From positions 50,882-114,881 of the forward strand of contig JAACZQ010000002.1 of the NCBI GenBank assembly GCA_009996675.1: a DNA stretch of 64,000 bases. Reading direction: 5' to 3'. Of the stretch, positions 1 through 64,000 are shown piece after piece. The stretch's first letter is position 1, and each line of letters begins with the position of its first letter. This DNA comes from Chitinophagaceae bacterium. GTDB lineage: Bacteria; Bacteroidota; Bacteroidia; Chitinophagales; Chitinophagaceae. The translations under genes and the position numbers were made by a program. A model generated the notes under the pieces. The model was given only the letters and a program-made list of their open reading frames with translations. It was not told the DNA's origin and searched no databases.

Positions 1-638
1 ATTTTCGTCACATGTGGCACATGACCGAGGCTGCAAGGCGTGTATATGGCAATCCAGAGCCAAAGCAGATGTGTGTGTGGGTAAAAGATATGATGGCCAA
101 TGGATCGTTTTACCGGGCTCAACAAGAGCTTTGTTTTGTATTCAACAACGAACAGGCAAAAGCCCTCTGGAATAACGATATCGTGGATTATGGCGGCTTC
201 TACAAGAACGAGCAGGAACTGGTGTACATTTTCAAAAACGGCGGGGATAATGTCAAGCACCTTTCTCACCTTTCCCTGGAGAAACGTATCCGCTCAAATG
301 TGTGGCGTTATCCGTCTGCAACGTCTGTTGCCAACCCTGACCGGTACGAACTCAAGAACCACCCAACGCCGAAGCCGGTGGTAATGATAGCTGACGCCAT
401 CCTGGATACTACCAACGAGGGTGATATCGTAATAGACTGGTTTCTGGGGTCAGGAACCTGCCTGATAGCTTGTGAGCAAACTGGCCGCAAATGTCACGGC
501 ACAGAGATCAGCCCATTCTACATTCAATCTATTATCAAACGATACTTGAATTTCTGCCAAAAAAGAGGCATACCCGTTAATTTTACCCACCTCAATGGTG
601 AGCTAACAATTAACGACTTCAAAGATGGCAGCAAGTGA
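1..638 (+). CDS. DNA (adenine/cytosine-N4) methyltransferase, C-terminal part (gene probably starts upstream of window)
   Basis: ORF 12..638; NHPTPKPVVMIADAI and DWFLGSGTCLIACEQTGRKCHGTEISPFY match the motif X/I region (FxGSGT) of N6/N4 methyltransferases; no N-terminal part visible. Confidence 0.8.
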   Translation, partial: FRHMWHMTEAARRVYGNPEPKQMCVWVKDMMANGSFYRAQQELCFVFNNEQAKALWNNDIVDYGGFYKNEQELVYIFKNGGDNVKHLSHLSLEKRIRSNVWRYPSATSVANPDRYELKNHPTPKPVVMIADAILDTTNEGDIVIDWFLGSGTCLIACEQTGRKCHGTEISPFYIQSIIKRYLNFCQKRGIPVNFTHLNGELTINDFKDGSK

Positions 639-873
639 AACACTTCAGTTTATGGCAAAAGTAAAAAGCGGGTTGATCGATTATTTTACCGAAAGGCTCG
701 ACATTGAAAACTCGGCACTGGAAACTTACAATAAACTCGGTCCTATTCAGGGTTCAGAACTACCTGACGATGTAAAAAGGATGCGGGAAATACAGGCTAT
801 ACTACTACGGGACCGTGTAAACGAGCTGAACAAGCATATTGCCGTCATTAAACGTATTTTCCCAGATGCCTAG
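625..873 (+). CDS. hypothetical phage protein
   Basis: ORF in phage gene string, overlaps neighbours by a few bases. Confidence 0.55.
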   Translation: MAASETLQFMAKVKSGLIDYFTERLDIENSALETYNKLGPIQGSELPDDVKRMREIQAILLRDRVNELNKHIAVIKRIFPDA

Positions 874-1285
874 TCGTGGAAATAAAGGTAAATCAAGCGA
901 TGACCTTGTAATGGAGGAACGCACCCGCACAGTAATACAGTGGGTGCTGAAAGGCTATTTCACAAAAGACATCATCTACCAGGCCAAACTCAGTTGGCAA
1001 GTGGAGGAACGACAGGCTTATAACTACTTAAAGCGTGCAAAGGGTGAAATAAAGAAGATCCGGTCAAAGGACCTGAAGGACCTGATTGCCTGGCATCAAG
1101 GTGTCAGAATGCAGCTATACAATCAACTGGAGAACAAAAAATCTCCATCAGGCACATGCGCTGCTATGGAGGTATTGAAAGATATGGCTAAGATTGACGG
1201 CGTTTACCCAGCAGATAAACACGAGGTTAAGCTGGATGCCGAAACTGTTGTAGTGGTAGGTAGTAAACAACTAAGTAAAGAATAA
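866..1285 (+). CDS. putative terminase small subunit
   Basis: Basic, HTH-like small protein immediately upstream of the large terminase; ORF 839..1285, likely start at the internal Met (MPSRGNKGKSSDD). Confidence 0.55.
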   Translation: MPSRGNKGKSSDDLVMEERTRTVIQWVLKGYFTKDIIYQAKLSWQVEERQAYNYLKRAKGEIKKIRSKDLKDLIAWHQGVRMQLYNQLENKKSPSGTCAAMEVLKDMAKIDGVYPADKHEVKLDAETVVVVGSKQLSKE

Positions 1286-1286
1286 T

Positions 1287-2672
1287 GTGGCCAGAAAACT
1301 TACATTCAAATTCCCTGAAGAATTATTCGGCAGTTCTTTTCTGCCGTACCTGGAGTGTCTGACACGAATTCAGTTGTTCACGGGTAACCGCGGCTCGGGC
1401 AAGACTACATTTCTTCAGCAAAAAGCAATCATATTCGCCCTAACAAAGAAGTATTTTCGACTCATCTACACGCGAAAAGTTTCCGAGAACATCCGGGATA
1501 GCTTGTTTCAGGGATTCAAGGATATTATCCATGATTGGAGTTTAGAGAAGTATTTCAAGATCAAGGAGTCAGAGATGGATATCATCTGTATTCCTACGGG
1601 CAACATGCTCCTTTCATTTGGATTGGATAAGCCGGAGAAATTAAAGGGTATAAAGGATCCCACACATATCCTCTGCGATGAGATGACGGAGATAACCTTC
1701 CAGGATTATTCTGCTTTGATAGCACTTCTCAGAACAAGTAAAACGGCGATAACACAGTTTTGGGGTACTTTCAATCCGGAATACGGATTCTGGGGCCGCG
1801 ACTATTTCTTTGCTGATAGTGAAAGCGATGAAATACCGCTCGGTGTGGTCCCTTCAAAGGGCGATGATGTCATTATCATTAAAGGGTCATTTAAGCACAA
1901 TCAATTCATCGATGCAGTGGCTTATGAGAAGCTGCTGCTTGAATTGGCAAGGGGAGATGAGAATAAGCTTACTGTCTGGATTGAGGGTAATTGGGGTCAA
2001 TCTATTACTGGAAACGAGTATTTCACCGAATATAAAAAGTCGGTTCATGCAATGCAGGTGCCTTTCTTGGCTGATAAGGCAGTTCATGTAACATTCGATT
2101 TTAACACGGTACCATACATGACTCTTCTCGGCATGCAAGTTAATATCACCGCAGAGGCATTCGAGATTCGTGTATTTCGTGAATATTGCCTCAAATCTCC
2201 ATTAAACAGTACAACAGCGGTTTGTAAGAAGTTCCTGGAAGACTATACCCCGGCAGATTTGCTTTATTATGGGGATGCATCTGGAGAAAATAACATCGCC
2301 GGAAAAGGCAATGTTACAGCATTTGACGATGTCCGCATTGCTTTCTTTCACCTGATCACAGATGCAAGCAACCGAGTTTTGAAGCGAAACCCTCCGATCT
2401 TAAAGCGCAGAGACTTTATGAACGATATTCTGGGCGGCCGGTTGAAATATGAAGGATTGCCGATTCTACTTATGATCGATGAGAGTTGTAAGGAACTGCT
2501 CAAGGATATGCTGAAACTGAAAATGGGAGCAGATGGCAAAAAGTTGAAGGTGAAAGTGAAAGACAAGGCGAGTGGAATTTCTTACGAGGAGCTGGGACAT
2601 ACTTCAGATGCACTTGAATATATGATCGTTCAACTCTTATGGGACGAATTTTCCAAAAAGCAAAACAAATAA
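1287..2672 (+). CDS. phage terminase large subunit
   Basis: Walker A FTGNRGSGKTTFLQ, Walker B-like THILCDEMTEI, nuclease-like C-terminal region; GTG start. Confidence 0.85.
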   Translation: MARKLTFKFPEELFGSSFLPYLECLTRIQLFTGNRGSGKTTFLQQKAIIFALTKKYFRLIYTRKVSENIRDSLFQGFKDIIHDWSLEKYFKIKESEMDIICIPTGNMLLSFGLDKPEKLKGIKDPTHILCDEMTEITFQDYSALIALLRTSKTAITQFWGTFNPEYGFWGRDYFFADSESDEIPLGVVPSKGDDVIIIKGSFKHNQFIDAVAYEKLLLELARGDENKLTVWIEGNWGQSITGNEYFTEYKKSVHAMQVPFLADKAVHVTFDFNTVPYMTLLGMQVNITAEAFEIRVFREYCLKSPLNSTTAVCKKFLEDYTPADLLYYGDASGENNIAGKGNVTAFDDVRIAFFHLITDASNRVLKRNPPILKRRDFMNDILGGRLKYEGLPILLMIDESCKELLKDMLKLKMGADGKKLKVKVKDKASGISYEELGHTSDALEYMIVQLLWDEFSKKQNK

Positions 2673-2700
2673 GTGTGTAATTTTATACAAACTAAGTAGT

Positions 2701-4605
2701 ATGACACGGGAAGAGGCCTATAAGGTGCTTATTGACACCGTTACGAATAATATCAAGCACGTTGATTATAAACGTGTAACCGATCTGGCTGATGATTACA
2801 GCATATACATTACCGGTGCCGGAATCGACAAAAAGCTGAAACGGTTCAATCCACGAGAGGATGAGGAAATGTTTAAGCAACGTAAAAACCTTACAATTGC
2901 CATAACTCCCGCAATTGCGTCTTCAATCAAAAGGCCGTTTAATAAAGTCCCCAGAACCCCACCAGTTACAAAAAAAGTCTCTGCCAAGGATAGAAATAAT
3001 GAGCAGGCAGTGGCTGAAATTCAGGAGCGTATCAATTCATTCTATGGTGGCGATGCGAATGTTGGAGGCCTGGATTATTGGATTCAAAACCGGTTTGTAG
3101 ACCTTTCCTTTATAGATCCGAATAGCTGGATTGTTATTGAATTTGATCCATTCGATAGCAATATTGAGAAGGCATATCCACGGCCATTTGAGGTTACATC
3201 TAAACAGGCTGTCAACTTTTCAATCCTTAACAACAAGGTCCAGTGGCTGGTTGTAGAGACTGAAATCACCTATCCAACCAAAAAAGATGGGCTGATCGAT
3301 GTTGCAAATGGTATTGTGCCGAATACCCAATCGTTAAAGCAGAATAAAGGTAAAAAGTTCACGATATATGCTGACAATGACGCAGTAACGCTAACTCAAA
3401 CCAGCAAGGATGATAACGACAGGATTCTTGCCATACCAGGTGAGCAATTGATCAATATTGAGGGCAAGGGCACATTCATCGTCAACTTTTATGAAACTAA
3501 AACAGAATCATGCCCGGCTTTCCGGGTGGGCTATATCCCGGATGTGCAGACACAAGGGCGCACATATGTCAACCCGTTTCATGATGCCCTATGCCATATC
3601 GAAAAATCGGTAAAAACTGTCAGTGAGTTTGACCTGGCCACTTGCCTGCATACCTTCCCGCAGAAGGTAGTTCGCATTACAAAATCATGTCAGGGAAATG
3701 GTACGCAGAAATGTAAGGGGGGCAAGCTCACAGACGGAACAACATGCCCGACCTGTAAAGGGACAGGCAAGCCAATTCACACTTCCGGGCAGGATGTGGT
3801 TGAGGTGGCGATGCCTGAGACAAAAGAGGATTATGTTCCGCTGTCTGATTTTATTCATTACGTTGACACACCGGTGGAGCTGCTTAAGTTCCAGAAGGAG
3901 CTTACTGACGCAGTAGAAATCAAGTGTCACCAAACGGTATTCAATTCAACAGCGCTCCTTAGAAAGCCGAATGGTGGACAGCAGATAGATCCAACGGCTA
4001 CTGAGGTAAACAACGACATGGAAAGCGTTTACGATACACTTTCTCCGTTTGGCGAGAAAGTTTCAAGCGTATGGACCATTGTTGTGCAGTTTATTGCCAT
4101 TCTAACAGACAATAAGGACAAGGTGAGTATTCTGCACCGCTTCCCATCAAACTTTAAACTGAAAACCCGTACCGATCTGTATGTAGAAAGGAAAACACTA
4201 AAGGATGCGGGGTCTCCACCATTCGTAATGGATGCTGTCGATGACGAGCTGGCGCAGGATATCTATGCGGATGATGCAGATAGTCTGCTGCAATACCGCG
4301 TAAAGAAGGAGCATTTCCCTTTCCCGGGTAAATCGCCAGAGGATATTCAGTTCCTGCTGTCAGCAAGTACTACGCTGAAAAAGACGAAAATTCTGTATAC
4401 ATATTTCGATCAGATATTCACCGAGCTGCAACGCGAGAGTCTGGCCGCTAACAACGATTTCTATCTGCTGAAGCCGGCTGAGAGGCAAACGAAGATTGAT
4501 GAGAAAGTTAAAGGCATTTTGGACGAGCTCAGCAATGAAACTCAAACAGCCTTTCCTTTACATGCTATCCCTTTAAACTCGCCTGATAAAACTGAGGTAG
4601 CCTAA
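2701..4605 (+). CDS. phage portal-like protein with internal Cys cluster
   Basis: 634 aa ORF directly after terminase and before the minor head protein; contains CQGNGTQKCKGGKLTDGTTCPTCKGTG. Confidence 0.7.
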   Translation: MTREEAYKVLIDTVTNNIKHVDYKRVTDLADDYSIYITGAGIDKKLKRFNPREDEEMFKQRKNLTIAITPAIASSIKRPFNKVPRTPPVTKKVSAKDRNNEQAVAEIQERINSFYGGDANVGGLDYWIQNRFVDLSFIDPNSWIVIEFDPFDSNIEKAYPRPFEVTSKQAVNFSILNNKVQWLVVETEITYPTKKDGLIDVANGIVPNTQSLKQNKGKKFTIYADNDAVTLTQTSKDDNDRILAIPGEQLINIEGKGTFIVNFYETKTESCPAFRVGYIPDVQTQGRTYVNPFHDALCHIEKSVKTVSEFDLATCLHTFPQKVVRITKSCQGNGTQKCKGGKLTDGTTCPTCKGTGKPIHTSGQDVVEVAMPETKEDYVPLSDFIHYVDTPVELLKFQKELTDAVEIKCHQTVFNSTALLRKPNGGQQIDPTATEVNNDMESVYDTLSPFGEKVSSVWTIVVQFIAILTDNKDKVSILHRFPSNFKLKTRTDLYVERKTLKDAGSPPFVMDAVDDELAQDIYADDADSLLQYRVKKEHFPFPGKSPEDIQFLLSASTTLKKTKILYTYFDQIFTELQRESLAANNDFYLLKPAERQTKIDEKVKGILDELSNETQTAFPLHAIPLNSPDKTEVA

Positions 4606-5564
4606 TGCCTGGACAAGAGGAAATATTCGATAATAAGGATAAGTTGATCAACAAAGCATCAGATTCGCTGGATCGTCTGATTCAAAACCTTGGTAGTGCT
4701 CTGTACAATAAGCTGTGGGATGAATTGGGCAAAAGGTTATCAGTTACAAACGGCAAAATTGACACCACTGTTGGGAACTTTGCGGCTGTTCGTGCAATTG
4801 ATAGTACTTACAGTGATTTTATAAGGGAAGTAGGGCCCAAGGTTGCCTCTGAAATACATACAAATGTGAACCGTATCAGTAAACTTAATGTGGATTATTT
4901 CGCAAAGTTCGAAATTGATAAAAGGTCCTATCAAGGTACAACCGATGCAATCCGGAAGATCATTAATGAGCGCCTGGGCCTTGATACGGTCGGTGAAAAG
5001 ACATTGAGGCTGAAAAAAGGCGGTTTCATGGATGGGTTACTTTCCGACAATACTGTTCGCAACCAGATTAAGGATGCCTCGTTGCGTGGAGTTACGACTG
5101 GCGCAGGTTTCAATGGGTTTCGCGATGAGTTGCGGGACATGATTGCCGGTAACGAAGAGAAGATGGGTGGGTTTCACCAATACTACCGGAATTACACCTA
5201 TGATCTGTATGTGCACGTGGATAGGCTGGAGAGTAACTTGATAGCTGCAGATATTGGTCTTGATAGCTTCATTTTTTCCGGAACAATCATTGATACTTCC
5301 CGCCAGTTCTGTATTGATCACGTTAATAAGGTATTTACTATAGAAGAAGCAAAAAAATGGAAAGACCTGATTGGTAAGTACAAGGTTGTCGAAGGGGCCA
5401 GAGCTGGGACCACAAGGAAGGTTCCCATTGGTCCTTTAGTAGATAATCCTGATACTTACGATCCAATCACCCAAATGGGTGGCTTCGGTTGCCGGCATAT
5501 TCCAAGATTTATCAGCAAGGTGGTAGCTGATCCGCTCAAGAAAAAGCAAGGAAAGGTCGATTAA
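4605..5564 (+). CDS. phage minor head / Mu gpF-like protein
   Basis: Position after portal; FCIDHVNKVFTIEEAKKW and GGFGCRHIPRFI resemble the C-terminal motif of Mu F-like minor head proteins. Confidence 0.65.
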   Translation: MPGQEEIFDNKDKLINKASDSLDRLIQNLGSALYNKLWDELGKRLSVTNGKIDTTVGNFAAVRAIDSTYSDFIREVGPKVASEIHTNVNRISKLNVDYFAKFEIDKRSYQGTTDAIRKIINERLGLDTVGEKTLRLKKGGFMDGLLSDNTVRNQIKDASLRGVTTGAGFNGFRDELRDMIAGNEEKMGGFHQYYRNYTYDLYVHVDRLESNLIAADIGLDSFIFSGTIIDTSRQFCIDHVNKVFTIEEAKKWKDLIGKYKVVEGARAGTTRKVPIGPLVDNPDTYDPITQMGGFGCRHIPRFISKVVADPLKKKQGKVD

Positions 5565-5589
5565 AATATTACACTATATTTGAGTAGCG

Positions 5590-5808
5590 ATGACTTTAGC
5601 CGATTTTAGGTCAGAATGCTACCAGATTCTCGAAAAGAGAGGACATAGAGAGATAAACGGTGAATTATTTTATCCTGAAAGTTCTATTATGGACCTAATG
5701 GAGTTTATCAAAGAACATCCTCAGCACTTTGAAGAATCTAATCTGCAAGAGGCCAAAGACAAATTGATGGGCACTATTTCTCAGGTGCTTCAAGGGTTCA
5801 AAAAATAG
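5590..5808 (+). CDS. hypothetical phage protein
   Basis: ORF in gene string. Confidence 0.5.
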   Translation: MTLADFRSECYQILEKRGHREINGELFYPESSIMDLMEFIKEHPQHFEESNLQEAKDKLMGTISQVLQGFKK

Positions 5809-5872
5809 CTAATAAATTTTTTTGGTTTGTATTACAAGTTTGTTTGTAATTTTATACAAATAAAACGGTAAT

Positions 5873-6181
5873 ATGGCCAAATCAACAACTCCGGTGAAGC
5901 CTGCTGAAACGGCTACAGCTCCGGCAGCAACAGAAACACCCGCAGTTCCACAGGCGGGATCAATCGCTCCTGTACCTGAATCAACAACTCCGGTGAAGCC
6001 TGCTGAAACGGCTACAGCTCCGGCAGTGAATGGCTATTCAAGTGATAAGGTACATCTGGTGAAGTTGGATGAAAAAGGAGAGGTGATCGACAATATGGTA
6101 CTCCCGATCAGCACCTGGAATAACCTGTCTCCAAACCACAAGAAGGATTGGAAGGTTAAAAAACCAGATTCGATCAATTAA
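5873..6181 (+). CDS. hypothetical phage protein with duplicated Pro/Ala/Thr-rich N-terminus
   Basis: ORF; STTPVKPAETATAPA occurs twice. Confidence 0.6.
   Translation: MAKSTTPVKPAETATAPAATETPAVPQAGSIAPVPESTTPVKPAETATAPAVNGYSSDKVHLVKLDEKGEVIDNMVLPISTWNNLSPNHKKDWKVKKPDSIN
5880..6026 (+). repeat. 48-bp exact direct repeat (5880..5927 and 5979..6026), period 99 bp, in frame
   Basis: aatcaacaactccggtgaagcctgctgaaacggctacagctccggcag present twice. Confidence 0.95.
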
Positions 6182-6186
6182 ATCAT

Positions 6187-6420
6187 TTGATAATGCTCAT
6201 TACAAATAAACGTACTGGCCGGCAGGTTGAAGTAACTGAGGCGGAAGCTAAAAAGATCGCCGGCAATCCTCATATCTCAGGGCTGTATAACATTCCGAAG
6301 ATTGAGGAAAAAAAGAAGTCTGGTAAACCATTGACTGAAAAACCGGTGAAAGTAGAAGCTCCGGCCCCAGTTGAAGTACCTGCGCCAGAAGTTAAGATGG
6401 ATGAGCCAACAGCATCGTAA
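6187..6420 (+). CDS. hypothetical phage protein (Pro/Lys/Glu-rich C-terminus)
   Basis: ORF in gene string. Confidence 0.55.
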   Translation: MIMLITNKRTGRQVEVTEAEAKKIAGNPHISGLYNIPKIEEKKKSGKPLTEKPVKVEAPAPVEVPAPEVKMDEPTAS

Positions 6421-6429
6421 ACAAGTTCT

Positions 6430-7374
6430 ATGAACAAATTAATACTGGCAGTTCTGGGTACACTGTACAAAATGCCCGAATCGGAAGTTGCTGAACTTCT
6501 CAAAAAATCAGATGGCACGGATGGTTTCGATGAAGACAAGGCCCTGAAACTGATCCTCGACAAAGACAAAGAACGTGTGGCATCATTGAAAGCAGAAGGT
6601 AACACTAAGTGGGACGATGCTATCAAAAAAGCTACAAAGGAAGTCTGGGGGAAAGTGGAAAAGGACTTGAAAGCAAAATTCGACATCGAAAGCGACCTGC
6701 AAGGCGAAGAGCTCTTAACCCATGTAGCTGAAACTCTGCCCGAAAAGTACAAAGGCAAAGGCAAAAAAGCTGAGGAACTCACTGAGGATGATATCAAAAA
6801 GCATCCGGTGTACATCAAAGCTGAAAAAGCCTTTAAGCAGCAGCTCGCTGATAAAGACACCGAGCACCAAAATGCTATTAAGGCAAAGGAAACTGAGTAC
6901 AGTCATAAAGAAGTTTTCGGGAAGGTGTCAGAGAAGGCGCTGACCAGCTTCAAGAAGATTGGCGAAGCCATCCTGCCTGCCGATGCAGAAAAGGCACAGA
7001 AGATGATACAAAGGTTGCTGATTGATGAGTTGGGTAACTACTCCTACCAGGTAGATGAAAAAGGAAATTTCATCGTCCTGAACAAAGATGGCAAACGTGC
7101 CGAGGATGATCACGGACATGCTGTTGAACTTGATTCTCTTATCGAGAAGATTGCGAAAAGCAATTTCGAGTTCAAAGCAGCACAGAACCGACAATCTCCT
7201 GCAAACGGCGGCGGCCAGCAACAACAGCAACCAGGCGGCGGACAAGCTGCCAAGAAATATACGGGTAAGGCTCCAAGCAGTCAGCAAGAATACCTCGGAT
7301 TGCTCACGGGCTCTGATTTGTCAACAGAAGAGAAATTGGATGTCAAAGCGCAATACGGGGAACAGTTCAGTTAA
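6430..7374 (+). CDS. putative capsid scaffolding protein
   Basis: Highly charged, coiled-coil-like, Gln/Gly-rich near C-terminus (GGGQQQQQPGGGQ), immediately upstream of capsid candidate. Confidence 0.55.
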   Translation: MNKLILAVLGTLYKMPESEVAELLKKSDGTDGFDEDKALKLILDKDKERVASLKAEGNTKWDDAIKKATKEVWGKVEKDLKAKFDIESDLQGEELLTHVAETLPEKYKGKGKKAEELTEDDIKKHPVYIKAEKAFKQQLADKDTEHQNAIKAKETEYSHKEVFGKVSEKALTSFKKIGEAILPADAEKAQKMIQRLLIDELGNYSYQVDEKGNFIVLNKDGKRAEDDHGHAVELDSLIEKIAKSNFEFKAAQNRQSPANGGGQQQQQPGGGQAAKKYTGKAPSSQQEYLGLLTGSDLSTEEKLDVKAQYGEQFS

Positions 7375-7397
7375 TTAACCCGTAAAAATAGAAACCC

Positions 7398-8498
7398 ATG
7401 GGACTCACCACGTTTAATAATGTAAAAGCGGCAGAAGTACAGATTCTGCTGGACCAGCTTTGGGCTGAACCATCAACCTCCAAATCCTACGGTGTAAAAG
7501 CACACGCCCTCAAAGCAGTTCTGGAAAACCAGACAGCAGTGCTTACCGAATTGGAAAACCCTGATCAGAAAAGGGATGTATCAGTTAAATGGGTTGACTT
7601 CTGCGGAGATACCTCTGCTGATGGTCAATACGCAGATAACTGTACGCCTGCAGCCGGCGACGAAGGAACTGCGAAAAAGCAGGATTATGCCCTCGATGTG
7701 TTCATTACCGACAGCTATTCTGTAGCTCAGGAAGAATTGGAAAGTGCAGTTGTAAGCTACGATCAGATTGTAGCTACTGGCCTGGCCGCCAAAATCAAAA
7801 ACATCATCGAGCGTTTCAACGCTAAGGTTGTTGCGGCAATCGCTGCCAATAAAGGAACAAACCCCTTCCCGGGTGCCTATTCTTACGATAACGTAACGAA
7901 GGACACCACGGTAGTAGGCGCTGATTATGGGGTGAAAAAACTCTATCCATATTTCATGCAGGTTTCTGAAATGAACCGCAGTCAAAGCGTTTATCTGCTG
8001 GATGGTGGTAATCTTTTTCAGGATTACTATATAGCCAAGAAAACCGTTGCAAATGATAACGGTAAAGCTGAGGCAAGCATGTATGACGATATCCCATTCC
8101 GTCATGATATGGCCGGATTTGCCGCAAATGCGCTTTCTGCGAATAGCTTCCTGATCGACAAAGGATCCCTGGCTGTTGCCAACCGCGCCAAATTCCCTTC
8201 TCTGCAAAAACTTGCAGGAATGAAAGATGGCGGATGGATTCATACGTCCAACGGCAACATCATGAGGTATTCCATTCCTGTGAATATCCCTGATTTGATG
8301 CCGATGATGTTCATCAGCCAGAATGCATTGAAGAAACAGCAGCTTCTCATCGATGTACAGCACTCTGTTGTATGTACCGAAGGAGGACTGTTGCTTCCAA
8401 CATGGCAGCTTAAACTACGTGCGGGAGTATTCGCTAACCCGATCCGTTGCAATGCTGGCAACACCGGTATTTTGTCATTCGTAAAAGCAGCAGAATAA
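7398..8498 (+). CDS. putative major capsid protein
   Basis: 366 aa ORF following scaffold-like ORF; position and size. Confidence 0.65.
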   Translation: MGLTTFNNVKAAEVQILLDQLWAEPSTSKSYGVKAHALKAVLENQTAVLTELENPDQKRDVSVKWVDFCGDTSADGQYADNCTPAAGDEGTAKKQDYALDVFITDSYSVAQEELESAVVSYDQIVATGLAAKIKNIIERFNAKVVAAIAANKGTNPFPGAYSYDNVTKDTTVVGADYGVKKLYPYFMQVSEMNRSQSVYLLDGGNLFQDYYIAKKTVANDNGKAEASMYDDIPFRHDMAGFAANALSANSFLIDKGSLAVANRAKFPSLQKLAGMKDGGWIHTSNGNIMRYSIPVNIPDLMPMMFISQNALKKQQLLIDVQHSVVCTEGGLLLPTWQLKLRAGVFANPIRCNAGNTGILSFVKAAE

Positions 8499-8539
8499 GC
8501 TGCTTTTACCTTATTACTCATCATTCAATTCATCGATCA

Positions 8540-8956
8540 ATGAAAAAGATATTCAGCATTTTGGCTTTTGTGCTGGCATTTACCGTGGGGGCTTCGGCTC
8601 AAACAGCGGTGCCGCTTTCGCCCGTTCTCGATAGCATCGTGACCTCATCAAGTCTCGATACATCTTACAGTTTCAAAAAAGTAGAAGGTTGGTGGGATGC
8701 AGTTTCCATTCAAGTCGTAATTCCAAAGGTAAGCGGCACCGTTACCGGTTATGCTTTACTGCAAGGCAGCCTGGATGGGGTTAACTACGCCAATATCACG
8801 ACAGATACACTTACACTGGCAAATGTCGCTACCAACTCGAAAGTATGGGCATTCAGCAGCGTTCCTTACGCATATTATCGTGTAGCTGTTTATGCCCCTT
8901 CAAGTACATACAAAGCGTATGTCCGGGGCTATATTTTATTAAGGCGAAAGCAGTAG
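8540..8956 (+). CDS. phage-encoded protein with predicted Sec signal peptide
   Basis: MKKIFSILAFVLAFTVGASAQ N-terminus; true start inside ORF 8447..8956. Confidence 0.65.
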   Translation: MKKIFSILAFVLAFTVGASAQTAVPLSPVLDSIVTSSSLDTSYSFKKVEGWWDAVSIQVVIPKVSGTVTGYALLQGSLDGVNYANITTDTLTLANVATNSKVWAFSSVPYAYYRVAVYAPSSTYKAYVRGYILLRRKQ

Positions 8957-8986
8957 GGTTTTCATACAGTTGTTTTTTAGGACAAG

Positions 8987-9011
8987 GGTGGGCTCACTGC
9001 CCACCTTTTTT
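8987..9011 (+). terminator. rho-independent terminator
   Basis: GGTGGGC-TCACT-GCCCACC followed by T6. Confidence 0.85.
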
Positions 9012-9021
9012 ATTACTCCAT

Positions 9022-9336
9022 ATGACACATATTCCGGCAGATATCATGGTTAAGATAAAGATGACAGCCAAAGGGCTGCCTGTGATCATGACACAAACCC
9101 ACGAGAAACACATCATTACCCAAGATGAATATAAGGAGCAGTTTGAGCATTTGGCGCCGCAGGAAGCGATTATTCCAAAAGGCCCACACAAAGGGAAAGT
9201 GATGATCACGCAGCCAGTTCAGGTTTATTGGAATCATGTGCGGCGACTGAGGAGTGCGTGGCTTAAAAGCGGATACGATGGCGTAGTGCAGTATGTGCTG
9301 GCCGTCCATCAGATCACCCAACAAAAGTCAAACTAA
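9022..9336 (+). CDS. hypothetical phage protein
   Basis: ORF in gene string; ATG at 9022. Confidence 0.5.
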   Translation: MTHIPADIMVKIKMTAKGLPVIMTQTHEKHIITQDEYKEQFEHLAPQEAIIPKGPHKGKVMITQPVQVYWNHVRRLRSAWLKSGYDGVVQYVLAVHQITQQKSN

Positions 9337-10421
9337 TGGACTACAAAGCCTGTCTGAATAATATTATTGGCATTACCCGTAGTGATTGCCCATGCATAAC
9401 TGATAAGCTCAGCAATGATTCGTTGCCGGAAAAATGGTACACGATCTCCACTTCTGACCTTTACCTGGATGAGCTGGAAGGGATTATTCCCCTTTTCGGC
9501 GTGGATGCAGCGAAGGAATGTGATAATGATGAGTTGGCCGACTTCTTTGTGAAGGCCAGAAACAACGCAATATCACTATTGTTAAAAGATTATCTGATTG
9601 GGCTAAATCAGAAATTCAAAGAAGGTTATCGGCCGTATATGGGATGGATTGCATCCAAAACATTCGGTGCTACTCAGTTACTGAATGGAGGTTTTGCCGG
9701 TATAAAACTTTCCACGGTTGCGATGAAAGGCGGTTTGATCACCATCAATAAGGTTTTTACCATGATGGATGCAGGGGCAACATTTGATCTGTATATCTAC
9801 AAAGTAGAACGCAATGCACAAATGTATGAGCTGGTGCATACTATCACGGGACTTCAATCACTTCCCGGCGCAATCCAAGAAAATACATTAAATACACCGG
9901 TAGAGCTTGAATTGAGCGAGTTCGGGGCAGACTTCTATCTATTGTATCAGCCTGCAGGCTTCAATCCAAAGCAAAATAGTGTATCGTGTAACTGTGGTAA
10001 TAAAGAGATCCTGTTGAGGCAATACATGAGCGTTCAAGGTGTGTACGGCGCTGAAATACCGATGATGCCTTATTTCTGGGGCTCAAGCAACGCTATGGGC
10101 CTGTCGCTGGATGTATCTATTGGATGTAATGCATCATCCATCCTGTGCGCCACGTATGAGACGTATTCACCGGCAAGGGAGGCTATTGCATTGGCAGTTC
10201 GCTACAAAGCCGGGGAACTCGTGCATGAATATGTCCTCCGGAGCAACAATATCAACTTGTACACCATGAGCAGCCGGGAGGCACTGTATGGGAAGCGGAA
10301 TCACTTCAAGGCAGAATATATCGCAATCATTAATTGGCTAGTGGATAATGCAGATATTGATCTGATCGACTGTTATGTGTGCAATGACAAAAGAGTAACC
10401 AAAGGAGGGATAATGGCGTAA
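9336..10421 (+). CDS. hypothetical phage structural protein
   Basis: 361 aa ORF in head-tail region. Confidence 0.6.
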   Translation: MDYKACLNNIIGITRSDCPCITDKLSNDSLPEKWYTISTSDLYLDELEGIIPLFGVDAAKECDNDELADFFVKARNNAISLLLKDYLIGLNQKFKEGYRPYMGWIASKTFGATQLLNGGFAGIKLSTVAMKGGLITINKVFTMMDAGATFDLYIYKVERNAQMYELVHTITGLQSLPGAIQENTLNTPVELELSEFGADFYLLYQPAGFNPKQNSVSCNCGNKEILLRQYMSVQGVYGAEIPMMPYFWGSSNAMGLSLDVSIGCNASSILCATYETYSPAREAIALAVRYKAGELVHEYVLRSNNINLYTMSSREALYGKRNHFKAEYIAIINWLVDNADIDLIDCYVCNDKRVTKGGIMA

Positions 10422-10424
10422 GAA

Positions 10425-11057
10425 ATGACGGAGAAGACAATATATGACCTGATCAATGATATCAATACGGCAGAGCGTCGTATCGCTGAGGAATTGCCGA
10501 AAATCACCGCTGAGTATGCAGAAACCACTACCAACCTGATCATATTGCGGGTTCAAAAAGGAGGGATTCCAGGGAAAAGATATTCGACTGAGCCTATTTA
10601 TGCTTCACCATCAATGTTCAATCGCAAAGGATCCTTTAAGCCGATCGGAAAAGGCGAAGAAAAAGCAAAAACTACCACGGTCTACAACACCAAGACACAA
10701 AAAGGTAAAAAGGTTGCCATCAAAGAAGATCATACCGAGCGCAAAACCATGTATCTGGGTGAGGGATACAAAGAACTACGAGAGGTCAATGGGTTGCAGA
10801 CAGCCGTGGTTGACGTTACCTTTTCAGGCCGCATGCTGCAGAATATTCACACGCAATCTATTAACCAGGTAGATGAGTTCCACTCTCAAGCGATTGTTGG
10901 GGCATCGAACCAAGAAAACAGAGACAAACTCGGCGGCCAGCATAAGCGCTACGGGGATTTTCTTGCACCCACTGACGAAGAAACAGACCTCACCAAAGAA
11001 ATACCCGCCGCCAAAATATTGAGCATCCTCGAAGAAACAATCAACATAAAATTATGA
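10425..11057 (+). CDS. hypothetical phage protein (head-tail connector region)
   Basis: ORF, overlaps next gene by 4 bp. Confidence 0.55.
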   Translation: MTEKTIYDLINDINTAERRIAEELPKITAEYAETTTNLIILRVQKGGIPGKRYSTEPIYASPSMFNRKGSFKPIGKGEEKAKTTTVYNTKTQKGKKVAIKEDHTERKTMYLGEGYKELREVNGLQTAVVDVTFSGRMLQNIHTQSINQVDEFHSQAIVGASNQENRDKLGGQHKRYGDFLAPTDEETDLTKEIPAAKILSILEETINIKL

Positions 11058-11647
11058 ACAGAGCATTAGCGGACATACTGAGTACAAAACTGGATAGCGC
11101 ATACATTGATCGCAAGGCCGGGATTGTATTTACGTTTGAAAAAGTTACGGTACCGGAATCTGGTCCCAAAGTGATCAAGCGAATACCGGTTGCTTACTTG
11201 AACGGCGAAAAGGTTGACATGATTCCTGACAGTCGGTGTAAGTGCATGATATATTTCGAGGATCAGGGCATTTCAGCGCCTTCCAAAGTTGGCCCGGGTT
11301 GGCAGTATATCAGCCGGCTGCGCTTAGTCTGCTGGCTAAACTCTCGACTGATCAGCGGCCAGTCAGATAGCACATTGAAAGCAAAGATCATGACTGATGT
11401 AATTGACAAGTTGGCCGGAGGTGCGTATTTCTCACAATCGCCATATACGAGGGTTCTGCCTAAGGTGGTAAATATACCGACTCAAGACAAAAATATTTTT
11501 GCAAAATACGATTACAGCGAACAGGACCAGCAATACCTGATGCAGCCCTACGACTATTTCGCCGTTGACTTTCAGATACCATTCACAATACCTACTGCCT
11601 GCCTTAATTCTATCACTGTAACAAATCCAGAAGCATGCACACAGTAA
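11054..11647 (+). CDS. hypothetical phage protein (head-tail connector region)
   Basis: ORF in gene string. Confidence 0.55.
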   Translation: MNRALADILSTKLDSAYIDRKAGIVFTFEKVTVPESGPKVIKRIPVAYLNGEKVDMIPDSRCKCMIYFEDQGISAPSKVGPGWQYISRLRLVCWLNSRLISGQSDSTLKAKIMTDVIDKLAGGAYFSQSPYTRVLPKVVNIPTQDKNIFAKYDYSEQDQQYLMQPYDYFAVDFQIPFTIPTACLNSITVTNPEACTQ

Positions 11648-12039
11648 TACTAGATTTCATAGCAACCTTTCTTTTCACGATTCCAATTGTGGTCATTGGA
11701 TTTGTGTATTCGTATATCCTTACAATGCCAGACATGATACTAAACCGATGGTATCGGTTCCTTGCAGAGAAAGCGCCTACATGGTTATTCTACCCACTTA
11801 TTCACTGTGAGAAGTGCGTTTGCGGACAGATGGCACTATGGTTATACCCGTTAGTGATCACAGATCTGTCGGGGTGCAATTACAATGCATTCTGGCATTT
11901 GTATTTTATCGCACAGTCAATTCTGAATGTGATTGTATTGAAGGCTGTTTATGAAGCTCTGATTGAGAAGCAGCTTCCAATACCTCCGCCGCCGATAAAC
12001 GGATTTCAACAACCGTTAACCCCCAAAAACAATGGCTAA
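11635..12039 (+). CDS. predicted membrane protein, phage region
   Basis: Two or more hydrophobic stretches and a HCEKCVCGQ motif. Confidence 0.55.
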   Translation: MHTVILDFIATFLFTIPIVVIGFVYSYILTMPDMILNRWYRFLAEKAPTWLFYPLIHCEKCVCGQMALWLYPLVITDLSGCNYNAFWHLYFIAQSILNVIVLKAVYEALIEKQLPIPPPPINGFQQPLTPKNNG

Positions 12040-12322
12040 AGCGAAAGTATTCGAAACCTCAGATGGAGGTAAATCTGTTTGGATAGAATGTCCAGGATGC
12101 GGGATAGTTCATGCGTTCAAAGTTGGAGGATCTGCCCAGCCGAAATGGGACTGGAATGGATCTGTTGATAAGCCCACATTCAATCCGTCCATGTTGGTAA
12201 ATAAAGACGATCCTAAAAGCCGGTGCCATTCATTCATACGGCACGGTATTATACAATTTTTGCCTGATTGTCACCATGAACTAAAAAATAGTACGGTTGA
12301 ATTACCGGACATTGACTTATGA
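12032..12322 (+). CDS. DUF6527-like small cysteine/histidine protein
   Basis: CPGCGIVHAF ... WNGSVDKPTFNPSMLV ... CHSFIRHGIIQFLPDCHHEL pattern. Confidence 0.65.
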   Translation: MAKAKVFETSDGGKSVWIECPGCGIVHAFKVGGSAQPKWDWNGSVDKPTFNPSMLVNKDDPKSRCHSFIRHGIIQFLPDCHHELKNSTVELPDIDL

Positions 12323-12840
12323 GAGAACTGAAACAAATTGATTTCTCGCAGAAATCTTTTATCGCCAACGGCGTTGAATATTTCATTGAGAAGGAGATCA
12401 GCATACAGCGATCTGTATTTGCTGAAGCCGCTAAAATGGAGCTTGAAGCTGGCATTAGGGTGGGCAAATGGGAAGAAGATTGGGCAAAGGTATATGACCT
12501 GGCCAATCAGCAGAAGTTTGCTGATATCGTGGTCCTGGCATATAACAATCGCCGGGGATTCAGAAATTTCTTTGAAGATGCTTCGCCGGTTCTGAAACTC
12601 TGTGCATGTTTTATCAATGCAGCGGATGAAGACCGCAGATTTATCAATGATGACCTGGTAGCGAAGAAAGTTAAAGATTGGACCGAGGAAGGTATTACTC
12701 AGGCCAGTTTTTTCGCATTTGCGGTCGCTTTTCTCAAAACAGAAGCCGAAAGCTCCAAGAGTGCCATGCAAAGCATTTCGGATCTTCAAAACGAGCTAAG
12801 GGAAAAGATGACCGCACTGAGTACACCCATATCCGAATAA
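12319..12840 (+). CDS. putative tail assembly chaperone (gpG-like)
   Basis: Position two ORFs upstream of the tape measure; overlapped by a -1-frame ORF. Confidence 0.5.
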   Translation: MRELKQIDFSQKSFIANGVEYFIEKEISIQRSVFAEAAKMELEAGIRVGKWEEDWAKVYDLANQQKFADIVVLAYNNRRGFRNFFEDASPVLKLCACFINAADEDRRFINDDLVAKKVKDWTEEGITQASFFAFAVAFLKTEAESSKSAMQSISDLQNELREKMTALSTPISE

Positions 12841-13013
12841 TCAAGCTCTGGAAAGATTGGGATGAGATATGGTATTCAATGGCTGATGGGAACATATCAC
12901 AGATGGAAACACTGAAAGGAACCGAGGAGAATGCATTTTATAACCTATTCGACCTGCATAAAAGGAGAATTGACCGCTTAAAAGCAAAGCATCATGGCAA
13001 TAAGCAAAGGTGA
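12675..13013 (+). CDS. putative -1-frame extension of tail assembly chaperone (gpGT-like) or separate small ORF
   Basis: Open frame 12675..13013 is -1 relative to 12319..12840; plausible coding after about 12840 (IIKLWKDWDEIWYSMADGNISQME...). Confidence 0.45.
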   Translation, partial: RLDRGRYYSGQFFRICGRFSQNRSRKLQECHAKHFGSSKRAKGKDDRTEYTHIRIIKLWKDWDEIWYSMADGNISQMETLKGTEENAFYNLFDLHKRRIDRLKAKHHGNKQR

Positions 13014-16000
13014 ATATACGCTTCCGTTAGGTTTGGATGCTAACCCGGTCATCCAGGGGCTGAGGCAGACTAAATCGGGATTGGTTGAGGTGGCAGAGGC
13101 TGCCCAACAGAGTAATGCCTCAATGAAAGCAACATTTGAGGGGTTGAATAATGCGAACAAGGAAGCAACTTCATCCATTGTAAAGACCACTTCCGCGATT
13201 ACTCAGCAAGGGAAAGAACAGCAAACTGCCCTGAATCAATTCAAGGGGTATTATACACTACTCCAGGAGATAGCCGCGCAAAACCCCAAAAGCTTTTCAT
13301 CGGATACGCTAAAGCGGTATCAGGAGGCTATGGCGCAGATTTATCGATATGTTGGGAATATCGCAACCGCCAATACAGAAGCGTTTGATCCGGCTAAGAT
13401 CAAGGCTCTTGATTCAAGCCTTAAAAATGCGACCGGTGACCTTAATCAGTTCAAGACTATTCTTCAATTCATTAAAGAAAACCTGGGTGACCTAAATCTG
13501 TCAATTGGAGCACAAAAGCAACTGGGGGGCACTATCGATACTGTTTCTGGCTTATTGAATCAACAGCCAGATGAAAAGGCTCCTGCTCCAGTAATCCCTC
13601 CAGAATCAATTGATGTGCCTACTCAAAAGATCGTAAGCCTAAAGACTCAATTGAGAGCCATGAAGGCTGAATTAGGAACAATGGCTCAGGGAAGTCCTGA
13701 ATTCATAAAACTAGCAGCACAAGCCGCCGAAATTGAAGATAGGATTGGAGATATCAATGCACAGGTACGTCTATTAGCCAGCGACACAAGTTCTACCGAT
13801 GCACTGATCCAGGGTGCTCAAGGTATTGTTGGCGCATTTGTTGCCGCTCAAGGAGCAGTAGCTCTATTTGGTGATGACAACGAAGAGTTGCAACAGACCA
13901 TGGTAAAGCTTACAGCAGCCATGAGTGTATTACAGGGGGTTCAGCAGATAGGCCAACTAATCGATAAAAACAGTGCACTCAATGTTTTCCTTCTTAAAAC
14001 ACTGCGGCTACAGCAGGCTGAGGCTTCAGTGGCCACGGCTGTTGCTGAGACGGCCCAAGCCGGCGCGACAGTTGCGCTGGCCGCTGCGGAGGAAGGTGCA
14101 ACAGCTGCTACCTGGTCCCTTAATGCCGCGATGCTGGCGAATCCGGCCGGTGTAGTCCTTATAGCAATTGGGGCGCTAGTCGCCGCCATAGCCTATTTTG
14201 CCAGTAGTTCAGAAGATGCAGCCGAAGAGCAGAAGAAAGTAGCTGAGGCTATGAAGGAGGCACAGAATAATGCCAATGAGTTAGCTAAAGCATACACTAA
14301 AGTCTATTCGGATGCTGCAATCAATGCGGAAAAAGCAGTTTCTCTGGCTCAAGCTCAAGGAAAAAGCGAGGGAGAAATATATGTACTGAAACAAAAGGTA
14401 CTTTCCGCTAGAAAGCAGGAGGGGCTATCCATACTTGCTAATCTTGGCTTGACAAAACAAGATATTAGCTATAATGAAACTTTGTTGCAGGTTAGGCAAG
14501 AGCAGCTTCAGGTAATGCTGAACCAGGCTGTAGCTAATGGTGAACTTTCAAAAGATGATCAGAAAAAAGTTGAGGCATTAAAGGCTCAGATTGATGGCAT
14601 TAAAACAACCTTGAATGCAGCAAAAGAGGCCCAGAAGCAAATAGATGATGCTGAAGCTGAATCAAAAAATAACGCTGCTGCACGACAAAGGCAGCTATAT
14701 CTGGACAGCCTGAAGTCTGCTACGGCTCTTGCCGAAGCCAAAGCTGGACTAGCTGAAAAAGGAAGCCGGCAAGAGTTGAACATTCAAATTCAGGCAATTG
14801 AAGCCGCCAGGAAGCAAGCTTTGGCGGATGTAAATCTGACTGAGGGAGAGCGGTTTAAGATCAAGGCCGATGCGCTGAAAAAAATCGATGATTTGAATCG
14901 GCAATTCCGTGTCAATGCCATTAACAACGAAATTGAAGGTCAGAATATTCTGTTAAACTCAGCAAAAGAAGGCTCTAGGGAAGAGTTGAATGCGAAACTG
15001 GAAATACTAAAACTCCAGGCTGATACAGAACTGGAGCAGGAAGGCATTACCGACAACAAGATACTGGCCATCCGTTCCAAATTAGAAAAAGACTCTGCCG
15101 AACTGCGTAAAAAATACAATGCAGATGTAAGGATAAGTGCGGCAAACGCGCAGATCGATGACTTGAACGCATCTCTTACTCTGGTTAAGGAGCACAGTGC
15201 TGCGGAATTGGAGATTAAAAAACAGTTGATAGATCAACAACGACTGATTGATGTCGAGAATGCCCAGCAATCCATTAAAAGCGAAGCCGAATTAGATGCA
15301 AAACTGAAACAGATTGATGCTCAGGCAACCAAATCCAAACAGGATTTGGATAAACAATATCTCAAAAGTTATTTTGACAATAATAGGGAGATCCTTATTT
15401 CAGAGATCAACTTGCAGAATGCTATCCTAAAAGCAAAAATGGATAATCCTTTAGCAACCGATGAGGAGATATTTAAAGCTCAACAGCAGATCAGACAGAA
15501 TGAGCTTGATTCGATATCCGGGCAGCTTGATGACCTTGATTTTCTGTATGATATCGGAGTTGTTAATGAGGACGAGTATCAAAAGAAACTCAATGATTTG
15601 ATGGCCCAGGGAATTGCAAAACGGGCAGAACTGGCTAAAGCTGAAGTCGAGAATATCAAAAAATTTAACCTTGGAGCTACAATAATCAAGTCGCTGGGAT
15701 TAAACCCTAAAGATCCAGCCGTACAACAATTCATTAATGGATTCACAGGAGCCATATCAGGAGCGTATAGCAATCTAACGCAATTGTTTGAAAGCCAGGC
15801 CCAAGCTCAAATTTCTGCTATTCAGCGGGTTATTGATGCTTTGAATGATCAAATCAAAGAACAAGAAAGTAAAGTTAACGAGCAACGAAAATTGTCTGAA
15901 AAAGGCCTTTCGAATGATTTGAAGAATGAAGAGGCAAAATTGATGGATTTTAAGAAGAAACAACAAGAGCAAGTCACGGCTAAAGAAGCGGCTCAAAAAA

Positions 16001-16680
16001 AGTTGGAGGAGATCCGTAAACAAGAGGCGATTATTCAGTCCGCGTCTATCATTTCAGGCAACATAGAGACTGGTGTTAATATGATCAATGCTATGTCTAA
16101 AATTTTCAAGGCTCACGCGGGTATTCCATTTGTGGGTATTGCTCTGGCGGTTGGTTTCGGTGCACTAATGCTTTCATCTTTTCTGGCTATTAAGAATGCA
16201 ATATCAGCAGCAACATCGGACACTCCAAAATTTAGAAAGGGAGGAGGATTTTTGATTGATGGCCCTTCACATGAAAATGGCGGAGTCGGGCTTTATTCCA
16301 AAGGCAAAAAGATAGCTGAGTATGAGGGCAAGGAATATCTGTTTGCGGTTAATAAAGGGAGCAGCCAGAAGTATTTACCACTTCTTGAAGCGATAAATGC
16401 CGATAATAAAGCTGCTATTCTAAAGGAAGTATTAGGCGGTACACGTTTGCCAGATGCCTCTGTAAATGACACGATCAACACGCAACGAGAGGTGGATGAC
16501 CTGAAAGCGAAATATGCATTTTCTTTCGACAATCCGCATCTTGGTAGCATTGATGATAGATTGAGGCTTTTGGAAAGAATTGATGATAAATTGACCCCCG
16601 GTAAAACCGTTACGGACTATGGAGACTATGTTATCGAGCAGGACGGTAGCATTACCCGTAAAATATGGAAGAGGCGGTAA
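12994..16680 (+). CDS. tail tape measure protein
   Basis: 1228 aa, long coiled-coil Ala/Gln/Lys-rich protein with hydrophobic segments; longest ORF of the tail module. Confidence 0.85.
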   Translation: MAISKGEYTLPLGLDANPVIQGLRQTKSGLVEVAEAAQQSNASMKATFEGLNNANKEATSSIVKTTSAITQQGKEQQTALNQFKGYYTLLQEIAAQNPKSFSSDTLKRYQEAMAQIYRYVGNIATANTEAFDPAKIKALDSSLKNATGDLNQFKTILQFIKENLGDLNLSIGAQKQLGGTIDTVSGLLNQQPDEKAPAPVIPPESIDVPTQKIVSLKTQLRAMKAELGTMAQGSPEFIKLAAQAAEIEDRIGDINAQVRLLASDTSSTDALIQGAQGIVGAFVAAQGAVALFGDDNEELQQTMVKLTAAMSVLQGVQQIGQLIDKNSALNVFLLKTLRLQQAEASVATAVAETAQAGATVALAAAEEGATAATWSLNAAMLANPAGVVLIAIGALVAAIAYFASSSEDAAEEQKKVAEAMKEAQNNANELAKAYTKVYSDAAINAEKAVSLAQAQGKSEGEIYVLKQKVLSARKQEGLSILANLGLTKQDISYNETLLQVRQEQLQVMLNQAVANGELSKDDQKKVEALKAQIDGIKTTLNAAKEAQKQIDDAEAESKNNAAARQRQLYLDSLKSATALAEAKAGLAEKGSRQELNIQIQAIEAARKQALADVNLTEGERFKIKADALKKIDDLNRQFRVNAINNEIEGQNILLNSAKEGSREELNAKLEILKLQADTELEQEGITDNKILAIRSKLEKDSAELRKKYNADVRISAANAQIDDLNASLTLVKEHSAAELEIKKQLIDQQRLIDVENAQQSIKSEAELDAKLKQIDAQATKSKQDLDKQYLKSYFDNNREILISEINLQNAILKAKMDNPLATDEEIFKAQQQIRQNELDSISGQLDDLDFLYDIGVVNEDEYQKKLNDLMAQGIAKRAELAKAEVENIKKFNLGATIIKSLGLNPKDPAVQQFINGFTGAISGAYSNLTQLFESQAQAQISAIQRVIDALNDQIKEQESKVNEQRKLSEKGLSNDLKNEEAKLMDFKKKQQEQVTAKEAAQKKLEEIRKQEAIIQSASIISGNIETGVNMINAMSKIFKAHAGIPFVGIALAVGFGALMLSSFLAIKNAISAATSDTPKFRKGGGFLIDGPSHENGGVGLYSKGKKIAEYEGKEYLFAVNKGSSQKYLPLLEAINADNKAAILKEVLGGTRLPDASVNDTINTQREVDDLKAKYAFSFDNPHLGSIDDRLRLLERIDDKLTPGKTVTDYGDYVIEQDGSITRKIWKRR

Positions 16681-16753
16681 AAAAAATGTTTTTCAGTACA
16701 AACAAAACAGTAATTTTATACCAATAAATTAGTAATCAAAAACAATTCACATT

Positions 16754-17341
16754 ATGGCACACACAGATTGGGTACCACCCGTAACAGGTTGTGAAGCCCC
16801 ACTTCCCGAAGTTAGCAGTGATTATTGCGATCCTGCCATTGAACAGTCGGAATTCACAGACCTTTATCTCTGTGAGAAAGCCGGTGCAAATTTTACCGAT
16901 GTTACTGCTCCTGCAGAGTGGGCAGATCGTTTAGCAGATGACGGCACCACCATACCTGCTGGTAGTGATGCGACTGTAGATGACCTGATCCGTCATTTGC
17001 CGATCATTGGTGATTACCCTAAGCCATCAATCGCCACTAAAGATATTTCTGGCGGCCGAACCGGATTCCCCTACAAAACTACCCATGTTATCAATATTGA
17101 TGTTGATGACATCACTGTGAAAAACTACCAATTTGCTCAGTTCACGCAGAGCATGCGCCGTGAGGTAAAAGCCTGGGTAAAAACAAAAGGAGGTAAAATG
17201 TTGGGTGGAAATGCGGGTATTGTTGCTGTTCTTCGTTTGGATCCCGTTTTCGCTAGAGGCACTGATTCAATCGTCGGATTGAGCGGAACTCTGACCTGGG
17301 ATAAACATTACAGCCCTGATCTTACTGCCAGTGCTGTATAA
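16754..17341 (+). CDS. phage tail protein (tail-tube-like paralog 1)
   Basis: Homologous by eye to 20666..21544 (GGNAGI/GGNTGI, KDLIRYFSVIGD/DDLIRHLPIIGD). Confidence 0.6.
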   Translation: MAHTDWVPPVTGCEAPLPEVSSDYCDPAIEQSEFTDLYLCEKAGANFTDVTAPAEWADRLADDGTTIPAGSDATVDDLIRHLPIIGDYPKPSIATKDISGGRTGFPYKTTHVINIDVDDITVKNYQFAQFTQSMRREVKAWVKTKGGKMLGGNAGIVAVLRLDPVFARGTDSIVGLSGTLTWDKHYSPDLTASAV

Positions 17342-17371
17342 TTACTGCCATTGATTGTTCCCATAAAAACT

Positions 17372-17403
17372 AAAAGGCCGCCCAAAAAAAGGCGGCTTTT
17401 TTT
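17372..17403 (+). terminator. rho-independent terminator
   Basis: AAAAGGCCGCC...GGCGGCTTTTTTT. Confidence 0.8.
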
Positions 17404-17408
17404 AAAAT

Positions 17409-19808
17409 ATGTCACAACCTGCTTACAAATATCGTCTTACTTCAGATCGAAGGGCAATCCGAACAGTGAATCCGGTTGCCCGGCCTAAGATATCGTGGAA
17501 TAATGATAAGAGCGATTACCGGAAAGGGTACAATCAGACGATTGAAGGAGAAATCAAGTTCCAGGGATCGGATTATTTATGGCTACTGAAGCTGGAGAAA
17601 AGCAAGTACCGTTGTTTATTCATTACACTGCACATCGACAAACTATGCGGTGGCACATATATATCTGACTACGCTGTCGGCCGCTTGGCATTTAACAACG
17701 CTAAATGGGACCTGGATAAGCAAGAGGTTATTTTCAAAGTAGACAAAAACGACAGGTATAAATGCTATGATGATTATAAGGATGCTGAGTACAATATGTT
17801 TGCCATTGTGCCTGACCGTATTACGGCTAATCTTGCTCCAGGCATTCTGGAAACAATCACACAGACATATTTTGAAGACAATCCTGATGCTCCTCCGGCG
17901 GGGGATGGTTGGGCAGTATACGGTACTGAACGATTTGCTGACACTGATCCGGCAACAATTACTCAATACTATGCCCGCTATGATTTAGGCGGCGGTTTAT
18001 ACAAGCCCCCAATAATCTACAATATTCAGTATTTCAACTACGGTAGTGGAAATTTCGCAACAATTGGGAGTGTTATCGGATTGGATAATTCTGGTCAAAT
18101 TGATAATGGGATTCGTTTATACTCATTAATCCAGGCATTACACAGTCAAACATGTGGTGGGTTAGTGAAATCAAACTTTTTCCAGTGGAACCCAGACAGC
18201 TTTGAGGCCAATAACTATGTTACCGGTCAGCCTAATAAACTTAAGAAACTGGCCATTTTTCAAAAATCTGACGTAAAGCGGCCATACGCTGCAGCTAATG
18301 CATCCATCGGAAATATTACGCTCGATAAACTCCTCAATAGCCTCTGCATGATGTTCAACTGCCAATGGGATATTGACGATAATGGCAGTCTTATAATCGA
18401 GCATTATAGTTGGTTTGAGAACGGTGCCGGTTTGGACCTGACTTTGCCACGTTACACTAAAAATGTAACGTTCAGCCGGAAATATTCCTATGATTCCGAT
18501 TCGCTTCCTTCAAGGGAGCAATTCACATGGATGGATGCGACCGGTAATGCGGACTTCAAAGGTCAGGATATATACTATCGTAGTAGCTGCGTTAACAATA
18601 ATTCTGACGGAGTTAAGGCCTACAATGCGGATATTGTTACTACTGACGTGATCCACTGCTTAAGCAATCCTTTGCCTGATAGCGCAGTAAAGGATGATGG
18701 ATTCGTTATTATGGCTCTTGATGAGGATGGGAATGTTTATAGCGAACCAGGAATATTAGGGGCAGAATTGCCAAATAATGTTCTCGGATGGGCTTTATTG
18801 CACCGCGATTTCTACCGGCATGGAAGATCAATAAAACAAGGTTATTTGAACGGTGCTTTGACAACGTTCCTAAGCACAATAAAATCGAAAAAACAGGACA
18901 AGATTATTGTTCCATTATGCTGCGGAGAGGACTTTAACCCTAACGATCTGATCAATACAACCCTCGGCTCTAATGCTTCGGTACGGTCGGCAACTTATGA
19001 TCTGCAAAATGAGACACTTGAAGTCGAGTTGCTATACGGTGACGATGACATAGTAGATGAGTTGCCTAAGTTACGCAATGACTATTTCTGGTGCTGGAAA
19101 GGATATTATGTAGAAAAAAGTGCTCCTGGAGTGTTGCAAAATGATCTAACGGATGCTCCTCCATTAAATGTTGCAAATCCAGGAGTTTATTTGAGCAGCA
19201 ACGGGACTTTCACGCTCAATACAGACGGATCATTTATGTACACTCCTCGTGGGGGATTTGTAGGTCAGGATGAATTCGATTATGAGATAATTGATAGTAA
19301 TGGAGATACCGATTTTGGTAAAATCACTATAAATGTAATTGAAATGGAAATTGGAATGATGCTCATGTGGCCAGGCTCACTAGCAGCAATACCACCGAAT
19401 TGGATGCATGTAAATGGAGGATTACTCAATATCTCCGAGTATCCCGAATTATTTGACGTCATAGGAACGATATGGGGAGGAGATGGTGTAACTACATTTG
19501 CGCTACCTCCCTGTGGAATTGTTCCTGTAAACTCTGATCCTGAAATTAGTGATTTCGACACAGTAGGTAAAACTGGAGGACATAAAGAAATAGCACTCGA
19601 ACCCGGCCAGATACCTGAATTGGATATTGATATCCCAACAACCGGTTATGCGGCAATTGGTGGTGTCGGAAATAAGTTAGTGGGCCATTCTGAAACTCCG
19701 ACTGCTGCTGACATACCACTGAAAGTAAATGAAGGAGGGGGAGGTCCACACGACAATATGCCTCCTTACGGTGTATTTAACTTCATAATAAAGTATAGAA
19801 ATGATTAA
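17409..19808 (+). CDS. tail/baseplate protein with Ig/cadherin-like segment and C-terminal tail-collar domain
   Basis: C-term MLMWPGSLAAIPPNWMHVNGGLLNISEYPELFDVIGTIWGGDGVTTFALP is a phage tail collar signature; VLQNDLTDAPPLN...DGSFMYTPRGGFVGQDEFDYEI is Ig/cadherin-like. Confidence 0.8.
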   Translation: MSQPAYKYRLTSDRRAIRTVNPVARPKISWNNDKSDYRKGYNQTIEGEIKFQGSDYLWLLKLEKSKYRCLFITLHIDKLCGGTYISDYAVGRLAFNNAKWDLDKQEVIFKVDKNDRYKCYDDYKDAEYNMFAIVPDRITANLAPGILETITQTYFEDNPDAPPAGDGWAVYGTERFADTDPATITQYYARYDLGGGLYKPPIIYNIQYFNYGSGNFATIGSVIGLDNSGQIDNGIRLYSLIQALHSQTCGGLVKSNFFQWNPDSFEANNYVTGQPNKLKKLAIFQKSDVKRPYAAANASIGNITLDKLLNSLCMMFNCQWDIDDNGSLIIEHYSWFENGAGLDLTLPRYTKNVTFSRKYSYDSDSLPSREQFTWMDATGNADFKGQDIYYRSSCVNNNSDGVKAYNADIVTTDVIHCLSNPLPDSAVKDDGFVIMALDEDGNVYSEPGILGAELPNNVLGWALLHRDFYRHGRSIKQGYLNGALTTFLSTIKSKKQDKIIVPLCCGEDFNPNDLINTTLGSNASVRSATYDLQNETLEVELLYGDDDIVDELPKLRNDYFWCWKGYYVEKSAPGVLQNDLTDAPPLNVANPGVYLSSNGTFTLNTDGSFMYTPRGGFVGQDEFDYEIIDSNGDTDFGKITINVIEMEIGMMLMWPGSLAAIPPNWMHVNGGLLNISEYPELFDVIGTIWGGDGVTTFALPPCGIVPVNSDPEISDFDTVGKTGGHKEIALEPGQIPELDIDIPTTGYAAIGGVGNKLVGHSETPTAADIPLKVNEGGGGPHDNMPPYGVFNFIIKYRND

Positions 19809-20634
19809 TACTACTCTTAAAATACCTTTCACTTTTTATTCAGACTTAGCAAAGCAGCATAGATTCAGGCCTCAGCATCGAGGCATGGAACCATTTGGCC
19901 TGCCATGTCCACAAGATGCTCTGTTACCTTTCCAGATCAAAACAGAGATTACAGATCATTTCGGTGGGGCCAATGCCTGGAAACTGTTTGATATTGACGG
20001 TTACGCTGTACTTGATCTGACGGCCCAAATTGCCACACTGATCGAGACAAAAACGACCACAGACGGTAATGTTTATTTTACTTACAAAGGCAATCCACTC
20101 GGAGATATCACTTTACCGGCAGGATTTTACTATGTGGTATTTACTGCGGACATGGCCATATCGCCGGGTAGTCCGCTGCTCACGAATTGGTACAGCGAAG
20201 TGTTGGAGATTAAGGAGGTCACCGACATGGTCAAGCTGGAGTGGTGGAATGAGTCCGACATAGATCCATTGCTGTACCAGACTGGATATAAAAACAGGAT
20301 ATATCTGGATACTTATACAGAAGCAATGCCGCCCAATTTGATACAGGAAGGTGAAAACAACGGCGAAGGAGAGTTTGTGCCTTCATTCCATCGAGTAGTA
20401 TATAAGCACAAGTTTGAGGCTTTTATACCTGATTATCTCCAAGATGCTATGGCCATGTTACCTATACATGATCATGTGCGGATCACTGAAAATGGAGACT
20501 CAGCTCTCATTTACCAACTCAAAGTGACCCCAGATTATGGCGAAAATTACATTGGAACATGCAGGTTAGAATTTGAGCTCAGCAATAAGTATATGAAGAC
20601 CTCCTGCCCAAAGAATATTTCTTTAGCTTCATAA
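19801..20634 (+). CDS. hypothetical phage tail protein
   Basis: ORF in tail module. Confidence 0.55.
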   Translation: MINTTLKIPFTFYSDLAKQHRFRPQHRGMEPFGLPCPQDALLPFQIKTEITDHFGGANAWKLFDIDGYAVLDLTAQIATLIETKTTTDGNVYFTYKGNPLGDITLPAGFYYVVFTADMAISPGSPLLTNWYSEVLEIKEVTDMVKLEWWNESDIDPLLYQTGYKNRIYLDTYTEAMPPNLIQEGENNGEGEFVPSFHRVVYKHKFEAFIPDYLQDAMAMLPIHDHVRITENGDSALIYQLKVTPDYGENYIGTCRLEFELSNKYMKTSCPKNISLAS

Positions 20635-20665
20635 TACAAATTACTTTGTATTTTTAAACCTGTAA

Positions 20666-21544
20666 ATGAGTAATCAAAACCAATTCACTGAAACGCTTCC
20701 GGTAGTAGTTTTTAATAGCTGCATGCCAAATCTCAACGAGAGCGAGATAGCGGCAGTTTATATGGCCAGAAAATCAGCAGTACCATTTACTGATTGGACA
20801 GATGGGGAAGAATGGTCAGCCAGGATATCGAATAATGGAGTTCCTCCAGCTGGGAGTTCTTTTAGTGGTAAGGATCTAATCCGGTATTTCAGCGTGATTG
20901 GCGATATGCCACCATGGACTGAGGTTGTAAAAGAAATAAGCGGAAGCAGGCGGCAGATTACGCGAAAAGTCAGAACAATCAATGCCACCATTGATGAGAC
21001 GACATCGGAAAACTATGAGTTTTTGCGTGTACTTGAATTGCTATCCGGTATTACTATAAGGCTTTGGTTTTTAACAAAGGGAGGTATTCTGTATGGGGGT
21101 AATACCGGTATTCTGTTGAATGTTCAACTCAAGCCGGTATTAACGCGCGGGAATGGAGAGCTTGAGGTATTTCAGATGGTAGCGACTTGGACAGCGGCGC
21201 AAAGTCCTGAGCGAATATTCACAGAATCATTTGGCAATGTACTAACACCATCTATTCCAGGAGATGGTGGAGGCGGAGAGCCGGTTACGCCTGGAGAAAT
21301 TTATCGGGTTACTTATCGGGCAACTGGCGGGGAGTTTGGCTTCACAAATTCAGGATTGGTGAATTGCACAATTATAGCAATGACCAGGGGCGGAGCAGAG
21401 GTAGAAGATATCAAAATTGACGGCAGTGCACCTGGTTACAACCAAGTATTACACGACTATGAAACAGGCTCAGCAACATTCAATTCAGAACAGCCGCTTG
21501 TCCCAAATGAATTTATAAGAGTTGTGTGTAAAGCAAACGCATAA
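20666..21544 (+). CDS. phage tail protein (tail-tube-like paralog 2 with C-terminal extension)
   Basis: Paralog of 16754..17341 plus about 90 extra C-terminal residues. Confidence 0.6.
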   Translation: MSNQNQFTETLPVVVFNSCMPNLNESEIAAVYMARKSAVPFTDWTDGEEWSARISNNGVPPAGSSFSGKDLIRYFSVIGDMPPWTEVVKEISGSRRQITRKVRTINATIDETTSENYEFLRVLELLSGITIRLWFLTKGGILYGGNTGILLNVQLKPVLTRGNGELEVFQMVATWTAAQSPERIFTESFGNVLTPSIPGDGGGGEPVTPGEIYRVTYRATGGEFGFTNSGLVNCTIIAMTRGGAEVEDIKIDGSAPGYNQVLHDYETGSATFNSEQPLVPNEFIRVVCKANA

Positions 21545-21547
21545 AAT

Positions 21548-24394
21548 ATGAAGAAGATACTTTTTTTAATAGCACTCATTCCTGTACTTGCCTCAGCGCA
21601 GTATGCACCTAATGGTAATAGTACTCAAACATCAAGGCTGGCGGTTGATAACACACTATCGCTGCCATCCGGATGCGGCGTGCCGGCTGGTGTAACTACT
21701 CTGAGAGGTGGATATACTACCCGTCCAGCGGTCTATTTTGATACATGCGGTAAAACTCTTTGGATTTGGTCTCCGCAAGGCACGAGTTGGAAGCCAATGA
21801 GCACGGCTGATAGCACAATATGGGCAACAGTTTACAAGGTTAAAAGTGATAGTGCTGTATTACGCGGATTCATCAACTCACTGATTGCTGATTCAGTTTA
21901 TCAAGCTTCCCAGATCAGCCAGCGGGTGCGTTATGTAGATACCTCGGCAATGTTGGCCGGCTATCCTCGGTTAATCCGTTTTATTGACTCTCTGGCCGCC
22001 GTACAGGCCCGATTGAATACCAAGCTTAATGCGGTAGATACATCCAGCCTAAGTACCCGGATCAATCAGAAGCTGAATATTACCGACACGAGCGGTAAGT
22101 GGGTTGGTTACGGGTGGCTGTCATCATTGTTATCGTCCATCAGCGGGAAGGTAGCCGTTGGCGATACTGCGGCTATGTTGACCCCGTACGCAAAGAAGGA
22201 TGGAAGCAATGCGGCCGGGAACTGGCCCATTAATGCATCCACAGCCAACCAGGCTACGCAGTGGAATGGGCAGCAGTATGGAGGGGTGTACTCCGCCGGG
22301 ACGATCACTGCTATGATGGTGTATCAGTCTGGGCAATGGAAGTATGCAACAGATGCGGCCGCAATCAAAACATTCCTTTCGCTGAATAACGTATCCAATG
22401 TAGATGCCACCAATGCTTCGAATATTACCTCCGGTACGCTGGCAGATGCCCGGTTAAGTGCCAATGTCACGCTTCAGGGTAATACCTTCAATGGGGCCAA
22501 TCAGTTGGTCAAGCTGGATGGCTCCGGCAAGCTGCCAACTTCCACAATTCCATCCCTGGCCATTACGGAAACATTCACTGTTGGTTCACAGGCTGCTATG
22601 CTTGCCCTGTCTGCTCAACAGGGAGATGTGGCAATCCGGACTGATCAGCAGAAAACCTACATACTCGCTGCGGAACCGGCCAGCACTCTATCCAATTGGG
22701 TTTGGATGCAATTCCCTGATGCGGAGAATGATCCGATCTATACCGCTTCCTCCTGGTACAGCACAACGAATAATTCAGCGAACTGGAATACAGCCTATTC
22801 ATGGGGTAATCATGCAAGTGCAGGGTATGCCGTTGCCAGCAGAACAATTACAATCAATGGTACTACTTATGATCTCACCGCAAACAGGACATGGACGGTT
22901 GGTGATGTGAGAACAGATGGTTCATATAGCAACCCTGCTTGGATTACCTCACTTGCCTGGTCTAAACTGACCGGCGTGCCTTCAACCTTTGCTCCGTCAG
23001 CACACACGCATACTTATGCAGATTTAACCGGCACCGTTCCTACCTGGAATCAGAACACAACGGGGAATGCTGCTACGGCTACAAATTCAACACAGTGGAA
23101 TAGCCAAATTTATACAGCTTCTCAGGCATCTACTATTGATTTAATAATGGTGCATGAATCAGGCGGTACGTGGAAATATTCTACTGCATCTGCTGTACAA
23201 TCATTCTTAGGACTTGGTTCTAACGCTTACACATCAACTGCTTATTTGCCTATAACTGCTGGTAATAGTAATAGATTAACAGGGGTTTTATATGCCGATT
23301 ATGGTTCGGCTGTAAAATCTGCATACGGCGATATGTATGTTGCCAGAGGGTCGAATTTTGGGTATAGTAATAGTTACGGTGTAGTTATGCTCGGATATAC
23401 AGGAACTGCAAATGAATCACTTGCATTTGGTGTCGATTTGAGTTCAAACCCCTCTGGCTTATTTACTGGAAATGGGAGTGAATATTTTTGGCGTGAAACT
23501 GGAAGTTTCAAAACCCCAAATGCTGCTAATAATGGGTACAATACTCTTTTCTCATGGTCGAATTCAACTATTACATTTCCAAATGGTGTGAACTTTAGTA
23601 GTTCAGTTGCAGCATCTTCATTTGAGGCACCTATTTTTTATAAATCAGCAACAGGTAACAGTTGGCTAATAAATCAATCAGGATACGCAAATAGGGGCTT
23701 GTATTGGGATCAAAGTGAACTTGGTTGGCATTTTTACGACAACGGGTCTGCAAGAGTAAAATTAGGTATTGATGGTTCTGTAACAGGTGCAGGTACTTTC
23801 ACTGCAGGTTCATTCTCTGGTGCAGGTACAGGATTAACAGGAACAGCAAGCAGTTTGACTGCCGGAGCCGTGTCGCATCTTGGTGGATATGTGAATAATA
23901 TTTCATCGTCTATTCAATCCGCAACTGTTCAATCAATAATTGGACAAGATGTTAACAATAACATATACAGATATAATGCTTCCGCATTACAAACATTTTT
24001 GGGTCTTGGTACTGCAGCTTATGTAGCAGCAAATCAAAACCTGAATACCTCCAGTAACGTCACATTCGCAAATATTGATGCTTCTTTAATTCGCTCTACC
24101 GGTGATGTAATCGCTTACTACTCTTCTGATCGACGCTTAAAGAATAATATCAAACCTATTACAAATGCCCTTGCAACTGTAGAACGTATCGGTGGTTACT
24201 CTTATGATTGGAATAGCAAACAGGATGTGTATAGCGGCCATGACTATGGTGTATTGGCGCAGGAGATAGAGATCATTATGCCTGAAGCTGTGATAACAAG
24301 GCCAAACGGGTACAAAGCCGTTAAATACGAAAGACTGATCCCCTTATTAATTCAAGCAATCAAAGAACTGAAATATGAACTGGATAAAAGGTAG
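21548..24394 (+). CDS. tail fibre protein with signal peptide and C-terminal S74-type intramolecular chaperone
   Basis: N-term MKKILFLIALIPVLASAQ; C-term SDRRLKNNIKPITNALATVERIGGYSYDW...YGVLAQEIEIIMPEAV...KAVKYERLIPLLIQAIKEL = peptidase_S74 signature. Confidence 0.85.
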   Translation: MKKILFLIALIPVLASAQYAPNGNSTQTSRLAVDNTLSLPSGCGVPAGVTTLRGGYTTRPAVYFDTCGKTLWIWSPQGTSWKPMSTADSTIWATVYKVKSDSAVLRGFINSLIADSVYQASQISQRVRYVDTSAMLAGYPRLIRFIDSLAAVQARLNTKLNAVDTSSLSTRINQKLNITDTSGKWVGYGWLSSLLSSISGKVAVGDTAAMLTPYAKKDGSNAAGNWPINASTANQATQWNGQQYGGVYSAGTITAMMVYQSGQWKYATDAAAIKTFLSLNNVSNVDATNASNITSGTLADARLSANVTLQGNTFNGANQLVKLDGSGKLPTSTIPSLAITETFTVGSQAAMLALSAQQGDVAIRTDQQKTYILAAEPASTLSNWVWMQFPDAENDPIYTASSWYSTTNNSANWNTAYSWGNHASAGYAVASRTITINGTTYDLTANRTWTVGDVRTDGSYSNPAWITSLAWSKLTGVPSTFAPSAHTHTYADLTGTVPTWNQNTTGNAATATNSTQWNSQIYTASQASTIDLIMVHESGGTWKYSTASAVQSFLGLGSNAYTSTAYLPITAGNSNRLTGVLYADYGSAVKSAYGDMYVARGSNFGYSNSYGVVMLGYTGTANESLAFGVDLSSNPSGLFTGNGSEYFWRETGSFKTPNAANNGYNTLFSWSNSTITFPNGVNFSSSVAASSFEAPIFYKSATGNSWLINQSGYANRGLYWDQSELGWHFYDNGSARVKLGIDGSVTGAGTFTAGSFSGAGTGLTGTASSLTAGAVSHLGGYVNNISSSIQSATVQSIIGQDVNNNIYRYNASALQTFLGLGTAAYVAANQNLNTSSNVTFANIDASLIRSTGDVIAYYSSDRRLKNNIKPITNALATVERIGGYSYDWNSKQDVYSGHDYGVLAQEIEIIMPEAVITRPNGYKAVKYERLIPLLIQAIKELKYELDKR

Positions 24395-25229
24395 TCTGTT
24401 GATCGCTTTCATAGCGATCTGTGCAGCATTTTCATTCAAGAGAGTATATGTCGGTTTGCCCACTTCCGGGCAGATCACCATGGACATGATCCGGGCGGAG
24501 CTGGGCGTGCCCTCACAGGCCAATTTCAGCCTGGTTGCCGCGCGCAACGGCGTGTATGCCCCGCTGAACCCTTACAGCCCAACCTTGCCCCCCGCAACCG
24601 GCCAGGTTAAGCTTTCTGACTGGTACGGGTATTGCCACACCTGCACCACGATTTACACGCATACAGTGTATATCGCCGACTACCATGTGGGCAACCAGGG
24701 ATTCGTATCTGCATCAGCAGCATGCACCGGTAACCGGGACTACCCCCAGACGGTGTACAGCAGCTCCAGCACCCTGTCAGCCGGTGCCACGCTATTCACG
24801 CTATCCAGCGGGGTGTACTATCCATTCACGGTATCAGACACTGATCAGTGGATATGGTCGAACACCGGTACCAAGCCAATCCAGATGAATGGCAGCAACA
24901 CGATCTCAACCGTAGGGGCTTGCGGTTATACTGTTAACTGGTCGTTCGAGGACAATCCGCCATCCAGCGGCCGGACGTTGCTGATCTATAAGAACGGATC
25001 CCTTGTGGTGAATACCTCCAACACGGATTCAGGATCCTTCAGTTGCGACCCGGGTGATACGATTCGTGTATTGCTGTCCGTGTCACTGTTCGAGGGATAC
25101 GCCAATGCTGTGACAATCACCGGTGGCTACACATTCAGCAGCTCCAATTCTTCTGACACTGATATCGATACCGGTACGATCACACCGTCCGGGGGCACCG
25201 TAAACATTTTAGTAACCATAAACAATTAG
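24375..25229 (+). CDS. secreted/fibre-associated hypothetical protein
   Basis: Hydrophobic N-terminal segment, Ser/Thr-rich beta-like body, overlaps fibre gene end. Confidence 0.6.
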   Translation: MNWIKGSLLIAFIAICAAFSFKRVYVGLPTSGQITMDMIRAELGVPSQANFSLVAARNGVYAPLNPYSPTLPPATGQVKLSDWYGYCHTCTTIYTHTVYIADYHVGNQGFVSASAACTGNRDYPQTVYSSSSTLSAGATLFTLSSGVYYPFTVSDTDQWIWSNTGTKPIQMNGSNTISTVGACGYTVNWSFEDNPPSSGRTLLIYKNGSLVVNTSNTDSGSFSCDPGDTIRVLLSVSLFEGYANAVTITGGYTFSSSNSSDTDIDTGTITPSGGTVNILVTINN

Positions 25230-25230
25230 C

Positions 25231-25644
25231 ATGAAAAAAGTAATCATTCTGGCCATTATGGCCTTCTTTACAATCACTGCCGGCACTGCGCAAACCGCCG
25301 AAAAAGAGCCCGAAAGAACCAAGTTGCCTTACGTACAGGAAAAGGCTGCAAAACCGGAGAAACATAATACCGATACGCTGGTGGTGCCGCAGTCCGCCAA
25401 GTTCATCAAAGTGGGGGATAAGCTGATCCCGGTATCCGAACTGGCCAGCGCCGAGAAGATCCCGCTGTTCGTTCCCCTTGGCTGGATAATCGGCCAGTAT
25501 CAGTACCTGGATAATTCAACCGGAAGTGGCCTGACCAAAAAGCAAATCGAAGAGCTGCAGGGCCCACTGGAACCATACTACCGGTATTATCTCCAGGCCA
25601 TGCAGCAACAAAGGCAGGCAGCTGCGGAGAAACCCAAACAGTAA
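25231..25644 (+). CDS. hypothetical protein with signal peptide
   Basis: MKKVIILAIMAFFTITAGTAQ N-terminus. Confidence 0.6.
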   Translation: MKKVIILAIMAFFTITAGTAQTAEKEPERTKLPYVQEKAAKPEKHNTDTLVVPQSAKFIKVGDKLIPVSELASAEKIPLFVPLGWIIGQYQYLDNSTGSGLTKKQIEELQGPLEPYYRYYLQAMQQQRQAAAEKPKQ

Positions 25645-25683
25645 TCATTGCAACCTAACCCTTAAATAGACCCGTTAAAATCG

Positions 25684-25911
25684 ATGGAACATAATACACA
25701 ATACAATATTGCTGCGGCGGCTGGAGGTGCCATTGCTGCTGCAGGCAATAACCTGGTTAACCTTATTCAAGCGCCGGTTCGGTATACATACGCCATCGAT
25801 TGGGCTGAAACTTTCCAAATTGGATGGAAGGCCGCCGTTGGGGCCTTGGTTGGCCTGGGAGTTAAGTGGATATGGGATAAAATCTTCAATCGCAAAAAAC
25901 GAAAAAAATGA
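25684..25911 (+). CDS. small membrane protein, holin candidate
   Basis: Hydrophobic segment plus basic C-terminus (NRKKRKK), upstream of endolysin candidate. Confidence 0.45.
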   Translation: MEHNTQYNIAAAAGGAIAAAGNNLVNLIQAPVRYTYAIDWAETFQIGWKAAVGALVGLGVKWIWDKIFNRKKRKK

Positions 25912-26147
25912 TACAGCAAGTAATCGAGAACACTAAAAAACCAGCTCCGCGCTGGTTCAGAAAGACAAAACGAGCAGCTGAAATGCTGTCCGATACAGCC
26001 ATTGTAATGCTGATTTCAATGGGGTATGCAGAAAATAGCCTGGTTATGCTTTGGCTACGGGTAGGGCTTTCTGGCATATTGAACACCCTTGAAATGGTGC
26101 TTGCTAATGGCGAAGAATACACTAAAACCACCGACAATGCAAACTAA
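25908..26147 (+). CDS. small membrane-associated protein, lysis cassette
   Basis: ATGA overlap with previous ORF; hydrophobic stretch. Confidence 0.45.
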   Translation: MIQQVIENTKKPAPRWFRKTKRAAEMLSDTAIVMLISMGYAENSLVMLWLRVGLSGILNTLEMVLANGEEYTKTTDNAN

Positions 26148-26793
26148 AACTCAATCGACCATGGAGATAATATTGGGAAGGCGAACTGTTTTCCTGGTAT
26201 TATCTCTTACGATACTCTGCAGTTGCGGCATCGTGAATAAATCCAAACAGCGGACTTATTCCAGTGTGGACAGCTCCGCTACCCATGTCACCCGGTCCAC
26301 GGCTGACCAGGTGCAGGATAGTGCCAATAAGAAAGCCTACGAACAGGCCACAGAGAATACTGTAGCCGATGAATCCATTGGCCGGGTAGAAGTGGAGTTT
26401 GGGCAGGATTCGGTAAAACCAACAGGTCCGGTCGTAATCTCACGTGATAGCAGCGGGAATATGGTCATTGACCCTGGTGGCCGGCCGGTAAAAAAGGTCA
26501 CTGATACACGATCCGCCCAGAAGTCGGCGACAACTACCACAAAAAATACCGGACTGGATTCAACCCGGGTAAGCAAGATCCAGACAACCCAGAAAGTCGA
26601 TAGCCTGGCTTCCGCACTGAAAAAAGAGGTCCGTTCTGCGGAGAAAAAAGTGTTCCGATGGCAAGTGCCATGGTATGCCTGGCTGATACTGCCGGTTATC
26701 GGGCTGATCGCCTGGCGGTACCGGCTGTACCAGCGAAAGATCGATACGGCCACAAAAATCCCTTATTCATCACCCAATGACAATACTGCATGA
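26137..26793 (+). CDS. lipoprotein with C-terminal TM segment (unimolecular spanin candidate)
   Basis: Lipobox-like LTILCSC near N-terminus; C-terminal WYAWLILPVIGLIAW; located in lysis cassette. Confidence 0.55.
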   Translation: MQTKTQSTMEIILGRRTVFLVLSLTILCSCGIVNKSKQRTYSSVDSSATHVTRSTADQVQDSANKKAYEQATENTVADESIGRVEVEFGQDSVKPTGPVVISRDSSGNMVIDPGGRPVKKVTDTRSAQKSATTTTKNTGLDSTRVSKIQTTQKVDSLASALKKEVRSAEKKVFRWQVPWYAWLILPVIGLIAWRYRLYQRKIDTATKIPYSSPNDNTA

Positions 26794-27380
26794 AAAATTT
26801 TTATCCGGAAAAGCCCACGGTGCCTTTCCAAAAATCAATGATTGAAATGGCTTTGATAATCGATGCCATTAAAAAGGCGCCATTCCCGGTTGAGGTAAAG
26901 CGGGCTGCGTATGTGGTGATTCGTAATGAATCATCCAATGGCCGTTCGGTGATCAATGGCAATAACCTATGCGGAGCCCAGGCCGATAGCGGCAGGTGGC
27001 CCCGGGCCTGGGATGCCAAAATCGCTGCTGTTACCTATAAGCGTGAGAATACGACCAATAAGGAGCGGATATTCCTTGTATTCGATAGCCTGGCCAGCGG
27101 GATAGCATTCGTGTGCGACCGGGTGCAGGCCAAAGGGATATTCATCGGTGAAAACGTGAACGGCCGATATTACAAAGGAGATGTTCGAACAGTAGAGCAG
27201 TTGGCGGATGCCTATGGCGATGAGTGGGTTCATGGCCGTGATGCCACACCGACCCCCACGGAAGTGCGCAATTTCACCAGCATGTATAATCAGGCGAAAG
27301 TGCTTTTCCCTGATGAAAATAAGGCGGAATCAGGTAATTCTACGGCGCAAAAATCAGGTATTAATACTGTAAAAAAGTGA
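26790..27380 (+). CDS. endolysin / lysozyme-like candidate
   Basis: AAYVVIRNESSNGRSVINGNNLCGAQADSGRW resembles transglycosylase-type ES-containing active site region; position after spanin candidate. Confidence 0.5.
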   Translation: MKNFYPEKPTVPFQKSMIEMALIIDAIKKAPFPVEVKRAAYVVIRNESSNGRSVINGNNLCGAQADSGRWPRAWDAKIAAVTYKRENTTNKERIFLVFDSLASGIAFVCDRVQAKGIFIGENVNGRYYKGDVRTVEQLADAYGDEWVHGRDATPTPTEVRNFTSMYNQAKVLFPDENKAESGNSTAQKSGINTVKK

Positions 27381-27412
27381 CGCTGCGAAGATTATTTTGG
27401 CAATAAAAAGCC

Positions 27413-27601
27413 ATGAAAGATTCCACACAGAAAGCAGTCGCTGAACTGTTTGACTTTGCCAATCCTGATGAGTGTAAACAGTTGCTTTGGGAATGGTTCC
27501 GATCCACAATAGTCGGCAACTACCATTCCTTAGATCAGAGCGAAAAGGATGCCATAGCTGGCCTGTACGAGCGCCTCAATAATGTTTTCCAAAGTGGCTG
27601 A
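27413..27601 (+). CDS. small hypothetical protein
   Basis: 62 aa ORF. Confidence 0.4.
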   Translation: MKDSTQKAVAELFDFANPDECKQLLWEWFRSTIVGNYHSLDQSEKDAIAGLYERLNNVFQSG

Positions 27602-27638
27602 TTGCCACATTTTCTCATAAGCAGTTTGTTTTGGTTAC

Positions 27639-27665
27639 GGCCTGGGTTTCTACCCGGGCCTTTTT
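27639..27665 (+). terminator. rho-independent terminator ending late operon
   Basis: GGCCTGGGT-TTCT-ACCCGGGCC-TTTTT. Confidence 0.85.
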
Positions 27666-28003
27666 GTTGGGATAATGTTAAATAAATGTTAAAGAAATCG
27701 AATTTTCAGCAAAAACATTATGGTCGAAATATTTAAATACAGGTGGCAGGTGCTTTTAAGCTTCATAGGCATTATGGCAAACTGAATATTCCGCCAATTA
27801 ATTTAAATCTAAACCGGAAGGTAACCGGTAAAAAAATCCATAAAATAATGATTAACAACCAATTGAAAAAGAGACGCTGGCAAATGCGTCCAAAAAGGAA
27901 AACCTTCTCCTGGAGGGAAGAAGGTTTAAAAATTGCCTTTCTTTTACTGAAAATCATTGAATTTATAGCTCGACACAATTAATTCAGTGTTTTCAGACTG
28001 TGC

Positions 28004-28035
28004 GAAAGACCGTTGTTTACAGCGGTCTTTCCTTT
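28004..28035 (+). terminator. hairpin terminator
   Basis: GAAAGACCG ... CGGTCTTTC followed by CTTTT. Confidence 0.7.
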
Positions 28036-28059
28036 TATGAGATAAAAGTAAGCAAAACA

Positions 28060-28326
28060 TCAATCATAATGCGGATCGGCATAAAACGAGTCATCACCCG
28101 GGAGTTGATGGCCTGATCTGATTACCATGGCCCTTTCTTCCCTGGGTAGCTGGCTGTACCATTCAGCGAGCCGGCCTGAGAAGTTATTCCGGAAGAAAGC
28201 CTTTGCATCCCTGGTCATTTCCAAATTCATAGAGTAGGTTACTTCAGCCTCAGTAACCTCATAAAGTCCGGTCTTTAAATTCCGAGTAAGGCCTCTCAAC
28301 TGGTGAGGTAATTGATGCTGTTTCAT
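28060..28326 (-). CDS. small hypothetical prophage protein
   Basis: 88 aa ORF downstream of integrase, same strand. Confidence 0.5.
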   Translation of the reverse strand: MKQHQLPHQLRGLTRNLKTGLYEVTEAEVTYSMNLEMTRDAKAFFRNNFSGRLAEWYSQLPREERAMVIRSGHQLPGDDSFYADPHYD

Positions 28327-28338
28327 TAACCAAATGTA

Positions 28339-29541
28339 TTATGAAAACGGGTTATTTACTTTTCTCAGACGTTCTTCTTGCCTTGCTTTTTCTCCCAAGG
28401 CGTAGTGATCCATTGTAATTACGGGGGTCGTGTGCCCGGCCATCTTGGAGGCTTCCTGGAGAGATAACAGTTCCGCTGTTTCATCCAGATTAGCATGCTT
28501 CAATGTGTACAGATCAACCTTAATTCCAAGGCCGCCATCTTTGTTATCAGCTTTTACTTCATCGTGCCATTTTCGGGTAAGGTAATCGCGCTTACAGGGT
28601 TCTTTCGCGGGCGTAAAGTCGATGCCGAACAGATATTCTCCTGGCCGGGCTTCATTGTAGAGACTTACCCACTCATCGTATACGGCATCTTTGATCGGGC
28701 GGTACACTTGACGAGAAGATCCTCCCTTTTTTATTGTTACAATAAAACTACGGCCTGGCAGGTCGACATGATCTTTCTGCATCCTTAACAATTCAATCTC
28801 TCTGGCGCCGGAATGAAAGAAAATATGAAGGAATCTCAAATATGCAGGATCCGGAGCTGTTTCGGTATAATGGTGCTCAACTTTCTGGCGAAGTTCTTTG
28901 ACCATGATAGGCCGTATTTTCTTTGGTAGTGCTTTTTTAGCCACTCCACTCGCTGGATTTACTTCGTGATAGTCAATCTGTTTGAAGAGCATCATCAAAT
29001 AGGCACGGTAATGATTATAAGATACTTCTGATAAATTACAGGCATCGAGAATAGCTTTTATGTGCTTTCGGCTGACATCTTTCAAGACAAGATAATCCCA
29101 ACGCATTTTTCGAATTGCGACTGTTACATACTTCAAGCAGCTCTTTACGTTTGCCGCAGTAGTTTTCGGAACACTCATGTTTTTTAAAGCCATCTCCATT
29201 GCAGTAATTAATGGAGTATTAGGGTCTACGACTGGGGTGTTATATGCGTCTATGCAATATTGTTTTGTAATCGGATTGAATCCATCAATCTGAAGGCGCT
29301 TCATCTCCATATTAATTAACTCCTCCGTTGCAGCCTTTCGATCAGTTGGAGTTTTAAATTCATTCATCCCCTTAACCATAACAAGTTTAGGAGATATCCG
29401 TCCTTTGTCATTACGGACCGATGGGTCATAAAATCGGTACCATATATACCAATCTCTTTTAGTAGATGCAGACGCTTTCTTCCAGTTAGTGGGAGTTACC
29501 TTCAGTTCGGTGCAATAGCAACCATTGGGCAGTGTAATCAT
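28339..29541 (-). CDS. tyrosine-type site-specific integrase
   Basis: HSGAREIELLRM, LYTLKHANLDETAELLSLQEASKMAGHTTPVITMDHYAL catalytic-region pattern; adjacent to tRNA. Confidence 0.85.
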   Translation of the reverse strand: MITLPNGCYCTELKVTPTNWKKASASTKRDWYIWYRFYDPSVRNDKGRISPKLVMVKGMNEFKTPTDRKAATEELINMEMKRLQIDGFNPITKQYCIDAYNTPVVDPNTPLITAMEMALKNMSVPKTTAANVKSCLKYVTVAIRKMRWDYLVLKDVSRKHIKAILDACNLSEVSYNHYRAYLMMLFKQIDYHEVNPASGVAKKALPKKIRPIMVKELRQKVEHHYTETAPDPAYLRFLHIFFHSGAREIELLRMQKDHVDLPGRSFIVTIKKGGSSRQVYRPIKDAVYDEWVSLYNEARPGEYLFGIDFTPAKEPCKRDYLTRKWHDEVKADNKDGGLGIKVDLYTLKHANLDETAELLSLQEASKMAGHTTPVITMDHYALGEKARQEERLRKVNNPFS

Positions 29542-29594
29542 TGTTAGCGGAGTTGTTAACGATTAACAAAACGCTATCAATATGGAAAGAGGGA

Positions 29595-29639
29595 AAATAA
29601 GGCTGAAACTATTGCTATCATTGAGTTTCAGCCTTATTT
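29595..29639 (-). terminator. strong hairpin downstream of tRNA-Arg (16-bp perfect inverted repeat)
   Basis: AAATAAGGCTGAAACT (29595-29610) / AGTTTCAGCCTTATTT (29624-29639). Confidence 0.8.
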
Positions 29640-29647
29640 ATTTTTCG

Positions 29648-29721
29648 TGACCGCGTCAGGATTCAAACCTGAAACCTTCTGATCCGTAGTCAGATGCTCT
29701 ATTCAGTTGAGCTACGCAGCC
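29648..29721 (-). tRNA. tRNA-Arg(ACG)
   Basis: Reverse complement GGCTGCGTAGCTCAACTGAATAGAGCATCTGACTACGGATCAGAAGGTTTCAGGTTTGAATCCTGACGCGGTCA folds as a cloverleaf; anticodon loop CTACGGA. Confidence 0.93.
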
Positions 29722-29804
29722 AGGTGTTACTTAAATCAGTAACGGGGTGCAAATATAAAGGCAAAAAAATAAATTACAAAAACAAGTTCCTTTTTTCTGC
29801 CGGA

Positions 29805-30584
29805 TTAATCCAGTTCATAGATGGAAGCTGCTGCTTTTTCCGAGATAAAATCGGGCAAAAGCCATACCAGGAAAGCGCCCAGTTTATTCACCCATCCGGT
29901 GATCAGTTCGGGTTTGCGGGCAAACATGGCATTGACTGCCAGCCTGGCCACGGCTTCCGGTGTCATATTCACTTTTTCGGCTGCTTTTAATCCCTTTTTT
30001 CCCACTTTGGCCCGGTGTGCAAAACCCGTGTCGGTGGAGCCCGGACTGAGTGCGGTTACGGATACGGTGGTATTGCGTAATTCATAGCGCAAACCGCGAC
30101 TGAATCGCAGCATGAAGGCTTTGCTGGCGGCGTATACTGAGAGGCCGGGTACGGCCTGGTACGCTGCTGAGCTTACGATATTGAGGATATAGGCTTGCTG
30201 CTGTTTTTTGAGCATGGGCAGCAGGCTGTGGGTGAGTATTACCGGTACCTGCATATTCACGCGCATCATGTCGGTATGTTCAGTTGCTGTATAATTTTCG
30301 AAAGCCCCGCTGAGTCCATAACCGGCATTGTTCACCAGTATATGCAATTCGTAGCCGTTGGTGTTGATCCATTCCAGCAGTTTTGCGGGTGCCTGATCAC
30401 TGGCCAGGTCGCATACCAGGTACTGTACCGGCACCTGGTATTGTTGCCGGAGTGATGCACTTAATGCATCGAGTGCCTGTTCATCGCGTGCCACCAGCAG
30501 GAGGGGTATTTTCCGGGCGGCCAGTTCTGTGGCGATGGCTTTTCCTATGCCTTTGCTGGCGCCGGTAACAAGTGCGTATAACAT
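29805..30584 (-). CDS. SDR family NAD(P)-dependent oxidoreductase
   Basis: VTGASKGIGKAIA, NNAGYG, YAASKAF motifs. Confidence 0.92.
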   Translation of the reverse strand: MLYALVTGASKGIGKAIATELAARKIPLLLVARDEQALDALSASLRQQYQVPVQYLVCDLASDQAPAKLLEWINTNGYELHILVNNAGYGLSGAFENYTATEHTDMMRVNMQVPVILTHSLLPMLKKQQQAYILNIVSSAAYQAVPGLSVYAASKAFMLRFSRGLRYELRNTTVSVTALSPGSTDTGFAHRAKVGKKGLKAAEKVNMTPEAVARLAVNAMFARKPELITGWVNKLGAFLVWLLPDFISEKAAASIYELD

Positions 30585-30600
30585 GATTACAGTTTATAAA

Positions 30601-30626
30601 AAAAGGTCAACCGGGGTTGACCTTTT
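30601..30626. terminator. hairpin terminator between phyH-like and SDR genes
   Basis: AAAAGGTCAACC-GG-GGTTGACCTTTT. Confidence 0.75.
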
Positions 30627-30645
30627 CCAATGATGTATGACCCGG

Positions 30646-31458
30646 TTAGTGGTGTACTTTCCCGGTAAAACGATGGTAGAACGGGGTCTTGCTGTTCTCA
30701 TCTTTCGGTTTGTATTTGCCGGTTACAATGGGCACATACATAACCCTTCTGCGGCTTTCTTCACCAAACTTGGGTGATTGTTTTACGCGATGCCAGAGGC
30801 GGCCATCGTGTACAGAAAGATCACCGGCCTGGATATCGAAACCTACTTCACGGTTATCATCGTTGTTGTCGATAAAATATTTTTTACCAAACAGCAGTTT
30901 CAGCATACCCTGTTTGTGTGTGCCGGGTAATACGCGCAGCCCTCCGTTGTCGAAAGGACAGGTATCGAGATGTATACCTACGTTGAGCATGGGCATAATC
31001 TTCTGTCCCATGAACAGGTCACGCGGACTATCGGTATGCCAGCCCATCTGGGTAAATGTGCTGTTGGGGGTATTGATGTAATTGTTGATGACCAAACCAT
31101 CTTTTTCATTTTCTGCAATTCTTCCTTCATAGGGATGCAGCAAAGCAGTGAGGGCTTTGAGGCGGGGATCAGACAACAGATCGTGCAATGGTTCTGAGTA
31201 CAGGGAACTGAAACATAACCGTTGGATAGTAGTATTGCCCTGTTCATCTTTTCCGAATTTCAGGGGGATACCGTTGACCTTATCCTTTTTTTCTTCCAGC
31301 CATTTACTCTCCAAACGCTTCAACTCACTGATATACAGTGAAACCTGCTCTTTGCTGATAAAATTCCGGAAAACGATCACGCCATGCTCATCGAAAAATT
31401 CCAGTTGCTCGGGGGTTAGTGTTTCACCCAGCTGAAAATGACTTTCCCATTTTTTCAT
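30646..31458 (-). CDS. phytanoyl-CoA dioxygenase family protein
   Basis: QMGWHTDSPRD, HDGRLWHRV Fe/2OG motifs. Confidence 0.85.
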   Translation of the reverse strand: MKKWESHFQLGETLTPEQLEFFDEHGVIVFRNFISKEQVSLYISELKRLESKWLEEKKDKVNGIPLKFGKDEQGNTTIQRLCFSSLYSEPLHDLLSDPRLKALTALLHPYEGRIAENEKDGLVINNYINTPNSTFTQMGWHTDSPRDLFMGQKIMPMLNVGIHLDTCPFDNGGLRVLPGTHKQGMLKLLFGKKYFIDNNDDNREVGFDIQAGDLSVHDGRLWHRVKQSPKFGEESRRRVMYVPIVTGKYKPKDENSKTPFYHRFTGKVHH

Positions 31459-31605
31459 TCTTAGGCTAATTCGGTTTATATAACTGTAATGTTAATTAAT
31501 TATTACAAATTTGTGAAGCAAAACTGCTTATAAAACAGGCAAATCTAAGCAATTTATGGGTAGAATGTACAGGTTTAACCTCCCAACACTGTATTTTGCA
31601 TTTGT

Positions 31606-32706
31606 ATGAAGCAAATAATCAAGCAGTTTGGCCTTGTACTTTCGTGTTTTTGCGGGTTTTCCGCCGTTTCTTCCAACATTTATGCGCAGGACACAGCCGT
31701 CGAAAAAGCTAAATTAATCCTGTTCCCGGCACTGACCCGTTCCGTGGAAACCAGTTGGGCTGCGGGTGGTGCGGCGTCGCTCACATTCCGGGGCCGGGCA
31801 AGCGATAGTTTGTCCCGTACTTCAGGGCTTCAGGCTGCGGTTTTGTACTCCCTCCGGCACCAGTTAATTGCTACCATGCGCGGTACCCAGTACCTGCAGG
31901 GAGAACGCTATATTTTTAACGAACTTTTTTCGTTTAGCTCTTTCCCCGATAAATTCTGGGGCATGGGTAAGGACACGAAAGACAATGCATTTGAAGACTA
32001 CCAGTTCCGGCAGTTTTACGTTTTTCTGCATCCGATGCACCGGGTGGCCCGTCACTTGTTTGTTGGCCTCCGGTATGAATACCAGCGGGTATGGAATATT
32101 CAATACCAGGCGGGTGGTTTATTTGATCAGCAAAATGTAGCCGGACGAAAAGGCTACCATGTTTCCGGCCCCGGCATCAGCCTTACCTATGATACCCGTA
32201 ACCATGCTTTTTCACCCGATAAAGGATTTTTTGCACAGGTATACTTAAGTCGCTTCGGTTCTTTCAGCGGATCGGATTATGATTATACCAACTATGCGTT
32301 GGACCTGCGTCATTTTATGAAAGCCGGTGATCAGGGTGTTATTGCATTACAGGCCTGGGTATTTGCCAATCGTGGTGATGTTCCTTTACGCAGCCTCGCG
32401 GCTTTTGGTGGTGGTAGTTCCATGCGTGGTTATTATGAAGGCCGTTTCCGCGACCTGAACCAGTATGTGATCCAGGGCGAATACAGAAGACCGGTGTATA
32501 AACGATTCGGACTGGTGGCATTTGCCTCTTTTGGTAATGTGGCTTCGCGTTTGGGTGCACTGGATCTGACCAACCTGAAATATTCTTTTGGCGGTGGTAT
32601 GCGTTATGCTTTGAATAAATCTGAAAAACTCAACCTGCGCATCGACTATGGTATTGGTCGGGGGCATAACAGCGGACTTTATTTCCAGCTGGGAGAAGCA
32701 TTCTGA
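31606..32706 (+). CDS. outer-membrane surface antigen / Omp85-type C-terminal barrel protein
   Basis: Signal peptide; GPGISLTYDTRNHAFSPDKGFFAQVYL, GGGSSMRGYYEGRFRD motifs of BamA/D15-like barrels. Confidence 0.8.
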   Translation: MKQIIKQFGLVLSCFCGFSAVSSNIYAQDTAVEKAKLILFPALTRSVETSWAAGGAASLTFRGRASDSLSRTSGLQAAVLYSLRHQLIATMRGTQYLQGERYIFNELFSFSSFPDKFWGMGKDTKDNAFEDYQFRQFYVFLHPMHRVARHLFVGLRYEYQRVWNIQYQAGGLFDQQNVAGRKGYHVSGPGISLTYDTRNHAFSPDKGFFAQVYLSRFGSFSGSDYDYTNYALDLRHFMKAGDQGVIALQAWVFANRGDVPLRSLAAFGGGSSMRGYYEGRFRDLNQYVIQGEYRRPVYKRFGLVAFASFGNVASRLGALDLTNLKYSFGGGMRYALNKSEKLNLRIDYGIGRGHNSGLYFQLGEAF

Positions 32707-33347
32707 GTTGGGTGTAACAGGTTTTTACTCAACCGGAAAATGAAATAGGTAAATACAAAAGCAGCGAGTACATCCAGGGTATAATGTACATGCTGTACCA
32801 GCACCAGCACCGCCACGGTACAGGCGGCCAATAAAGCCAGTTGCTTATCCCTTTTGCGGCTCAGGCATAAATACATGAGGAACATATTGGAAGTGTGCCC
32901 GGAATAAAAAAGGTCTTTGGTGATGAACACATCGGTACCTCCATAAAAAACACCGGTCAGCGGGTCTTTGAGGGTGATTAATCCCACGGGTGGTTCAAGC
33001 GGTACCAGTGTAATACTCACGATACGCGATAATCCAAGCAGGGTAAAAGCCCCCAGCATAAACAACATAAAATAAGGCTGCTGAATACCCCTGATGAATA
33101 CCATGAGGGAGATGGACCAGATGATGAGGAATGTGGGGATAGATACATCGGCCGATGGGATCAGCTGTAATAATGGATCCTCTAACTGTATACCATTTCT
33201 TTGTTCAATATAGCGGAAGAAAGCCGGTAAAGAAACCAGCATGACAGCGGTTACCAGACAAACGGTCATAAAGCGAATACGAAACCAGTTGTCTTGCCAG
33301 GCTTTGCTCCATTGTACTGATATGGTCTCAGGGCGCTCTTGCTGCAT
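32679..33347 (-). CDS. PAP2_C / sphingomyelin-synthase-like membrane phosphotransferase
   Basis: DLFYSGHTSNM and HVHYTLDVLAAFV motifs; several TM segments; likely start at internal Met. Confidence 0.65.
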   Translation of the reverse strand: MQQERPETISVQWSKAWQDNWFRIRFMTVCLVTAVMLVSLPAFFRYIEQRNGIQLEDPLLQLIPSADVSIPTFLIIWSISLMVFIRGIQQPYFMLFMLGAFTLLGLSRIVSITLVPLEPPVGLITLKDPLTGVFYGGTDVFITKDLFYSGHTSNMFLMYLCLSRKRDKQLALLAACTVAVLVLVQHVHYTLDVLAAFVFTYFIFRLSKNLLHPTQNASPSWK

Positions 33348-33414
33348 CCGGCAAATATAAAGCCCGATACACAATGTACCGGGCCTTTATAAGAGAATTA
33401 TGATAAGTATTGCA

Positions 33415-35325
33415 TTAATAGTGCCAGCGAACAAATGCTTCCATCGCCGCATATTTGGTCATGCCCAGCAATGCATAGAGGTTGGCGGTATTCGCATTGC
33501 GGTCTTCTGCCCGTTGCCAGAATTCACGGCTATCGGTTCCCTGGAAGGGGACCATATCTTTTTGTGACTGGTGTATGAAAATACCGAAACGTTTTTTCAT
33601 CACCTGATCGGGACTCATGGGAATAGCCATTTCAATTTCTGAAATATCCCATTCCTGCCAGGCACCTTTGTACAACCATACCCAGCAATCATTTACCCAT
33701 GCTTCACCGGCAGCTTTTAACCGGCGCATGCTTTCAAAAATAATATCCAGACATACTTTATGGGTGCCATGCGGATCGGCCAGGTCACCGGCGCAGAAGA
33801 TCTGCTGTGGTTTTAATTTTCGCAACAGGGCCATGGTGATGTCAATATCTGCTTCACCCATGGGATTCTTTTCTACCGTGCCGGTTTCATAGAAAGGCAG
33901 GTTCATAAAATGACAACGGTCATCGGTGAGGCCCACATAGCGGCAGGTGGCTTTGGCTTCACAACGGCGTATCAAACCCTTGATGGCCCTGATTTGAGCC
34001 GTATCACGCTGGTCTTTTTGCTTGGATGCAATGAAGGTTCTGGCAGCTGTCAGAATTTCCTGGCTCTTATGGTTATCAATGCCAAACATCTCTTCAAAAC
34101 CAACCGCAAAATCAATAAAGCGGGTAACAAATTCGTCGGTTACTGCAATATTACCGCTGGTCTGATAAGCTACATGTACTTCGTGTCCCTGATCGTGTAA
34201 ACGCATGAATGTACCACCCATGCTGATGATGTCATCATCGGGGTGGGGAGAGAAAATCAGGCTGCGTTTGGGGTAGGGGTTGCTTCTTTCGGGGTGACCG
34301 GGAATAACCGCATTGGGTTTACCGCCGGGCCATCCGGTGAGGCTGTCACGGAGCATGTAAAATACCTGCAGGTTGATTTCATACGCATCGCCTTTTTCAA
34401 CCAGTAAGTCGGATAAGCCATGCTCATTGTAATCGTGTGCAGTGAGACTGAGTACGGTTTTATTGAGTTCCAGTGCCAGGTTGATGACGGCACGTTTGAT
34501 CATTTTGGGTGTCCACTCGCATTCGCCGGTCAGCCAGGGCGATTTGATGCGGGTGAGTTCTGCTGAAGCTGATTCGTCGATTACAAAAGTACAATCCTGG
34601 TGTTGCTGAAGAATACTGGCGGGTACCTGTTCGGTTACATCGCCCTCCACAGCACGGGCTACAATTGCCGCTTTCATACCCCAGGCCATCAGCAGGATGC
34701 GACGGGCTTTGAGGATGGTGCTGATACCCATGGTAACTGCCAGGCGGGGTACTTTGGAAATATTTTCAAACTCGTAGGCGTTGGAGATACGGGTATTGTT
34801 ATCGAGGTTCACCAAACGGGTGCGGGATGAAATGCTGGATCCGGGTTCGTTGAATCCAATATGACCATTGTTACCGATACCCAATACCTGCAGGTCAATA
34901 CCACCCGCTTTTTCAATGCGCTCTTCATACGCTGCGCAATACTTTTTGATTTCATCCTTGGGCCAGTCGCCACCCGGTAAATGTATATTGGCAGGATCAA
35001 TATCTACGTGATTGAACAGATGGCGATGCATAAAACTCCAATAACTCTGGAAAGCATCTTTGTCAATCGGATAATATTCGTCGAGATTGAAGGAGATCAC
35101 ATTTTTGAAACTCAGCCCTTCTTCCCGGTGTAAGCGCACCAACTCGGCGTACATACTGATGGGGGTGGAGCCCGTGGCCAGTCCCAGTACACAATGCTTA
35201 CCCTGTGCCTGTTTCTCGCGGATCAGTTGCGCAATCTCTGCTGCTACATATTTGGAACCCTCTTTGGAGTTGGCATGAATACGAACCGGAATTTTTTCAA
35301 AAGAATCTACCATTGCCATAGTCAT
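33415..35325 (-). CDS. nagB: glucosamine-6-phosphate deaminase fused to PIG-L/LmbE-like domain
   Basis: GLATGSTPISMYAEL, GIGNNGHIGFNEPG (NagB); FSPHPDDDIISMGG (PIG-L) in same ORF. Confidence 0.88.
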   Translation of the reverse strand: MTMAMVDSFEKIPVRIHANSKEGSKYVAAEIAQLIREKQAQGKHCVLGLATGSTPISMYAELVRLHREEGLSFKNVISFNLDEYYPIDKDAFQSYWSFMHRHLFNHVDIDPANIHLPGGDWPKDEIKKYCAAYEERIEKAGGIDLQVLGIGNNGHIGFNEPGSSISSRTRLVNLDNNTRISNAYEFENISKVPRLAVTMGISTILKARRILLMAWGMKAAIVARAVEGDVTEQVPASILQQHQDCTFVIDESASAELTRIKSPWLTGECEWTPKMIKRAVINLALELNKTVLSLTAHDYNEHGLSDLLVEKGDAYEINLQVFYMLRDSLTGWPGGKPNAVIPGHPERSNPYPKRSLIFSPHPDDDIISMGGTFMRLHDQGHEVHVAYQTSGNIAVTDEFVTRFIDFAVGFEEMFGIDNHKSQEILTAARTFIASKQKDQRDTAQIRAIKGLIRRCEAKATCRYVGLTDDRCHFMNLPFYETGTVEKNPMGEADIDITMALLRKLKPQQIFCAGDLADPHGTHKVCLDIIFESMRRLKAAGEAWVNDCWVWLYKGAWQEWDISEIEMAIPMSPDQVMKKRFGIFIHQSQKDMVPFQGTDSREFWQRAEDRNANTANLYALLGMTKYAAMEAFVRWHY

Positions 35326-35540
35326 TTGTCTTTAGCGAATGTAACAATTTTGCCTTATAAAGCCGCACAAAAACGCATAAAGCTTGTGTTATGCTTGCTT
35401 TTTTCCCTTTTTCTGCGGCTTTTCGAGCCGGTATTGGTCAAATTCGATCATTCTAATGAAAGATATACATCATATGATCCTGATCTTGCAGTCATGCATG
35501 GTTTGCCTGCTACGGTTTCGGGGCTGTCGTCGTCACCTGT

Positions 35541-37031
35541 TTACTCAACCGTTGTGATCTTAATCACATTGGTGGGCAGGTGCTGGTCTACCGGTGTACT
35601 ACCGGTATTCACTACCACATCACCTTCGTGTATGAAGCCCCTGCTTTTCAGGATATTGATCTGATCGGCAATGATATCATCCAGGCTTTCTTCTTCTGCA
35701 TAATAAAAGGCACGAACACCCCAGCTCAGGCTCAGCTGATTCACCAGCGATTTCTCTTTGGTAAATACATAAAGCGGCGATTTGGGCCGGTAACTGCTCA
35801 GCATGAATGCGGTATAACCACTCTGGGTCATGCCTACCAGTGCATGGGCGCCTACATCTTCGGCAATCTTACAGGCATTGTAACAAACGGCATCGCTATG
35901 GAAGGAGGGCGAGTGCGACTGTGGTTTCAGGTCTTCAGAGCGATTGTACCGGTAATCGGTTTTTTCTACTTCACGAATGATCTTGCGCATGGTTTGTACC
36001 ACCAGGGCGGGGTGCTGACCGGTAGCTGTTTCGCCACTGAGCATCACCGCATCTGCACCTTCCAGTACTGCGTTGGCCACATCGGTAATTTCACTGCGGT
36101 TGGGCTTCACGCGGTCAATCATGCTTTCCATCATTTGGGTGGCCACAATAACGGGTTTGGCACGGTGAATACATTTGCGGATCAGTTCTTTCTGAATCAG
36201 CGGGATTTGCTCCACCGGTAATTCCACACCCAGATCACCACGCGCCACCATAATACCATCGCTTTCAATAATGATATCGCGGATATTGGTGAGGGCTTCA
36301 GGTTTTTCGATCTTGGCAATGATTTTTGTTTTGCTGGCTTTTTCTTTCAGCTTGCTGCGCAGGATCACCAGGTCATCCACACTGCGAACAAAACTCAGGG
36401 CAACCCAGTCCAGTTTCTGCTCGATGATAAAATCCAGATCCTGCAAATCTTTTTCTGTGAGGGCAGGCAGGGATATTTTGGTATCGGGCAGGTTGATGCC
36501 TTTTTTGGAAGAAAGGATACCACCCAGGGTTACCACTACTTTCACATCGCCATTGGCTTCCTTGCTTACTACTTTTACTTCCAGTTTGCCGTCATCAATC
36601 AGAATGATATTGCCTTCTACCACATCACCGGCGAGATTGGGGTAGGAGACATAGATTTTCTCCAGTGTGCCAATGCATTTTTCATTGGTGAATGTGAGTA
36701 TATCACCCACTTTTACATCCAGTGCATTGTTCTCAATTTCACCCACACGTAATTTGGGGCCCTGCAAATCTCCCAGGATGGAAATATTATATGGCTGTGT
36801 TTTATTGATATTACGGATATGATCAATGATGCGTGCTTTGTCTTCATGCCCGCCATGTGAAAAGTTCAAACGGAAAACATTTACACCGGCTTTTACCAAT
36901 TCTAATAACTTTTCATAGGTATCGCAGGCAGGACCTACGGTGGCTACAATTTTGGTTTTGTGGTGTACATGCTCAATACCCGCTTCCTTGTCCATATTGG
37001 CGTGCAGGTATTTTTCAATGTTTTTTGACAT
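35541..37031 (-). CDS. pyk: pyruvate kinase
   Basis: TKIVATVGPAC, MVARGDLGVELP, ATQMMESM motifs. Confidence 0.95.
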   Translation of the reverse strand: MSKNIEKYLHANMDKEAGIEHVHHKTKIVATVGPACDTYEKLLELVKAGVNVFRLNFSHGGHEDKARIIDHIRNINKTQPYNISILGDLQGPKLRVGEIENNALDVKVGDILTFTNEKCIGTLEKIYVSYPNLAGDVVEGNIILIDDGKLEVKVVSKEANGDVKVVVTLGGILSSKKGINLPDTKISLPALTEKDLQDLDFIIEQKLDWVALSFVRSVDDLVILRSKLKEKASKTKIIAKIEKPEALTNIRDIIIESDGIMVARGDLGVELPVEQIPLIQKELIRKCIHRAKPVIVATQMMESMIDRVKPNRSEITDVANAVLEGADAVMLSGETATGQHPALVVQTMRKIIREVEKTDYRYNRSEDLKPQSHSPSFHSDAVCYNACKIAEDVGAHALVGMTQSGYTAFMLSSYRPKSPLYVFTKEKSLVNQLSLSWGVRAFYYAEEESLDDIIADQINILKSRGFIHEGDVVVNTGSTPVDQHLPTNVIKITTVE

Positions 37032-37078
37032 ACGGTTGGGTTGTTTGGTTATGCTTCTTGCTTGCTTTGTTAGTCGGA

Positions 37079-38065
37079 TTAACTGGCCAGGATCTTGACA
37101 ATCTTTAACCAGTCGTCTGATATTTTCTGTTTGGCTTTGATGGCATTATTCAGCGGGGTATAATGCAGTTTATTATTCAGTATACCCACCATCACGTTGT
37201 GTTTACCGGTGAGCAAACATTCCACGGCATGATACCCCATGCGGCTGGCGATCAGCCTGTCGAGGCAGGTAGGTGCTCCGCCGCGCTGTATATGCCCGAG
37301 TATACACACACGCGTATCGGCTGCGGGCAGTCGCTCTTTCAATACCGCTGCCACTTCATTGGCGCCGCCAAAATCGTCGCCTTCGGCTACCACAATGAGG
37401 TTAACCAGCTTTCTTCTTTTTTCTTTTTCGGTGAGTGAACTGATGAGTTCATCGATATCGGTCTTGGCTTCAGGGATCAGGATATTTTCTGCACCGGTGG
37501 CAATACCGCTGTGTAAAGCTATATAACCGGCATCACGGCCCATTACTTCTACAATGAAGAGTCGGTCGTGTGCATCGGCCGTATCCCGGATTTTATCGAT
37601 GGCTTCTACAGCGGTATTCACTGCGGTATCAAAACCAATGGTGAAATCGCTGCCGGCAATATCTTTATCAATGGTGCCGGGTAAGCCTATACAGGGAATA
37701 TCGAATTCGTTGCTGAATTTTTGAGCTCCCCGGAAACTGCCATCACCACCAATGATCACCAGTCCATCGATCCCCCGCTTGCGCAGGTTCTCATAGGCTA
37801 TCTTGCGCCCTTCGGGCTCAAAGAATTCTTTACTGCGGGCGGTTTTTAATATGGTACCACCCCGCTGGATGATATTGGCCACCGAACGCGAATCCATACG
37901 GAAAATATCATCTTCAATCATGCCACTGTAGCCACGCATCACACCATACACTTCCAATCCATGGTAAATACCGGTTCTTACAACAGCCCTGATGGCAGCA
38001 TTCATTCCAGGGGCATCACCACCGGAAGTCAATACGCCGATTTTGGTTACTTGTTTTGCAGACAT
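37079..38065 (-). CDS. pfkA: ATP-dependent 6-phosphofructokinase
   Basis: GVLTSGGDAPGMNAAIRAVVR, IGGDGSFRGA, PGTIDKDI. Confidence 0.95.
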   Translation of the reverse strand: MSAKQVTKIGVLTSGGDAPGMNAAIRAVVRTGIYHGLEVYGVMRGYSGMIEDDIFRMDSRSVANIIQRGGTILKTARSKEFFEPEGRKIAYENLRKRGIDGLVIIGGDGSFRGAQKFSNEFDIPCIGLPGTIDKDIAGSDFTIGFDTAVNTAVEAIDKIRDTADAHDRLFIVEVMGRDAGYIALHSGIATGAENILIPEAKTDIDELISSLTEKEKRRKLVNLIVVAEGDDFGGANEVAAVLKERLPAADTRVCILGHIQRGGAPTCLDRLIASRMGYHAVECLLTGKHNVMVGILNNKLHYTPLNNAIKAKQKISDDWLKIVKILAS

Positions 38066-38217
38066 GTTATTATGCAATTCTTCTTTAATGCAATGGTAAA
38101 ACTTGGCCAATGCCTTGTATAACAAAATGTGTATCAGCTACACGGAGTTTCAAAAATAAGCAATTGGAGGCAAATGCCAAGTGCGGTATTCTGCATCTAT
38201 TTTAGTAAAATTGTTAT

Positions 38218-39108
38218 ATGAAGATTATGATCACGGGTGTCAATGGTTTCACGGGCCAGCACCTCTTCAGAATATTGGCTGGTAAAGGCTTTGAGGTACA
38301 CGGTATCTCTCGTGGCCCCGTACGTTTTGCATTGCCGGAACGAGGTTTTTATCACCCGGTGGAACTAACGAATGTTCGTACAGTGATTGATTGTTTTGAT
38401 CTGGTTAAACCCGATGTGGTTATTCATACCGCAGCCATGTCCAAACCCGATGAATGCCACCAAAACCCGCAAGCCTGTTTATTGCAGAATGTAGAAGCCA
38501 CCCGTCATTTACTGGAAGCCAGCAGACCCCATCCGGTACATTTTATTTATTTCTCTACCGATTTTATTTTCGGCGAACATGGCCCGCACAGCGAAGATGA
38601 TCTGCCCGCTCCACTGAATTTCTATGGCGAATCGAAATGGAAAGCTGAACAACTGGTAGAGGCTTCGGGTATTACTGCGACCATTGTACGACCCGTTTTT
38701 ATTTACGGGAACCAGTATCCGGGAATGCGACCGAGTTTTATTCAATGGGTGAAACAGCAGTTGCAGACCGGTAAACCCATTCAAGTGGTCACCGATCAAT
38801 TAAGAACACCAACCTATGTGAATGATCTTGCCATGGGCTTGCAGCAAATTATTACTTACCAGCGACAGGGCGTGTATCACCTGGCGGGAAAAGATATTGT
38901 ATCGCCCTGTGAAATGGCTTTTGCAGTGGCTGATGTATGGGGGCTGGATGCTACACTGATTGAACCCGTTACCGCCGATGTTTTTCCGGAACCGGTACGG
39001 CGGGCCAAGCAATCCGGACTGCAAATACAGAAAGCCGTGCGGGAATTGTCGTACCAGCCGTTATCTTTCCGCGAAGCACTGCAAGAAATACATGCGGCTG
39101 AAACCTGA
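38218..39108 (+). CDS. SDR/dTDP-4-dehydrorhamnose reductase-like protein
   Basis: MITGVNGFTGQHL, FSTDFIFG, YGESKWKAEQ. Confidence 0.85.
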   Translation: MKIMITGVNGFTGQHLFRILAGKGFEVHGISRGPVRFALPERGFYHPVELTNVRTVIDCFDLVKPDVVIHTAAMSKPDECHQNPQACLLQNVEATRHLLEASRPHPVHFIYFSTDFIFGEHGPHSEDDLPAPLNFYGESKWKAEQLVEASGITATIVRPVFIYGNQYPGMRPSFIQWVKQQLQTGKPIQVVTDQLRTPTYVNDLAMGLQQIITYQRQGVYHLAGKDIVSPCEMAFAVADVWGLDATLIEPVTADVFPEPVRRAKQSGLQIQKAVRELSYQPLSFREALQEIHAAET

Positions 39109-39121
39109 TCTATATTCAAAC

Positions 39122-39820
39122 ATGAACCCCTTAAGCATGAAAAAATATATACCCATACTGTTCTGGATTGTATTGATTGCACAGCTGCTCTTTATTCAGC
39201 AGGAAATGGCAACACCCCGACTGGTTTCTAAATTGCTGCTGGTGCCGCTGTTGATCCTGATGCTGGTGCTGAACGGTGTTTCGCTGAAACAATATTGGCG
39301 GGCCTATGTTGGTTTGTTTTTTTCCTGGATAGGAGACGGGCTGCTGATTTTTTCCGGTGCGGAATTTTTTCTGGCGGGTATGATTGCATTTATACTGGCA
39401 CATGTGCATTATAGCCTGTATTTTATTCAACTGCATCCGGCCCGTTTGCGGTGGAAAGGAAATTTTCTGTTGTTTTTCCTGGGGCTTTTATTGCTCTGTC
39501 TTTTATTATTCAATTGGCTGAAACCTTACCTGGGTGTATACCAGCTGCCCATTTTATTGTACATGGCATTTATCAGCCTGATGGCTTCTCTGGCTGCCCA
39601 TACGGCGGAAAAAGCGGGTTATAGGGTGTTGGTATGGCGTAGTTTTATTCCCGGGGCCTTACTGTTTGTGTCCAGTGATGCTTTACTGGCCGTCAACAAG
39701 TTTTATGGGCTGCCCCTTTGGGCCGATATCGGTGTGATGCTCACCTATGGTATGGCACAGTATTTCCTGACCATTGGTTTTAGGAAAGTGGCCTTAGAAC
39801 AGGTAAAAACAACTAAGTGA
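39122..39820 (+). CDS. lysoplasmalogenase (YhhN family)
   Basis: Multi-TM; KLLLVPLLILML, FSWIGDGLL, ALLFVSSDALLAVNKF. Confidence 0.75.
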   Translation: MNPLSMKKYIPILFWIVLIAQLLFIQQEMATPRLVSKLLLVPLLILMLVLNGVSLKQYWRAYVGLFFSWIGDGLLIFSGAEFFLAGMIAFILAHVHYSLYFIQLHPARLRWKGNFLLFFLGLLLLCLLLFNWLKPYLGVYQLPILLYMAFISLMASLAAHTAEKAGYRVLVWRSFIPGALLFVSSDALLAVNKFYGLPLWADIGVMLTYGMAQYFLTIGFRKVALEQVKTTK

Positions 39821-39854
39821 TTGATTTTCTTTTTATTCGGCAGCTTACTGCATA

Positions 39855-39889
39855 AAAAAACACCCCACGATATCGCGGGGTGTTTTTTT
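39855..39889. terminator. bidirectional terminator between lysoplasmalogenase and groEL
   Basis: AAAAAACACCCC ... GGGGTGTTTTTT. Confidence 0.85.
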
Positions 39890-39914
39890 ATGATTCCGTT
39901 GATTGGAATAGTTC

Positions 39915-41555
<1,641 letters not shown>

Positions 41556-41667
41556 TCAATTTGAAAATTTGAAAATTTGGAATTTGAAAATACAGATGTG
41601 GATGTTTGATCGGAAAACCTGAAAGTGAAGTGTTCATTTTCAAAGTTTCACAAACCACATTCTCAAA

Positions 41668-41949
41668 TTATACAATTGCCAACAGGTCGCTTTCACGCAT
41701 GATGAGCAGGTCCTGACCATCGATCTGGATCTCGGTACCGGCATATTTGCCATACAATACCGTATCGCCCACTTTTACAGTCAGTGGCTCGTCTTTTTTA
41801 CCCGCACCAGCGGCTACAATGGTTCCTTTCTGGGGTTTTTCTTTTGCTGTATCAGGGATAATAATTCCGCCGGCAGTTTTTTCTTCAGCAGCGGCCGGCT
41901 TAACAATTACTCTGTCATGCAGAGGAGTAACGTTGAGTTTCTTAGCCAT
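41668..41949 (-). CDS. groES: co-chaperonin GroES
   Basis: [40 protein letters not shown]. Confidence 0.98.
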
Positions 41950-42217
41950 ACGTTATTGGTTTTTAATTTAGAAGGTTTAATTAATTCTGATACGTTTTCA
42001 GCGATTTTTATGCCATCCCGCCCGGATAAGTCAAAATTTCAGTATTGCCGTCCGGAGGCCCCTAATCCCTGTAAACCTTGTCAGTATGGGCGGCAAAGAT
42101 GGGGTAAGTTTTCTGTACGGATGTCATTTTTTCATTAATTCCCCGGCCTTTATTTTTTGTGTACCGGCAATCCGGACCGTTTTTTAACCCGTATGTAAGG
42201 TATCTAAACACGCATTT

Positions 42218-42637
42218 ATGAAAATAGTCCGTAGGATCGTCCGGGTGGTTTTGACCAGTATCCTGGTACTGTTTGCTGGTCTCCTGGTATATGCCAATTG
42301 GCGCAAACCTTCCCTGGGGGAACGTATTTACATGGAAAATCCAACCCAGATCGTAGTACTTCAGTTCCCGGAATCGTATACACAATATGATTCTGTTCGC
42401 CTCACCGCTTTCTGGCAGTCCGCACCCGGGGTTTCTGCCAGCTATATTGGCCTGGCCAGTCGCACCCTCTGTATTACCATCGACCCCCGGAAAACCAGCC
42501 GGGCTGCCATTTTGCAGCAGGCCCAAAATTTCGATCAGCAGTTGGCTGAGCGGCAACCCGTTGGCAACCGTGCTGAATGTCCGGTTGATCTTACCGGTTT
42601 CCAGCGCCTGATGTACACACTGAATATCCGGAAATAG
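42218..42637 (+). CDS. hypothetical protein with N-terminal TM segment
   Basis: ORF, hydrophobic N-terminus. Confidence 0.5.
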   Translation: MKIVRRIVRVVLTSILVLFAGLLVYANWRKPSLGERIYMENPTQIVVLQFPESYTQYDSVRLTAFWQSAPGVSASYIGLASRTLCITIDPRKTSRAAILQQAQNFDQQLAERQPVGNRAECPVDLTGFQRLMYTLNIRK

Positions 42638-42673
42638 TTATTGTATTCCTTCTTCACCTTAAATCAAATTGCA

Positions 42674-43138
42674 ATGAAAAAGAGTCTCTTTCGGTTGGGG
42701 GGTATTGCCCTCGTTTTGTTGGTTGGTTTTACTGCCTGTAAGAAAAATGATGTCCCCGTGAATGCCGGCAGTGCCCTGTATCAGCGCCTGGGTGGCAATA
42801 TGGGCATCAAGAAAGTCGTAGATGATTTCATTGGCATTGTCGTAGCAGATAATGTCATTAATGGATTTTTTGCCACTACAGCCCGGTCACAGGAGCGGGT
42901 TGACCGCTTGAAAATGAACCTGGTAAATCAAATCGGACAGGCTGTAGGCGGTACAGAAACCTATACCGGTTTGTCTATGAAAGCGGCACATGTGGGAATG
43001 GGAATTAAAGATGTTCATTTTAACGCACTGGTGAATGACCTGGTTGCGGCTTTGAAAAAGAATGGTGTTAGTGACGCGGATATCAACACCATTGGTGGAG
43101 CATTGGTACCGTTGAAGACTGATATTGTAGAGCCATAG
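42674..43138 (+). CDS. group 1 truncated-hemoglobin-like lipoprotein
   Basis: LVGFTACKK lipobox; LYQRLGGNMGIKKVVDDFIGIVVAD, MKAAHVGMGIKDVHFNALVNDLVAALKKNGV match truncated globin pattern. Confidence 0.75.
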   Translation: MKKSLFRLGGIALVLLVGFTACKKNDVPVNAGSALYQRLGGNMGIKKVVDDFIGIVVADNVINGFFATTARSQERVDRLKMNLVNQIGQAVGGTETYTGLSMKAAHVGMGIKDVHFNALVNDLVAALKKNGVSDADINTIGGALVPLKTDIVEP

Positions 43139-43174
43139 CCTGAGTTATTTCATTTGGTTGTATCAAGGTTAAGA

Positions 43175-43200
43175 CCTGTCCGTTCCCGGACGGGTTTTTT
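43175..43200 (+). terminator. rho-independent terminator after globin-like gene
   Basis: CCTGTCCG-TTC-CCGGACGGG-TTTTTT. Confidence 0.75.
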
Positions 43201-43202
43201 CA

Positions 43203-43234
43203 TTTTGTACAGCCCGCTAAAAATTATACCTTTG
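43203..43234 (+). promoter_or_regulatory. Bacteroidota-type promoter upstream of nusB
   Basis: TTTTG (43203-43207), 19-nt spacer, TAccTTTG (43227-43234). Confidence 0.7.
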
Positions 43235-43260
43235 CGGTTCGAAAAACAAGTTCTTATAAA

Positions 43261-44190
43261 ATGATCAGCAGAAGAAATATCCGCGTGAAAGTGATGCAAC
43301 TGCTCTATATGATGGAGGCAGCTGAAAGTGAAAAATCCTTCCGCAAACCCGAGCAGGAATTACAGAAGCAGCTCGACCGCAGTACCGAATTATTCGTTTA
43401 CCTGCTGTATTTTATTACCGAAGTGGCCCGTTATGCAGAATATTATGCCAAACGCAGGGCTTCCCGCAATTTACCTACCGAAGAGGACCTGAATATCAAT
43501 ATCAAGATCGCTGGTAACCAGTTGTTATGGCAAATCCTGGAGAGTGCTACTTACCAGAAAGCACTGGAAATCTATCATCCTTCCAAGCTGGTGGACAGCG
43601 ACCTGGTTCGTAAAATCTACCACGAACTCTGTGAAGCACCCATTTATCAGCAATACATCACCGAAGACGGTCGGGATAAAGGCAAGGAAAAAGAAATCGT
43701 CCGCTTTATTTTTACCAATCTGATGTTACCCAATGAAAACTTTATTGGTCATGTGGAAGAGCATTTCAATAATTGGGATGATGATGCTGAAATGATGGAG
43801 CAGCTGATGCTGAATTTCTTACAAAAGCCTGCCAGTTACAGCCTGCAGGAAATGGTGAGCAAGGAAAAATGGGACTTTGCCAAATCCTTATTGCTTACCA
43901 CCATTGAGAAAAAGGAATATGTTTCAGAACTGATCAAGCCCAGACTGAAAAACTGGGATGCGGAAAGGATTGCCATCCTGGATATGGTGCTGATGCGTAT
44001 GGGTGTGTGTGAGCTCCTGTATTTCGAAACCATTCCCACCAAGGTAACCATCAATGAATATATTGATCTGGCTAAGGAATACAGTACCCAGCAGAGCGGT
44101 CAGTTTGTCAATGGTATCCTCGACAATATTCATAAGGAATTCACCGAAGCGGGTAAGATTCATAAGATTAATTACAAACACAAAGCCTGA
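43261..44190 (+). CDS. nusB: transcription antitermination factor NusB (N-terminally extended Bacteroidota type)
   Basis: MISRRNIRVKVMQLLY and C-terminal EYIDLAKEYSTQQSGQFVNGILDNI. Confidence 0.92.
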   Translation: MISRRNIRVKVMQLLYMMEAAESEKSFRKPEQELQKQLDRSTELFVYLLYFITEVARYAEYYAKRRASRNLPTEEDLNINIKIAGNQLLWQILESATYQKALEIYHPSKLVDSDLVRKIYHELCEAPIYQQYITEDGRDKGKEKEIVRFIFTNLMLPNENFIGHVEEHFNNWDDDAEMMEQLMLNFLQKPASYSLQEMVSKEKWDFAKSLLLTTIEKKEYVSELIKPRLKNWDAERIAILDMVLMRMGVCELLYFETIPTKVTINEYIDLAKEYSTQQSGQFVNGILDNIHKEFTEAGKIHKINYKHKA

Positions 44191-44191
44191 T

Positions 44192-44638
44192 ATGAAAGGG
44201 GTGTGGCTATGCATAGCAGCGATTATCGCTACCGGGCTCCTGGGCTGTGGTAATGGTAATGACAGTACCAGCCAGTCGGTTTCAGATCGGCAGTTGAAGG
44301 ATACGGCCAATTATACCCAGGTACAATGGCTGGATTCGGTGGTGAATTTTGGCAGCATTCCCATGGGTGAGACCATCAAGCTGCGTTACCGTTTTACCAA
44401 TACCGGAACCAGGCCTTTATTTGTAACCCATGTACGGGCAGGCTGTGGTTGTACGGTGGCCGATTACACGAAAGATGCAATTGCTCCCGGTGGTATGGGC
44501 GAGATAACGGCTGCATTCGACTCCAGGAAATCACAACCCGGCAATGTGCGAAAAGTGGTGATGGTGCATACGAATACCAGTCCGGTTAATGAACACACCC
44601 TTATCTTTACCGGCGAAGTAAAACCATCCGGTAACTAA
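44192..44638 (+). CDS. DUF1573 domain lipoprotein
   Basis: Lipobox GLLGCGN; VNFGSIPMGETIKLRYRFTNTGTRPL...GCGCTVADY. Confidence 0.85.
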   Translation: MKGVWLCIAAIIATGLLGCGNGNDSTSQSVSDRQLKDTANYTQVQWLDSVVNFGSIPMGETIKLRYRFTNTGTRPLFVTHVRAGCGCTVADYTKDAIAPGGMGEITAAFDSRKSQPGNVRKVVMVHTNTSPVNEHTLIFTGEVKPSGN

Positions 44639-44672
44639 CCCTTACATTTGTAAACAACAAAAACACATAACA

Positions 44673-45017
44673 ATGTTGAATTTGAATGCAGTTTTATTAG
44701 CAGCAGGCAACCCCCAGCAAGGTGGTGGTGGTATGGTGCAGTTGGTGATGATGGGTGCCATCATCCTGGTTTTTTGGTTATTCATGATCCGTCCACAAGC
44801 TAAAAAAGCCAAGGATCAAAAGAAGTTTGTAGACAATATGCAGAAGGGCGATAAAATTGTAACCATTGCCGGTATCCATGGTACCATCAATAAAATCAAT
44901 GAAGACAATACCATTCAGCTGGAAGTGAATCCCGGCAGCTACCTGAAAATTGAAAAATCTTCCGTGAGCATGGAATGGAGTGCTGCGATCAATAAAGCAT
45001 CTGCCGATAAAAAATAA
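44673..45017 (+). CDS. yajC: preprotein translocase subunit YajC
   Basis: FWLFMIRPQAKKAKDQKKFVDNMQKGDKIVTIAGIHG. Confidence 0.93.
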   Translation: MLNLNAVLLAAGNPQQGGGGMVQLVMMGAIILVFWLFMIRPQAKKAKDQKKFVDNMQKGDKIVTIAGIHGTINKINEDNTIQLEVNPGSYLKIEKSSVSMEWSAAINKASADKK

Positions 45018-45051
45018 TAACGCTTTTTTTTGGCGTTGAACACTTACATTA

Positions 45052-45080
45052 GGGCCTGGAATAAAATTCCAGGCCCTTTT
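45052..45080 (+). terminator. rho-independent terminator just upstream of coaE
   Basis: GGGCCTGGAAT-AAA-ATTCCAGGCCC-TTTT. Confidence 0.85.
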
Positions 45081-45084
45081 CTGT

Positions 45085-45678
45085 ATGCTCAAGATTGGTC
45101 TCACCGGCGGTATTGGCAGTGGTAAATCCACTGTATCCGATATTTTCAGGGTATTGGGCATTCCCGTGTATAATGCCGACAAACAGGCTAAAACTTTAAT
45201 GGAACAGGATCCGGGCCTGCGTGCAAAAGTGACGGATTTGTTTGGTCCCGAAGCTTATGCAGGCGGACAGCTGAACCGTAAATGGATAGCCGATATTGTT
45301 TTTAATGACCGCTATCAGTTAGAACGACTGAATGCTATTGTGCACCCGGCAGCCATCAGTGCCGGGGAAGCCTGGGCATTGGAGCAAAACACCGCATATG
45401 TGGTGAAAGAAGCAGCTTTGTTTTTTGAAGCGGGTTCTGCAGCCGGGCTGGATTATATCATTGGCGTGTATACCCCCAAGCACCTGCGAATTCAGCGGGT
45501 GATGCAGCGCGACGGATTATCGCGGGACGCTGTTTTACAGCGGATGGCACAGCAGATACAGGAAGAAATAAAAATGCGGCTATGCGATTTTGTGATCGTG
45601 AACGATGAGCAACAACTACTGATTCCACAGGTACTGCGACTGCATGAACAATTCATAAAAGAATCTTATGATAGATAA
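45085..45678 (+). CDS. coaE: dephospho-CoA kinase
   Basis: MLKIGLTGGIGSGKSTVSDIFRVLGIPVYNADKQAK. Confidence 0.95.
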   Translation: MLKIGLTGGIGSGKSTVSDIFRVLGIPVYNADKQAKTLMEQDPGLRAKVTDLFGPEAYAGGQLNRKWIADIVFNDRYQLERLNAIVHPAAISAGEAWALEQNTAYVVKEAALFFEAGSAAGLDYIIGVYTPKHLRIQRVMQRDGLSRDAVLQRMAQQIQEEIKMRLCDFVIVNDEQQLLIPQVLRLHEQFIKESYDR

Positions 45679-46030
45679 AGTAGCGCTTGCCCACGCTTTC
45701 GAAAAAATTAATAGCTATTGGAGCCCGGTTATCGCCGGTAGTCTGAATGGACAGCACGTTAAACTGGCCAAATTCAAAGGTCCTTTTACCTGGCATCACC
45801 ATGCGGAAGAAGATGAGCTGTTTTATGTGTTTAAAGGAGGTTTTAATATGGAGTTCAGGGATAAGGTAGTATCCTTGCAGGAAGGAGATTTTCTGATTGT
45901 GCCCCGCGGGGTGGAACACAGACCCAATGCACCGGAAGAAGTATGGGTAATGCTGTTTGAACCCGCTGGTACTCTGAACACCGGTAATGTGCGTAATGAA
46001 TTGACAAAGGATAAACTAACACAATTATGA
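45668..46030 (+). CDS. cupin domain protein
   Basis: WHHHAEEDELFYVFKGGFNME ... VPRGVEHRP. Confidence 0.88.
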   Translation: MIDKVALAHAFEKINSYWSPVIAGSLNGQHVKLAKFKGPFTWHHHAEEDELFYVFKGGFNMEFRDKVVSLQEGDFLIVPRGVEHRPNAPEEVWVMLFEPAGTLNTGNVRNELTKDKLTQL

Positions 46031-46350
46031 TTGCCTCCACGCCTAAGCCGCCCTACTATGCAGTGATTTTTACGAATGAGCTGACCAGTGATACAGACGG
46101 ATATGAGTTAACGGCTGAACAGATGGTTAGCATGGCTGAATTGCAACCCGGCTACCTGGGCCATGAGTCGGTTCGCAATGGATTGGGTATTACCATTTCT
46201 TATTGGGAAAGCCTTGAAGCCATTCGACACTGGAAATCCATTACCGAGCATCAGCTGGCCCAGGAGTTGGGGAGAAGCCGGTGGTATCAACGGTATAAAA
46301 CACGCATCTGCCTGGTAGAGCGGGATTATGGTTTTGAGAAAGAACCCTGA
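46027..46350 (+). CDS. antibiotic biosynthesis monooxygenase-like protein
   Basis: GYLGHESVRNGLGITISYWESLEAIRHWKSITEHQLAQ. Confidence 0.8.
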   Translation: MIASTPKPPYYAVIFTNELTSDTDGYELTAEQMVSMAELQPGYLGHESVRNGLGITISYWESLEAIRHWKSITEHQLAQELGRSRWYQRYKTRICLVERDYGFEKEP

Positions 46351-46362
46351 CCCCCAATTTAT

Positions 46363-47577
46363 ATGATTTTAGCCCCTCAACCTGCCAACGAATCGGAACG
46401 CCTTCGAGAACTGATGCGTTATGAAGTATTGCACACACAATACGAAGAAGATTTCGACGATATTGTTCGATTGGCTTCTTCTATTTGTGAAACACCGATT
46501 TCCACCATTACCCTTATTGCTCAGAACCAGCAATGGTTTAAAGCTCATATTGGGGTACCTCACAGGGATGGAGACCGGGATACTTCATTTTGTGGCCACG
46601 CCATTATGGGCACTGATCTGATGGTTGTCCCCGATGCGTTACAGGATGAACGTTTTGCCGATAATCCCCTGGTTCAACATGATCCATCCATCCGTTTTTA
46701 TGCCGGCTGTCCACTCATAAGCGCAAATGGGTTCCCCCTGGGTACCCTTTGTGTGATTGACCGTATACCCCGGCAGCTGAATCCCACACAGGAAATGTCT
46801 TTGAAGGTATTAAGCGGACAGGTCGTTAAATTATTCGAGCTCCGGCTTCGCAACCGGGAAATAGAGTCGCAGCGTGCCCGTCTGGAAGAGTTTGGCACTG
46901 TTCAGAATAAGATAATATCTATTATTTCGCATGATGTGCGGGGTCCGCTTGCATCTTTGAAAAGTCTGCTGGAACTGGTCCGTTCGGATCAGGTGTCGCC
47001 GGAAGATGCAAAAAACCTGTTTGGGATTCTGGACAAACAGCTGGATGGTACCATGGGTATGTTAACCAACCTGGTAGAATGGGGAGGTTTGCTGATGCGT
47101 AAACCCGCACTGGATATTGGCACGGTAGATCTGCATAACCTGGTAGAACACAAAATCATTCCAATCCTTGCCCCTTTTGCTGACCCTAAAAAGAACCAGA
47201 TCCGTAGCCTGATCAGACCTGGCCTGCGGGTTCGTGGAGATGAATACGCGTTGCGCTTCATTTTGCGGAATATTCTGAGTAATGCGAATAAATATACCAG
47301 TGAGGGCATCATACAGTTGAGCGCCACTGAAAAACCAGATGGCATCATTCAACTGCAAATCAGTGATAATGGTTGCGGGATGGATGAAACCCAACTCAAA
47401 AACCTGTTTCAGTGGGATCAGAAGCGAAAAAGCAGGGAAGGGACTCACCGGGAAAAAGGGAGTGGGCTAGGACTCATTCTGGCCCGTGAGTTTGCGGAGT
47501 CCATGCGCGTGACTATAGAAGCTACCAGTAATCCTGGAGAAGGCACTATCTTCACTTTAATTCTACATGAAGCCTAA
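46363..47577 (+). CDS. GAF domain sensor histidine kinase
   Basis: GAF-like N-term; ISHDVRGPLASLKSLLEL H-box; NILSNANKYT, DNGCGM, GSGLGLIL. Confidence 0.9.
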   Translation: MILAPQPANESERLRELMRYEVLHTQYEEDFDDIVRLASSICETPISTITLIAQNQQWFKAHIGVPHRDGDRDTSFCGHAIMGTDLMVVPDALQDERFADNPLVQHDPSIRFYAGCPLISANGFPLGTLCVIDRIPRQLNPTQEMSLKVLSGQVVKLFELRLRNREIESQRARLEEFGTVQNKIISIISHDVRGPLASLKSLLELVRSDQVSPEDAKNLFGILDKQLDGTMGMLTNLVEWGGLLMRKPALDIGTVDLHNLVEHKIIPILAPFADPKKNQIRSLIRPGLRVRGDEYALRFILRNILSNANKYTSEGIIQLSATEKPDGIIQLQISDNGCGMDETQLKNLFQWDQKRKSREGTHREKGSGLGLILAREFAESMRVTIEATSNPGEGTIFTLILHEA

Positions 47578-47923
47578 AACTACCATACGGATACTGGTTG
47601 CAGCGGCCTTACTGGCCGGGGCCTTATATTACACGGTTTTTTACTGGGCAATCCCGAAAACAGCGGCCTGGACCTTCCCGTTCAAGTGGCGTAATTTACC
47701 CATTCGTGCGCATCGTACGATTGCCAGGTCTTACCTCGGTCACCCGGCTGATACCATGGCATTAATATCCGACCGTTGGTACCAGGGGCCGGTGGGTAAG
47801 CAATATTCACTTACACTTTATTACAACCGCGATACCCTGGTTCGTTCGGCTGCGGTTTATTATCATTACCGATCCTGGCTGAAGCACAAAGACTATCTGA
47901 TTGATTCGGTTACTACGGAGTGA
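47567..47923 (+). CDS. hypothetical protein with N-terminal TM
   Basis: ORF, overlaps kinase end. Confidence 0.55.
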   Translation: MKPKTTIRILVAAALLAGALYYTVFYWAIPKTAAWTFPFKWRNLPIRAHRTIARSYLGHPADTMALISDRWYQGPVGKQYSLTLYYNRDTLVRSAAVYYHYRSWLKHKDYLIDSVTTE

Positions 47924-47933
47924 TAGGGGGATG

Positions 47934-48140
47934 TCAGATCTCAGATTTCAGATTTTTGATTTTTTGATGTTTGATTTTTTGATTGATGTCAAATCGAAGA
48001 AGTTGGAGGTTTGTTTTTTTCTAGAAGCGAGCAGCTAGCAGCTAAAAACCGACAGCCCAAAACACTCATAACTGACTACTCACTACTCACCGCGTATCGC
48101 CTTAGCTTTAGCGGTGGTCAAGCCTAAGCGCGGGTGGACG
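47934..48140. repeat. low-complexity/tandem intergenic segment, interspersed-repeat candidate
   Basis: gattttttgat units, agcagctagcagct, actactcactactcac, then cgcgtatcgccttagctttagcggtggtcaagcctaagcgcg. Confidence 0.45.
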
Positions 48141-48146
48141 GCACAA

Positions 48147-49802
48147 TCATTTCTTCCCCGTAATTTCTTCAATGGCTTTACCCACGGCGCCATTGGGCAT
48201 TTGTACACGGAGCATGGCGGCTAAGGTTACAGCAATATCGGTCATGTAGTATTCATGATTGGTTTTGCCTTGCGGCACATTCCAGCCATACCATACCAGG
48301 GGAATATGTGCATCGTAGGGATTCCATACACTGTGATCGGTTCCTTTGGGATTGTCTTTGAACCAGGCGGGAAGGGTAAGTACTTGTAAATCGCCGCTGC
48401 GGTATGGGAAATTTCCGTTGAGCAAACGTTCACGGATCGGGTTGGGTAAGTTGGATTGATCCAGCGCTGCTTTATCAACAATGCGATAAATGCCTTCTTC
48501 TTTTTCAAATCGCTTAATCAATGTTTTCTTGATCTGGTTTATATCCAGTTTCAGTGAATCGATTTGTTTGTGATTGAGAGCGAGATTATAATAGCTGGAA
48601 TTTGAAATGATGTCTTTGATCTGGTATTGTTCAAACATTTCCTGGTTCACTTTTTTTACCAGACTACTCAGGGTAACCGAACCACCGGGCAGGTTATGCT
48701 CTTTCAGAAAACCCGGTACATGCGCAGCACCATGATCGGCTGTGAGGAAAAGCAGGTAATTGCCTTTTCCTACCTGCTTATCGAGAAAGTTCAGGAAATC
48801 GGCAATATCGCGATCGAGACGCAGGTAGGTATCTTCCAGTTCAACGGCATTGGGACCGAAACTGTGACCGGAATAATCGGTGGAAGAAACACTGACTGCC
48901 AGGAAATCGGTTTCAGCGCCCTTGCCCATTTGCTCATTGATGGCCGCAGCCTTGGCCATTTCAAAAGTATAAGTAGCCGCCTGTGGCATAAAGGGCAGTT
49001 TCCAGTAATCCTTGCCGATATACCCCTTCATGTCATAGGGGAAACTGTTTTTCGGGCCAATCTCGGTACGCTCATACTCTTTTGCATCCGCCGTACTCTG
49101 GGTATAGGTTTCTATTGGGTATAAGGTATTCCACCCCTGTGCATAATAGGTATCGGGCAGTTTACGGGCATTGAAATCTTTTACCCACTGTGGCAGGTCA
49201 TTCATGTAATAGGTACTGCTGATAAACATGCCTTTGTTTTCATCATACCAGTATGCGGCGTTGGCAGAATGTCCGGCTGGCAGTATAGAACCACGGTCTT
49301 TGATGGAAATACCAATGACTTTGCTCCTGAAATTGGTGGCCAGTCTTAATTCATCGGTAATGGTATTGCTAACCAGGTTACGCGGACTCATTTCGCCGTC
49401 ACGGCTATCGGAACCCACCGTTTTTACGGTTTTATCTTCCACGCAATACATCGAACGGTTTAGTTTGCTGTCCCACCAGTTATTACCGGTAATCCCATTG
49501 ATGGAAGGGACGCTGCCGGTGTACACACAGGCATGACCACAGGCTGTGGCAGTAGGGGTATAGGGGATAAAGGTATTCTCGCAACTAAAGCCCTGGTTCA
49601 GAAGGCGGTTGAAGCCGTCTTTGCCATACCGGTTCTGGTACCGGTACAGGTAGTCCCAGCGCATCTGGTCAACCATCAGCCCTACCACCAGTTTGGGCCG
49701 GGGTACGCCATTGGAAGCTGCGGGGGTGGGATTATTGTTTTTTTGGGCATGTAAAAAGAGTACAAAAAGCCCGGAAAGGGCCAGCATCAAGCTTTTTTTC
49801 AT
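48147..49802 (-). CDS. alkaline phosphatase family protein (PafA-like)
   Basis: Signal peptide; GLMVDQMRWDYLYRY, PTATACGHACVYTG, TADHGAAHVP. Confidence 0.9.
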   Translation of the reverse strand: MKKSLMLALSGLFVLFLHAQKNNNPTPAASNGVPRPKLVVGLMVDQMRWDYLYRYQNRYGKDGFNRLLNQGFSCENTFIPYTPTATACGHACVYTGSVPSINGITGNNWWDSKLNRSMYCVEDKTVKTVGSDSRDGEMSPRNLVSNTITDELRLATNFRSKVIGISIKDRGSILPAGHSANAAYWYDENKGMFISSTYYMNDLPQWVKDFNARKLPDTYYAQGWNTLYPIETYTQSTADAKEYERTEIGPKNSFPYDMKGYIGKDYWKLPFMPQAATYTFEMAKAAAINEQMGKGAETDFLAVSVSSTDYSGHSFGPNAVELEDTYLRLDRDIADFLNFLDKQVGKGNYLLFLTADHGAAHVPGFLKEHNLPGGSVTLSSLVKKVNQEMFEQYQIKDIISNSSYYNLALNHKQIDSLKLDINQIKKTLIKRFEKEEGIYRIVDKAALDQSNLPNPIRERLLNGNFPYRSGDLQVLTLPAWFKDNPKGTDHSVWNPYDAHIPLVWYGWNVPQGKTNHEYYMTDIAVTLAAMLRVQMPNGAVGKAIEEITGKK

Positions 49803-49876
49803 GTTGCGAAGTTTGAATCTGCCGGGCAGAAATGTTAAAGCAGGCGTGAAGATACGGTAATGGTGAATAATTAGCC

Positions 49877-49907
49877 TTGACCTATAAGCCGGAAATGACT
49901 AATTTTG
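49877..49907 (+). promoter_or_regulatory. Bacteroidota-type promoter upstream of SPT-like gene
   Basis: TTG (49877-49879), 20-nt spacer, TAatTTTG (49900-49907). Confidence 0.6.
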
Positions 49908-49952
49908 CGGCAATTTAATCGCATCATAATAACAAAATAACAAATTGTTTAT

Positions 49953-51212
49953 ATGGCAGACATCTTCGAGAAGTTAATCAAAAACTACGGACCCATTGGT
50001 CAGCATCGTGAACGTGCACATGGATATTTCGCTTTCCCCAAGCTGGAAGGAGAAATCGGCAGCAGAATGAAATTTCGTGGTAAAGACATGATCGTCTGGA
50101 GTTTGAATAATTACCTCGGACTGGCCAATCACCCCGAAATCCGCAAAGTGGATGCCGATGCTTCCCGTGAATTCGGACTGGCCCTGCCCATGGGTGCCCG
50201 TATGATGAGCGGAAACAGCAATTATCATGAGCAATTGGAAAGAGAGCTGGCCGCATTTGAAGGTAAGGAAGATGCTATCCTGATGAACTTCGGTTATCAG
50301 GGCATTATGAGTGCCATCGACGCCATTTGCGGTCGTCATGATGTAATTGTTTACGACGCAGAAAGCCATGCCTGTATCATTGATGGTCTGCGTTTGCATC
50401 CCGGACATCGCTATGTGTTCAAACACAACGATGTGGAAGACTGCGAAAAGCAGCTTCAGCGTGCTACTGCCCTGGTTGAAAAACAAAAATCCGGTGGTAT
50501 CCTCGTGATTACTGAAGGTGTATTTGGTATGGCAGGTGACCAGGGTAAACTGAAAGAGATTGCAGCCCTGAAGGAAAAATATGAATTCCGTTTGCTGGTA
50601 GATGATGCACATGGTTTTGGTACCCTGGGTAAAACCGGTGCCGGTGCGGGAGAAGAGCAGGGCTGTCAGGATGCCATTGACCTCTATTTCTCCACTTTCG
50701 CCAAGTCTATGGCTTCCATTGGGGCGTTTATGGCCGGGCCGAAAATCATTGTTGATTATATCCGCTACAATATCCGTTCCCAGATTTTTGCCAAAAGCCT
50801 GCCGATGCCGCTGGTTATAGGCAACCTCAAGCGTCTGGATATGCTGCGTACGATGCCTGAGCTGAAAGACAAACTCTGGGAAAATGCACGCAAACTGCAA
50901 AATGGTTTGAAAGAAAGAGGATTTGATATTGGTAAAACCGATTCTCCGGTAACACCTGTATATATGAAAGGTGGGGTGGAAGAAGCTACCGCCATGGTGA
51001 TGGACCTGCGTGAGAATTACCATATTTTCTGTTCTATTGTGGTATATCCGGTGATTCCGAAAGGGCATATCATTTACCGACTGATTCCCACAGCAGCACA
51101 TACCGATGCTGATATTCAGGAAACCCTGAAAGCTTTTACTGAAACCAAGGCCAAGTTGGATGCCGGTGCTTATAAAGTAGAAGCCATTCCTGATATGGCC
51201 GAAGCGCGTTAA
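49953..51212 (+). CDS. serine palmitoyltransferase-like PLP-dependent alpha-oxoamine synthase
   Basis: WSLNNYLGLANHPEIR, DDAHGFGTLGKTGAG, FSTFAKSMASIGAF; N-terminus as in Bacteroidota SPT enzymes. Confidence 0.85.
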   Translation: MADIFEKLIKNYGPIGQHRERAHGYFAFPKLEGEIGSRMKFRGKDMIVWSLNNYLGLANHPEIRKVDADASREFGLALPMGARMMSGNSNYHEQLERELAAFEGKEDAILMNFGYQGIMSAIDAICGRHDVIVYDAESHACIIDGLRLHPGHRYVFKHNDVEDCEKQLQRATALVEKQKSGGILVITEGVFGMAGDQGKLKEIAALKEKYEFRLLVDDAHGFGTLGKTGAGAGEEQGCQDAIDLYFSTFAKSMASIGAFMAGPKIIVDYIRYNIRSQIFAKSLPMPLVIGNLKRLDMLRTMPELKDKLWENARKLQNGLKERGFDIGKTDSPVTPVYMKGGVEEATAMVMDLRENYHIFCSIVVYPVIPKGHIIYRLIPTAAHTDADIQETLKAFTETKAKLDAGAYKVEAIPDMAEAR

Positions 51213-51242
51213 ACTTTTGGTGTCTCGAATTACCTTTTTGAA

Positions 51243-51268
51243 AGGGAGTAGCAATACTCCCTTTTTTG
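51243..51268 (+). terminator. rho-independent terminator
   Basis: GGGAGTA-GCAA-TACTCCC-TTTTTT. Confidence 0.75.
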
Positions 51269-51281
51269 TTTACTTTACTGT

Positions 51282-51670
51282 ATGATCAGATTGGAGCATG
51301 CGGCTATCTGGTGCCGCAACCTGGAATTGATGAAGGACTTCTATGTCCGGTATTTTCACGCAACTGCCAATACCGGATATCATAATCCCGTCAAACAATT
51401 CAGCAGTTATTTTCTGCAATTTTCCTCCGGTGCCCGGTTGGAATTGATGCATCGGCCCGATATCAGGGAGCCATCAGACGCAGCGGCAAATGTATTCGGG
51501 TATCACCACCTGGCTTTTTCACTGGGTAGTAAGGAAAATGTGGATGCATTAATGAACGCCTGCGTGCGGATGGACTGATTATTGCCGGAGAACCCCGTAC
51601 AACAGGGGATGGGTATTATGAAAGTGTGGTACTGGATCCGGAAGGCAATCATATTGAATTAACGGTATAA
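51282..51670 (+). pseudogene. VOC/glyoxalase family protein, interrupted by a single frameshift
   Basis: ORF 51282..51578 stops after MNACVRMD; from 51554 in the -1 frame [38 protein letters not shown] completes the domain. Confidence 0.85.
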
Positions 51671-51699
51671 AAAAAGCGTTGCCATGGCAACGCTTTTTT
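51668..51699. terminator. bidirectional terminator
   Basis: AAAAAAAGCGTTGCCATGGCAACGCTTTTTTT. Confidence 0.85.
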
Positions 51700-51716
51700 T
51701 ATAATCAGGTATGTGA

Positions 51717-52554
51717 TTAAAGGGATTTGATTAATTCATTAGCCAGTTTCACGTATTCATCGTTCTTGGCTTCGGTAGCCACTTCAGCACATTTGGTTGC
51801 ACTGGTTTTGGCACCTACTTTATCACCCATCGCTTTTTGAATCTTGGCTTTCAGCAGGAAAAGCCAGAAACCCTGTGGATTGGCTTCTGTAGCCTTGGTA
51901 GCATTTACCAATGCCTTATTCAGATCTTTGTCCCACTCAAAAATTGGCAGCAGCCTGGTAAACAGCAGGATTTACTTTTTCGACAGCAAGTGCCTTTTCA
52001 ATCTGTGCACGTAAACGGTCTTTTACATTGGTGCTAACCGGAATACGTACCAGGGTAGTACCCCAGATCAGTTGTAACTCACAGGTTTCATTCCCCACAT
52101 TGGCAATCTGCATGGTGAATGTTTCTGTAGCAGCAGCAGCTTTATCGGCTTTTACTTTGAAGCGTACCACATCTTCCGCTTCTTTATAACCATCAGTTCC
52201 CCAGTTGTTCAGTCCTTTATTGATGATTACTTCCCAGTTGTCCTTGCCAGGGATGGTGTATAAAACATAAGAACCGGTATCCAGGGTTTTGCCGCCAATG
52301 GTTACATTGTCGGTAAACTTCAGGCGGGTTGCTGCATTCGCACCTGTGCGCCAGAGCTTATTTAATGGTGCGAGGTCGCTATTGTCTTTTAACAATGAAC
52401 GGCCATTGATATTCGGACGGGAATAGGTTACTTCAATCGTTCCCATACCAAAAGCCTGTGTCAATTTTTGTGTAGTACTGGGCTGAGGCATATTTACCTG
52501 AGCGAAACCAGTGAGGCTGCAAAGTGTTGCGGCCAGCATCAATAATTTTTTCAT
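51717..52554 (-). pseudogene. DUF2911 domain protein, interrupted by a single frameshift
   Basis: ORF 52554..51937 ends at AANF*; DKDLNKALVNATKATEANPQGFWLFLLKAKIQKAMGDKVGA... continues in another frame to 51717. Confidence 0.85.
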
Positions 52555-52631
52555 ACAGTGTATCGTTTTAGCTGCACAAATTTACCTGATTCCGGTGGTT
52601 CCGGGATTACGTTCATCATATTTTTTAGCCT

Positions 52632-53537
52632 TCAGGCTTTCCGGAATGCCGGGTGAAACTGTTGCAGGGTATTGCGCAGAAAATCGCGGTCGAGGTGGGT
52701 GTAAATTTCCGTAGTGGTAATACTTTCATGTCCCAGCATCTCCTGTACTGCCCGTAAATCTGCTCCACCTTCTACCAGGTGTGTGGCAAAAGAGTGACGG
52801 AATGTATGCGGAGAAATATTTTTGGTGATGCCCGCTTTTACAGCCAGGTCCTTGATGATGTAAAAAATCATCACACGGCTCAATCCCTTTCCGCTTTTGT
52901 TCAGAAATAAAATGTCTTCCTGATCCTTGACCTGTGGCTGGTGTACCCGGATCTGATCTTTGTATATACGGATGTATTTAACCGCATCGGAACCAATCGG
53001 AACCAATCGCTCTTTATTACCCTTTCCAATCACACGGATAAAACCCACATCCAGGTACAGGCAGGAAATGCGCAGTCCTACTACTTCGCTGACACGCAAC
53101 CCACAACTGTACATGGTTTCCAGTATGGCGCGGTTGCGGCCACCTTCCGGACTGCCCAGTTCGATGGCATTGATGATGCGTTCTATTTCATCAAAACCCA
53201 GTGTGTCGGGTAATTTGCGTTTGGTTTTGGGTGTTTCCAGCAGGGCAGAAGGGTCTTGCTGGATCACCTGTTCGGTTAAGAGGTATTTGTAGAAGCTGCG
53301 AATACCCGATACCATACGGGCCTGCGATGTAGCGGTCATGCCCAGTTCACCCACCCATTTCACAAAAGTCTGTAAGTCTTTTAATGTTAAGTCGCCCGGC
53401 GCTTTTCCAGGACCCCATTGCTCCAAAAAATCGGTGAGTTTGGCAACATCCCGTAAATAGGCCATCACCGAATGATCACTCAGCGATTTTTCCAGTTGTA
53501 AATAGGCTTTATATCCTTTTTTATACGGCTCCCACAT
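52632..53537 (-). CDS. xerD: site-specific tyrosine recombinase XerD-like
   Basis: YSCGLRVSEVVGL, PHTFRHSFATHLVEGGADLRAVQEMLGHESITTTEIYTHL. Confidence 0.92.
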   Translation of the reverse strand: MWEPYKKGYKAYLQLEKSLSDHSVMAYLRDVAKLTDFLEQWGPGKAPGDLTLKDLQTFVKWVGELGMTATSQARMVSGIRSFYKYLLTEQVIQQDPSALLETPKTKRKLPDTLGFDEIERIINAIELGSPEGGRNRAILETMYSCGLRVSEVVGLRISCLYLDVGFIRVIGKGNKERLVPIGSDAVKYIRIYKDQIRVHQPQVKDQEDILFLNKSGKGLSRVMIFYIIKDLAVKAGITKNISPHTFRHSFATHLVEGGADLRAVQEMLGHESITTTEIYTHLDRDFLRNTLQQFHPAFRKA

Positions 53538-53694
53538 GAACAATCTTGAATGGTGAAGAACAACAAATACCGGTCCGGGATTCAATGGCTCAAATTAGGA
53601 TATTTTCAATGGAATACTGATTTTGAAATTGCCTTTGGCTATAAGCTACTGATAGCCGATATTGCGGAGGTATAACCCATTATTTCAGACAGAC

Positions 53695-54192
53695 ATGCAG
53701 GTAAATCTCCGCTCCTTCAAACAACGCGTTCGTCACCATAAACAAAGACTCAAACGGTTTCTGGGTAAAATTGAAAAGAATCCGCCGCGCCGACTGGATA
53801 AGCTGGCTGAAGAAATCAGTGTGGAAGTATGGAAGGAAGTGGACTGTCTTAGTTGTGCCAACTGTTGTAAAACCATGAGTCCGACATTCACCAAAAAAGA
53901 CATCAGCCGCATCTCCGATCACCTGGGCATGTCTGCAGAAGAGTTTCGGGAGAAGTGGTTGTATTTTGACGAAGAAGATGGCGACTGGATGAATAAAAAA
54001 CAGCCTTGTCAGTTCCTGGACCTGCGCAGTAATATGTGCGCCATTTATGAAGTTAGGCCCGATGATTGTGCCGGATTTCCGCACCTTACCAAAAAGAAAA
54101 TGGTGGAATACATTCATGTACACCAGCAGAATATTGCTTACTGCCCTGCCACTTTTAAAATGGTGGAAAAGATGATGGACCGTATAGGCTGA
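53695..54192 (+). CDS. YkgJ-type cysteine cluster protein
   Basis: CLSCANCCK...KKQPCQFLDLRSNMCAIYEVRPDDCAGFPH. Confidence 0.85.
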   Translation: MQVNLRSFKQRVRHHKQRLKRFLGKIEKNPPRRLDKLAEEISVEVWKEVDCLSCANCCKTMSPTFTKKDISRISDHLGMSAEEFREKWLYFDEEDGDWMNKKQPCQFLDLRSNMCAIYEVRPDDCAGFPHLTKKKMVEYIHVHQQNIAYCPATFKMVEKMMDRIG

Positions 54193-55047
54193 TCAGCCTA
54201 GGATTACCGAAGTCATGGATATGGATCCCATTACTGTTTTATCATTGAAAAAAGCCAGCTGATCGCTGTCTTGCTGCAATCCCAGTGTATACAGGAGTGG
54301 AATAAAGTGTTCCGGTGTGGGAACGGATTGCTGGATGGCAGCTCCCAGTTGCTGGTATTGCCATAACTGATCGTGACGGCCCTCGGTGATCAATGTTTTT
54401 AGGACGGCATTGGCTTCCTCTGCCCAGTCAAACCCTGCATCTTTCATCCGCCAGTTGATCACACGCAGGTTATGTACCATATTCCCGCTGCCAATAATCA
54501 GCACCCCTTTGTATCGGAGTGCCTGTAGTTCACGGGCGAGTTCATAATGCCATTGGGGTTTTTGCGTATGATCCATACTCATTTCCAGTACGGGGATATT
54601 GGCAAGTGGATAGAAATGTTTCAGAATACTCCAGCTGCCATGATCAAATCCCCAGGAAAGATCTTCCATCACCGGGGTTGATTGAATGATCGCTGCGGTT
54701 TCCCTGGCCAATGCAGGATCTCCGGGTGCCGGGTATTCAACTTCAAACAAAGCCTGCGGGAAACCATAAAAATCATGAATGGTGGCCGGTTTTTCCATGG
54801 CTGTAATAAAAGTGCCCCGGGTTTCCCAATGGGCAGATATGCATAAGATGGCTTTGGGTACCGGAATACTACTGCCAATAAGTTGCCAACCCCGTGCAAA
54901 TTCATTGGCTTCAATAGCATTCATGGGACTGCCATGCCCCACAAACAAAACCGGCATGCGTTGTGTTTGCGGGAAATTGGCTGTGAGTTTGCGCAGAAAA
55001 GTGAGGGTTTCCATGGGGTGTGATTTAAAGCGACCAACCGGTTGCAT
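54193..55047 (-). CDS. 4,5-DOPA dioxygenase extradiol (LigB family)
   Basis: PVLFVGHGSPMNAIE, CISAHWETRGTFIT, FDHGSWSILKHFYP. Confidence 0.9.
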   Translation of the reverse strand: MQPVGRFKSHPMETLTFLRKLTANFPQTQRMPVLFVGHGSPMNAIEANEFARGWQLIGSSIPVPKAILCISAHWETRGTFITAMEKPATIHDFYGFPQALFEVEYPAPGDPALARETAAIIQSTPVMEDLSWGFDHGSWSILKHFYPLANIPVLEMSMDHTQKPQWHYELARELQALRYKGVLIIGSGNMVHNLRVINWRMKDAGFDWAEEANAVLKTLITEGRHDQLWQYQQLGAAIQQSVPTPEHFIPLLYTLGLQQDSDQLAFFNDKTVMGSISMTSVILG

Positions 55048-55053
55048 TCTTGC

Positions 55054-55410
55054 TTAAAAATACACATCTTCAAACAAGAAAATCTCAGTAACCTGGTGTG
55101 AACAGACCGTAATGGCCAGAACATCAAAACGGATGAGCTTGTAATGGGGCTGCTGCTGTAAGAAAATATCGGCGGCCTGTTGCATCCGCATCATTTTTTG
55201 CCGGGTCACGGCTTGTTCCGGATATCCGTAGGAAAGGTTGGTACGGGTCTTGACTTCAATGAAATGCAGGCAGGACTCTTTACAGGCAACCAGGTCAATT
55301 TCCAGTCGCCCCGAGCGCCAGTTGCGGTGCAGTATGGAGAAGCCTTTTTGTGCCAGCCACCTGGCTGCAATGGCTTCACCCAATCGTCCGGTGGTAATAT
55401 GACTATACAT
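55054..55410 (-). CDS. YraN/UPF0102 family endonuclease-like protein
   Basis: TGRLGEAIAARWLAQKGFSILHRNWRSGRLEIDLVA...FIEVKTR. Confidence 0.9.
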   Translation of the reverse strand: MYSHITTGRLGEAIAARWLAQKGFSILHRNWRSGRLEIDLVACKESCLHFIEVKTRTNLSYGYPEQAVTRQKMMRMQQAADIFLQQQPHYKLIRFDVLAITVCSHQVTEIFLFEDVYF

Positions 55411-55466
55411 ATCGTTAAAATTGAAGGTTTGTATATCAGTTTGGGTAGATTCAGCGTTATTGCTGT

Positions 55467-56708
55467 ATGGACCAGGATTTGCGTGATATACGGCTAACCG
55501 GACTGAAAGGTAAGGTACAGCATTACGGATGGGGCGGAGTTGATTACCTGCCTGCTTTATTGGGGGTGGCCAATCCCGGGCGGGAGCCATTTGCAGAGTA
55601 CTGGATGGGATCGCATCCCCTGGGAAATGCATTGCTGCCGGAAATCGGGGAGGGGATTACACTGGGCGACTGGATTGCCCGCCACCCGGAGCGGACTTTA
55701 TCGCAGCCGGTATTCCGGCAATTTGGGGGGCTTCCTTTTTTATTGAAAATATTGGATGTCCGCGAAATGCTTTCGATACAGGTGCATCCCACCCGGGACG
55801 CAGCTGCGGCTGGTTATGCAGATGAGGAAGCCCGGGGTATCCCGCTGAATGCCCATAACCGAAATTATAAAGACACCAACCATAAACCAGAGATAATGCT
55901 GGCTATCAGTGAGTTCTGGTTGTTACATGGATTTAAAGAATTATCTCAGATAGAGCTCATATTAGATTCAGTACCAGAGTTTAATGTCTTTTTACCACTT
56001 TTCCGCAAAGAAGGCTTTAAAAGTCTGTACCAGTTTGTAATGGAGATGGATCAGTCCGATTTGGATGTGCTCTTCCTGCCACTGGTTAAACGGGAAATTC
56101 GTATGAAGCGGGAGGGATTGCTGGATCGTTCGCAGCCGGGCTGGTGGGTAGCCAAATTGTTTGAAGGCAAAACGGAGATCAAAACCATCGACCGGGGTAT
56201 TTTCTCTATTTACTGTTTCAATATCGTTCAACTACAACCCGGTGAAGGCATTTTTCAGGCCGCGGGTATTCCGCATGCTTATCTCGAGGGACAAAATGTG
56301 GAACTGATGTCGAACAGTGATAATGTGCTGCGGGGCGGACTTACCAATAAACACATTGATGTACCCGAATTACTCAAACATATTTCTTTTGAAGCGGTAA
56401 AACCGGTCATACTCAAAGGAGAAGCTGTGCTGGATGGAGAGCGCGTATTCCATTGTCCGGTTCCCGATTTCAGCATAGCACAGATTCAGGGATCAGCAGG
56501 TTACCATTACCAAAGCTCCGCTCAGACCATCGAAATATGGGTGGTTACCGAAGGGGCATTTGTGGTGAACCAGGAACGTGTGATTCGTCAGGGTGAAGCC
56601 GTAGTCGTTTTCCCCGGATTCACCTATTCGCTTAACTCTTCCGGACCGGCTGTTTTATACCGTGCATTTGTTCCCATTACTGTTAATCCACAGCATGAGG
56701 AAAATTGA
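55467..56708 (+). CDS. manA: mannose-6-phosphate isomerase, class I
   Basis: VQHYGWGG, FAEYWMGSHPLGNA, LSIQVHPTRDAAAAGY, NSDNVLRGGLTNKHID. Confidence 0.93.
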   Translation: MDQDLRDIRLTGLKGKVQHYGWGGVDYLPALLGVANPGREPFAEYWMGSHPLGNALLPEIGEGITLGDWIARHPERTLSQPVFRQFGGLPFLLKILDVREMLSIQVHPTRDAAAAGYADEEARGIPLNAHNRNYKDTNHKPEIMLAISEFWLLHGFKELSQIELILDSVPEFNVFLPLFRKEGFKSLYQFVMEMDQSDLDVLFLPLVKREIRMKREGLLDRSQPGWWVAKLFEGKTEIKTIDRGIFSIYCFNIVQLQPGEGIFQAAGIPHAYLEGQNVELMSNSDNVLRGGLTNKHIDVPELLKHISFEAVKPVILKGEAVLDGERVFHCPVPDFSIAQIQGSAGYHYQSSAQTIEIWVVTEGAFVVNQERVIRQGEAVVVFPGFTYSLNSSGPAVLYRAFVPITVNPQHEEN

Positions 56709-56747
56709 ACCGGGCTTTTTGGATTTTCAACCTATTTTTGTATCGAA

Positions 56748-57323
56748 ATGTTCCATCAAATGAAAATCAATAAGTCTCTTCTGATCGCTTTGGGTTTAAC
56801 CGTATTATTGAGTTCCGTATACCGCATTGTGCCCGATCGTCCATTGGGTTTTGCTCCACAGATTGCCATCGCACTCTTTGGAGGTGCTTTCTTTGTTAAA
56901 AACAAAAAATGGGCTTTTGCGCTGCCACTGCTTTCGATGTTCCTCTCTGATCTGCTGTACCAGGCTATGTATGTGGCCGGTTATACAGATATCCAGGGCT
57001 TTTACAGCGGACAATGGGTGAATTACCTGTTGTTTACTGGTCTTACTGCATTTGGCTTCCTGCTGAATTCCCGTAAAGTGATACAGGTAATTGGCGCTGC
57101 ACTGGCTGCCCCCACCGCTTATTTCCTGACATCGAATTTCCTGGTATGGATTGGTAACGGCGGTTATGGTCGTCCCAAAACATTCAGCGGACTGATGCAG
57201 TGTTATGCCGATGGTATTCCTTTTTATGGTAACAGCGTAGTCGCTACACTGGTATTCGCCGGTATGCTGTTTGGCGGGTTCTTACTGATTGAAAAGAAAT
57301 CGGTATCAAGCCAACAAGCTTAA
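56748..57323 (+). CDS. DUF6580-like integral membrane protein
   Basis: Multi-TM ORF with RPLGFAPQIAIALFGGAFF. Confidence 0.65.
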   Translation: MFHQMKINKSLLIALGLTVLLSSVYRIVPDRPLGFAPQIAIALFGGAFFVKNKKWAFALPLLSMFLSDLLYQAMYVAGYTDIQGFYSGQWVNYLLFTGLTAFGFLLNSRKVIQVIGAALAAPTAYFLTSNFLVWIGNGGYGRPKTFSGLMQCYADGIPFYGNSVVATLVFAGMLFGGFLLIEKKSVSSQQA

Positions 57324-57342
57324 TATTGCCTCTAACATACTC

Positions 57343-57379
57343 AAAGAAAAGGCTTCCCAACAGGAAGCCTTTTCTTTTT
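57343..57379. terminator. bidirectional terminator
   Basis: AAAGAAAAGGCTTCC ... GGAAGCCTTTTCTTT. Confidence 0.85.
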
Positions 57380-57400
57380 GATCCGTTTTCAATCATGCGT

Positions 57401-57886
57401 TCAGGCGCCATGTATTTCCTGCTCGTAGACCGTATCAACCAATAAGTCAGTACCATCTGCTGCCTGAGTGGCCAGTTCATCACAGCGGTTGTTGTAAGGG
57501 TTATCGGCATGCCCCTTCACCCACACAAACCGGATACGGAAATGTTTGGCAATCTGGTGGTAACGCAGCCAGAGATCTTTGTTTTTCTTACCACCCTTAA
57601 AGTCGGTTCGGATCCAGTTATCCAGCCATTTCTTTTCAACACTGTTTACGATATACTGACTATCGGTATAAATACTGAGGGGAATATTCTTTCGGGTGAG
57701 GGATTCCAATGCTACAATCACCGCCAGTAATTCCATCCGGTTATTGGTAGTGAGCCGGTATCCGGCCGAAAATTCCTTGCGCTGTTCTCCCCAGAGCATC
57801 ACAATACCATAACCACCCGGACCGGGATTGCCTCTTGCTGCACCATCGGTATAAATGATCAGTTGGTGGGCTGCTGCTTGACTCAT
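57401..57886 (-). CDS. rnhA: ribonuclease HI
   Basis: IYTDGAARGNPGPGGYG, TTNNRMELLAVI, YTDSQYIVN. Confidence 0.95.
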   Translation of the reverse strand: MSQAAAHQLIIYTDGAARGNPGPGGYGIVMLWGEQRKEFSAGYRLTTNNRMELLAVIVALESLTRKNIPLSIYTDSQYIVNSVEKKWLDNWIRTDFKGGKKNKDLWLRYHQIAKHFRIRFVWVKGHADNPYNNRCDELATQAADGTDLLVDTVYEQEIHGA

Positions 57887-58671
57887 GACAGATAATATGC
57901 CCCCTTCATATACAGTACTGCCTGACCGGCAATAGTTACACGATCTTCCTGTAAACCACACCACAAAGTGCCGCCACGTTTGGATAACTGTTTTGCGTTG
58001 AGGGTATGCTTGCCCAATGCGGCAGCCCAGAAGGGGATGAGTGTTGCATGGGCAGAACCGGTAACCGGATCTTCGCCAATAACCGAATTGGGCACAAAAA
58101 AGCGGGAAACAAAATCAACATCCTTTCCAGGAGCCGTAATAATAATGCCCAGCGTTTCCACCTGGTTCAGGTAGTTGAAATCAGGTACAGCCGCCACTAC
58201 ATCTTCTTCCCGCTCATACACCAGTACATAATCGCGCGAACGTAATACACGGCTTGGTTGTATGGAGAAACCCTGGAGTAATGCATCGGGCGCAACCACC
58301 GGAACAGGCATTCTTGCGGGGAAATTCATTTCCAGTTTATCAGCCTGTCGGGTAACCGTGAGTATACCACTCTTGCAATGAAACTGAATGCTGTTGCCGG
58401 TATAGCCCAGCTCCGTAAAAATAACATAAGCAGTGGCCAGGGTAGGGTGACCGGCCAGATCTATTTCCAGTTCCGGGGTAAACCAGCGGATATCGTATTC
58501 ACCGGGACCTTTGGCTACAAAAAAAGCTGTTTCGGAGAGGTTGTTTTCCATGGCCAGCTGTTGCATGGTTTCGGTGGGCAGCCAGCTTTCTAACGGGCAA
58601 ACAGCGGCAGGATTACCACCGAAAAGATGATCGGTGAAAGCATCAACCGTATAAATAGGATATGACTTCAT
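57883..58671 (-). CDS. PhzF family isomerase
   Basis: YTVDAFTDHLFGGNPAAVCPL, NLSETAFF, EDPVTGSAHATL. Confidence 0.92.
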   Translation of the reverse strand: MKSYPIYTVDAFTDHLFGGNPAAVCPLESWLPTETMQQLAMENNLSETAFFVAKGPGEYDIRWFTPELEIDLAGHPTLATAYVIFTELGYTGNSIQFHCKSGILTVTRQADKLEMNFPARMPVPVVAPDALLQGFSIQPSRVLRSRDYVLVYEREEDVVAAVPDFNYLNQVETLGIIITAPGKDVDFVSRFFVPNSVIGEDPVTGSAHATLIPFWAAALGKHTLNAKQLSKRGGTLWCGLQEDRVTIAGQAVLYMKGAYYLS

Positions 58672-58727
58672 GGGCATAGTCGATTTGATGCAAAGTAAAG
58701 CTTCAGCAGGGATAATGCATGAAAATC

Positions 58728-60356
58728 CTACACCTGAAATACACCTGTCCGCATGGTATCGATCTCCGGGTTGTGATTCGCTGCTGCGATGCCTGCAGCA
58801 ATCAGGTTACGTGTATCGGCCGGATCAATGATTGCATCCACCCATAAGCGGGAAGCAGCATAAAACGGACTGGTCTGTTTGTCGTATCGTTCTTTGATGG
58901 TTTGCAGTAATTCCGATTCCTGTTCCTTGCTTAGTTCTTTGCCCTGATTTTTCATGGCTGATACCTGTATCTGTGCCAGTGTTTTGGCGGCCTGATCGCC
59001 ACCCATCACTGCAATGCGTGCCGATGGCCAGGCATAAATAAAACGCGGGTCATACGCTTTACCACACATGGCATAATTGCCCGCCCCGTAACTATTACCT
59101 ACGATAATGGTGATCTTGGGTACTACTGAATTGGCAACAGCATTCACCAGCTTGGCGCCATCTTTGATGATACCACTGTGTTCACTGCGACTGCCTACCA
59201 TAAACCCGGTAACATCCTGCAAAAACACCAATGGAATTTTTTTCTGGTTACAGTTCAGTATGAATCTTGCGGCTTTATCGGCACTGTCATTGTAAATCAC
59301 ACCCCCGATCTGCATTTCACCTTTTTTGTTTTTACAGACCAGGCGCTGATTGGCTACAATACCCACTGCCCAGCCCTGTATACGGGCATAGCCACAGAGA
59401 ATGGTCTTACCATAGTCGGGCTTGAACTGATCAAATACACTGTCGTCCACAATTCTTTCAATGATCTCAAGCATATCATAGGGCTTGAGATTTCCTTCGG
59501 GGATGATGCTGTATAATGATTCCGGATTTTTTTTGGGTGCCAATGCAGGTATATGACTGAATCCTGCAGATGCCGGAGCCGCCAGCTTGTTCATGATTTT
59601 TTTGATGTGGTCGAGACAGGCTTGTTCCGTATCAAATTTATAATCGGCGATACCACTGATTTCGGTATGGGTAACAGCGCCACCCAGGGTTTCATTATCA
59701 ATTTCTTCCCCAATGGCTGCTTTAACGAGATAAGCGCCTGCCAGGAAGATACTGCCATTGCCTTCCACCATCAGGGTTTCATCGCTCATGATCGGCAGAT
59801 AGGCGCCACCGGCCACACAGGCACCCATGACGGCAGCAATCTGTGTAATACCCATGGCACTCATGCGGGCATTGTTGCGGAATATGCGGCCAAAATGTTC
59901 TTTGTCGGGAAATATTTCATCCTGCATAGGCAGGTAAACACCGGCACTATCCACGAGATAAATAATGGGCAGCTTATTTTCCATGGCAATTTCCTGCATA
60001 CGCAGGTTTTTCTTGCCGGTGATCGGGAACCAGGCACCTGCTTTAACAGTCTGGTCATTGGCCACAATCACACATTGTCTGCCACTGATATAGCCAATAC
60101 CGGCAACGGTACCCCCGGCCGGACAACCACCTTCCTGCTCATACATGTCATAGCCGGCAAAAGCACCGATTTCAATAAACGGCCGATCCGCATCGCAGAG
60201 ATAGCTGATCCGTTCGCGGGCAGTGAGTTTGTTTCTCTCCCGCTGCTTTTCAATCGCTTTTTTACCGCCCCCCAGTTTAATCGTCTCCAGTTTCTGCTGC
60301 GTATTACGCCAGGCAAGCTTCATCCAGTCTTCATTGCGATTTGATTCCATATCCAT
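58728..60356 (-). CDS. acyl-CoA carboxylase subunit beta (methylcrotonyl/propionyl-CoA carboxylase type)
   Basis: LTARERISYLCD, GAFAGYDMYEQEGGCPAGGTVAGIGYI, FMVGSRSEHSGIIKDGAK. Confidence 0.93.
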   Translation of the reverse strand: MDMESNRNEDWMKLAWRNTQQKLETIKLGGGKKAIEKQRERNKLTARERISYLCDADRPFIEIGAFAGYDMYEQEGGCPAGGTVAGIGYISGRQCVIVANDQTVKAGAWFPITGKKNLRMQEIAMENKLPIIYLVDSAGVYLPMQDEIFPDKEHFGRIFRNNARMSAMGITQIAAVMGACVAGGAYLPIMSDETLMVEGNGSIFLAGAYLVKAAIGEEIDNETLGGAVTHTEISGIADYKFDTEQACLDHIKKIMNKLAAPASAGFSHIPALAPKKNPESLYSIIPEGNLKPYDMLEIIERIVDDSVFDQFKPDYGKTILCGYARIQGWAVGIVANQRLVCKNKKGEMQIGGVIYNDSADKAARFILNCNQKKIPLVFLQDVTGFMVGSRSEHSGIIKDGAKLVNAVANSVVPKITIIVGNSYGAGNYAMCGKAYDPRFIYAWPSARIAVMGGDQAAKTLAQIQVSAMKNQGKELSKEQESELLQTIKERYDKQTSPFYAASRLWVDAIIDPADTRNLIAAGIAAANHNPEIDTMRTGVFQV

Positions 60357-60478
60357 ATACGAACAATTGTTAGTTTACAAAGATAGGGGTATGTGAATGC
60401 ATAAAGGCATTTATTCATGCAGACATAATACCCAAACAAATAGCGCTGATGACGAATTTCTGTTATTTTTAAGAAGCT

Positions 60479-62119
60479 ATGTCGTACGATATCATCATTA
60501 TTGGTGCAGGTTCTGCCGGTTCGGTACTGGCCAATCGCCTTACGGAAGATACCGATTGTAAGGTATTATTGCTGGAAGCAGGGGGCGCCGATACCCGACG
60601 GGAAATACATATACCCGGAGCTTATACCCGTTTGAATCATACGGAAGTTGACTGGTCGTTCTGGACCGTACCACAGGCTTATGCAGATCAGCGCCGGCTC
60701 TATGTGCCGCGGGGCAAAACCCTGGGAGGCAGCAGTTCAACCAATGCCATGGCATATGTACGCGGTAATCGTGCAGATTTTGATGAATGGGCCGGCATGG
60801 GTAATGCAGGCTGGTCATACGAGGAGGTCTTACCCTATTTTGTGAGATCGGAACACAATGAGCAATTTGGCGGGCCTTTCCATGGATGGGGCGGCTTATT
60901 GAATGTTACCCAATCCTATCAGCCCAGCGATGCAGCGCAGTATTTTTTGGATGCCTGTGCAGCAGCAGGTATTCCCCGGAACGACGATTATAACGGACCA
61001 GATCAATTGGGGGCCTCCTTATTACAGTTTACCATCAAAGACAACCGGCGGCAAAGCACCGCCACCGCTTTTTTAAAGCCCGCTTTGAAACGCAGAAACC
61101 TCACGGTAAGAACACAGGCACAGGTTAGCCAGATACTGATTGAAAACGGGAGAGCAGTAGGGGTGGAAGTATTACTCGCCAATGGAAGACATGAGCGTAT
61201 TAATTGTACCGACCAGGTGGTACTTGCGGCAGGTGCCATACAATCACCCCAATTGCTAATGCTATCGGGTATAGGTGATCCGGTGGAACTGGGTAAACAG
61301 GGAATAGATGTCCTGCATGCCTTGCCAGGTGTGGGGAAAAACCTGCAGGATCATGTCTGGTCGGGCGTAAGTGCCTTTACCAATATCCCTACTGCCAATG
61401 CCATCCTCGCACCCATGTCCATGGCCAAAGCCTTATTGCAATACCTTTTCTTAAAAAAAGGCCCGCTGGGTAATAGTCCCCTCGAAGCCAATGCCTTCCT
61501 GAATCTTTCCGGTACGGGAGAAAGACCGGATACACAGTTTCATTTTGCACCCATTGCCATAGCGCCGGATTACAGTACGGATATGTATAACCTCAAGACT
61601 TTCCCCCGCAACAGCGGTATAGGTATCATGAGCGTGCTTTTACATCCGTTCAGCCGTGGCTATATCGGACTTAAAACTTCCAATCCCAAAGACGCACCTT
61701 TAATACAACCCAATGTACTGTCCGATCCCAGAGACCTGCCCATACTCCGGGCGGGCTTACGCAAAGCCATAGAGCTGATGCACAGCGATGCCTTGCGTGC
61801 CATTTGTCCGGATGGCTTTCACCTCCCCGCCGCTGCAGAAACCGATGCCGACCTGGATGCCCATATCCGTAAAAGCCTGGAAACCCTGTACCACCCGGTT
61901 GGAACCTGTAAAATGGGAACAGATAACCTGTCGGTGGTAGATCCCGACTTAAACGTACATGGTATACGTGGACTGCGGGTAGCCGATGCGTCTGTTATGC
62001 CCACGCTGGTATCGGGTAATACCAATGCCGCCACTATCATGATTGCAGAGAAAGCTTCAGATCTGATCCGTAACTTGCCGCCCTTACACCCAGTATCTGC
62101 AGGTAATACCCTGACATGA
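60479..62119 (+). CDS. GMC family oxidoreductase (choline dehydrogenase-like)
   Basis: [40 protein letters not shown]-term [20 protein letters not shown]. Confidence 0.95.
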
Positions 62120-62180
62120 TTTATTGTGTGTCGTATACACATTAATTGTGTATTTTAGCAAAATCTAAACTCGCTTGATT

Positions 62181-64000
62181 TTGGCCATAGAAAAGAAAAC
62201 AGTTGCTGGCAGCAGCAATAGGAAAACGACTGCTGTAAAGACCAAAAAGGCATCGGCAGGGGGCATCAAAGCTGGTAAGGCGGATCAAAAGACAGTCCGG
62301 TCAACCGCAACCGGGAAAAAAAGCAGCACGGCCCCGAAAAAGAAACCGGCGGATGCAAATGGTAACAAGAGCGGCATGATCCGTATTACCTTCCTGCTCC
62401 GTTATTCTACGCATTTTGGCCAGGATTTATTCATCACCGGGAATCATCCCATGTTGGGCAATAATGATCCGGCGCTGGCGCTGCCCATGACTTATTTCAA
62501 TGAACAGTACTGGATGGCGCAATGGGAGATCCCGGCCAATCAGGTACCAACCGATCCGGTTATTTACCATTATCAATTGCGTGAGCCGGATGGAACCATC
62601 AGTTATGATTGGGGAAATGATAAGGTATTAACTCCAGCCATTTTTAAAAAGAAAGATATTCATATCAACGATGCCTGGAACCATGCCGGGTATTATGAAA
62701 ATACTTTTTATACAGAGCCCTTCACCCAGGTATTACTGAAGCAGAACCACACCCCGGTTACTGTTAACAGGCCCAGGACCATCACACATACCTTACAGGT
62801 TAAAGCGCCATTGTTGCAGCAGGGGCAAACCTTGTGCATCATGGGTAGTGAGCCTTTGCTGGGTCAGTGGGATACACTGGAACCCCTTTTATTGCAGCGT
62901 GCTGCAGATGAAGATTTTTTCAGGATCGACCTCAACCTGAGCAAAGCCAGTTTTCCCATTGCATACAAATACGGCATCTATGATGTGAACCGGAAACAGT
63001 TTGTACGCTGGGAGGATGGTAATAATCGCGTATTGCAGGAAGCGCCGCTCAAAGGCCGTTACCACCTGATTAATGATGGGTTCGCCATCCTGCCCAACCA
63101 AAGCTGGAAAGGGGCAGGGGTAGCCATTCCCGTATTCAGTCTGCGCACCCGGCAGAGTTTTGGTGTGGGTGAATTTGCTGATCTCAAAACATTGAGTGAC
63201 TGGGCTGTGCAAACCGGTTTAAAAATGATCCAACTGCTACCCGTGAATGATACCACGGCTACAGGCAGCTGGATGGATTCCTATCCCTATGCGGCCATAT
63301 CGGCTTTTGCCCTGCATCCTCTTTACCTGCATATTGCATCATTACTGGCAGACGCCGATCCAGTGTTATTGACAGCTTATCAGAAACAGCAAGCCGAATT
63401 AAATGCACTGCCGGTTGTGGATTATGAAGCCGTGATGCAACAGAAAATGCAGTATATCCGTGTCATTTTTGAACATACCGGAAAGCAAACACTGGCATCG
63501 GCTGATTACCTGTCATATTTTGAACAGAACAAACACTGGCTGGTTCCATACGCTGCTTTTTGTTACCTGCGCGATGAATATGGAACGGTTAATTTCAGCG
63601 AATGGGGTGCTTATGCTTCCTATCGCGATAAAGAAATCAATGCGCTGGCCAGTCCGAAATCAGCCGCATACCCGGCGATATCATTGCATTATTTCATCCA
63701 GTATCAGTTACACCTGCAGTTGAAAGAAGCTACGGCCTATGCGCACGCACATGGCATTATTGTGAAAGGCGATATAGCTATTGGCGTTTATCGTCATGGC
63801 GCCGATGCCTGGCAGCGGCCGGATCTGTATCACATGGATGTACAGGCCGGAGCGCCACCGGATGATTTTGCAGTAACCGGACAAAACTGGGGATTCCCAA
63901 CGTATCACTGGGAACATATGCAGGCCGATGGGTATGCCTGGTGGAAACAGCGTTTTGAGCAGATGAGTTATTATTTCGATGCATTCCGTATCGATCATAT
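62181..64000 (+). CDS. malQ: 4-alpha-glucanotransferase with N-terminal CBM20 modules; truncated by window end
   Basis: Open frame 62169..64000 without stop (absent from ORF track); TTG at 62181 or ATG at 62376; GAGVAIPVFSLRTRQSFGVGEFADLKTL, IQLLPVNDTTATGSWMDSYPYAAISAFALHPLYL. Confidence 0.92.
   Translation, partial: MAIEKKTVAGSSNRKTTAVKTKKASAGGIKAGKADQKTVRSTATGKKSSTAPKKKPADANGNKSGMIRITFLLRYSTHFGQDLFITGNHPMLGNNDPALALPMTYFNEQYWMAQWEIPANQVPTDPVIYHYQLREPDGTISYDWGNDKVLTPAIFKKKDIHINDAWNHAGYYENTFYTEPFTQVLLKQNHTPVTVNRPRTITHTLQVKAPLLQQGQTLCIMGSEPLLGQWDTLEPLLLQRAADEDFFRIDLNLSKASFPIAYKYGIYDVNRKQFVRWEDGNNRVLQEAPLKGRYHLINDGFAILPNQSWKGAGVAIPVFSLRTRQSFGVGEFADLKTLSDWAVQTGLKMIQLLPVNDTTATGSWMDSYPYAAISAFALHPLYLHIASLLADADPVLLTAYQKQQAELNALPVVDYEAVMQQKMQYIRVIFEHTGKQTLASADYLSYFEQNKHWLVPYAAFCYLRDEYGTVNFSEWGAYASYRDKEINALASPKSAAYPAISLHYFIQYQLHLQLKEATAYAHAHGIIVKGDIAIGVYRHGADAWQRPDLYHMDVQAGAPPDDFAVTGQNWGFPTYHWEHMQADGYAWWKQRFEQMSYYFDAFRIDH

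Follow-up and report, generated by a model that had tools for sequence, protein, structure and literature searches.

Layout of the prophage and its signal-bearing genes

The window (the whole stretch of DNA analysed, 64,000 nucleotides) covers the right-hand portion of a Bacteroidota chromosomal prophage, with terminase, portal, scaffold, major capsid protein (MCP), tape measure and tail genes extending to position 27380. Its forward-strand core genes include the MCP (7398..8498, assigned by position, and without homologues in INPHARED), the tape measure protein (12994..16680, assigned by size and position) and the tail tip/collar genes 17409, 19801 and 20666 (17409..21544), located immediately upstream of the tail fibre. 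None of these carries a signal peptide, and the first two served as core controls. A tyrosine integrase (28339..29541, reverse strand) beside a tRNA-Arg (29647-29721) forms the right edge of the prophage.

The original prediction ascribed Sec signal peptides to four genes of this prophage, all on the forward strand, and their reading frames and N-termini are exactly as it gave them. Gene 8540 (8540..8956) encodes a post-MCP 'cement'-family protein of 138 aa with a predicted beta-sandwich, beginning with the signal MKKIFSILAFVLAFTVGASA↓Q (the arrow marks the predicted cleavage site). Gene 21548 (21548..24394) encodes an S74-chaperoned tail fibre of 948 aa with the signal MKKILFLIALIPVLASA↓Q, a conserved N-domain containing the Cys pair C43/C67, and a C-terminal PF13884 domain (60.5 bits, cut-off 22). 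It is followed by an accessory tail-end protein of 284 aa with five Cys in its mature part (24375..25229; weaker signal or anchor MNWIKGSLLIAFIAICAAFS) and a small accessory protein of 137 aa (25231..25644; signal MKKVIILAIMAFFTITAGTA↓Q). A fifth exported protein, a predicted lipoprotein and putative unimolecular spanin (26161..26793, forward strand), combines an SPII lipoprotein signal (LCS↓C) with a C-terminal TM segment, and has a weak PHROG match to Rz-like spanin. The fibre gene starts 3 bases past the stop of the preceding tail gene, gene 24375 overlaps its end, and gene 25231 begins 1 base past the 24375 stop. These overlaps and spacings argue for a single late operon comprising the fibre, 24375 and 25231.

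Signal peptides were called with a home-made rule (K/R n-region, hydrophobic core, [AGS] at -1, permissive -3) and inspection by eye, not with SignalP. The rule calls all four genes, 24375 weakly, and none of the core structural genes of the window, and it also finds known secreted host proteins there (PafA-like 48147, and 51937). Shuffling the N-termini of 29 window genes gives an expectation of 0.49 calls (0.07 with Q at +1) versus 4 observed (3 with Q), and none of 60 spurious ORFs was called. The features of Sec/SPase I substrates (K/R n-region, h-region, [AGS]-x-[AGS]) are clear in 8540, 21548 and 25231, which have textbook [AGS]↓Q sites (ASA↓Q in the first two, GTA↓Q in the third). The exception to Gln at +1 is 24375 (MNWIKGSLLIAFIAICAAFSFK), in which the features are weak and the cleavage site is poor, and whose hydrophobic N-terminus could be an uncleaved anchor. 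Past the hydrophobic segment, this protein has a stretch (LPTSGQITMDMIRAELGVPSQANFSL) with weak similarity to phi18:1 gp62 (E 0.03), itself signal-free, and a phage domain may have gained an export signal here. Secretion as T9SS cargo was rejected, since the Pfam scan detected no T9SS domain.

Alternative downstream starts that would remove the hydrophobic N-termini were examined in the fibre and in 8540, and the full-length starts stand. The earliest in-frame GTG/ATG codons of the fibre are codons 45 and 84, and a start at either would cut away a domain conserved in homologues; 8540 has an internal GTG at codon 16, yet its full MKK... start is kept in homologues. Across 57 collected signals, 49 have [AGS]↓Q at a plausible cleavage site (51 pattern matches minus 2 at wrong sites), which agrees with the Bacteroidetes Q-rule (PMC5837995). 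The figure is descriptive, because the 57 proteins were selected partly on possession of a signal.

The fibre-lysis block in other phages

A profile search of IMG/VR with the fibre N-domain retrieved 30 loci, and every one with its start on the contig opens with a signal peptide, several being missed by the strict rule and plain by eye (e.g. MKKILIAVFCFLSLFSKG↓Q). Within the fibre subfamily, the Cys pair is retained by 9/9 members that have the full domain, which would fit periplasmic folding. In unrelated phages the same order recurs, consisting of core tail genes without signals, a fibre with a signal, zero to four accessory proteins with signals, a lipoprotein spanin and a lysin, and the neighbourhoods of the IMG/VR fibre loci repeat this layout. 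A spanin profile search of IMG/VR found no relatives.

An informative comparison is provided by G047, a prophage from the same genus, which has the fibre N-terminus including the signal in common with the window (26%, E 7e-6) and encodes a spanin homologue 39-40% identical to the predicted spanin of the window. No homology is detectable between the head and tail genes of the two prophages, and on this comparison the fibre-lysis block is judged to have moved by modular exchange. G047 carries three signal-bearing genes in a row, which include a positional counterpart of 24375. For the second and third, homology to the window genes is not clear, so that it is position and signal that persist and not sequence. 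G047 also encodes giant virion-type proteins of 1751 and 3735 aa (L082/L088/L089).

Signal-free fibres occur in other Bacteroidota phages (phi18:1, phi14:2, phi38:1 and 11b), indicating that export is not required in every such phage. The fibre profile (A6) does not match the Pedobacter zeae prophage, which nonetheless has a signal-bearing fibre at the same place. Signal-bearing proteins resembling polysaccharide-degrading enzymes lie directly beside the fibre at three loci (L118:13447-15756, L127:1082-3172 and L004:20965-22086); two are beta-helix-like by sequence and one is annotated as a heparin lyase.

The post-MCP cement family

The match between the 8540 protein and Pan5_07, the 'cement protein' of Pan5, an isolated phage, begins at residue 1 and takes in the signal. 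Pan5 keeps the gene order of the window (terminase, portal, MCP, cement, adaptor), and its terminase is the closest to that of the window among phage records. Pan5 (L004, ON968456.1) is recorded as a phage of the cyanobacterium Pseudanabaena and carries three Q-rule signals; with both terminase and cement closest to the Bacteroidota prophage of the window, its host assignment deserves a check.

Further cement homologues are present in the P. zeae prophage, two viral contigs and the prophages G377, G515, G419 and G426, and a search of Bacteroidota genomes gave few matches. The signal is present in 9/9 confident homologues, a count that leaves out weak matches among L039-L043 and L046-L051. The cement gene adjoins the MCP gene in the window, Pan5, P. 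zeae, the viral contig L002, G377 and G515, and is one gene away from it in G419, while G426 has no recognised MCP adjacent. A structure model of 8540 is a beta-sandwich (mean pLDDT 57) with best matches to phage tail-tip domains and carbohydrate-binding modules, a low-confidence prediction that does not allow the fold to be assigned firmly. All five phages with a cement signal and a readable tail end (the window, Pan5, P. zeae, G377 and G515) also have signals in the terminal fibre block; P. zeae, G377 and G515 had been picked by cement alone, and their tail ends then read.

Virion evidence from Cellulophaga phages

GenBank records of Cellulophaga phages mark particle-detected proteins as 'experimental MS/MS proteomics', a mark that denotes presence in the particle preparation, in which secreted proteins can co-purify, and that does not record cleavage state. 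In phi10:1, gp091, 092, 093 and 094 (structural, structural, pectate lyase and tail fibre) all carry this mark and have textbook signals. In phi19:1, gp101-104 are likewise all marked and signal-bearing, the site of gp104 being less regular and missed by the rule. The eight proteins form one contiguous tail-end block per phage. No signal is found in the MS-annotated core virion proteins (0/47) of phi10:1, phi19:1, phi18:1, phi14:2 and phi46:1. Within phi10:1 and phi19:1 the comparison is 8/8 versus 0/18 (Fisher p = 6e-7), where the grouping follows the signals and two protein pairs are common to both phages: the N-termini of phi10:1 gp093/094 and phi19:1 gp102/103 are near-identical, and the eight proteins are not independent. 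The 'structural protein' labels of Baltic Flavobacterium phages were dropped as proof, being based on sequence similarity and not on MS.

Signal-bearing tail-end proteins are thus reported as virion parts, and of the three readings offered in the original prediction, an unusual assembly route is the best supported, because signal proteins at the same position are MS/MS-annotated in two isolated phages. The same records bear on another reading, in which the exported proteins are soluble or envelope-bound tools of late infection (depolymerases, adhesins) that help progeny to escape by stripping capsule or occupying receptors, and that stick to particles in the lysate without being virion parts. 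The polysaccharide-degrading look of gp093 (pectate-lyase-type), Pan5_19 (heparin lyase) and the L118 and G377 proteins (beta-helix-like) is in keeping with such tools, as is the diversity of the accessory proteins, which are non-homologous between phages. However, four of four block members appear in the virion MS/MS of each phage, both the S74 chaperone and the very large size of the repeat fibres are typical of structural fibres, and the cement gene adjoins that of the MCP. We consider a role purely as late-infection tools unlikely.

Host secreted proteins and a possible origin of the signals

Chromosomes of related bacteria commonly encode S74 proteins with a signal peptide, as well as giant secreted proteins that contain fibre-like repeats. 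In relatives of the window host (L072-L087), chromosomal secreted proteins of ~1000-3600 aa have phage-fibre-like repeats, several of them encoded next to a UvrA-like gene at a conserved locus. Sequence exchange between phage fibres and host adhesins is likely, and may be the route by which the signal first arrived.

These host proteins lend some plausibility to lysogenic conversion, in which the lysogen would carry the phage proteins on its surface for adhesion or to exclude superinfecting phages, and Q-rule proteins of Porphyromonas phages have been read that way (PMC10367356). Against this, the genes in the window are embedded and overlapping within a late tail operon, the same kind of block occurs in the isolated phages Pan5, phi10:1 and phi19:1, and the four proteins have neither a T9SS sorting domain nor a lipobox. 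Surface display during lysogeny, also put forward in the original prediction, is weakened in particular by the spacing and overlap of the fibre, 24375 and 25231, and appears very unlikely.

Capture of host secreted proteins, the remaining suggestion, is plausible for the fibre in view of the host S74 and repeat proteins, but leaves the conservation of signals across phage lineages unexplained. In a further reading, the signals would be a functionally irrelevant inheritance from captured host genes, or would act as N-terminal hydrophobic anchors without export. Domains held in common with host secreted proteins, and comparable proteins without a signal in some phages, could be accounted for in this way. 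Nevertheless, signals persist across many diverged lineages, also on neighbouring proteins that are not homologous, with an SPase I site and mostly a +1 Q, and such sequences are efficient Sec substrates; we regard either version as highly improbable.

A proposed route of assembly

In the phages examined here, cleavable signals are found on the outermost parts only, which suggests that the prophage is one of many Bacteroidota tailed phages with export of the outermost, late-added parts of the virion. Our preferred explanation, to which we give a probability of roughly 0.6, is that outer appendages added late are exported and cleaved, fold in the periplasm, and are mounted on virions once the inner membrane is breached. 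The phage of the window is known here from its genes, and the MS/MS marks on signal-bearing proteins come from phi10:1 and phi19:1.

In the proposed sequence of events, the host Sec translocase would carry the fibre, accessory proteins and capsid cement into the periplasm during the late phase. Signal peptidase I would then remove the signal and expose an N-terminal Gln, and the exported parts would fold in the periplasm, probably with disulfide formation in the N-domain of the fibre. Meanwhile, core heads and tails would be built in the cytoplasm as usual, with the finished appendages waiting in the periplasm. When holin, lysin and spanin breach the envelope, these appendages would snap onto the particles; since the block lies directly ahead of the lysis genes, exported parts and released cores would meet at the inner-membrane breach. 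Export of the last-added parts alone would demand no change in packaging or tail assembly. In other phages, the kinds of parts that bear signals here are known to join the particle last, and decoration proteins bind finished capsids. The long tail fibres of T4 attach to fibreless particles (PMC3004832).

Whether Bacteroidota tailed phages follow such a two-compartment assembly, with a cytoplasmic core and with exported cement and receptor-binding appendages matured by pyroglutamate and disulfide formation and mounted at lysis, is in our estimate evenly balanced. Tailed-phage assembly is taught as wholly cytoplasmic; here, infectivity would be completed outside the cytoplasm. Passage of receptor-binding parts through Sec in many Bacteroidota phages would allow adsorption proteins to use disulfides and pyroglutamate caps, and virion completion would depend on host signal peptidase and the timing of lysis. 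Annotation pipelines that count a signal peptide against a virion role would be wrong for Bacteroidota, and the 'secreted unknowns' of gut and environmental phages would acquire a use.

Relation to known systems

Sec-exported virion proteins are already known, and what is new is the two-compartment reading for tailed phages. Filamentous phage coat proteins (Inovirus pIII/pVIII) are likewise Sec-exported, but are assembled at the membrane without lysis, whereas the phage described here is tailed, with terminase, tape measure and lysis genes. Export assembly of the filamentous type (membrane extrusion without lysis genes) was rejected given the terminase, tape measure and predicted spanin. The S74 fibres of well-studied enterobacterial phages are signal-free, with synthesis and mounting both taking place in the cytoplasm; the fibre of the window resembles them in its C-terminal Peptidase_S74 domain, repeats and tail-end position, and differs in bearing a signal. 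Similarly, 8540 resembles add-on capsid decoration or cement proteins in being small, predicted to be beta-rich and encoded beside the MCP, and differs in its signal peptide, which to our knowledge has not been described for this class.

The signals share the K/R start, hydrophobic core and [AGS]↓Q site of Bacteroidetes Q-rule SPase I substrates (PMC5837995), but here they belong to phage late-operon proteins with MS-annotated virion counterparts, and the Q-rule paper makes no mention of phages. Phages of Porphyromonas gingivalis (Nixviridae; PMC10367356) also have genes with Q-rule signals, as well as signals on MCPs and spanins. In that 2023 study the Q-rule proteins are of unknown function and are read as modifiers of the host outer membrane, without a link to virion appendages, and the MCP signal peptides are considered probably cut by the prohead protease (PMC10367356). 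Signal peptides have been counted in rumen Bacteroides phages (PMC5723332), and according to Benler et al. phage DGR target proteins are without signals (PMC6199706). In the openly accessible literature searched, we found no papers on the signals of tailed-phage virion proteins beyond PMC10367356 and the count in PMC5723332, and none linking Q-rule signals with virion tail fibres or cement.

The likely MCPs of several Bacteroidota phages (L054:10459-11544, L055:7885-9321, L056:9348-10895, L033:20778-21860 of pippi8-1 and L032:22949-24046 of FPSV-S1) have a basic N-terminus followed by one or two hydrophobic segments, a feature absent from the MCP of the window, and these segments possibly form a membrane hairpin.
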